DNA of 34,261 nucleotides, taken from Patescibacteria group bacterium. GTDB taxonomy: Bacteria; Patescibacteriota; Microgenomatia; UBA12405; JAHJSD01. Shown here piece by piece: positions 1 to 34,261 of the stretch. The stretch spans positions 1 through 34,261 of the forward strand of contig JAHJSD010000013.1 of NCBI GenBank assembly GCA_018830585.1, in the 5' to 3' direction. Under the pieces are notes generated by a model. It did no database searches, was not told where the DNA came from, and saw only the letters and a list, made by a program, of their open reading frames with translations. Each line of letters starts with the position of its first letter. Position 1 is the stretch's first letter. The position numbers and the translations under genes are program-made.

Positions 1-98
1 ACTTGCCGAAGCTGCGGCCGTTAGACAAAATCACATTTGAAAATACAAAAGGCTGCGAGCTAAGAGCGCCTGCCCGCCTTTGGAGGGAGCGGCATTTT

Positions 99-211
99 GT
101 CTAACGTTTCGGTATATTTGATGTTTCGCTATTATTTTAGCATTTTTCACTGTTAGAGCGAAATATGGGACGAGCGACTGCAAAGAGTGAGCCAGATATA
201 CCGTGTTAAAC
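99..211 (-). other. integron attC-like recombination site 1
   Basis: GTCTAAC (99-105, matches RYYYAAC) ... GTTAAAC (205-211, matches GTTRRRY), with inner complementary boxes CGGTATAT / ATATACCG. Shares internal sequence (GATGTTT..GC, GCrAAATATGGG) with site 2. Strand follows the orientation of the adjacent cassette gene. Confidence 0.68.
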
Positions 212-413
212 GACCCGATCCTAAGCGGAGTCGAAGGAGAGAGTGCAACGTGGCCAAACGACTGAAAGGGACAAGGAGTATATTTTCCCTTAATTTCTTT
301 TTCAGCCAGTTTTTTATTTCTTTTGATATGAATTTTCGGCGAAAAAAACAGGGGTTAGGGATGAATTTTTTGAGCTGAAATTGTGAAACGGGCAAATGAT
401 ATTAACTCCAATT

Positions 414-674
414 TTAGTATTGATCGTGAGTCAATATATCAGTAAGGATATAGTTTTGTTTCTCTTTAATGAAAGTGATCCTTAGGTTTGACTCAAGCCA
501 AATAGAGTACTGGTTAATTCTTTTACCCCTAAGTTTATGAAGCCTTAAGGAGGGATGATTAGGGTTTCTGAGAAGCAGGTTCAGTTGTAAGGTAGTCTTC
601 TTTTTTAAAGCTGGTTTTTTCTTAATTGTTTGTTTAAGCTTGCGTTTAAAATGACTGGTATAGCGAAGATTCAT
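414..674 (-). CDS. RelE/YafQ-type mRNA interferase toxin
   Basis: 86 aa, basic, 'HFKRKLKQTIKKKPALKKK...RLHKLRGKRINQYSIWLESNLRITFIKE' pattern of YafQ/RelE toxins; overlaps the upstream antitoxin ORF by 4 nt. Confidence 0.8.
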   Translation of the reverse strand: MNLRYTSHFKRKLKQTIKKKPALKKKTTLQLNLLLRNPNHPSLRLHKLRGKRINQYSIWLESNLRITFIKEKQNYILTDILTHDQY

Positions 675-925
675 AAAGAGTTCACGAAATCATCAACCGA
701 ACGGACGATTTTTGTTTTGCCCGATCGAAACTCTTTAAGAGCTTTTAAAGCAGTTTCCTCAGTTGACTGACTCATGGTAAACTCAGGTATCTCCATATCC
801 TTAACGTCTTCGAGAATTAGGTGCTTTAAATAGGCCGACATGGTTAAGCCAAAACGTTGGGTCTTGGCCTGAACGTAGTCGTAAAGTTGCACTGGTAAAG
901 TAACTTTTAATTGAGTTGAGCTCAT
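671..925 (-). CDS. RelB/DinJ-like ribbon-helix-helix antitoxin
   Basis: 84 aa, N-terminal RHH-like 'LKVTLPVQLYDYVQAKTQRFGLTMSAYLKHLILEDV'; directly upstream of and overlapping the toxin. Confidence 0.75.
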   Translation of the reverse strand: MSSTQLKVTLPVQLYDYVQAKTQRFGLTMSAYLKHLILEDVKDMEIPEFTMSQSTEETALKALKEFRSGKTKIVRSVDDFVNSL

Positions 926-1079
926 ATGACACCATTATAGTCCTTAATTAGACCTTTATCAAGTCTTTTTAGGGACTATAACGTCATTAGTCCGGTTTAT
1001 CTGCATATTTTATTCAAGATATCATCCTTTTTTATTTATAAAAAACTGGCTGAAAAATCTAAATAGTAAAATATATTTC

Positions 1080-1166
1080 GTTTAACGTATCGGCATATAC
1101 GATGTTTGCGAAGCAAATATGGGTGAGTGAGGTGCAACCGAGCGAACCGTATATGCCGTGTTAGGT
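1080..1166 (-). other. integron attC-like recombination site 2
   Basis: GTTTAAC (1080-1086, RYYYAAC) ... GTTAGGT (1160-1166, GTTRRRY), with an 11-bp inner box pair CGGCATATACG / CGTATATGCCG. Homologous to site 1. Confidence 0.7.
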
Positions 1167-1254
1167 GCGCCGCAGGCTGAGCCAGAGTGCAACGTCCCGA
1201 AGGGCTGGCGAAGAGTTGCAGATTTGCCGTCAATTATAAAAGGCGGACAGAAAA

Positions 1255-1641
1255 TTACTTGCGTTCATATTTGGCGACCTCAATGAGGTTGCCCTCTGTA
1301 TCTTTACATTGAAAACAACGATAAGGATAGTCAGTGAACGCAAGATTTTCCGGTGGACTAACTATTTTAATATCATGCTTTTTAACTTTTTTAAATACAG
1401 CATCAACATCATCGGCCCAAAAAACAGGAATTGCGTTATTGCCGACAATGCGTTTATTGCTGATAATCTTTGGATTTATGAGACCAAAGTAAAATCCACT
1501 GCCGAGGTCGAAGTCAGCCCATGTATCATCCTCACGATGAGTGACTTTCATGCCAAGCAAATCTTCATAGAACTTGATTGCCCTATTCATGACTTCGACC
1601 GAGACATAAAAATGATCTAATTTTGCGTGTACCATATTCAT
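1255..1641 (-). CDS. VOC family (glyoxalase/bleomycin-resistance-like) protein
   Basis: 128 aa: 'LDHFYVSVEVMNRAIKFYEDLLGMKVTHREDDTWADFDLGSGFYFGL...DTEGNLIEVAKYE', a typical VOC fold signature. Confidence 0.85.
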   Translation of the reverse strand: MNMVHAKLDHFYVSVEVMNRAIKFYEDLLGMKVTHREDDTWADFDLGSGFYFGLINPKIISNKRIVGNNAIPVFWADDVDAVFKKVKKHDIKIVSPPENLAFTDYPYRCFQCKDTEGNLIEVAKYERK

Positions 1642-1875
1642 AGATGATGTTGATGTGTTAATAAAATTTTCTGTCCGCCTACCTTAAAAGGCAAATCTGC
1701 AATTGCGCCTAACTGGTTCTTATCCGAAGTGTTTTCATAAAACATACTGGTAATTGTATGTTATGCGAACAATTTTGCATAACAACTTGACATTAATTAA
1801 GTACATATTATCAGATTTCTACCAAAGATGGAAAAGCAAATATCAACAACCGCAAGAGAGCTGCAGATGAGTGCT

Positions 1876-2330
1876 CCACCCCCGGTGTGTCATAGGTACT
1901 CCACCCCCGGGGTGTAGTACCTATGACCATGGTGATCTGGAATGAGCGGCGGGGGATTACGATTCTGAGGCTTTGTTGAGGGGGGAGCCCTCCTCTCTCG
2001 TCATTCCGAGAAGGTTTGCCCCCCCCGTCATCCTGATCTCCCTCAGGGAGAGAAGGATTCCCTTTGGGTTAGTAATTTGCTCTTTAAAAGGGGACCTGTT
2101 AAACACCCCCGGGGAGCCAAAAGCGCCTGCCGGTTTACCTGTCTGCCGACAGGCAGGCCCGCCGGTAGGAGGGCAGGCAGGTCACCCCGGGAGTGGGTTA
2201 ATCAGGTAGGGATTCCTCAATTCGCAAAACTCGCTCGGAACGGCCATTCCCTCTCCGTCATTCTGAGCAAAGCGAAGAATCCCCATGAGATCAGCAATTT
2301 GTTTTAATCCAGATGGGACCTGTCTGATGT
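1876..2330. repeat. cluster of REP-like palindromic repeats
   Basis: CACCCCCGGGGTG, CACCCCCGGGGAGCC...GTCACCCCGGGAGTGGGTTAAT, CTGCCGACAGGCAGG, and TCATTCTGAGCAAAGCGAAGAATCCCC motifs that recur elsewhere in the window. Confidence 0.75.
1891..1925. repeat. long near-perfect palindrome/hairpin
   Basis: CATAGGTACT-cCACCCCcGGGGTGt-AGTACCTATG; 10-bp outer stem and inner CACCCC/GGGGTG stem. Confidence 0.8.
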
Positions 2331-2454
2331 AGGCAGGCGGCGAAGCGAATTTTATACACGAACCAAGAAAATCTGGGTTTACGCCTGTGGAGCTTCATTT
2401 CGAAGATAGTACGGCCCCAGAGCCCCGTCGGATGACGGGGTGAACTGTGAAGAT

Positions 2455-2531
2455 TGGTCGGGGTGGCCGGACTCGAACCGGCGGCCTTTCGCACCCCATG
2501 CGAACGCGCTAGCCAACTGCGCCACGCCCCG
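2455..2531 (-). tRNA. tRNA-Pro (anticodon GGG), CCA encoded
   Basis: Minus strand CGGGGCGTGGCGCAGTTGGCTAGCGCGTTCGCATGGGGTGCGAAAGGCCGCCGGTTCGAGTCCGGCCACCCCGACCA. Cloverleaf with anticodon stem TTCGC/GCGAA, loop ATGGGGT, T-arm GCCGG TTCGAGT CCGGC, C1-G72. Confidence 0.93.
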
Positions 2532-2551
2532 TTGAATCTTTAACCATGGAT

Positions 2552-2557
2552 ATTATA
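2552..2557 (-). promoter_or_regulatory. -10 element of tRNA-Pro promoter
   Basis: TATAAT on the minus strand about 20 nt upstream of the tRNA 5' end; -35 is weak. Confidence 0.45.
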
Positions 2558-2677
2558 GCAAATATTCAAATAGACACTTAAGTTTTAAGTAGTTAATCTG
2601 ATTAAAAAGCCTCTTTTGGGTAAAGCCTCCTCAAGATAGTTCGGGTTTGATGCGGTTTGGAGGATAGGATAATTCCG

Positions 2678-2713
2678 TTCTCTCATTTCAACGATCGTTG
2701 AAATGAGAGAACC
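2678..2713. promoter_or_regulatory. perfect 36-nt palindrome, candidate operator
   Basis: GTTCTCTCATTTCAACGA|TCGTTGAAATGAGAGAAC, 20 nt upstream of the PaaX-like start codon. Confidence 0.6.
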
Positions 2714-2733
2714 ATTTTTGCTAAACTAAAAAC

Positions 2734-3561
2734 ATGCCATCAGTTAAAAAGTGGCGGACCGGTAGTTGGCGCCGCACGGTTTCCTTTAAGGACCTCGTTG
2801 TTCTATCTCTTCTTTCTTTTGTAGATATGACCGCTTTGATCCACGACTATGCTCGACTGCCGGGAAGAGTGAAATTTCAACAAATTCCTTTTGAGGAGGT
2901 TAAAAGGTATCTGGATCAAATCAATAAGAAAGGGCAGACAGGAAGACCTGTCTTTAATAGTCTAAAGAGAAAGAAAGCCCTTAGCCTCAAACAAGATAAA
3001 CTTTTCCTGAATCTAAACGATAAATGGTGGCAAGATATGTTTGAGATAAAATTCCGCTTTTTTTCCGCTCCTCACTCTTGGGATGGCTGGTGGCTGATAG
3101 TTTTCTTTGATATCCCGGAAGAAAAGAGGAAAGTTCGGGATTTTTTTCGGAGGACGATCAAAGATTTGGGATTTGTTCTTTGGCAAAAGTCCGTTTGGGT
3201 TACCATTAACAAGATGGAGAGACCTTTAAAAGAATTGATCGAAGGCTCTAACATTGATCCTTGGATTTCCGTTTTACGGGCAAAGAGCGTTTTTGGCGAC
3301 AAGGACAGGGAAATTATTAAAAACCTTTTCGACACCAAAGATTTAGAGGCCTCATACCAAAGATTTCTCCTTCTGGCGAAAGAGAGTTTGAAGAAGAAGG
3401 ACTACTCTCGAATGAAAGAATTGTTTTTAGCGTTGCCGGAATTAATCCTTAAAGATACCGGGGTACCGGATGAATTTTTTGAGGATGTCTTGATTAGAAA
3501 AAAAATGTGGCAGACCTTCGCCGAGTTAAGGGGGTTCGTTGCCGGTCAAGTTGTTTTTTAA
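2734..3561 (+). CDS. PaaX-like transcriptional regulator with Cas2-like ferredoxin-fold domain
   Basis: 275 aa; 'GWWLIVFFDIPEEKRKVRDFFRRTIKDLGFVLWQKSVWVT' resembles the PaaX central/Cas2-like domain; no CRISPR context. Confidence 0.65.
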   Translation: MPSVKKWRTGSWRRTVSFKDLVVLSLLSFVDMTALIHDYARLPGRVKFQQIPFEEVKRYLDQINKKGQTGRPVFNSLKRKKALSLKQDKLFLNLNDKWWQDMFEIKFRFFSAPHSWDGWWLIVFFDIPEEKRKVRDFFRRTIKDLGFVLWQKSVWVTINKMERPLKELIEGSNIDPWISVLRAKSVFGDKDREIIKNLFDTKDLEASYQRFLLLAKESLKKKDYSRMKELFLALPELILKDTGVPDEFFEDVLIRKKMWQTFAELRGFVAGQVVF

Positions 3562-3622
3562 CATTTTTTATGTTAGAAAATAAGAGTATCGATTAGTTAA
3601 TTCCAAAGTTAAAGAGGAAGTT

Positions 3623-4648
3623 ATGACTAAACAAAAAGACGAAATCAAGCACAAAAAGGAGGCGGTAGAGGCGGCAATGGCGCAAATTGAAAAACAATAC
3701 GGCAAGGGAGCGATTATGAGGATGGGTGAAAGACAGGCGAAGCTCAAAATAGATGTTGTTTCTACCGGTTGTTTCACTTTAGACCTTGCTTTGGGGGTAG
3801 GCGGACTTCCCAGGGGTAGGGTTAGCGAGATTTACGGTCCGGAAGCCTCAGGAAAAACAACCGTTTGTCTCCATGTTATTGCTGAAGCCCAAAAACAAGG
3901 CGGTGTCGCCGCTTTTGTAGATGCCGAACACGCTTTAGACCCCCAGAGGGCAAAGGTAATTGGGGTAGACATTGACAATCTTCTGATTTCCCAACCGGAC
4001 ACGGGAGAACAAGCGCTGGAAATCGTCGAGACTTTAGTCAGATCGGGAGGTTTAGACGTAATTGTGATAGATTCCGTTGCCGCTTTGGTGCCAAAGGCGG
4101 AAATAGAGGGCCAGATGGGAGATGCCTCCATCGGTGTTCAGGCAAGACTGATGTCCCAGGCGTTAAGAAAACTGACCGGGGCAATTTCAAAATCGAGAAC
4201 AGTAGTTATTTTTACTAATCAAATCAGGCATAAGATCGGCGTTTTCTTTGGTAACCCGGAGACCACTTCCGGAGGATTAGCATTGAAGTTTTATTCTTCG
4301 GTCAGAATTGACCTAAGGAGAAAAACAGCGGTTAAAAATAGTGAGGGTGTGGTTGTTGGTTCGCTCCACAAAGCGAGGGTGGTGAAAAATAAAGTGGCTC
4401 CTCCGTTCAGAGACGCGGAGTTCGAGATTTTAAATCGGGGTGGAGTTTCAAGATCCGGCAGCTTGCTTGATGCCGCCTTGGCTTTTGATGTGGTTAAACA
4501 GAGCGGAGCCTTTTTCAAATATCAGGGGAAAAATATAGGACAAGGAAGAGAAGCGGTTAAGGAGTTTTTAGATAAAAACGAAAAAACGGCCCAATCATTG
4601 AAGGGAGAAATCTTAGCCGCTGTAGACAAAGCTTCCTTAGACTCCTGA
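3623..4648 (+). CDS. recA: recombinase RecA
   Basis: Walker [10 protein letters not shown], '[10 protein letters not shown]', '[22 protein letters not shown]', '[20 protein letters not shown]'. Confidence 0.98.
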
Positions 4649-4767
4649 GTTTTTGCGATAATTGCCAAGTGATTTAACTTTGACTGCGTGGTAAAATATT
4701 AGGGTTCAAGGAGAAATTATGCTTAATAAAATTTTTCTTCTTTTTAAAGTTTTTAAAGGAGGATTAG

Positions 4768-6285
4768 ATGATCAATATAATTCCGCGCCGGTTATTTGGT
4801 ATTTTTGGTGGATTCAAAAAGAAAGAACCACCTGTTCCCGTTCCCGCGCCTTTGTCTTTACTGCAGGAGCAGCCTCCTCGGGTTCCTTCTGAAAAATTTA
4901 AGGCTAAGAAAAAACTTCAGCCGGCTAAAAAATCCTTGGAGGAAAAAAGGATTCTTGACCTTTTGGAAAGGTTAAGACAGAGGGAGAGGGGTTTAGATTT
5001 GAGATTAAAATCATTGGAGGGAAAAGAGCATTTTCTTCAGGAGAAAGAGACCAGAATAGAAAAATTGGAGAGTTCTTTAAGGGAGGATAAAGAGAAGTTA
5101 GACGCTCTCCGGTTAGAGGAGACTAAAAAGTTAGAGCAGATTTCTGGTCTTGATGAGGATCAGGCTAAGAAGCAAATTGTCGACCAGGTCGAAAAAAAGA
5201 TGGTTGGCTGGATATCGAGAAAAGTTGAAGAGACAAAAGAGTCAATCAAAAGCCAGGAGACCGAGCTGGCAAAAGAAATTTTAGTAGACGCCTTGCGGCA
5301 TGGAGTAGTTGACTGGGTTGCCGAATACACCGTTTCTACTATTCGTTTGGCAGATGAAGAAATTAAAGGAAGAATTATCGGCCGTGAGGGGAGAAATATC
5401 CGCGCTTTTGAGAGAGCTACCGGAGTCGAACTTGAACTTGATGAAACCAACGATGTTAGGCTTTCTTCTTTTGATCCGGTCAGGCGGGAAATTGCCAAAC
5501 TTTCTTTAGAGAAATTGATTCGTGATGGCAGAATCCAGCCTTCAAGGATTGAAGAAGTTGTTTCCCAGACCCAGACCCAAATGGATAAAGTTCTTCTTGA
5601 GGAGGGGAAAAGGATTTGTCAGGCAGTCGGTGTTTACCATTTGCCAATCGAGCTGGTTAAATTGATTGGTAAATTCAAGTACCGTTTTTCTTATGGCCAG
5701 AATTTGGCCCAGCATACCATCGAGGAAACCAAAATCGGGGTTGCTTTGGCTTACGAGCTAAAAGCGGATGTCAAATTAGTCAGGTTGGGCTGTCTCTTGC
5801 ACGATATTGGCAAGGTTATCACCGAAGAGGAGGGAAGCCATGTAGGTCTGGGCGTCGATTTGTTGAAACGTTACCAACTGCCCGATAAGGTAATTGCCTG
5901 TGTGGCCGAGCACCACGAAGACAAGCAGTTTTCCTGCATCGAATCCATCGTTGTCTGGATTGCCGATGCCGCTTCCGGGTCCAGACCTGGCGCCAGATAC
6001 GAAGCCCATGAAGAGTATCTTAAGAGAATGGAAAATATAGAGGAGATTGTTAAATCTTTCAAGGGGGTTTCTAATGTGGCGGCTTATCAGGCCGGAAGGG
6101 AGGTCAGGGTAATTGTTCGGCCTGAGGAAGTATCCGACAGCGAGCTTACCGTCTTAGTTCAGGAAATGGCTGAAAGGTTAGACGAGGAGGCAAGGTGGGC
6201 GGGTCAAATTAAATTGACTGCTATTAGGGAAACCAGGGCAACAATTACTGCCCCAGTTATTGACAAGCAAAGAAAACACCTTTAA
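4768..6285 (+). CDS. rny: ribonuclease Y
   Basis: Coiled-coil N-terminus, KH motif 'GRIIGREGRNIRAFERATGVELELDET', HD domain 'LGCLLHDIGKVITEE.GSHVGLGVDLLKRY'. AGGAGG upstream of the start. Confidence 0.96.
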   Translation: MINIIPRRLFGIFGGFKKKEPPVPVPAPLSLLQEQPPRVPSEKFKAKKKLQPAKKSLEEKRILDLLERLRQRERGLDLRLKSLEGKEHFLQEKETRIEKLESSLREDKEKLDALRLEETKKLEQISGLDEDQAKKQIVDQVEKKMVGWISRKVEETKESIKSQETELAKEILVDALRHGVVDWVAEYTVSTIRLADEEIKGRIIGREGRNIRAFERATGVELELDETNDVRLSSFDPVRREIAKLSLEKLIRDGRIQPSRIEEVVSQTQTQMDKVLLEEGKRICQAVGVYHLPIELVKLIGKFKYRFSYGQNLAQHTIEETKIGVALAYELKADVKLVRLGCLLHDIGKVITEEEGSHVGLGVDLLKRYQLPDKVIACVAEHHEDKQFSCIESIVVWIADAASGSRPGARYEAHEEYLKRMENIEEIVKSFKGVSNVAAYQAGREVRVIVRPEEVSDSELTVLVQEMAERLDEEARWAGQIKLTAIRETRATITAPVIDKQRKHL

Positions 6286-6335
6286 AATGCAATTAATTAA
6301 GCATTGATTGTTTTAAAAGGAGGTGGGGACAGTAA

Positions 6336-6608
6336 ATGACAAAAAGAGAATTAATAGAAGTTTTAGCAAAGAAAACCAAACTTACTAAAAGGGCGGCTAA
6401 AGAGATAGTTGAAGCCTTTTTGGCGGAGATAGGCAAAGCTCTTTCCCGCGGTGAAAAGGTTAAACTTTCAGGTTTTGGTGTCTTTTTCACCAAACTTTTC
6501 AAGAAAAAAATGGTTTCGCCGATTGGCGGCGGAAAAAAGAAATCAATCAGTTCTCGTAGAATGCCCAGATTTACTCCGGGAACAGCTCTAAAAAGAGCGG
6601 TAAGATAA
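6336..6608 (+). CDS. HU-family DNA-binding protein
   Basis: 90 aa, 'MTKRELIEVLAKKTKLTKRAAKEIVEAFLAEIGKALSRGEKVKLSGFGVF', typical HU/IHF. Confidence 0.93.
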   Translation: MTKRELIEVLAKKTKLTKRAAKEIVEAFLAEIGKALSRGEKVKLSGFGVFFTKLFKKKMVSPIGGGKKKSISSRRMPRFTPGTALKRAVR

Positions 6609-6625
6609 AACATTTTTTAGGATAA

Positions 6626-6664
6626 ACTCAAGAGACCCCGATTTTTAAGATCGGGTTCTTGAGT
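6626..6664 (+). terminator. intergenic hairpin, possible terminator without T-tract
   Basis: ACTCAAGA-gaCCCCGAT-ttttaag-ATCGGGt-TCTTGAGT. Confidence 0.45.
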
Positions 6665-6684
6665 ATTCGGATTGTTTACTACTG

Positions 6685-7668
6685 ATGAGTCTAATCATTG
6701 CTTCTAATTTAAAAAAATACTATCGGGTTTACCACAAAGAACCGGGGCTTAAAGGATCGCTAAAATCGCTTTTTGCCAGAGAGTATCGGCAGCTAAAAGC
6801 GTTAGATGGAGTTAACTTTAAAATTAACCAGGGTGAGCTGATTGGTTTTATTGGTCCCAACGGCGCCGGGAAAACCACTACCTTAAAATGCCTCTCCGGA
6901 TTGCTTTGTCCGGACGATGGTTTTGTTTCCGTTTTAGGCTTTAACCCCTGGCAGAGAAAAGCGGAGTTTTTAAAACAAATCGCTTTTGTGATGGGGCAGA
7001 AGAATTTGCTTTGGTGGGATCTACCTCCGATAGAAACATTTTTACTCAATAAAGAAATTTACGCCATTCCTAAAAAGGACTTTGACAGCGCCCTTAAAGA
7101 ATTGGTAGACCTTTTGTCTGTGGAAGACATTCTTGGGGTGCCAACCAGAAAATTATCTTTAGGAGAGAGAATGAAATGTGAATTAATTGCCGCCTTACTT
7201 CATAAGCCCAAAGTTTTGTTTTTGGATGAGCCGACGATTGGTCTTGACGTGGTAATGCAGAAAAAAATCAGAGATTTTATTAAAAACTACAACCAAAAAT
7301 ATCAAGCGGCGATAATTCTTACTTCTCACTATATGGGCGATGTCCAGGAGCTGGCCAAAAGAGTAATTATTATCAATAAAGGAGTGATTGTTTTCGATGG
7401 ACAGCTGAGTGAAATTGTTAAAAAATACGCCGATCACAAGCTGATCTCAGTAGTTTTTTCCGAAAAGGTTCTTAAAAAGGATCTTAGAAGGATAGGCAAG
7501 ATTAAAGAGTTTGCTTTTCCGAAAGTTGTTTTGACGGTGAAAAAAAATCTTGCTTCTTTGGCCGCTTCGGAACTTTTGAAAAGTTTTCCGATCGAGGATT
7601 TAAACATTGAAGAGCCGGCGATCGAAGAAATTATCAGAGAGCTTTTTACCGGCAAGGATTATGCATGA
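6685..7668 (+). CDS. ABC-2 type exporter ATP-binding protein
   Basis: Walker A GPNGAGKTT, signature 'LSLGERMKCELIAALLHKPKVLFLDEPTIGLD'. Confidence 0.95.
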   Translation: MSLIIASNLKKYYRVYHKEPGLKGSLKSLFAREYRQLKALDGVNFKINQGELIGFIGPNGAGKTTTLKCLSGLLCPDDGFVSVLGFNPWQRKAEFLKQIAFVMGQKNLLWWDLPPIETFLLNKEIYAIPKKDFDSALKELVDLLSVEDILGVPTRKLSLGERMKCELIAALLHKPKVLFLDEPTIGLDVVMQKKIRDFIKNYNQKYQAAIILTSHYMGDVQELAKRVIIINKGVIVFDGQLSEIVKKYADHKLISVVFSEKVLKKDLRRIGKIKEFAFPKVVLTVKKNLASLAASELLKSFPIEDLNIEEPAIEEIIRELFTGKDYA

Positions 7669-8447
7669 AAAAATATTTGGCTATAGCCAGGTTGAGTCTT
7701 CAGGAAGATTTAGTCTATCGGAGTAACTTCTTTTTTTATTTTTGGGATCAGACGCTTTCTTTTTTAGTCCAGGTTTTGCTCTGGACAATTGTTTTTAAAG
7801 AATCCGACTCGATCGCCGGCTTTGATTTCAACGGCATTATTCAGTATTTTGTTATTGTCAGACTGATTCAGATTTTCACGGTTAGCAGAATAGCTTATGT
7901 TTTAGGAGACTTAATTATCAGCGGAGGCCTGTCCCGCTTTTTGATTCGCCCCTGGTCGTTTTTTTGGGCGATGTTTTCAAGACAATTGGGCAAGAAAATT
8001 TACCGTTTTTTTTACTTTTCCTTGGTAATTGCCGCTTTGTATTTTTTCGGTTTTGTCCAGCTTAGCTTGGTTAAAATTCTGATTTTCTTGGTAATGTTAG
8101 TCAATGTTTCGCTGCTTAGTTTTCTTTATAGCTTTAATTTGGGAGCCTTGGCTTTCTGGGCTACCAATATCACTTCATTAATTTGGTTTTTTCAGCAAGC
8201 GGCCGATTTTCTCGGTGGAGGCTGGTTGCCGGCCTCTTTTTTCCCGGTCTGGACTCTTTGGTTAATTAAAAAACTTCCTTTTTACCTTGCCTTAGGCTTT
8301 CCGGCAGAATTTTTTCAGGGTAAAATGGAGCCGGGCGGTGTATTGATTGGAATAGGCCAGCAACTGATTTGGATTTTCATTTTTTTCTTTTTAACTGCTT
8401 TAATTTGGGGTAAGGGGGTAAAGCAATATGAAGCAGTGGGTAATTGA
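7665..8447 (+). CDS. ABC-2 type transporter permease
   Basis: Multi-TM; overlaps the end of the ATPase gene; resembles COG4587-type permeases paired with COG4586 ATPases. Confidence 0.85.
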   Translation: MKKYLAIARLSLQEDLVYRSNFFFYFWDQTLSFLVQVLLWTIVFKESDSIAGFDFNGIIQYFVIVRLIQIFTVSRIAYVLGDLIISGGLSRFLIRPWSFFWAMFSRQLGKKIYRFFYFSLVIAALYFFGFVQLSLVKILIFLVMLVNVSLLSFLYSFNLGALAFWATNITSLIWFFQQAADFLGGGWLPASFFPVWTLWLIKKLPFYLALGFPAEFFQGKMEPGGVLIGIGQQLIWIFIFFFLTALIWGKGVKQYEAVGN

Positions 8448-9249
8448 AGCTAAAAATGATTGGCTTCATTCCTTTATGGTTTATTTGGTTTGGGCTCGGA
8501 TGATCTGGCTAAGGCAGTTAGCTTACCGTTTTAACTCTTTTTTCAGTTCTTTGGGTTCAATTTTTTGGCTTGCCGGGAGCCTGCTGACGCTTAATCTTAT
8601 TTTCGGAAAGGTTCATTCTTTGGCCGGCTGGGATTGGCAGAGTATGCTGGTTCTCTATGGCGTTTATAACCTCTGGTGGGGGATAATGGTTGCTTTTTTT
8701 AATGGTGGTTTGGCCATTAGCTCGCGGGTTAGAATGGGTTCGTTGGATAAAATTATGCTTTGGCCGGGAAAAGTCTTTTTTTACGCCTCGATGAAGTTCG
8801 AGCCCGAGCTTTTAACTCACTTTTTATTTGGACTGATAGTTTTGATCGCCGCGCTAATCAGGTCCGGTTTATCAATTTCAATCTCCAACCTTGGTCCTTT
8901 TATTATTTTAATGATTAATAGCTGGCTGTTGATTTTCTTTATCTCCGTTATTTTTGGTGCCACCGCTTTTTGGTTTATTGAAAATTCACATCTGACTAAT
9001 TTGTTTTGGGTTTGGGAGTCATTGGCGAAATATCCCCGTCAGTTTTTTATCCATTATAAATTGCTTTATTTAGCCGTCTATACTATTTTACCGGTTGTTT
9101 TCATCGCCGTCGTACCGGCCGAAGTCCTTTTGAGTAGGTCCAACTGGTTTTTGGTCGCTGGGTCTTTTTTAGTCACCCTGATAGCGGCTTTTTTGGCAAA
9201 AACCATTTGGCGCTTGGGTTTAAAAAGATATTCGGGAGTTTCCATCTAA
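8428..9249 (+). CDS. ABC-2 type transporter permease (second subunit)
   Basis: Multi-TM; overlaps the previous permease; resembles COG3694/DUF990-type permeases. Confidence 0.85.
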   Translation: MKQWVIEAKNDWLHSFMVYLVWARMIWLRQLAYRFNSFFSSLGSIFWLAGSLLTLNLIFGKVHSLAGWDWQSMLVLYGVYNLWWGIMVAFFNGGLAISSRVRMGSLDKIMLWPGKVFFYASMKFEPELLTHFLFGLIVLIAALIRSGLSISISNLGPFIILMINSWLLIFFISVIFGATAFWFIENSHLTNLFWVWESLAKYPRQFFIHYKLLYLAVYTILPVVFIAVVPAEVLLSRSNWFLVAGSFLVTLIAAFLAKTIWRLGLKRYSGVSI

Positions 9250-9250
9250 G

Positions 9251-10261
9251 ATGAAAAAAGTTTTAGTTATCTGCGGCCCGACGGCTACCGGAAAAACCTC
9301 GGTCGGAATAAGTTTGGCCAAAAAATTTAACGGCGAAATTGTTTCTGCTGATTCCCGGCAGATCTACCAAGGGTTAGATATTGGCACAGGTAAGGACCTT
9401 GATGAAAAATCAAAGTCCAAATATCAAATATCAAAAATAAATACCAAAAATCAAAAGCTCAAGGTTGGCTGGTATCCGATCGATGGTGTTCCGGTTTGGC
9501 TTTTAGACATAGTTTCCCCGAAGGTCCAATTTAATGTTGCCGACTGGCTATCTTGTGCCGATTTGGCAATTGAAGATATTTGGCGCAGAAATAAACTGCC
9601 GATTATTGTTGGCGGCACCGGTTTTTATATTAAAGCTCTGACCGATGATTTGGAAACTTTAGCCATTCCTCCGGACTGGGGATTGAGAAAAAAATTAGAG
9701 AGCCTTTCTTTACCTGAATTGCAGAAAAGGCTAACAGAAGTTAATGCGGAAGCTTTTGAAAAAATGAACTCTTCCGATCAGGCCAACCCAAGAAGGCTGA
9801 TCCGCAAGATAGAAATTAGCCTTGCTAAAAGAAAAAACCTCCTCGTTGCCCTATCGGGGCGAACGTCTTGTACCAGAAGACCAATTCCTCCACGTATTGA
9901 GATAAACTTTTTATCAATAGGGCTAACCGCATCGAGAAAAATAATTTATCAAAAAATAGATTTCCGCGTAAAGGATAGGATTAAAGCGGGTCTTATTGAT
10001 GAGATAAAATCTCTTTTAGAGAAAGGTTTTTCTTGGGCAGATCCCGGAATGGACACCCTTGCTTACAGAGAGTTCCGGCTTTTTGTTGAAGGAGAAGAAA
10101 CTTTTAAACAGGCAACCGAAAGGTGGTTTTTAGATGAATGTCATTATTCTAAAAGGCAGCAGACTTGGTTTAAAAAGCAAAAAGATATTCGCTGGTTTGA
10201 TATTTCCAAAAAGGGGTTCCGGTCTGAAATAGCAAAGCTGGTAGAAAGATGGTATATTTAA
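9251..10261 (+). CDS. miaA: tRNA dimethylallyltransferase
   Basis: 'VICGPTATGKTSVGISLAKKFNGEIVSADSRQIYQGLDIGTGK', 'IIVGGTGFYIKALTDDL'. Carries a low-complexity repeat-encoded insert (EKSKSKYQISKINTKNQKLKV). Confidence 0.95.
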   Translation: MKKVLVICGPTATGKTSVGISLAKKFNGEIVSADSRQIYQGLDIGTGKDLDEKSKSKYQISKINTKNQKLKVGWYPIDGVPVWLLDIVSPKVQFNVADWLSCADLAIEDIWRRNKLPIIVGGTGFYIKALTDDLETLAIPPDWGLRKKLESLSLPELQKRLTEVNAEAFEKMNSSDQANPRRLIRKIEISLAKRKNLLVALSGRTSCTRRPIPPRIEINFLSIGLTASRKIIYQKIDFRVKDRIKAGLIDEIKSLLEKGFSWADPGMDTLAYREFRLFVEGEETFKQATERWFLDECHYSKRQQTWFKKQKDIRWFDISKKGFRSEIAKLVERWYI

Positions 10262-10276
10262 GAAGAAACACTTTCT

Positions 10277-11278
10277 ATGGCTATGGCAAAAGAAATTAAG
10301 AAAGTTGAAATTTCCAGAAAGACGATTATCTTTCTGGCTCTTTTTTTGACTTTAATCTGGTTTTTATACCAGATAAAAGATATCTTGTTGGCCCTTTTTA
10401 TTTCCCTGATTTTGGTAGGCGCCCTTAACCCGTTGGTAACCAGGTTGGAAAAAAAAGGAGTGGCCCGCTGGTCGGCGATTTTCTTTTTTTACTCTCTGAT
10501 ATTGATAGTCTTGCTTTTAGCAATTGCCGGGTTGGTTCCTCCTTTAGTGGAGCAAACCGGGCTTTTGGTCCAGGCGATAACCAATCTTTCCGGCAAACTT
10601 TCGTTTTTGGGGCTGTCTTCCGAAATCTTGCAGTCTCAGCTTCAGGGTTTAGGTGGCTTGCCCTCTCAGATAGCGAAACTGGTGTTTTCTGTTTTCTCGA
10701 ATATTGCCGCAATTTTAGCTATTTTGATAATCACTTTTTATCTGCTTTTGGAACATAAAAATTTAGACCGTTATCTTTTTTCCGTTTTCGGCTCTAAAGG
10801 AAAAGACAGGGCCAAAGCGGTTGTCGAGAAGTTAGAAGAAAAAATGGGCAGCTGGGTTCGGGCTCAACTGCTTTTAATGACCATCATTGGTTTGCTCTCC
10901 TATTTGGGCTTTAAACTTTTGGGATTGAAGTTCGCTCTCCCGTTAGCGATTCTGGCAGGTTTTTTAGAACTGGTACCCAACATCGGTCCGACAATCGCTG
11001 CCATTCCGGCTATTTTGGTTGGTTTGATGGTTTCTCCTCTGATAGCCTTTTTGACCTTAGCCTGGTGTCTCATTATCCAGCAATTGGAAAACAGCCTGAT
11101 TGTTCCGAAATTGATGCAAAAATCTGTCGGCGTCAATCCCTTAATAACGATTCTGTCCTTGGCAATCGGTTTTAAGTTGGCCGGAATTAAGGGCGCTGTT
11201 TTGGCAGTGCCGATCTATTTGATGGTGGAGACCTTTTGGTTAGAGCGGAAGTTTTTTAAAAAAACCAAAGGTGAGTAA
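10277..11278 (+). CDS. AI-2E family transporter / permease
   Basis: Multi-TM; 'FLELVPNIGPTIAAIPAILVGL' signature of AI-2E (PerM/YdiK) proteins. Confidence 0.9.
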   Translation: MAMAKEIKKVEISRKTIIFLALFLTLIWFLYQIKDILLALFISLILVGALNPLVTRLEKKGVARWSAIFFFYSLILIVLLLAIAGLVPPLVEQTGLLVQAITNLSGKLSFLGLSSEILQSQLQGLGGLPSQIAKLVFSVFSNIAAILAILIITFYLLLEHKNLDRYLFSVFGSKGKDRAKAVVEKLEEKMGSWVRAQLLLMTIIGLLSYLGFKLLGLKFALPLAILAGFLELVPNIGPTIAAIPAILVGLMVSPLIAFLTLAWCLIIQQLENSLIVPKLMQKSVGVNPLITILSLAIGFKLAGIKGAVLAVPIYLMVETFWLERKFFKKTKGE

Positions 11279-11609
11279 GCCAGATTCTGTTCTTCCGAAT
11301 CTTCAAAGAAACCCGGAATAAGTTCATCTATCTAATGCTCTCTACCTGGCGCTTTCCCCAAAATTTTAGGGGTAGAGGGAGGCTCTCGGCGCCTTTTTGA
11401 GATTGCTCAAGGGAGGGTTGCCCGTTTCACTTCATCTACCTAAGCGTTTAAGCTTTTGGCAGAATCTTCGTCACTGTGGCCCTATCTCTTCCCGGCTTTA
11501 CGTCGGGAGTTCCGTCTTGCGTTGGAACACCTTTGCCTCCGTGAGTCTGGACTTTCCTACCCACCAAAAGCTTACGCATTTAGGCGGGTCGAACTTCCTG
11601 ACCTTTGGT
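11264..11609 (-). ncRNA. rnpB: RNase P RNA
   Basis: Minus strand contains GGTAGGAAAGTCCAGACTCACGGAGGC, GGGAAGAGATAGGGCCACAGTGACG, AGATGAACTTATTC and GAACAGAATCTGGCTTAC. P1 helix ACCAAAGGT/ACCTTTGGT closes the RNA; followed by a T-tract on the minus strand. Confidence 0.95.
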
Positions 11610-11615
11610 GATCTG

Positions 11616-11644
11616 ATTATACTACAGTTATAGGATATCTTCAA
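11616..11644 (-). promoter_or_regulatory. rnpB promoter
   Basis: Minus strand TTGAAG - 17 nt - TATAAT, about 7 nt upstream of the inferred RNA 5' end. Confidence 0.75.
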
Positions 11645-11744
11645 GATTCAGTTTTCCCGTTCAAACCCGACTAATCACTCTTCTTCGATTTCGGAACAAG
11701 GGTTCTCTATTATTAACATTTCTCCATCGGGTCCGGTAAGAAGT

Positions 11745-12075
11745 AATGTATCACACACCGATCACACACCAGGTGTGTGTTAGGTTGACACATCGGGAAT
11801 TGTTTCCAAAATACCCCGCGCCAGGGCGGGAAAGTGTATTTTATTCTTCGAGCAACGTCGAGAAGAATTTGTTAAATAAATTCGATCCTGGAAACGAAAG
11901 ACTTAAAACGATCCAGGATCGTGACCTCTTTATTTTCTCTGTTACCCCGAGCTTTTCCCTGCCACCTTGACCCCCTATTTCCCCTGTCGCCCTGATCTTC
12001 CCTTTCCGCCATTTCTCGCCTCGCTGGGCGGTTGAAGCGGGCCGGCAGGAGTGAAGTACCGTAAGGCTTTAGCCA
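11745..12075. repeat. composite REP-like repeat cluster
   Basis: CACACACCAGGTGTGTGTTAGGTTGACACATCGGGAATTG followed by CGATCCTGG...CGATCCAGGATCGTGACC and CTCGCCTCGCTGGGCGGTTGAAGCGGG motifs, all recurring elsewhere. Confidence 0.8.
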
Positions 12076-12146
12076 GTGGTATTTCATTTCACCAGTTTCA
12101 AACCCTCTTTCTTCACCGGAAATGGTATAAATAAAGCAGGAAAATC

Positions 12147-13688
12147 ATGCTTGCCAAAATTTATTCCGTTGCCAATAAAGGTTTAGAAACGATAAAGATA
12201 GAGGTTGAAGTGGATGTGGCAAAGAAAGGCTTTCCCAGTCTTCAGATTGTCGGTTTGCCCAGCAAAGCGGTTGAAGAAGCCAAAGAAAGGGTCAGAACGG
12301 CGATCGTTAACTCCGGAATCGATTTTCCCAGCCGGTCAAAAGTAATTATCAATCTTGCTCCGGCAGATGTAGTCAAGGAGGGTTCCTGTTATGATTTACC
12401 GATTGCCTTAGCTGTCTTATTGGCTTCCGGTCAGATAAGAAACGACCCATTGTTGTTTAAAGAAAGTTTGTTTTATGGCGAACTCTCCTTGGACGGCAGC
12501 CTAAGACACACCAAGGGGGTTTTTCTTTTAGCCGCTTTTGCCAAAGATGAAAATTTTAAAAATATTTTTGTCCCTCCGGATTCTGCCAACGAAGCCGCTT
12601 GTTTAAGCAAGCCAATAGTTTACCCGGTTTTTTCTTTGACTAAATTGTTGGTTCACCTAACCGGTCTTGAAAAAATAAGACCGCTTAAAAAAGTATCGGT
12701 TTCGCAGCTGCTTAAAAATCCGGAATCGGAATTTGATATGGCCGACGTTGTTGGTCAATATCAGGCCAAAAGAGCTTTGGAAATTGCCGCCGCCGGCGAT
12801 CACAATGTTTTTATGAAAGGGCCTCCGGGGTCAGGTAAAACTATGTTAGCCCGGGCAATGACCGGAATAATGCCCCCTTTAACAGAAGAGGCATCTTTAG
12901 AAGTGACCAAAATTTATTCTTTAACCGGGAACCTCAAGCCGGGCGAGTTTATTGTTAAAGAAAGACCTTTCAGGGCGCCCCACCATACTATCAGCCGGGT
13001 CGGCCTGATTGGCGGCGGCAGTAAACTGCAACCCGGAGAAGTAAGCATGGCCCACCGGGGAATTTTATTTTTGGACGAAATTTCCGAATTTCCAAGGAGT
13101 GTCATCGAGTCTTTGCGCCAGCCGATAGAAGACCGCCGGGTGACAATCAGCCGGGCTTTGGGAACGGCCACTTTTCCGTCTACCTTCTTAATGGTGGCGG
13201 CCAGCAACCCTTGTCCCTGCGGCTTCTTGGGTCACCCTGAGAAAGCCTGCCGCTGTTTGCCCGGAGACATTGCCCGCTACCGGCGGAAAATATCCGGACC
13301 GATTTTAGACCGGATCGACATTCATATCGAGGTTCCGGCCGTGCCGGCGGGGAAACTGACGGACAAAAATAATTTTAGCGAGTCTTCGGCTTTGATCAGA
13401 AAGAGAGTTATCTTTGCCAGGGAAAGACAGAAAAAGCGGTTTAAAGATACCAATCTCATATCCAATGGTGAAATGAGGACCGAAGAAATCAAGCGGTATT
13501 GTCCTTTAAACACCGATTGTCTTAACCTTTTGCGCCAGGCGGTTTCGCAGAGCAACCTTTCCGCCCGGGCCTATTTTAAGATAATCAAAATTGCCCGTAC
13601 TATTGCCGATTTATCCAACGAGGAAGAAATAAAAATTGCCCATTTGGCAGAAGCTCTGCAGTATCGGCCAAAAGAAGACGACTATTGA
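12147..13688 (+). CDS. comM: YifB/ComM-family Mg chelatase-like AAA+ ATPase
   Basis: N-terminal Lon-like domain, Walker A GPPGSGKTML, 'FRAPHHTISRVGLIGGG...PGEVSMAHRGILFLDEISEFPR', 'AASNPCPCGFLGH'. Confidence 0.96.
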   Translation: MLAKIYSVANKGLETIKIEVEVDVAKKGFPSLQIVGLPSKAVEEAKERVRTAIVNSGIDFPSRSKVIINLAPADVVKEGSCYDLPIALAVLLASGQIRNDPLLFKESLFYGELSLDGSLRHTKGVFLLAAFAKDENFKNIFVPPDSANEAACLSKPIVYPVFSLTKLLVHLTGLEKIRPLKKVSVSQLLKNPESEFDMADVVGQYQAKRALEIAAAGDHNVFMKGPPGSGKTMLARAMTGIMPPLTEEASLEVTKIYSLTGNLKPGEFIVKERPFRAPHHTISRVGLIGGGSKLQPGEVSMAHRGILFLDEISEFPRSVIESLRQPIEDRRVTISRALGTATFPSTFLMVAASNPCPCGFLGHPEKACRCLPGDIARYRRKISGPILDRIDIHIEVPAVPAGKLTDKNNFSESSALIRKRVIFARERQKKRFKDTNLISNGEMRTEEIKRYCPLNTDCLNLLRQAVSQSNLSARAYFKIIKIARTIADLSNEEEIKIAHLAEALQYRPKEDDY

Positions 13689-13734
13689 TTTAAATATTTA
13701 TCATTTCTTGTGCCGTCCAGCCTATTTTTTTGGC

Positions 13735-13795
13735 CGGAAACCGATTAAGAAAACCCCCCCGTTTCTTAGTTCGGAAAAAGGGGAGTTTTCTAACC
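13735..13795. terminator. bidirectional hairpin between convergent genes
   Basis: GAAAACCCCCCCGTTTC...GGAAAAAGGGGAGTTTTC inverted repeat with A/T-rich flanks between comM (+) and the DUF5679 ORF (-). Confidence 0.55.
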
Positions 13796-13806
13796 TTCGA
13801 TACTTC

Positions 13807-13956
13807 TTATTTTGCGGAAACAAACTTGAACATTACTGTTCCGCAGTCAGGACACTTGGCTTTTACAAAAGGTCTACCGTTTTTAGCGGTTCCGTGCTCA
13901 CAGCTGGCATCATCGACATCCTTTTTAGCGCGACATTTTACACAGTAGAAAACCAT
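13807..13956 (-). CDS. DUF5679-like small zinc-ribbon protein (49 aa)
   Basis: Minus-strand ATG...TAA encodes MVFYCVKCRAKKDVDDASCEHGTAKNGRPFVKAKCPDCGTVMFKFVSAK with two CxxC pairs; G-rich SD-like sequence upstream. Below the length cut-off of the supplied ORF track. Confidence 0.85.
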   Translation of the reverse strand: MVFYCVKCRAKKDVDDASCEHGTAKNGRPFVKAKCPDCGTVMFKFVSAK

Positions 13957-14099
13957 TCTTACTTTCACCCCCTTCCAAAGCAGGAAAATTCAAGTAGGCA
14001 CAATATAACATGGTCCAGGCAGGAATTGCAAGTGAAGCTCTCTTGAGGTAACGTCTGGAGGAAAATTTCCGTTCTCCGTCGTTCTGAACCAATGGTGAC

Positions 14100-14360
14100 G
14101 GAAGGTCTTCCCTCGTCATTCTGGGTGTAGCGAAGAATCCCCTAATCTTCGGGTGATTCTTCTCTAAAAGGGGATCTGTCTGCTCGCCTCGCTAAGCGGT
14201 CGAAGCGAGCCTGTGTCTACGCCACACCCCCGGGGTGACCTGCCTGCCGGCAGGCAGGGCTTTTGGCTCCCCGGGGGTGGGTTAATTCGATCCAGGATCG
14301 TGATGGTCTCTATCGTTCGAGTTCCTCGGCCTGAGCCAAGTTGAATTTTTTTGCGGATCC
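14100..14360. repeat. composite repeat cluster
   Basis: GTCATTCTGGGTGTAGCGAAGAATCCCC, GCTCGCCTCGCTAAGCGGTCGAAGCGAGC, CACCCCCGGGGTGACCTGCCTGCCGGCAGGCAGG, CTCCCCGGGGGTGGGTTAATTCGATCCAGGATCGTGA. Confidence 0.8.
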
Positions 14361-14415
14361 CCTTTTCAAAAGGAGAGAGGTAGATACTTTGTGACAGTTG
14401 AGGTTATGAGGTTAT

Positions 14416-14988
14416 ATGATAGAGCTAAAGTTATTAAAACCAAAAAACATGTCAGGAGAATCTTCTGAAATACCAATAAAAGATAGCAGTAAAGAAACAA
14501 TCCGAGGGATTACTTATGAAAGAATACCCTTTCCCACAGAAGGGAGATTTGTTAGGTCTTTTCTGGAAGCTCATCCAGAGATTGCTTTAACGAGAGATTT
14601 ATGGCCAGACTTAATTGAGACGAACAGAAGTCGTCCCGAAGCAACGATATTATTTGCTGGATTTAAGAGATGGAACACAGAGGGCATGATGAGGGGACGA
14701 ACTGTCCACAAGTTAGCTGAACAGCTTGATGATACGATCGGGTTCATTGACTGGATGACTACTACTCATATTGAAGAATTGGTGGCTCGTGGGTTGGCTG
14801 ATCACTTTGAGGATTGTGGATACCAAGGCGTCAAATTATTTGGGGTGTTTCACAGGGGCTATTTTGCCCTTAGGTTGACTAACACACACCAGGCTAACAC
14901 ACACCAGGTGTGTGTTAGGTTGACACATCGGGAATTATTTTCAAAATACCCTACATCAGATGTGGGAAATTCTTCGGGCGCATTATAA
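14416..14988 (+). CDS. hypothetical protein; C-terminus encoded by repeat element
   Basis: 190-aa ORF. Residues from about 'TNTHQANTHQVCVRLTHRELFSKYP' onward are translated repeat sequence identical in style to 11.75 kb and 25.26 kb. Confidence 0.5.
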   Translation: MIELKLLKPKNMSGESSEIPIKDSSKETIRGITYERIPFPTEGRFVRSFLEAHPEIALTRDLWPDLIETNRSRPEATILFAGFKRWNTEGMMRGRTVHKLAEQLDDTIGFIDWMTTTHIEELVARGLADHFEDCGYQGVKLFGVFHRGYFALRLTNTHQANTHQVCVRLTHRELFSKYPTSDVGNSSGAL

Positions 14989-15250
14989 TCTTGAGCAGTT
15001 CGACGAGTTTGCCCTGAGTGAGCCGAAGGGCTCACTGTTGAACTTGTCGAAGGATTATAATCCTGGGGTTTTGTCGAAGGAGTTGAGAAGAATGGTTAAA
15101 ACGGGTTCTCGGCAAGCCTTTGGCTCTGAGCCAAAGTCGAGGGCCTCGAACGTAAGTTTTCCGAGTAACCCTTTCCGGAGCAACCCCCGGAAGTCGGATC
15201 AGTTTCTTTTTTCCTCCGGAATGTTTCAGAGGCCCGAAAGCAGGACAGCC
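14876..15250. repeat. composite REP-like repeat cluster
   Basis: CACACACCAGGCTAACACACACCAGGTGTGTGTTAGGTTGACACATCGGGAATTATTTTCAAAATACCC plus GTTCGACGAGTTTGCCCTGAGTGAGCCGAAGGGCTCACTGTTGAACTTGTCGAAGG hairpin-like sequence. Confidence 0.75.
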
Positions 15251-15350
15251 AAAAAAGTATTTTTCTATTAATCCTTGGGTACAATAAACATCGAAACTCT
15301 AACTCTTTTGTTGACACAATCGACTTTCTGACAGTACAATTAAGTTAATC

Positions 15351-15794
15351 ATGCTTGATAGGGTTTTGTTTATTCTGCTTTTGGTTTGGAACTTGGTTAG
15401 CACCTCTTTTATTTTTTTGCTGGTTTTTTATTACCGTCGCTTGACTAAAGGGGTCAAGCAAGGTAATCTTAAAAGAATTTTGAAGTCGCTTTTAAAACAG
15501 GGAAAGCTTTCTGAAGAAAATTTTAAAGAGCTGGAAAAAAGGATTGTCTGTTTGGAAGGGGAAGAGAAACTTTCTCTGAAAAAGATAGGCTTAGCCAAGT
15601 TTAATCCTTTTTCGGAATTAGGAGGAGATCAAAGTTTTTCCTTAGCGTTATTAAACCGGAAAGACAGCGGGATTGTCGTTACCAGCCTTCATGGTCGCCA
15701 AACTACCAGGATTTATGCTAAACTGGTCGACGGCAAAAAGGAAAAAGTAAAGTTTTCGGCAGAAGAATCTGAGGCGATTAAAAAAGCTTTATAA
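15351..15794 (+). CDS. DUF4446 family membrane-anchored protein
   Basis: N-terminal TM, then 'IGLAKFNPFSELGGDQSFSLALLNRKDSGIVVTSLHGRQTTRIYAKLV'. Confidence 0.85.
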   Translation: MLDRVLFILLLVWNLVSTSFIFLLVFYYRRLTKGVKQGNLKRILKSLLKQGKLSEENFKELEKRIVCLEGEEKLSLKKIGLAKFNPFSELGGDQSFSLALLNRKDSGIVVTSLHGRQTTRIYAKLVDGKKEKVKFSAEESEAIKKAL

Positions 15795-15810
15795 ACCTCA
15801 TTTCATTAAA

Positions 15811-17037
15811 ATGAATAATAAAACTAAAATTTTGTTATTTGGTTTTGGTCTTTATTTTCTAAGCACAGGCTTGTCTTTTGCCGCTTTTTCCAAGACGGAT
15901 TCGATTTCCTCAATGATCTCTCCTGTCGGTGATCAGAAAACCAAAGAGGACGAGCTTAGCCAGGAACAGATTTTCTTTACCGGTCCGAGAGACCAGGAGT
16001 GCCCTATTAACGGAAAGAAATATACTAAAGAACAATTAGCCATTTGGGAGAAGAAAAGGCCTTTGATGGTGATGGTTGAGAACCATGAAAATTCCCGGCC
16101 CCAATCAGGATTATCCCGGGCAGATGTGGTTTACGAGTCGGTGGCAGAGGGCGGTATTACCCGCTTTTTGGGGGTTTATTATTGCGAAGCTACCGAGCCT
16201 TATTCCGGCAAATATGATCTGGGTCCGGTTAGATCGGCCAGAACTTACTTTCTGGATTGGGCTTCGGAATATTCCGATTATCCTTTGTATGTTCATGTCG
16301 GCGGAGCCCACTGCAGTTCTAACGGCAGTTACTGTACTACCGACAAAAGGGCCCAAGCCTTGGAGCAAATTGGCCAATATGGCTGGCTTGACCCCGACCA
16401 TAGAAGCGATATGAACCAGTTTGCTCTTAGCTACCGGGAGTGTCGTCGGGAACCGGAGAGGACCGGAGAATCAAGGGCGACCGAACACACGATGTATTGT
16501 GACAGCAACGCTCTTTGGGCTAAGGCGGAATCGCGTGATTTGGCCGCAAAAAACAAAAGCGGCGATTCCTGGGATGAGGATTTCCGCCAGTGGAAGTTTA
16601 AAGATGAAGCCGCTTCAGTCAAAAGAGGCACCGTTTCAAAAATAGAATTCGATTTCTGGGAAAGTTATAGTGATTACCATGTTAAATGGGACTACGACAG
16701 GGAGAAGAATTTGTATTTCCGTTCAAACGGAGATCAGGATCAGAAAGACTTTATCAACAATCAGCCTTTGAGCGCAAAAACGGTAGTAATTCAGTTTACT
16801 AAAGAGATTGGTCCGGTCGATGAGCACAAGCATATGCTTTATACCACCATCGGCCAAGGCAAGGCTTTAATTTTCCGGGACGGAGAGGCTATTGAGGGCA
16901 AGTGGAGTAAAGAAACCAGAAAAGAGAGGACTGTCTTTACCGACTCTAAAGGAAAAGAAGTCGAATTCAACCGCGGCCGGATTTGGATTGAAATTCTATC
17001 AAATACTAACGAAGTGGACTACAATGAAGCCGGTTAA
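15811..17037 (+). CDS. DUF3048 domain-containing (YerB-like) secreted protein
   Basis: 'RPLMVMVENHENSRPQSGLSRADVVYESVAEGGITRFLGVYY...LGPVRSARTYFLDWASEY'. Confidence 0.9.
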   Translation: MNNKTKILLFGFGLYFLSTGLSFAAFSKTDSISSMISPVGDQKTKEDELSQEQIFFTGPRDQECPINGKKYTKEQLAIWEKKRPLMVMVENHENSRPQSGLSRADVVYESVAEGGITRFLGVYYCEATEPYSGKYDLGPVRSARTYFLDWASEYSDYPLYVHVGGAHCSSNGSYCTTDKRAQALEQIGQYGWLDPDHRSDMNQFALSYRECRREPERTGESRATEHTMYCDSNALWAKAESRDLAAKNKSGDSWDEDFRQWKFKDEAASVKRGTVSKIEFDFWESYSDYHVKWDYDREKNLYFRSNGDQDQKDFINNQPLSAKTVVIQFTKEIGPVDEHKHMLYTTIGQGKALIFRDGEAIEGKWSKETRKERTVFTDSKGKEVEFNRGRIWIEILSNTNEVDYNEAG

Positions 17038-17623
17038 AACTCTTAAGAGAATTATTGTTTCCGAATCCCGCCTCAAGCTCCTGCAAATTTTTTTTTACAG
17101 TGTGGACGGAATGTTTTATGTCCGGCAATTGACCAGGCTGACAAAAGAGAAACTGAATTCAATCCGCCGGGAACTGCAAAACCTGAAAGCGGCAGGGATC
17201 TTGGAAAGCGAGTGGCGTGGTAACAAGCTTTTTTACTGGATAAATAAAAAGAACCCATTTTATCAGGAAATTTTAGCCATTATCATGAAGACAAAAGGTT
17301 TGGGGGGTAACCTGATTAAATACCGCCAAAAATTAGGCAAGATAAAATTTGTGATTTTTTCCGGCAGGTTTATAACCGGTTTTAGCAGCTTGGGAAAAAA
17401 GGATCTGATTGATCTTTTACTGGTAGGCAAAATTGTTTTGCCCGAGCTGGGAGTCTTGGTAAGAGAAGAGGAAAAAGTAAGAAGTTCGGAGATTAATTAT
17501 ACTGTGATGAATGAGACGGATTTTGCTTTCAGAAAGAAAAATAGAGATCCGTTTTTACTCCAAATCCTGCTCCAGCCCAGAATAATGATTATTGGCAGCG
17601 AAGAAGAAATGGTAAATTTCTAA
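17024..17623 (+). CDS. winged-helix transcriptional regulator-like protein
   Basis: From ATG 17024: MKPVKTLKRIIVSESRLKLLQIFFYSVDGMFYVRQLTRLTKEKLNSIRRELQNLKAAGILESEWRGNKLFYWINKKNPFY. Overlaps the DUF3048 stop by 14 nt; the ORF-track start at 16892 is upstream of this. Confidence 0.75.
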   Translation: MKPVKTLKRIIVSESRLKLLQIFFYSVDGMFYVRQLTRLTKEKLNSIRRELQNLKAAGILESEWRGNKLFYWINKKNPFYQEILAIIMKTKGLGGNLIKYRQKLGKIKFVIFSGRFITGFSSLGKKDLIDLLLVGKIVLPELGVLVREEEKVRSSEINYTVMNETDFAFRKKNRDPFLLQILLQPRIMIIGSEEEMVNF

Positions 17624-17625
17624 AA

Positions 17626-18960
17626 ATGAAAAACAGAAGGCTTCTTTTTTGGTCGATCTTATTAATCGCCCTCGTTTCTTTGCTGATAGATTTACCGACC
17701 AGCTACCGGTTGAAATTTAAAATAGGCTCTTTTAATTTCGATCAGGAAATCTCCAGACCGTTTGCCTTCCTGCGGCGTTTCAAATTAGTCAAAGGTTTGG
17801 ATCTTGCCGGAGGGGTTCACCTGATGTTTAGGGCAAAAATGGAAGACGTTGGCCAGGAAGATCGTGACCGAGCGCTGATCTCTCTTAGGGACAATATCGA
17901 AAGGAGAGTCAATCTTTTCGGGGTCAGTGAAGCGGTCATCCAGACTTCCAGGGCGGCAGATCAGTATCGGCTGATTGTTGAATTGCCCGGTGTAGTTGAT
18001 GTCGAGGAGGCGATCGACTTGGTTGGAAAGACGGCTCAATTGGATTTCAGGGAGTCGGTTGAAATTCCTCCGGAGGCGACTGAGTCGGCGACGATTTACG
18101 ACCTTTTCGCTGGCAAAACCGGGCTAACCGGCGCGCATTTGGTCAGGGGTGAAGTTCAATTCAACCCCAATACCGGAAAGCCCGAGGTAGGCTTAGAGTT
18201 TAATGAAGAGGGTAAAAAACTTTTTGGCGAGATTACCAAAAGGAATGTTGAAAAGCCGTTGGCGATTTTTTTGGATGGTCTTTTAGTTTCCGCTCCCCAG
18301 GTAAAAGAGCCGATCACTGATGGCAAGGCGGCCATCAGCGGCGAGTTTGACCTAAGACAGGCAAAATCTTTGGTTTCACAATTGAACGCCGGTTCTCTCC
18401 CGGTTTCAATCGAGCTGATCGAGCGCCGTCAGGTCGGGCCGACTTTAGGTGAAGAATCGGTTCAAAAAAGTATGAGAGCCGGTTTGGTCGGCTTAGCAAT
18501 TGTTGCCTTGTTTATGGCAATCTATTATCGCTGGCTTGGTATTTTGGCTGACGTCGGACTGGTAATTTATGCCTTGATTTCCTTGGCGGTTTACAAATTG
18601 ATTCCGGTCACTTTGACTTTGCCCGGTTTGACCGGGTTTTTGCTCTCGGTGGGGATGGCGGTGGACAGCAATATCCTGATTTTTGAAAGGATGAAAGAAG
18701 AGCTTAAGCAGGGCAAACCTTGGAACGTGGCCATGGAGCTGGGTTTCGGCCGGGCCTGGGATTCGATTCGTGATGCCAATGTTTGTACCCTGATCATTTG
18801 TTTTTTGCTCTTTAATCCGTTCGACTGGGGTTTTCTTAATAATTCCGCTATGGTTCGCGGTTTTGCCGTAACTTTGTTTCTGGGAGTTTTCATCAGTATG
18901 TTTACCGGCATTATTGTTGCCAGGACCTTGTTAAGGGTTTTTGCCAGGAAAAAAGCATGA
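17626..18960 (+). CDS. secD: protein translocase subunit SecD
   Basis: 'LVKGLDLAGGVHLMFRAKM', 'GLTGAHLVRGEVQFNPNTGKPEVGLEFNEEG', RND TM region 'GLTGFLLSVGMAVDSNILIFERMKEELKQGK'. Confidence 0.96.
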   Translation: MKNRRLLFWSILLIALVSLLIDLPTSYRLKFKIGSFNFDQEISRPFAFLRRFKLVKGLDLAGGVHLMFRAKMEDVGQEDRDRALISLRDNIERRVNLFGVSEAVIQTSRAADQYRLIVELPGVVDVEEAIDLVGKTAQLDFRESVEIPPEATESATIYDLFAGKTGLTGAHLVRGEVQFNPNTGKPEVGLEFNEEGKKLFGEITKRNVEKPLAIFLDGLLVSAPQVKEPITDGKAAISGEFDLRQAKSLVSQLNAGSLPVSIELIERRQVGPTLGEESVQKSMRAGLVGLAIVALFMAIYYRWLGILADVGLVIYALISLAVYKLIPVTLTLPGLTGFLLSVGMAVDSNILIFERMKEELKQGKPWNVAMELGFGRAWDSIRDANVCTLIICFLLFNPFDWGFLNNSAMVRGFAVTLFLGVFISMFTGIIVARTLLRVFARKKA

Positions 18961-19832
18961 ATAGTATCAAATGGACTAAATTAAATTGGCTGTTTTTTAC
19001 CGTTTCGGCCCTGTTTATTTTGCCGGGGGTTTATTCTTTGATCCGCTGGGGGTTAAAACCTTCGGTTGATTTTACCGGAGGCACCTTGCTTGAAATTAGC
19101 GCCGACGGTCTAAACCGGCAGGAAGTCACCGAACTGATCGAGGGAAAAGGCTTGGGTTTAAAAAGTATTCAGTCGAGTGGGGACCGGTCTCTGCTCTTGC
19201 GTTTTGACTCCTTGGAAGAAGCCTCCAAGAATGAGCTTCTAAGTAGCATCGGGGAAAATTACGGTAATTTACCCGAAGTGGTTCGTTGGGAGTTTTTAGG
19301 TCCGGCTCTTGGACAGGAGCTTTTAACCAAGACGGGAATCAGTATCTTGTTGGCGGTTTTGGTAGTTTTGATTTATATCAATTTTCAGTTTAAAGAAAAA
19401 GCTTTCGGTATCTGCGCTATTTTGGCAATGCTCCACGACAGTCTGATCCTGCTGGGCTCGTTCAGTCTGCTGGGTCGCTTTTTCGGGGTTGAGGTGGACA
19501 GCCTTTTTGTCACCGCGGTTTTGACGATCCTTTCTTTTTCGGTCCACGATACCGTAGTTGTTTACGATCGGATTAGGGAACTTTCCAGGATAAATCCGAA
19601 AATGGCCTTTGAGGAAATTTCCGACTTGGCTGTCAGCCAAACCTTGGTCAGGTCAATCAACAATTCTTTAACCATTATTTTTATGTTGATAGCTTTGGTC
19701 TGGTTAGGAGGGGAAACAATCCGGAATTTTACCTTGGCTTTACTGATCGGCACTGTCGCCGGCACTTATTCTTCCACTTTTACCGCCGTGCCCTTGCTGG
19801 TAGTTTGGAAAAAGATTTTCAAGCGAAAGTGA
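18957..19832 (+). CDS. secF: protein translocase subunit SecF
   Basis: 'GLKPSVDFTGGTLLEI', 'AVLTILSFSVHDTVVVYDRIRELSR', 'QTLVRSINNSLTII'. Overlaps secD by 4 nt. Confidence 0.96.
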   Translation: MNSIKWTKLNWLFFTVSALFILPGVYSLIRWGLKPSVDFTGGTLLEISADGLNRQEVTELIEGKGLGLKSIQSSGDRSLLLRFDSLEEASKNELLSSIGENYGNLPEVVRWEFLGPALGQELLTKTGISILLAVLVVLIYINFQFKEKAFGICAILAMLHDSLILLGSFSLLGRFFGVEVDSLFVTAVLTILSFSVHDTVVVYDRIRELSRINPKMAFEEISDLAVSQTLVRSINNSLTIIFMLIALVWLGGETIRNFTLALLIGTVAGTYSSTFTAVPLLVVWKKIFKRK

Positions 19833-19849
19833 AGCCTTCCCAATGTAAT

Positions 19850-19965
19850 GTCGGGGTTTTCTTCGCCGAAAGCCCCCCCGTCATTCTGAGCGGTGCCCCG
19901 TACCAGGCGGTACAGGGCGGAGCGAAAAATCCCCGAGGGAGAGCAAATTGTTTGCCTCCTCTGAG
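19850..19965. repeat. GTCATTCTGAGC-type repeat
   Basis: CGTCATTCTGAGCGGTGCCCCGTACCAGGCGGTACAGGGCGGAGCGAAAAATCCCC. Confidence 0.6.
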
Positions 19966-19974
19966 GTGGACTCC

Positions 19975-21342
19975 CTAACCTTCCAGCTTCTTAATTCTTT
20001 CCATCAAGTATTTTCTTTTATTTCTCTCTTTGTCCTCTTCCACCTCTTCAAAAAGCTGTTTTAAAATTCGGCCCACTTCAGGTCCGGGCCCTATTTCTAA
20101 AATCTCCATCACGTCGTTGCCGCTAACTTTTAAATCGGCAACAGAAAACGGTTGTTTTTGAACTTCGACCAATCGTTTTTTAAACAAGTCAGTTCTCCAA
20201 GAGGTCTTAGGGACTCCACTGCCGACTCTGTCGCCGGTGCGGATCGACAGGATATCATCCAAATTTTCCTTGCCCACTCTTCTGATAAATCTGCGGATAG
20301 CGGCATCGGTCAGATTTTCATCCGGAGCAAACTGGTGCCAGCGCACCAGGCGCCAGAGCTTGTCTAGTTGTTTATTAGATAGTCTCAGCCGGAGGCCTAT
20401 TTTTTTGGCGATTGCTGCGCCGACCACCTCATGGTTGTGAAAACTTCTGTCCTCTCCTTCGCCCTGAACCACGACTGGCTTGCCAATATCGTGAAGTAAC
20501 GCCGCCAGTCGGGTTACCGGATTTTTGGAGTCGCAAAACCTGAGTGTTTCAATTGCGTGGGTCCAGACATCATGGATATGGTGTTTGGCTTGGTCTACCC
20601 CCCGCCCTTGGATCAATTCGGGCATCAGGTGTTGGAGCAGTCCGGAGTTAAAAAGCATTAAAAGCCCGTCAGCCGGGTGCTTGCTGGATAAAAGTTTAAA
20701 AATTTCAACCTGGATTCTCTCCCAAGCAATTTTTTCAATTAAACCAGCATTTTTCTCAATTGATTTGAAAGTATTCGGCTCAATAATAAAACCTAACTGG
20801 GTGGCGATCCTTACTGCTCGGAGCAGTCTTAAGGAGTCTTCTTTAAATCTCTGGTCCGGGTCGCCAACGGCCCGGATTATTTTTTTCTTTAAATCTTCCC
20901 GGCCGCCGGAAGGATCAACTATCTTTCGAATTTCGGATTTCGAATTTCGGATTTCAAAATTTATGGCAATCGCATTAATGGTCAGATCTCTTCTGGAGAG
21001 ATCTTCCTCGATTGTCTTTCCCCAGCGGACCTGGTCGGGGCGTCTTTTATCGGAGTACCTTCCTTCGGTCCGGTAGGTAGTGATTTCCAAAATGTCATTT
21101 TTATTTTTGCCCATTACTACGCTGACAGTGCCGAATTTATTCTGGTAAAAGCTGTTTTTAGGAAAAAGAGCCAGGATTTGTTTCGGTGTGGCATTGGTGG
21201 CAAAATCCCAGTCCTCGATTCTGTGTTTAGTCAGCAGCCCTCTTGAGGAGCCGCCGACGACGAAAAGCTCAATCTTCGCTTTTTGGAAAACCCTAATTAT
21301 TTTTTTAACCTTATCCGGTATTTCGTCTTTCTTAATTTTCAT
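19975..21342 (-). CDS. cca: CCA tRNA nucleotidyltransferase / poly(A) polymerase family protein with HD domain
   Basis: 'FVVGGSSRGLLTKHRIEDWDFATNATPKQI', 'RRDLTINAIAI', 'RLLRAVRIATQLGFIIEPNT', HD 'RLAALLHDIGKP'. Contains repeat-encoded insert NFEIRNSKSEIRKI. Confidence 0.95.
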   Translation of the reverse strand: MKIKKDEIPDKVKKIIRVFQKAKIELFVVGGSSRGLLTKHRIEDWDFATNATPKQILALFPKNSFYQNKFGTVSVVMGKNKNDILEITTYRTEGRYSDKRRPDQVRWGKTIEEDLSRRDLTINAIAINFEIRNSKSEIRKIVDPSGGREDLKKKIIRAVGDPDQRFKEDSLRLLRAVRIATQLGFIIEPNTFKSIEKNAGLIEKIAWERIQVEIFKLLSSKHPADGLLMLFNSGLLQHLMPELIQGRGVDQAKHHIHDVWTHAIETLRFCDSKNPVTRLAALLHDIGKPVVVQGEGEDRSFHNHEVVGAAIAKKIGLRLRLSNKQLDKLWRLVRWHQFAPDENLTDAAIRRFIRRVGKENLDDILSIRTGDRVGSGVPKTSWRTDLFKKRLVEVQKQPFSVADLKVSGNDVMEILEIGPGPEVGRILKQLFEEVEEDKERNKRKYLMERIKKLEG

Positions 21343-21469
21343 TTTATGATCAATACCCCATTATAACAGCCAATTTTGTTTCGGTCAGTTTTTAATTAAA
21401 AGCAAAATTTCTTGGTAAAATCACTTTGCAATCTAGTCAGACAAAAGTCCTAAAACGCCTCCCTTCTCT

Positions 21470-21520
21470 CCGTCATCCTGATCCGCCAGCTGGCGGATGA
21501 TGACGAAGAATCCAGCGAAG
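21470..21520. repeat. GTCATCCTGATC-type repeat with perfect palindrome
   Basis: CCGTCATCCTGATCCGCCAGCTGGCGGATGATGACGAAGAATCC; core TCCGCCAGCTGGCGGA. Confidence 0.7.
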
Positions 21521-21605
21521 CGTAATGTATTAATCTCAATGAGTAAATGGTTAAATGCATAAATGATCAAATGACTAAATATTAAATGTTAATATATTAA
21601 TTGAA

Positions 21606-23258
21606 ATGATCGACAAGAAATGGATTTTGCTTCATTCAAAAAAAGTTACCCGGCAAGTCGGTCCGGAAGAAGTTTTAAAAATCCTCCTTAAAAACAGGAA
21701 AATAGTTTCTTCAAAAAGAGCCGAGTTTTTAAATCCGACTCATCCTTCCAAAATCGATCCGGCCAAAGCGGGTATTTCCAAAACTTCTTTGGATCGGGCA
21801 GGCGGCCTGATTAAAAGGTCCAAAAAAGAGAAAATAGTTGTCTACGGCGATTATGACGCCGATGGCTTGTCTTCGGCGGCGATTGTCTGGGAGTCGCTTT
21901 GGGCCAAAGGTTATGATGTGATTCCATTCATGCCTCACCGGGAAGAAGACGGTTATGGCATCAATCCTGGTTCGGTGAAAAAGTTAAAGAAAAAATACCC
22001 AAACTTAGGCTTAATTATTACTGTTGACAACGGCATTGTCGCTTTTGACGGGATCAAAACAGCTAAAGATTTGGGCATTAAAACAATCATTACCGACCAC
22101 CACCTTGCTTTAGACAAACTCCCCCCTGCCGATGTTATTGTTCACAGTACTGAGCTGGCAGGCAGCGGTGTTGCCTGGTTTTTAGCTTCTCTTTTTGGCT
22201 ACCGGTCTTTAGAGTTAGTCGCCTTAGGCACGATTGCCGATATGCTTCCTCTATCGGGAGTTAACAGAAGTTTTGTTAAGTACGGCATCAAAGAAATATC
22301 TAAAACCAATCGGGTCGGCTTGAAATTACTTAAACAAAAAGGAGGTATCGGCAGCAAGGATGAAGTTCTTCCCTGGCAGGTTTCTTTTATCTTGGCGCCG
22401 AGGTTAAACGCGGCCGGCCGGCTTTCCGACGCGGTTGACGGACTAAGACTGCTTTGCACCAAAAAGACCGCCAGAGCAAAAGAGTTGGTGGAAAAATTAG
22501 AAACGATCAATTCTAAGAGGCAGAAATTAACCATTGATGGGATAGATGATGCCAAGAAAAATATCAAACCATCTCTGCAGAAAATGATTTTTGCCGTTGA
22601 TGAATCTTATCATCAGGGAATTATCGGTTTGATCGCCGGCAAACTGACGGAGGAATTTTACCGCCCGTCAATAGTCATTTCCAAAGGGGAAAAAATCAGT
22701 CGCGGTTCGGCCCGGTCGGTTAACGGCTTTAATATTATCGAGTTTATCAGAAAGGCGGAGCCCCTTTTGATTGATGCCGGCGGTCATCCTATGGCGGCCG
22801 GTTTTACCATAGAAACGTCGAAAATAAATAAGTTTATCAACCAATTGGGAAAAATGGCTGAAAAAGAGATCAAGACGGAAGATTTGGCTCCTGAATTGAA
22901 AATAGATTTTTCTACAGATGCCTCTTTAGTTGGCAAGAAGCTTTACCGCTTAATCCAAGAACTGGCTCCGTTTGGTTTGGGTAACCCGGAGCCGCTGTTT
23001 TTAATCAAAAGAGCCAGAGTGGTCAGATGCCAGGCTTTAGGATCGGAAAGACAGCATTTAAAGCTTTGGCTTGACGATCCCGAAACTAAAGCGATAGAAA
23101 GAGTTGTTGCCGAAGCGATCGGTTTCGGCTGGGGAGACTTTTGGCAGGACTTGCTCACGGGCGATTTTGTTGACTTGGTTGCCAGCTTAAATTTGAACCG
23201 CTGGCGGGACAGGGAAACAATCCAGTTAAAGATCAGAGACTTAAGAAAAGCAGGTTGA
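21606..23258 (+). CDS. recJ: single-stranded-DNA-specific exonuclease RecJ
   Basis: DHH motifs 'VVYGDYDADGLSSAAI', 'ITVDNGI', 'IITDHHLALDKLPPADVIV', DHHA1 'DAGGHPMAAGFTI'. Confidence 0.96.
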   Translation: MIDKKWILLHSKKVTRQVGPEEVLKILLKNRKIVSSKRAEFLNPTHPSKIDPAKAGISKTSLDRAGGLIKRSKKEKIVVYGDYDADGLSSAAIVWESLWAKGYDVIPFMPHREEDGYGINPGSVKKLKKKYPNLGLIITVDNGIVAFDGIKTAKDLGIKTIITDHHLALDKLPPADVIVHSTELAGSGVAWFLASLFGYRSLELVALGTIADMLPLSGVNRSFVKYGIKEISKTNRVGLKLLKQKGGIGSKDEVLPWQVSFILAPRLNAAGRLSDAVDGLRLLCTKKTARAKELVEKLETINSKRQKLTIDGIDDAKKNIKPSLQKMIFAVDESYHQGIIGLIAGKLTEEFYRPSIVISKGEKISRGSARSVNGFNIIEFIRKAEPLLIDAGGHPMAAGFTIETSKINKFINQLGKMAEKEIKTEDLAPELKIDFSTDASLVGKKLYRLIQELAPFGLGNPEPLFLIKRARVVRCQALGSERQHLKLWLDDPETKAIERVVAEAIGFGWGDFWQDLLTGDFVDLVASLNLNRWRDRETIQLKIRDLRKAG

Positions 23259-23304
23259 TTGGTGATACAAGCACCCATCTTTCCCCTCCTTCCCGTTGGT
23301 ATTA

Positions 23305-23410
23305 TTAGTTTATCACACACTTTATCACACACCAGGTGTGGGATAGGTTGACACATCGGGAATTGATTCCAAGATACTCTGCACCGGGTACCAGGTGTGG
23401 CAAAATATTA
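23305..23410. repeat. REP-like repeat (CACACC...TTGACACATCGGGAATT family)
   Basis: TATCACACACTTTATCACACACCAGGTGTGGGATAGGTTGACACATCGGGAATTGATTCCAAGATAC. Confidence 0.8.
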
Positions 23411-23442
23411 CTCAAAATTTTATTTCTTAAAACATTCAAATT

Positions 23443-23735
23443 ATGACTATCTCAAATAACATTGAATATTTAGACTTAGTTGATGACGATGATTGTATCA
23501 CACCCCCGAGATGAAATCCGCAGACACCTCGGGGGGTGAACAGTGGTCGATACTTTAGCAAAGGATTTTGACCGCCCAGCGAGGCGAGCAGGCAGTCAGA
23601 AAGAGCATTACCGAATTGGTTGATATCTACAACGGGGAATACGTTGGGAGGAAGCCACTTGAAAAGATGCGATGTTATTTCCTGAATAAATCTGACAATT
23701 CTGCCCCGGTCCCTAAGATGATGGTGGCCATTTGA
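23443..23735 (+). pseudogene. small gene disrupted by repeat insertion
   Basis: ATG...MTISNNIEYLDLVDDDDCI stops inside a CACCCCCGAG...CTCGGGGGGTG repeat. Downstream repeat-flanked reading frame ..VRKSITELVDIYNGEYVGRKPLEKMRCYFLNKSDNSAPVPKMMVAI*. Confidence 0.4.
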
Positions 23736-24250
23736 CTTTGCCAACTGCAATATCGCAAAGCCAATAACCAAACTCATCTCTTTTAGAAAAACCCAATTTG
23801 TCCGCTAACTGCCAGCACCTTACCATTGTTTTCTTTTCACTACCTCTCTTAACCATCAGTTCTATCTCGACAAAATTTCCAATATTTTTGACTTGATCGA
23901 GACAGATATTAAAATCTCCCAATTGATACTGTTCTCGTTTTTTTATCGATTGCTCCCATTTTCGGAAAGCCCAACCTTTTAAGAAGTTTTTCAATCTCTG
24001 CACCCGCCGGCATTTCAATTTCGCACTCGTCGTTAACACCATCAGCCAAATTAATATGGTGAGCGATTGTTTTTTTATCTCCCGCTCTCCTAACCCTTAA
24101 ATATTCTCCATTCTCAACCAAAACTTTTGCCGGATGGTCATAGTAAGTATCAATCTGACGCTTCGTTTTCATTAAAACAGCCGCTGTTTTTGATAGTTTT
24201 TTTCTCAAACTGGATAGATTTTTGCAAACCAATTTTATTTCAACTTCCAT
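23713..24250 (-). pseudogene. CYTH-domain (CyaB/ThTPase-like) protein, frameshifted
   Basis: N-terminal ORF 23909-24250 (MEVEIKLVCKNLSSLRKKL...LRVRRAG...EIEKLLKRLGF) continues in another frame (RKWEQSIKKREQYQLGDFNICLDQVKNIGNFVEIELMVK). Removing one C near 23962 restores one frame. Confidence 0.75.
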
Positions 24251-24256
24251 TGTTAT

Positions 24257-25039
24257 TTATTCTACCTCTTTTCTTGAACCTTCAGGTGATTTCGCTTGCC
24301 CTTCGGGCCAAAATCCTTTCTCCTCTAGAAGCGTTTTTACTTTACCATATACTTTCTCTTCAGAACCACTGGCATCAACCACTGGCCATTTCAATTCTTG
24401 AGCGCACCAAAGCCAAGCTGCTCTTTTGGCCGCAAAACGCCCTAATGTATCTGCCTCGGGCAAATAACCATGCTCTCTCAACCAAGAGAGGAAATCCGCT
24501 CCTGTAGGAACAGATTTTCCCTCTAAACTCATTTTACTTAAAATCCTTCCGCTGACAACTTCTTTATCCCCAACATCTAGAACTATTCCCCACACTCCTT
24601 CCGGTATAAATTTTCTTAAGGCTTGCCGAGCTTTATCCGTGGCCTTCTCGGTAAAATCATTAAAACCATCATATTCAAATGCTAAACGATGGGCCACATC
24701 TACTAGAACAAGTCTATCTAATATTCCAACTATTCCTTCTTTTCTCTTTGATTCCTCCAATTTTGCCTTTGTTTCTCTTACTTGCCGCATTTGCATCAAG
24801 GAATAATAAAAATCCCTGCTTCCTTCCCGAGTGGATCTTTTAGCCAAATCAGACTCCCCAAACCAACCTCCTCCCCTGATATACTCCACTTTTAATTCTC
24901 GTGCCAGCCTTTTAGCCAAAGTAGTTTTGCCAGTAGCGTCGACTCCTTCAAAAACTAAAAGTATTGGCCTACGCATCTGCATCTCTCGCAATTCTGTTTT
25001 CGGAATAATTTCTTTAATCATTTTTAAAAACTTTTCCAA
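24257..25039 (-). CDS. thymidylate kinase-like / P-loop nucleotide kinase
   Basis: 'PILLVFEGVDATGKTTLAKRLARELKVEYI' P-loop; 6 nt upstream of the CYTH gene on the same strand. Confidence 0.75.
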   Translation of the reverse strand: MEKFLKMIKEIIPKTELREMQMRRPILLVFEGVDATGKTTLAKRLARELKVEYIRGGGWFGESDLAKRSTREGSRDFYYSLMQMRQVRETKAKLEESKRKEGIVGILDRLVLVDVAHRLAFEYDGFNDFTEKATDKARQALRKFIPEGVWGIVLDVGDKEVVSGRILSKMSLEGKSVPTGADFLSWLREHGYLPEADTLGRFAAKRAAWLWCAQELKWPVVDASGSEEKVYGKVKTLLEEKGFWPEGQAKSPEGSRKEVE

Positions 25040-25249
25040 TTCAATTTTACCATAAGGCTTAAGTTTTCTGAGCTGCGTGAGCTCTCAAAACGATAGCAAC
25101 CTCCTATGGTAGACCGGTATCATCTCCTCTACGGAAACCGGAATGGATGTGAGTAAAATAGAGTATCGTTCAAAAACAGCCACCAGGAATGTTAGAATAG
25201 TGACCATGTACCGGATTAAATGTAAAAAATGTTTCGGAAATAGATTTTT

Positions 25250-25515
25250 TTACACACCTTTCACACACCAGGTGTGGGATAGGTTGACACATCGGGTTTT
25301 TCACATTTTTTCACGCCCCCCAGGGTGGGATAGAGGCCTGCCCGCCAAAGCTGAGCTCGCCTCGTTGAGCGGTCGAAGCGGGTCTGGCGATGCGAGCGGG
25401 CTGACACCTGCCTGCCGGCAGGCCTTGGGAATCATTCCCAAGATAGCCCAACACTGAGTGTGGGAAATTAACACCCCCGGGGTGGGCTTTGACTCCCCGG
25501 GGGTGGGTTGAAACG
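25250..25515. repeat. composite REP-like repeat cluster
   Basis: CACACACCAGGTGTGGGATAGGTTGACACATCGGG; GCTCGCCTCGTTGAGCGGTCGAAGCGGG; CACCTGCCTGCCGGCAGG; ACACCCCCGGGGTGGGCTTTGACTCCCCGGGGGTGGGTTG. Confidence 0.8.
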
Positions 25516-25535
25516 ACCTGGGATCATGATTATCC

Positions 25536-25604
25536 TAGTACCAAGAAGACCACGGGTGCAAGTCCGTGGATGAATTGGTCTTTTGGTACGTGGGCTCGCC
25601 ACAT
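25536..25604. other. structured nested-hairpin element (IS200/IS605-end-like)
   Basis: GTACCAA-g-AAGACC ... GGTCTT-TTGGTAC outer stem enclosing CACGGgtgcaagtCCGTG-GATGAATT, followed by GTGGgctcgCCAC hairpin. Confidence 0.5.
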
Positions 25605-25743
25605 TATCTAGCTGTAGTATCCCCAATATTCTTTCAAAATGGTGATACAATTTCTTCAGGACGGTCGCATGATAGGTGGTCTATTAGGAGAAAGACCCAA
25701 AGATTAGGATAGTATTTTTGTCGCCACAGGAAAATTAATAAAA

Positions 25744-26313
25744 ATGGACAAGATTAAATGGGGTCCGCGGTTACCTACCGGGCTGTTGAAAAAACTATAT
25801 AGACAAGACGCATTAGGCATCCAAGACGGGGTTCTTTGTGAAGAAGTTGGTCTTTATTTATTAAATCGTTGCCGTACTTTAATCCTTGTGTACCGGAAAG
25901 AAGTTGAGTGTCCGGTATGTAAAAAGATTCTTAAGGTGCCGCCGGAGGGAACTATTTTCTGTACTACGGACGGATGCAATTGGACGATTTCAAAAAAAGA
26001 GTATGGAGAAGGTGTCAAGAATCATTATGCGTATCCGGGGAGGGCGGGGGCGGCCTATTTAAAATATTTTGAAAATTATCCAACCACGAAAACGTACCAA
26101 GAAAAGATTATTTTAATAGATACATTAATTCATAGTTTTCACATTGATGAAAAAACAAACGAACCTAAAAAGTCGATTGCATCCAAACTTCTTGAGGGGA
26201 GCAAAGACGGGATAATAAAATTTTTGGATGAATTATTCTCTGAAAACACAGACAGCAACAAAGAATGGAGAGAAATGATGAGAAACACAATTCATGGGGC
26301 TAAATTGAAATGA
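25744..26313 (+). CDS. hypothetical protein with zinc-ribbon-like CxxC..C..C motif
   Basis: 189 aa, 'VECPVCKKILKVPPEGTIFCTTDGCNWTIS'. Confidence 0.7.
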   Translation: MDKIKWGPRLPTGLLKKLYRQDALGIQDGVLCEEVGLYLLNRCRTLILVYRKEVECPVCKKILKVPPEGTIFCTTDGCNWTISKKEYGEGVKNHYAYPGRAGAAYLKYFENYPTTKTYQEKIILIDTLIHSFHIDEKTNEPKKSIASKLLEGSKDGIIKFLDELFSENTDSNKEWREMMRNTIHGAKLK

Positions 26314-26321
26314 ATATAATG

Positions 26322-26420
26322 CCACATACCAGGCGTGGGATAAAAGATAACGTGGTGGAATAAGATTCTGGTGTGTCGCACACCCCGGGGTGGGCTTTGA
26401 CTCCCCGGGGGTGGATTAAG
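26322..26420. repeat. REP-like repeat cluster
   Basis: CCACATACCAGGCGTGGGATAA and CACCCCGGGGTGGGCTTTGACTCCCCGGGGGTGGATTAAGATGACC. Confidence 0.75.
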
Positions 26421-26618
26421 ATGACCTCGGATTATGATCCCGCTTGGGTGATATATAAGATAATTTATCCCGGAAGAATTTTGCCAAACAAGCGTGAGGG
26501 TATCGAATCAATAGATTTTTATCCTCTTGATAAAATCAAGGATATGATTTCAGAAAATCCAAAAATGTTCAAAGAGGATCTTCCCAAAGTTATTAATTTA
26601 TTAGGAGAAAACTTATGA
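26373..26618 (+). pseudogene. probable Nudix hydrolase C-terminal fragment, N-terminus replaced by repeat
   Basis: First about 19 residues (MSHTPGWALTPRGWIKMTS) are translated repeat; the rest 'WVIYKIIYPGRILPNKREGIESIDFYPLDKIKDMISENPKMFKEDLPKVINLL' resembles a Nudix C-terminus; no Nudix box present. Confidence 0.4.
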
Positions 26619-26845
26619 GCAAACTATCCTGCGGGACTGGGCTACAGAAAAATATCATAGACAAGGAGGCGTTCGAAAGAGAGCTTGCTCTATGTCATAA
26701 TCTGTCTCAGGAGAATGGCGGTAAATGTGGTTGGGGGATATGTAAAGATTGTGGGGTAATACCGCTTCTTTACAAATTATACAAGGGCGTGTTACTTGAA
26801 GACCCTGCTGAAATAAAAAAGGCAAAAAATAAAGTAGTGAAATAA
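26615..26845 (+). CDS. small conserved-looking cysteine-containing hypothetical protein
   Basis: 76 aa, 'LCHNLSQENGGKCGWGICKDCGVIPLLYKLYKG'; start overlaps the preceding stop. Confidence 0.6.
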   Translation: MSKLSCGTGLQKNIIDKEAFERELALCHNLSQENGGKCGWGICKDCGVIPLLYKLYKGVLLEDPAEIKKAKNKVVK

Positions 26846-26899
26846 GATTCTTGCGTCATAAATCACCTAACATGGTATATGGGGTTACTGTCATACGTC

Positions 26900-27056
26900 A
26901 TATCACACACCCGGTGTGTGATAGGTTGACACCTCGGGAATTATTTATCACACACCCGGTGTGGGAAATTCTTCGAGTAACGTCGGGAAGAATTTGTTAA
27001 ATTAATTCGATCCTGGATCGAAAAACCTAAAACGATCCAGGATCGTGATTATCCTG
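26900..27056. repeat. composite REP-like repeat cluster
   Basis: CACACACCCGGTGTGTGATAGGTTGACACCTCGGGAATTATTTATCACACACCCGGTGTGGG and CGATCCTGGATCG...CGATCCAGGATCGTGATTATCC. Confidence 0.82.
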
Positions 27057-27057
27057 C

Positions 27058-27087
27058 TTGAATTTAAACTTCAACTTCCGGTATAAT
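27058..27087 (+). promoter_or_regulatory. aspS leader promoter
   Basis: TTGAAT - 18 nt - TATAAT. Confidence 0.65.
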
Positions 27088-27094
27088 ATTGGTT

Positions 27095-27303
27095 AGCAAA
27101 AACAACGATCCTGTTTGTGACCCAGGGGAGTTGAAGGAAGAAACCCCGCTACCACGGGGAAGTAAAGCCTTCCGGGCGCGCCCGTAACAGCGTTAAATGA
27201 GCTCTCGACTTTAGGTCGGAGGAAGCAGGGTGGCACCGCGAACTTATGTAAGCCCTCGCCCCTGTCAATCAGTTTGTCTTGGTTGATATGGGCGAGGGTT
27301 TTT
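27095..27303 (+). promoter_or_regulatory. T-box riboswitch (Asp, ultrashort Stem I)
   Basis: T-box core CAGGG-TGGCACC-GCG (27226-27240) pairing with CGC-CCCTG (27257-27264). Competing terminator CCCTCGCCC/GGGCGAGGG + TTTTT (27253-27303). Stem I hairpin 27103-27133 with GAC at 27119-27121. Confidence 0.9.
27253..27303 (+). terminator. T-box-controlled intrinsic terminator
   Basis: CCCTCGCCC ... GGGCGAGGG followed by TTTTT. Confidence 0.9.
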
Positions 27304-27346
27304 AATTGGAGCAAAATCTGTTAAATTTTAACTAAAGAATAAAAAA

Positions 27347-29152
27347 ATGAAACGAACCCTGATAAAAGATACCGTTTCTTCAGTTGGCAAAAAAGTGGCG
27401 ATCTCCGGTTGGGTAAATAGTGTCCGGAGTCATGGCAAATTAGCCTTTGCTGATATCCGGGATAGGTCTGGAATGATTCAGGTAGTTGGAGGAAAAGAAC
27501 TTGCTAAACTAAATCCGGAATTTGTTGTTAGAATGGAAGGATTGGTTAAAAAAAGAGAAGAAAAATATTTTAATCCCAAAATAGCCACCGGGGAAATCGA
27601 GCTAGAAGTAGAAAAAGTGTTAGTTTTGGCTGAGGCGAAAAACTTGCCTTTTGATATTCATCAACCTAATTTGGACGTTTCCCTGCCTGTTTTGCTGGAC
27701 TATCGGGCCGCTTCATTAAGAAACAAAAAAATTTCCGATATCTTTCGGGTTCAGGCAACTATTGTCAAAACTTTTAGAAAACATATGAACGACAACGGTT
27801 TTATTGAATTTCAGGCTCCAACGATTGTTGCTACTGCCACCGAGGGAGGATCGCAGGTTTTTCAAGTTAATTATTTCGATTACAAAGCCTACTTGGCCCA
27901 AAGCCCTCAATTTTACAAACAAATTATGGTTTCTGTTTTTGAAAGGGTTTTCACCCTGGCCCACGCCTACAGGGCAGAGCCAAGTGTTACTACCAGGCAC
28001 ATGACAGAATACATCGGCATGGATGTAGAACTGGGTTTTATTAACAGCTGGCTGGATGTGGTCGACACGGCAGACAAACTGGTTAAGGCCGTTTTCGCCG
28101 AAGTAAAAAAAGAACATTCAGATATCTTGGCAAATTTTGGAACAACTATTCCTAAAACAGCAGAGAAAACTCCAATAGTGAAACTGTCAGAGGTGCAGGA
28201 AATAATTTTTAAAAGAACCGGCCGGGATATTAGGGGAGAGCCGGACATGGATCCCGAAGGGGAAAGAGAAATTTGCCGTTGGGCGGAAGAGAAACACGGA
28301 AGCGAGATTGTTTTCATCAGTCATTATCCGACCAAAAAAAGACCTTGGTACACCTATCAGGATCCTGAAAATCCGGAGGAAACTCTAAGTTTCGACTTAG
28401 TTGGCCGTGGAGTAGAATGGATTACCGGCGGCCAAAGGATAAATGATTTTGAAGTTCTTTCCGCCAATATTAAAAAAATGGGAGGCGAGCCAAAAGATTT
28501 TGAAATCCCCTATTTACAGGCCTTTTGTTACGGTATGCCGCCGGAAGGCGGATTTTGCTTAGGACTGGAAAGGGTAACTCAGAATATTTTAGGCTTGTCC
28601 AATATAAGGGAAGCGACCCTTTATCCCAGAGATTTGGAAAGAGTAGATGCCAGACTTTCGGTTATCGGCCAAAAAATAGCCGGAAAAAACAAAAATCTTT
28701 TCCATGAATTGATCGATCTGCTTGTTGAAAACAGCATCAACTATCGGCTTTGCAACCATCGGGCAGTTTATACCAGTAAAGAAGCGGCCGAAGCAAGGGG
28801 GACAAAGCTTAGTCAGGGGACCAAGGCATTGATAATGATGGCTGACAGCAAACCGATTTTAGCTGTTATCTCTGCCGCCAAGGAGGTTGATATTGAAAAA
28901 CTTAAAAAATTACTGGCAGCTAAAAAATTAAAAATGGCCACTGCTTTCGAAGTCGAAGAAATTTCCGGAGTTAAAATCGGCGCCGTTCCGCCGTTCGGTA
29001 GTCTGATTGGGCTAAAAATATGGGTTGATAAAAGTTTAGAGAAAAACGAGGAAATTGCTTTTAATGCCGGATTGCACACCAAATCAATAATTATCGCCTA
29101 TCGGGATTGGTTTAACCTGGTCAAACCAGAAAAAGCGGATTTTTCATTGTAA
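27347..29152 (+). CDS. aspS: archaeal/eukaryotic-type aspartyl-tRNA synthetase with C-terminal YbaK/ProX-like domain
   Basis: OB fold 'ISGWVNSVRSHGKLAFADIRDR', motif 2 'YRAEPSVTTRHMTEYIGMDVELGF', motif 3 'GFCLGLERVTQNILGLSNIREATLYPRDLERV'; no GAD insertion. C-terminal 'GTKALIMMADSKPILAVISAAKEVD...GVKIGAVPPFGSLIGLKIWVDKSLEKNEEIAFNAGLHTKSIIIAYRDW'. Confidence 0.93.
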   Translation: MKRTLIKDTVSSVGKKVAISGWVNSVRSHGKLAFADIRDRSGMIQVVGGKELAKLNPEFVVRMEGLVKKREEKYFNPKIATGEIELEVEKVLVLAEAKNLPFDIHQPNLDVSLPVLLDYRAASLRNKKISDIFRVQATIVKTFRKHMNDNGFIEFQAPTIVATATEGGSQVFQVNYFDYKAYLAQSPQFYKQIMVSVFERVFTLAHAYRAEPSVTTRHMTEYIGMDVELGFINSWLDVVDTADKLVKAVFAEVKKEHSDILANFGTTIPKTAEKTPIVKLSEVQEIIFKRTGRDIRGEPDMDPEGEREICRWAEEKHGSEIVFISHYPTKKRPWYTYQDPENPEETLSFDLVGRGVEWITGGQRINDFEVLSANIKKMGGEPKDFEIPYLQAFCYGMPPEGGFCLGLERVTQNILGLSNIREATLYPRDLERVDARLSVIGQKIAGKNKNLFHELIDLLVENSINYRLCNHRAVYTSKEAAEARGTKLSQGTKALIMMADSKPILAVISAAKEVDIEKLKKLLAAKKLKMATAFEVEEISGVKIGAVPPFGSLIGLKIWVDKSLEKNEEIAFNAGLHTKSIIIAYRDWFNLVKPEKADFSL

Positions 29153-29199
29153 TTCCGCTTGGACCTTCTTTTATCTCAGGAAAGCGAAAACACTGATTT

Positions 29200-29345
29200 T
29201 ACGGGGAGGGATCAATTTCTCCTCCGAGGTAGGCCTTGATTCCTCGGATGGTGAAATTGAATTAATTCGGTTCGGGATGGTGACCTCCCGCCATCCTGAT
29301 CTCAAGCTCGTTGGGAGGGAAAGAACCTACTTTGGCGGGGAATAC
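29200..29345. repeat. degenerate composite repeat
   Basis: CTCCTCCGAGGTAGGCCTTGATTCCTCGGATGG...ATTAATTCGGTTCGGGATGGTGACC resembles the CCCCCGGGG and GATCCTGGATCGTGA families. Confidence 0.45.
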
Positions 29346-29404
29346 CGTGGGTACGAGTTCCTGTGTTTTTTATTTCTTTCAATTTCGCGCAGTTACGTTT
29401 TCCA

Positions 29405-29436
29405 ACTACTTTAATATATTAAATTATTAAAGTAGT
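29405..29436. repeat. inverted repeat, 11-bp stem
   Basis: ACTACTTTAAT-atattaaatt-ATTAAAGTAGT upstream of the small ORF/dac pair. Confidence 0.7.
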
Positions 29437-29443
29437 AATTAAC

Positions 29444-29572
29444 TTGTCTAACTTTAGTTTTTATTCTTCCGCCCAATCGGCGGTAATGGACGCGCTGGCC
29501 AAAGCAGACAAAGCTCAGCTTAAAGAATTAGGAATTCAGGTAATTGCCGATGGTCTACAAAAAGATCGCTAA
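29444..29572 (+). CDS. possible small ORF (42 aa, TTG start) overlapping the downstream carboxypeptidase start
   Basis: SNFSFYSSAQSAVMDALAKADKAQLKELGIQVIADGLQKDR*, coding-like composition; non-ATG start uncertain. Confidence 0.4.
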   Translation: MSNFSFYSSAQSAVMDALAKADKAQLKELGIQVIADGLQKDR

Positions 29573-30431
29573 ATTTTGGGGCCTGATACTTTTTATTTTT
29601 TCTGTTTTAATCTCGGTCAGGTTTTTTGTTTTTTGGGAAGGTTTTAATCTGGACTTTAATCCTTCGCCTTTGCCTTTGATTGAAGAGGACGCTTCTTTTC
29701 CGCAGATTAATGCCAAATCAGCGATAATAATTGATGCCGATTCGGGGACGGTCCTGTTTGAGAGAGAACCGCACCTGAGGCTTAATCCTGCTTCAATTAC
29801 CAAAATGGCCACGGCGATAACAGCGTTGGAAACTTATCCGGTTGACGAGGTAGTCAGTGTCATCAGCGCTTATCCTGTCGGCAAAATCATGGGTTTGAAG
29901 CCGGAAGAAAAAATTACCGTCAAGAATTTGATTTATGGGCTTTTGGTTCATTCTGCCAACGACGCCGCCTTTGTCCTCGCCGGCCAGACCGAAGGAAAAA
30001 TAGCAAAGTTCATCGCCAGAATGAACGAAATTGCTTTCCAGGAGAATTTAAACGACACCCACTTTGTTAACTTTGACGGAGAAGAGGATCAAAATCACTA
30101 TTCCACTGTTTTTGACTTGGCTCATCTAACCAGATGGGCCCTAAGAAATAGCATTTTTAGCGACGCGGTCCGGCTTGACAGGATTACGGTAACCGATATC
30201 ACCGGCAATATCAGTCATGATTTGGAAACTACCAATGAACTTTTGGGTTTGGAAGAAATTAAAGGAGTTAAGACTGGTTGGACTCCTTTGTCCGGTGAGT
30301 GTTTTGTCGGCTTAGTGGATTTAGAAGACCGCCGGCTGATCACCGTGGTTTTAGGCAGTGAAGACCGTTTTGGCGAAACTAAAAAATTGGTTGATTGGGC
30401 AAAAGAGAATATTTTTTGGAAAGAGATTTGA
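29550..30431 (+). CDS. D-alanyl-D-alanine carboxypeptidase (peptidase S11)
   Basis: N-terminal TM; SxxK 'PASITKMATAITALE', SxN 'HSANDAAFVLA', KTG 'GVKTGWTPLSGECFVG'. The ORF-track start at 29544 is a TTG; ATG is at 29550. Confidence 0.92.
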   Translation: MVYKKIAKFWGLILFIFSVLISVRFFVFWEGFNLDFNPSPLPLIEEDASFPQINAKSAIIIDADSGTVLFEREPHLRLNPASITKMATAITALETYPVDEVVSVISAYPVGKIMGLKPEEKITVKNLIYGLLVHSANDAAFVLAGQTEGKIAKFIARMNEIAFQENLNDTHFVNFDGEEDQNHYSTVFDLAHLTRWALRNSIFSDAVRLDRITVTDITGNISHDLETTNELLGLEEIKGVKTGWTPLSGECFVGLVDLEDRRLITVVLGSEDRFGETKKLVDWAKENIFWKEI

Positions 30432-30484
30432 TTCTTGTCTTGTTGCAAGATAGTGAAAACCCCGACCTGTTTCCATTGTCATTC

Positions 30485-30850
30485 TTCCCCCACACACCGG
30501 GTGTGTGGTAGGTTGACACCTCGGGAATTACTTCGATCCTGGAAATGAAAATCCAAAAAATGATCCAGGATCGTGATTATCCAAAATAAATGGCGATGAG
30601 GAATCTTGTAGCGAAGTTTCTCCTCGGATGATGTCCGAATGCCTGCTGCCCTCCTGCCGGCGGGCCTGCCCTCCTGCCGGCGGGTAAACCGGCAGGCAGG
30701 GACTCCTCCCTGCCCGCAGATGCTTCGCACCAAGCGATGCAGACGGGCGAGGTGGAACGAAGCGTGTTTGAAGTTTTGTCATCATATCATCTGAGCACCG
30801 TCCGAGAATGAAGCGGTATTAATAAGGTGGTCCACCAGCTGGTGGAGAAT
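30485..30850. repeat. composite REP-like repeat cluster
   Basis: CACACACCGGGTGTGTGGTAGGTTGACACCTCGGGAATTACTTCGATCCTGG...GATCCAGGATCGTGATTATCC, duplicated CCTCCTGCCGGCGGGCCTGC, and palindrome TCCACCAGCTGGTGGA. Confidence 0.82.
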
Positions 30851-30998
30851 TTAAAGTGAATCAAACTGTCCCGCCCTTGCGTCGGGGGAGGCTTTACTTT
30901 TAAGTTTGTAGTTTTGCCCGTGAAGTAGACAGAAAATCACTTTAGGGTTGAATCTTCCCAACCTCGTCAAAGACAGGCGGCCTTTGACTTTTGAATTT

Positions 30999-32057
30999 TT
31001 ACTCCAACCACTCGGGAGGAATTGCCGAGACATAACCGTAAAAATTATCGTCGCCCTGAAAAACGATCACCGGCTGTAAAAACTTATCGGTGAAATAGGG
31101 GTCAAAATAAGCTAAATAGACCCTTCTTATTTTGACGGCAGCCTCTTTTTGCCCGCCGCTGTAAGAAGCAAGATAATAATTGCCGGTCTTAAGCTCTTCC
31201 CAGGCTTGTTCAACTGTCTTAATCGGATACCGGCTGTACTTTTCCCGGTCGCTTTCAAAATGAAGATATTTCGCTTCTACCACATGCTCGTTTTGGATCC
31301 TGAACCCGGAAATCAACAACGAAACTAAGCTTTTGTCCGCCTTTGGCGAAACGACGGGGTATTTATTGTCTACTTTTTTTCTGAAAATATTTATCCTGAC
31401 AAAGTCGGCTTCGGAAGCGGCCAAAGCAGGGATTAGTTGACTGCCGCTTATTTTCCAGTAACTGGGACGGTATTCGCCGTCTTTGAGCTCGTTGGTCAGG
31501 CGGGAAATCTTGCTTAAAAAGGCTCTGGCGATCATAAGCGTATCGGATTCTGCGGGAAGCGACGGTGGATTGATCAGTGTTTGGTCTTCAAGATAAGCGT
31601 AGGCATATTCAAAATTTCCGGTTAAAACGTCAACGGTCAACGAAGTTCTTTGGGACGCGTTTTCGAAAACAAAAATATCCTCGTCTATTTTTCGCGGATC
31701 ATCTTTAAATCCCAACGTTTTCGCTAAGCTGGTTGCTTTTTCCAAAGAAAGAAACTTGCCTCTTTCTTGGGGCACAAAATAAACCTTTTCGGTAAAAGGG
31801 ATGTCTTTGGGCAGCTCTCCGTCTGCGGTTTCCAGCTGGAAGTTTTTCGGTTTTTGGATCGCTTCTTTGGGAAAATTTATTCTGGGCAATTTGCCGAAGG
31901 AAGTGTCCGGCGGCGGCGGCGGTATCGGATGGATACTTCTCCAGTAAACTGTAAAAAGGTTAATGCTTACTTTAGAAACGAAAAAAAGAACTAAAAGTAT
32001 CGCGCTGATTTTGATAACCTTACGAGTGTAGTAAGAAACAACCGTCAATTGGGACAT
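30999..32057 (-). CDS. membrane-anchored hypothetical protein
   Basis: 352 aa, single N-terminal TM (ISAILLVLFFVSKVSINLF) followed by extracytoplasmic-looking domain. Confidence 0.7.
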   Translation of the reverse strand: MSQLTVVSYYTRKVIKISAILLVLFFVSKVSINLFTVYWRSIHPIPPPPPDTSFGKLPRINFPKEAIQKPKNFQLETADGELPKDIPFTEKVYFVPQERGKFLSLEKATSLAKTLGFKDDPRKIDEDIFVFENASQRTSLTVDVLTGNFEYAYAYLEDQTLINPPSLPAESDTLMIARAFLSKISRLTNELKDGEYRPSYWKISGSQLIPALAASEADFVRINIFRKKVDNKYPVVSPKADKSLVSLLISGFRIQNEHVVEAKYLHFESDREKYSRYPIKTVEQAWEELKTGNYYLASYSGGQKEAAVKIRRVYLAYFDPYFTDKFLQPVIVFQGDDNFYGYVSAIPPEWLE

Positions 32058-32096
32058 CAGTTTTAGTATACAATTTAGGTGTGATAAAATTCAAAC

Positions 32097-33689
32097 ATGA
32101 AATTAACCCCAGCACCAGAAAGCCCCACGTTCCAACATGGGGATGAATGGCAATCTGTCTGGGGCTTTCGGTGCGGGGTTTCATCCCCCGGGAAAGGGAA
32201 GCCACGGGCTTCAGCCCGTGGAGGATTCACTTCCCCACGGAACCGAAAAAAAGACCTTTTTGATTTTCCCGTCAGAACCAGGTTCGCTCCCAGCCCGACC
32301 GGATTTGTTCATATCGGCAATATCTACGGGGCGATGTTGGATTATGCTTTTGCCAAAAAACACAAGGGCGGTTTTATTCTCCGGATAGAAGACACCGATC
32401 AGAAAAGGCGGGTGGATGAGGCAGAAGAAAAGATTTACCAGGGTTTAAAGTGGGCCGGATTGGTTCCGGATGAAAGTCCGGAACACGGTGGAAAATACGG
32501 GCCTTACCGCCAATCGGAAAGATTGGAAATTTACCAAAAGTATGCTCGCCAATTGGTTGACCAAGGTGATGTCTATTATTGTTTTTGCACGCCCAAGAGA
32601 CTGGAAGAGCTAAGGCAAGAACAGAAAAGAAAGAAAAGATTGCCCAAATATGACCGTCTTTGCCGCAAGATTTCTAAAAAAGAGGCGGAGCAAAGGATAA
32701 AAAACGGCGAAAAATATGTTATTAGGATGAAAGTTCCTGATAACGAAAAAATTGCCGTCAACGATCTTCTCAGAGGCAAAGTTGTTTTTGAAAGCAATCT
32801 GATTGACGACCAGGTTCTTTTGAAAGCGGACGGCTTTCCCACTTACCACTTAGCGGTAGTAGTAGACGACCATTTGATGAAAATTTCCCATATTATCAGG
32901 GGCGAAGAATGGCTTTCTTCTGCGCCGAAACATGTTTTGCTTTACCGCTACCTCAACTGGCAGATGCCTGTTTTGATCCACACTGCCAACTTAAGAAACC
33001 CGGACCGGAGCAAGATGAGCAAACGCCACGGCCACACCTCTCTGGACTGGTACATTGACCAGGGTTTTTTGCCTGAAGCCTTGCTTAACTTTTTGTCTCT
33101 TTTGGGCTGGTCCCACCCGGAAGAGAAAGAAATATTTTCTTTTGACCAGTTTGTTAAACTTTTCGATCTTAAAGATCTTTCTCCGGTCGGGCCCGTCTTT
33201 GATTTAAAAAAATTAGAGTGGATGAATGGGGTTTATATCAGAAATAAAGCCGATGCCGATTTGGTAGAATTTCTCAAGCCCTTTTTGCCCGAGGTAGCCA
33301 AGGACAAAATTTTAACGGCAGCGCCTTTGATTAAGGAGAGAATCAAAACCTTAAAGGAAGCTTCCGAAATTCTTGAGTTTGTTACTCGTAAAGTTGATTA
33401 CAGTCCGGACTTGTTATTGGTTAAGGGATTAACCAAAGAAAGTGCTGGGCAGATGCTTGAGAAGGCAAAAGCAGCTGTAGATAAATATGGGATAGATGTA
33501 GAAAAACTCCAAAAGGAATTTTTAAAACTGATTAAAGACAATAATTGGAACACCGGTAATTTTTTTATGGTTTTGCGCACCGCCGTCTGCGGCAAAAAAA
33601 TCACCCCGCCGATTATCGAATCCTTGCCCTTAATTGGCAAGGGAGAGACCCTTTCCCGTTTAGACTTAGCTTTATCCAAATTAAGCTAA
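32097..33689 (+). CDS. gltX: glutamyl-tRNA synthetase with atypical N-terminal extension
   Basis: 'VRTRFAPSPTGFVHIGNIYGAMLDYAFAKKHKGGFILRIEDTDQKR', 'KMSKRHGHTSLDWYIDQGFLPEALLNFLSLLGWSHP'. The only in-frame start codon upstream of the conserved core is ATG 32097; TGA and TAA lie just upstream in frame. Confidence 0.93.
   Translation: MKLTPAPESPTFQHGDEWQSVWGFRCGVSSPGKGKPRASARGGFTSPRNRKKDLFDFPVRTRFAPSPTGFVHIGNIYGAMLDYAFAKKHKGGFILRIEDTDQKRRVDEAEEKIYQGLKWAGLVPDESPEHGGKYGPYRQSERLEIYQKYARQLVDQGDVYYCFCTPKRLEELRQEQKRKKRLPKYDRLCRKISKKEAEQRIKNGEKYVIRMKVPDNEKIAVNDLLRGKVVFESNLIDDQVLLKADGFPTYHLAVVVDDHLMKISHIIRGEEWLSSAPKHVLLYRYLNWQMPVLIHTANLRNPDRSKMSKRHGHTSLDWYIDQGFLPEALLNFLSLLGWSHPEEKEIFSFDQFVKLFDLKDLSPVGPVFDLKKLEWMNGVYIRNKADADLVEFLKPFLPEVAKDKILTAAPLIKERIKTLKEASEILEFVTRKVDYSPDLLLVKGLTKESAGQMLEKAKAAVDKYGIDVEKLQKEFLKLIKDNNWNTGNFFMVLRTAVCGKKITPPIIESLPLIGKGETLSRLDLALSKLS
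32107..32230 (+). mobile_element. IS200/IS605 right-end-like structured relic (possible omega-RNA-like scaffold)
   Basis: CCCC-a-GCACC-a-GAAAGCCCCA / TGGGGCTTTC-GGTGC-GGGG long stem with two A bulges enclosing CCCCA..TGGGGATGAATGGC, then hairpin CCACGGGC-TTCA-GCCCGTGG and terminal GGATTCAC. Confidence 0.5.
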
Positions 33690-33726
33690 AATACTCTAAT
33701 CATTCGAATCATTAGAGTATTTTAGC
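33685..33726. terminator. 42-nt near-perfect palindrome overlapping the gltX stop codon
   Basis: GCTAAAATACTCTAAT-cATTCGAATc-ATTAGAGTATTTTAGC. Confidence 0.55.
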
Positions 33727-33749
33727 CTCCGGGGTTAAATCAATTTCTT

Positions 33750-34050
33750 AGACACCCCCGGGGTGAGTTTTGGCTCCCCGGGGGTGGATCAAGAGCAACC
33801 AGGCCTATCAACGCTCCGGAGGTGAGTTAATTCGACTCGATCCGGGATCGTGATTCCTTCTCCGTCATCCTGATCTCCCTCAGGGAGAGAAGGATCCCCT
33901 TGTGTAAAATCCCGACCTGGGATTATGCCCCCCTATTTCCCTGATTACCCCTTATCGTCCCGATTTTCCCTTTCCACCCCTCGCTAGAATTCGATCCTGG
34001 ATCGTGACCACCGTCATTCCGAGCGAGTCTTGCGAGACGAGGGATCCTTG
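33750..34050. repeat. composite REP-like repeat cluster
   Basis: CACCCCCGGGGTGAGTTTTGGCTCCCCGGGGGTGGATCAA, CGATCCGGGATCGTGATTCC, CGTCATCCTGATCTCCCTCAGGGAGAGAAGGATCCCC, CGATCCTGGATCGTGACC, GTCATTCCGAGCGAGTCTTGCGAGACGAGGGATCC. Confidence 0.82.
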
Positions 34051-34213
34051 TCTGGCGGTTTATCTTGCTTAATTACTTTACTGCCTTTTCTGGTAAAATT
34101 AAGCCGTATGATAGAAATGCGAGCTAATAGACAAAACGTGGAGGTAAAACTAACTCTTTTTTCCTAACTAATCGCCTATTCCCAATTTATTAATCTTCTG
34201 GTACATTAATCTC

Positions 34214-34261
34214 ATGAAAAAAGATACTGTAAACAATGCAGAAACGTTGCTCAAAAAAGAG
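34214..34261 (+). CDS. possible 5' end of a CDS running off the window
   Basis: ATG AAA AAA GAT ACT GTA AAC AAT GCA GAA ACG TTG CTC AAA AAA GAG open to window end. Confidence 0.3.
   Translation, partial: MKKDTVNNAETLLKKE

Follow-up and report, generated by a model that had tools for sequence, protein, structure and literature searches.

A probable transcriptional T-box riboswitch with an ultrashort Stem I upstream of aspS in a Patescibacteria genome

Can a T-box riboswitch control transcription without the part of Stem I that binds the tRNA elbow? This question is raised by the leader of aspS in the window, that is, the whole 34,261-nt contig of a Patescibacteria group bacterium analyzed here. 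In the structural literature, an elbow platform on a long Stem I is linked to transcriptional T-boxes, the argument being that co-transcriptional capture of the tRNA needs fast binding, whereas short Stems I are linked to control of translation. Four T-box classes are distinguished. Classes I and II, with a long Stem I bearing the double T-loop, generally control transcription; classes III and IV mostly control translation, and in class III Stem I is short and lacks the double T-loop, the specifier lies in an apical loop of 5–6 nt, and Stem II is needed (PMC10482949). A long Stem I is generally required by transcriptional T-boxes (PMC7583486). For TBDB, searches with the translational model covered Actinobacteria and those class I hits whose Stem I was truncated (PMC7778990).

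A complete T-box leader was recognized at positions 27094–27303 of the window by reading of the sequence and by a match to RF00230. It lies upstream of aspS, after a small ORF whose end is at 26845 (Table 1). The match covers positions 27096–27266 with 38.8 bits (E 2.1e-7 for a 311-nt stretch, cmscan) and is the best one in the 1.14-Mb genome (E 1.8e-7 in the whole-genome search). The RF00230 search proposed in the original prediction thus recovered the leader, though its score is below the gathering score of 93 bits, so that it is not listed at the curated cut-off. The score is low because the long apical Stem I of the model is missing: 76 model positions are reduced to 9 bases. The remainder aligns over its whole length, with the GAA/AGUA letters of Stem II, CCGU(A)A of Stem IIA/B, RGGGUGGNACC and the 3' arm all matched. 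This deletion and the length of Stem I, only 33 nt, agree with the earlier claim that the distal elbow platform is absent.

The RNA is expected to start near 27094, judging from a sigma-70-like promoter that ends 13 nt before Stem I and leaves approximately 7 nt of RNA upstream of it. A promoter this close leaves no room upstream for a long Stem I, and lengthening of Stem I by upstream pairing, an outcome that the original prediction had considered, was rejected. Folding of the whole leader is 2.6 s.d. better than that of shuffled sequences. Near-perfect palindromes lie 5' of the promoter, at 26903–27046: TCACACACCCGGTGTGTGA (followed by a second partial copy), TTCGATCCTGGATCGAA and ACGATCCAGGATCGT. 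The latter two share CGATCC(T/A)G with Stem I.

Table 1. Coordinates of the features of the aspS leader and of the downstream gene in the window.
Feature	Position	Strand	Description and basis
Sigma-70-like promoter	27058..27087	+	TTGAAT-N18-TATAAT; 10/12 consensus positions; pattern match only
Ultrashort Stem I	27101..27133	+	C-stem AAC/GUU, kink-turn AAC-GA/GA, 5-bp helix UCCUG/CAGGG, 9-nt terminal loop
Specifier GAC (Asp)	27119..27121	+	Followed by C27122; in loop UUUGUGACC; register common to class relatives
Stem II	27134..27171	+	S-turn letters GAA (27140–27142) opposite AGUA (27161–27164); RF00230 alignment, sequence
Stem IIA/B pseudoknot	27173..27192	+	IIA CGGG(CGCG)CCCG; IIB loop CGC with GCG 27190–27192; IIB changes on both sides in relatives
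Stem III	27202..27221	+	CUCUCGAC/GUCGGAG; folding
Antiterminator	27226..27264	+	A1 27226–27230/27260–27264, T-box bulge UGGCACC 27231–27237, A2 27238–27240/27257–27259; RF00230 alignment, folding
Intrinsic terminator	27253..27303	+	CCCUCGCCC...GGGCGAGGG + UUUUU; folding alone, -28.6 kcal/mol
aspS	27347..29152	+	Non-discriminating-type AspRS with C-terminal tRNA_edit (YbaK) domain; NCBIfam, PF04073

Stem I has the layout AAC[AACGA]UCCUG(UUUGUGACC)CAGGG[GA]GUU, in which the kink-turn is made up of a bulge of 3 nt and of tandem G.A pairs. The minimal Stem I drawn originally stands, and its 4-bp CAAC/GUUG helix without a bulge is possible via the AAC repeat, but the layout with the bulge fits better. 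The double T-loop (AGAGA/GNUG) of the long Stem I of class I and II transcriptional T-boxes is lacking. The base 3' of the specifier is C, whereas the other aspS leaders have A there and most leaders surveyed below have a purine; two Ser leaders (L147 and L167) likewise have C at this position. The IIB pair takes the forms CGC/GCG, GCGC/GCGC, GAAU/AUUC and UUC/GAA among aspS leaders, and these two-sided changes support the pseudoknot.

The leader thus has the ultrashort Stem I without IDTM, the specifier in the terminal loop, the kink-turn, Stem II with S-turn letters and the IIA/B pseudoknot in common with class III T-boxes such as those of ileS from Nocardia farcinica and Mycobacterium (PMC10482949, PMC7583486). 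The specifier loop is longer than the penta- or hexanucleotide of that class: 9 nt in the window and 6–9 nt in class relatives. Moreover, known class III cases are actinobacterial ileS leaders, mostly translational, whereas the window leader comes from a CPR genome and has an Asp codon and an intrinsic terminator. With class I transcriptional T-boxes of the Bacillus subtilis tyrS type it shares the antiterminator/terminator switch, Stem II, IIA/B and the UGGN bulge, but it lacks their long Stem I and the double T-loop that binds the elbow.

The core RGGGUGGNACCGCG is present as AGGGUGGCACCGCG at 27227–27240, within an antiterminator with CAGGG/CCCUG (A1) and GCG/CGC (A2) pairings. The sequence CGCCCCUG is common to the antiterminator and the terminator, so the two hairpins are mutually exclusive, as the original prediction had it; the core, the antiterminator pairing, the GAC loop and the terminator were all found where it had placed them. 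Without tRNA the antiterminator has an energy of about -7 to -10 kcal/mol (-9.7 kcal/mol when folded alone) vs -28.6 kcal/mol for the terminator. Hence the off state would be the default, and the on state must be held by something, as in T-boxes. The U-run of the terminator ends 43 nt before the aspS ATG, and no pairing of the leader involves a Shine-Dalgarno-like sequence; therefore transcription is the likely level of control, rather than translation initiation, which is typical for class III, though not strictly.

The product of aspS scores above the cut-off for NF003483 (aspartate--tRNA(Asn) ligase, NCBIfam). Its residues 471–589 are a C-terminally fused YbaK-type aminoacyl-tRNA editing domain (PF04073); relatives in the order occur both with and without extra C-terminal length. 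The genome contains gatB, and it has no AsnRS above the cut-off: sub-threshold model matches comprise only aspS itself and two weaker genes, probably LysRS- and EpmA-type relatives. Given the NF003483 match, gatB and the lack of an AsnRS above the cut-off, both tRNA-Asp and tRNA-Asn are probably charged with Asp by this enzyme. The tRNA-Asp of the genome (anticodon GUC, G73) fits both the specifier GAC, which agrees with aspS, and UGGC. The 30 tRNA loci inspected in the assembly, which is 92.5% complete, included no tRNA-Asn.

Thus the proposal of a transcriptional, Asp-specific T-box with an ultrashort Stem I is supported, at the level of sequence, by the architecture, the codon, UGGC/G73, the downstream gene and a terminator excluding the antiterminator. 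On strong structural and comparative grounds, we consider it very probable that this is a class III-shaped T-box riboswitch, with an ultrashort Stem I, no elbow platform and the specifier in the terminal loop, which controls aspS transcription via uncharged tRNA-Asp. In the nascent leader the GAC loop would pair with the GUC anticodon of tRNA-Asp, while the kink-turn and the IIA/B pseudoknot would hold this loop against Stem II. The GCCA end of an uncharged tRNA would pair with UGGC and hold the antiterminator, blocking the overlapping strong terminator and allowing aspS to be transcribed. If the tRNA is charged, its 3' end would be blocked, the terminator would form and transcription would stop.

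As the AspRS may charge both tRNAs, the leader could answer mainly to tRNA-Asn. Along with the non-discriminating family of the enzyme, GatB and the lack of an AsnRS above the cut-off, this is suggested by AAC in related aspS leaders: L117 and L120, which have UGGN, and L066, L067, L068, L070, L079, L221 and L222, which lack UGGN and thus a T-box. However, the window loop UUUGUGACC does not contain AAC, and its GAC is in the register of the GAC-type aspS leaders L115, L119, L129 and L148 (GAC is also found in L140), so that we regard a response mainly to tRNA-Asn as improbable. The alternation of GAC and AAC on an enzyme serving both tRNAs is what is predicted for a tRNA-reading leader. In the seven leaders without UGGN the ultrashort Stem I, with the loop CCAACA or UCAACA, is followed by Stem II and IIA/B and then by a GUGUGUC...GGAGCAC hairpin and a terminator, the loop of which is often able to pair with the GUGUG strand. 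Searched for as an exact pattern, which is too strict, the GUGUGUCG...CGGAGCACG hairpin gave 3 matches. Leaders L119 and L129 have an unusual T-box layout, where the UGGCAC hairpin is nested within the terminator stem AAGACCC/GGGUCUU instead of overlapping it.

We then consider how widespread such leaders are. The best named AspRS relative in the genome collection is from Ca. Shapirobacteria UBA4809, and the sequence upstream of its aspS is identical to L075 from G024, a genome of the same order as that of the window. From this we infer that the surveyed class belongs to Microgenomates, and the description of the genome as CPR-like, made from the window alone, was correct. Of 289 genomes sampled from the class, 155 had a match to RF00230 (E <= 0.001); most matches lie under the cut-off, and only 18 genomes had one over it. 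In the phylum, 31 of 119 genomes matched at E <= 1e-6. After 80 further regions had been added, with short matches favoured, 136 T-boxes were examined. Both long (AGAGA/GNUG) and ultrashort types of Stem I occur in the class.

Ultrashort Stems I were sought by a finder requiring a kink-turn, a single helix and a 6–9 nt loop, which flagged 56 of the 136 T-boxes vs 11.8 expected from dinucleotide shuffles. As these rules were tuned on some of the same sequences, we relied on the codon-gene match and the variable T-box letter, neither of which is used by the rules. The loop codon, read at a 3' offset of 1 or 2 nt, corresponded to the amino acid of the downstream gene (assigned by NCBIfam) in 39 of 48 leaders; in 20,000 permutations the mean was 10.3 and the maximum 24. 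Without ten leaders whose genes were assigned indirectly, from the gene that follows, a match below the threshold or inspection by eye (L014, L143, L147, L167, L173, L178, L185, L186, L199, L201), the agreement was 33 of 38; in a few other leaders (L098, L187, L189) the gene was named from its translation only. In two of the mismatches (L031 and L129) the correct codon is present at a different offset. The agreement in L117 is coincidental, an upstream hairpin having been flagged (the real loop is AAAACA). The variable letter tracks the discriminator: A in Gly leaders (10/10), C in Ser (3/3) and Trp (2/2), and U in Pro (13/14), Val (4/4) and Ile (3/3). At Asp leaders it is C in five cases and U in four.

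A terminator was flagged in 47 of 51 ultrashort leaders, a few being weak or distant (e.g. L024, L027, L028), which leaves about 45 or slightly fewer; the four without a flagged terminator (L014, L031, L208, L212) may control translation. The same-class ultrashort leaders (proS, glyS, valS, ileS, argH, trpE, serB and other aspS) share the Stem I layout and mostly have terminators; they differ from the window leader, which has C after the specifier, in codons and UGGN letters. The lengths of Stems II and III in the short class are too variable for a trustworthy plain alignment. The leader, originally called unusual, does depart from the published picture, but within its class it is one of dozens, covering at least nine amino acids.

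Two arrangements of the surveyed leaders may be mentioned. In 30 of the 136 T-box leaders a full terminator-like hairpin with a U-run lies inside the leader, making two terminators in series (L006, L007, L008, L011, L015, L018–L020, L088–L090, L095, L096, L101, L102, L106–L109, L138, L141, L142, L166, L175, L179, L197, L202, L207, L210, L214); the inner hairpin is mostly 18–33 nt before the T-box core, at the position of Stem III. In L014 (G046) a tandem pair of T-boxes precedes glyS.

A decayed T-box, that is, a relic that still terminates and no longer binds tRNA usefully, would account for the short Stem I and for C after the specifier. The low RF00230 score agrees with this, as does the distribution among relatives: most AspRS relatives recovered in the order, including the closest one (L065, 68% identity), have no UGGN T-box upstream of aspS, which either directly follows another gene or has a T-box-less leader with AAC. 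Thus conservation on orthologous aspS genes, a check suggested in the original prediction, was not seen as such in the order, and it is the short Stem I design that is widespread in the class. Still, every module is intact, with S-turn letters and the IIB pseudoknot retained, and the same short Stem I recurs dozens of times together with codons that match the gene, a pattern that decay would not produce; this makes the explanation unlikely. We give very little credence to the view that the leader is a constitutive terminator of the usual kind, or a leader-peptide attenuator, with a chance likeness to a T-box: the terminator alone is very stable, but the RF00230 match has E 1.8e-7 in the genome, the small frame from the Stem I loop (GUG ACC CAG GGG AGU UGA) contains no Asp codons, and codon, UGGC, tRNA and gene all agree.

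The second T-box of the genome (L002, G000:C67:1359-1486) is located before glyS. It has a clear core with UGGA and no terminator, and a Stem I carrying a Gly codon (GGC) was not recognized in it; GUCCCU in this leader might base-pair with AGGGAG of the ribosome site, which would mean translational control. Further RF00230 matches in this genome are weak (L003, E 0.2; L004, E 9.6), and L003 contains no T-box core.

No work dealing with T-boxes in CPR turned up in the open-licence literature, the absence being weak evidence, and RF00230 matches in CPR genomes may already be present in databases unremarked. The aspS T-box of the window is chiefly of value as a way into a large set of ultrashort, mostly terminator-coupled T-boxes that is apparently undescribed. 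A joint reading, to which we give somewhat less than even credence, is that transcriptional T-boxes of Microgenomates commonly work without the elbow platform, with at least nine amino-acid specificities, overturning the rule that this is mainly open to translational T-boxes, and that in the aspS lineage leaders having AAC, Stems I and II and a terminator without UGGN would sense tRNA-Asn through some other kind of output. To our knowledge, the short terminator-coupled leaders of the class would be the smallest transcriptional tRNA sensors. Such T-boxes, occurring class-wide, would provide a direct natural test of the kinetic argument for the long Stem I, and the set as a whole points to control by tRNA charging in the streamlined genomes of CPR.
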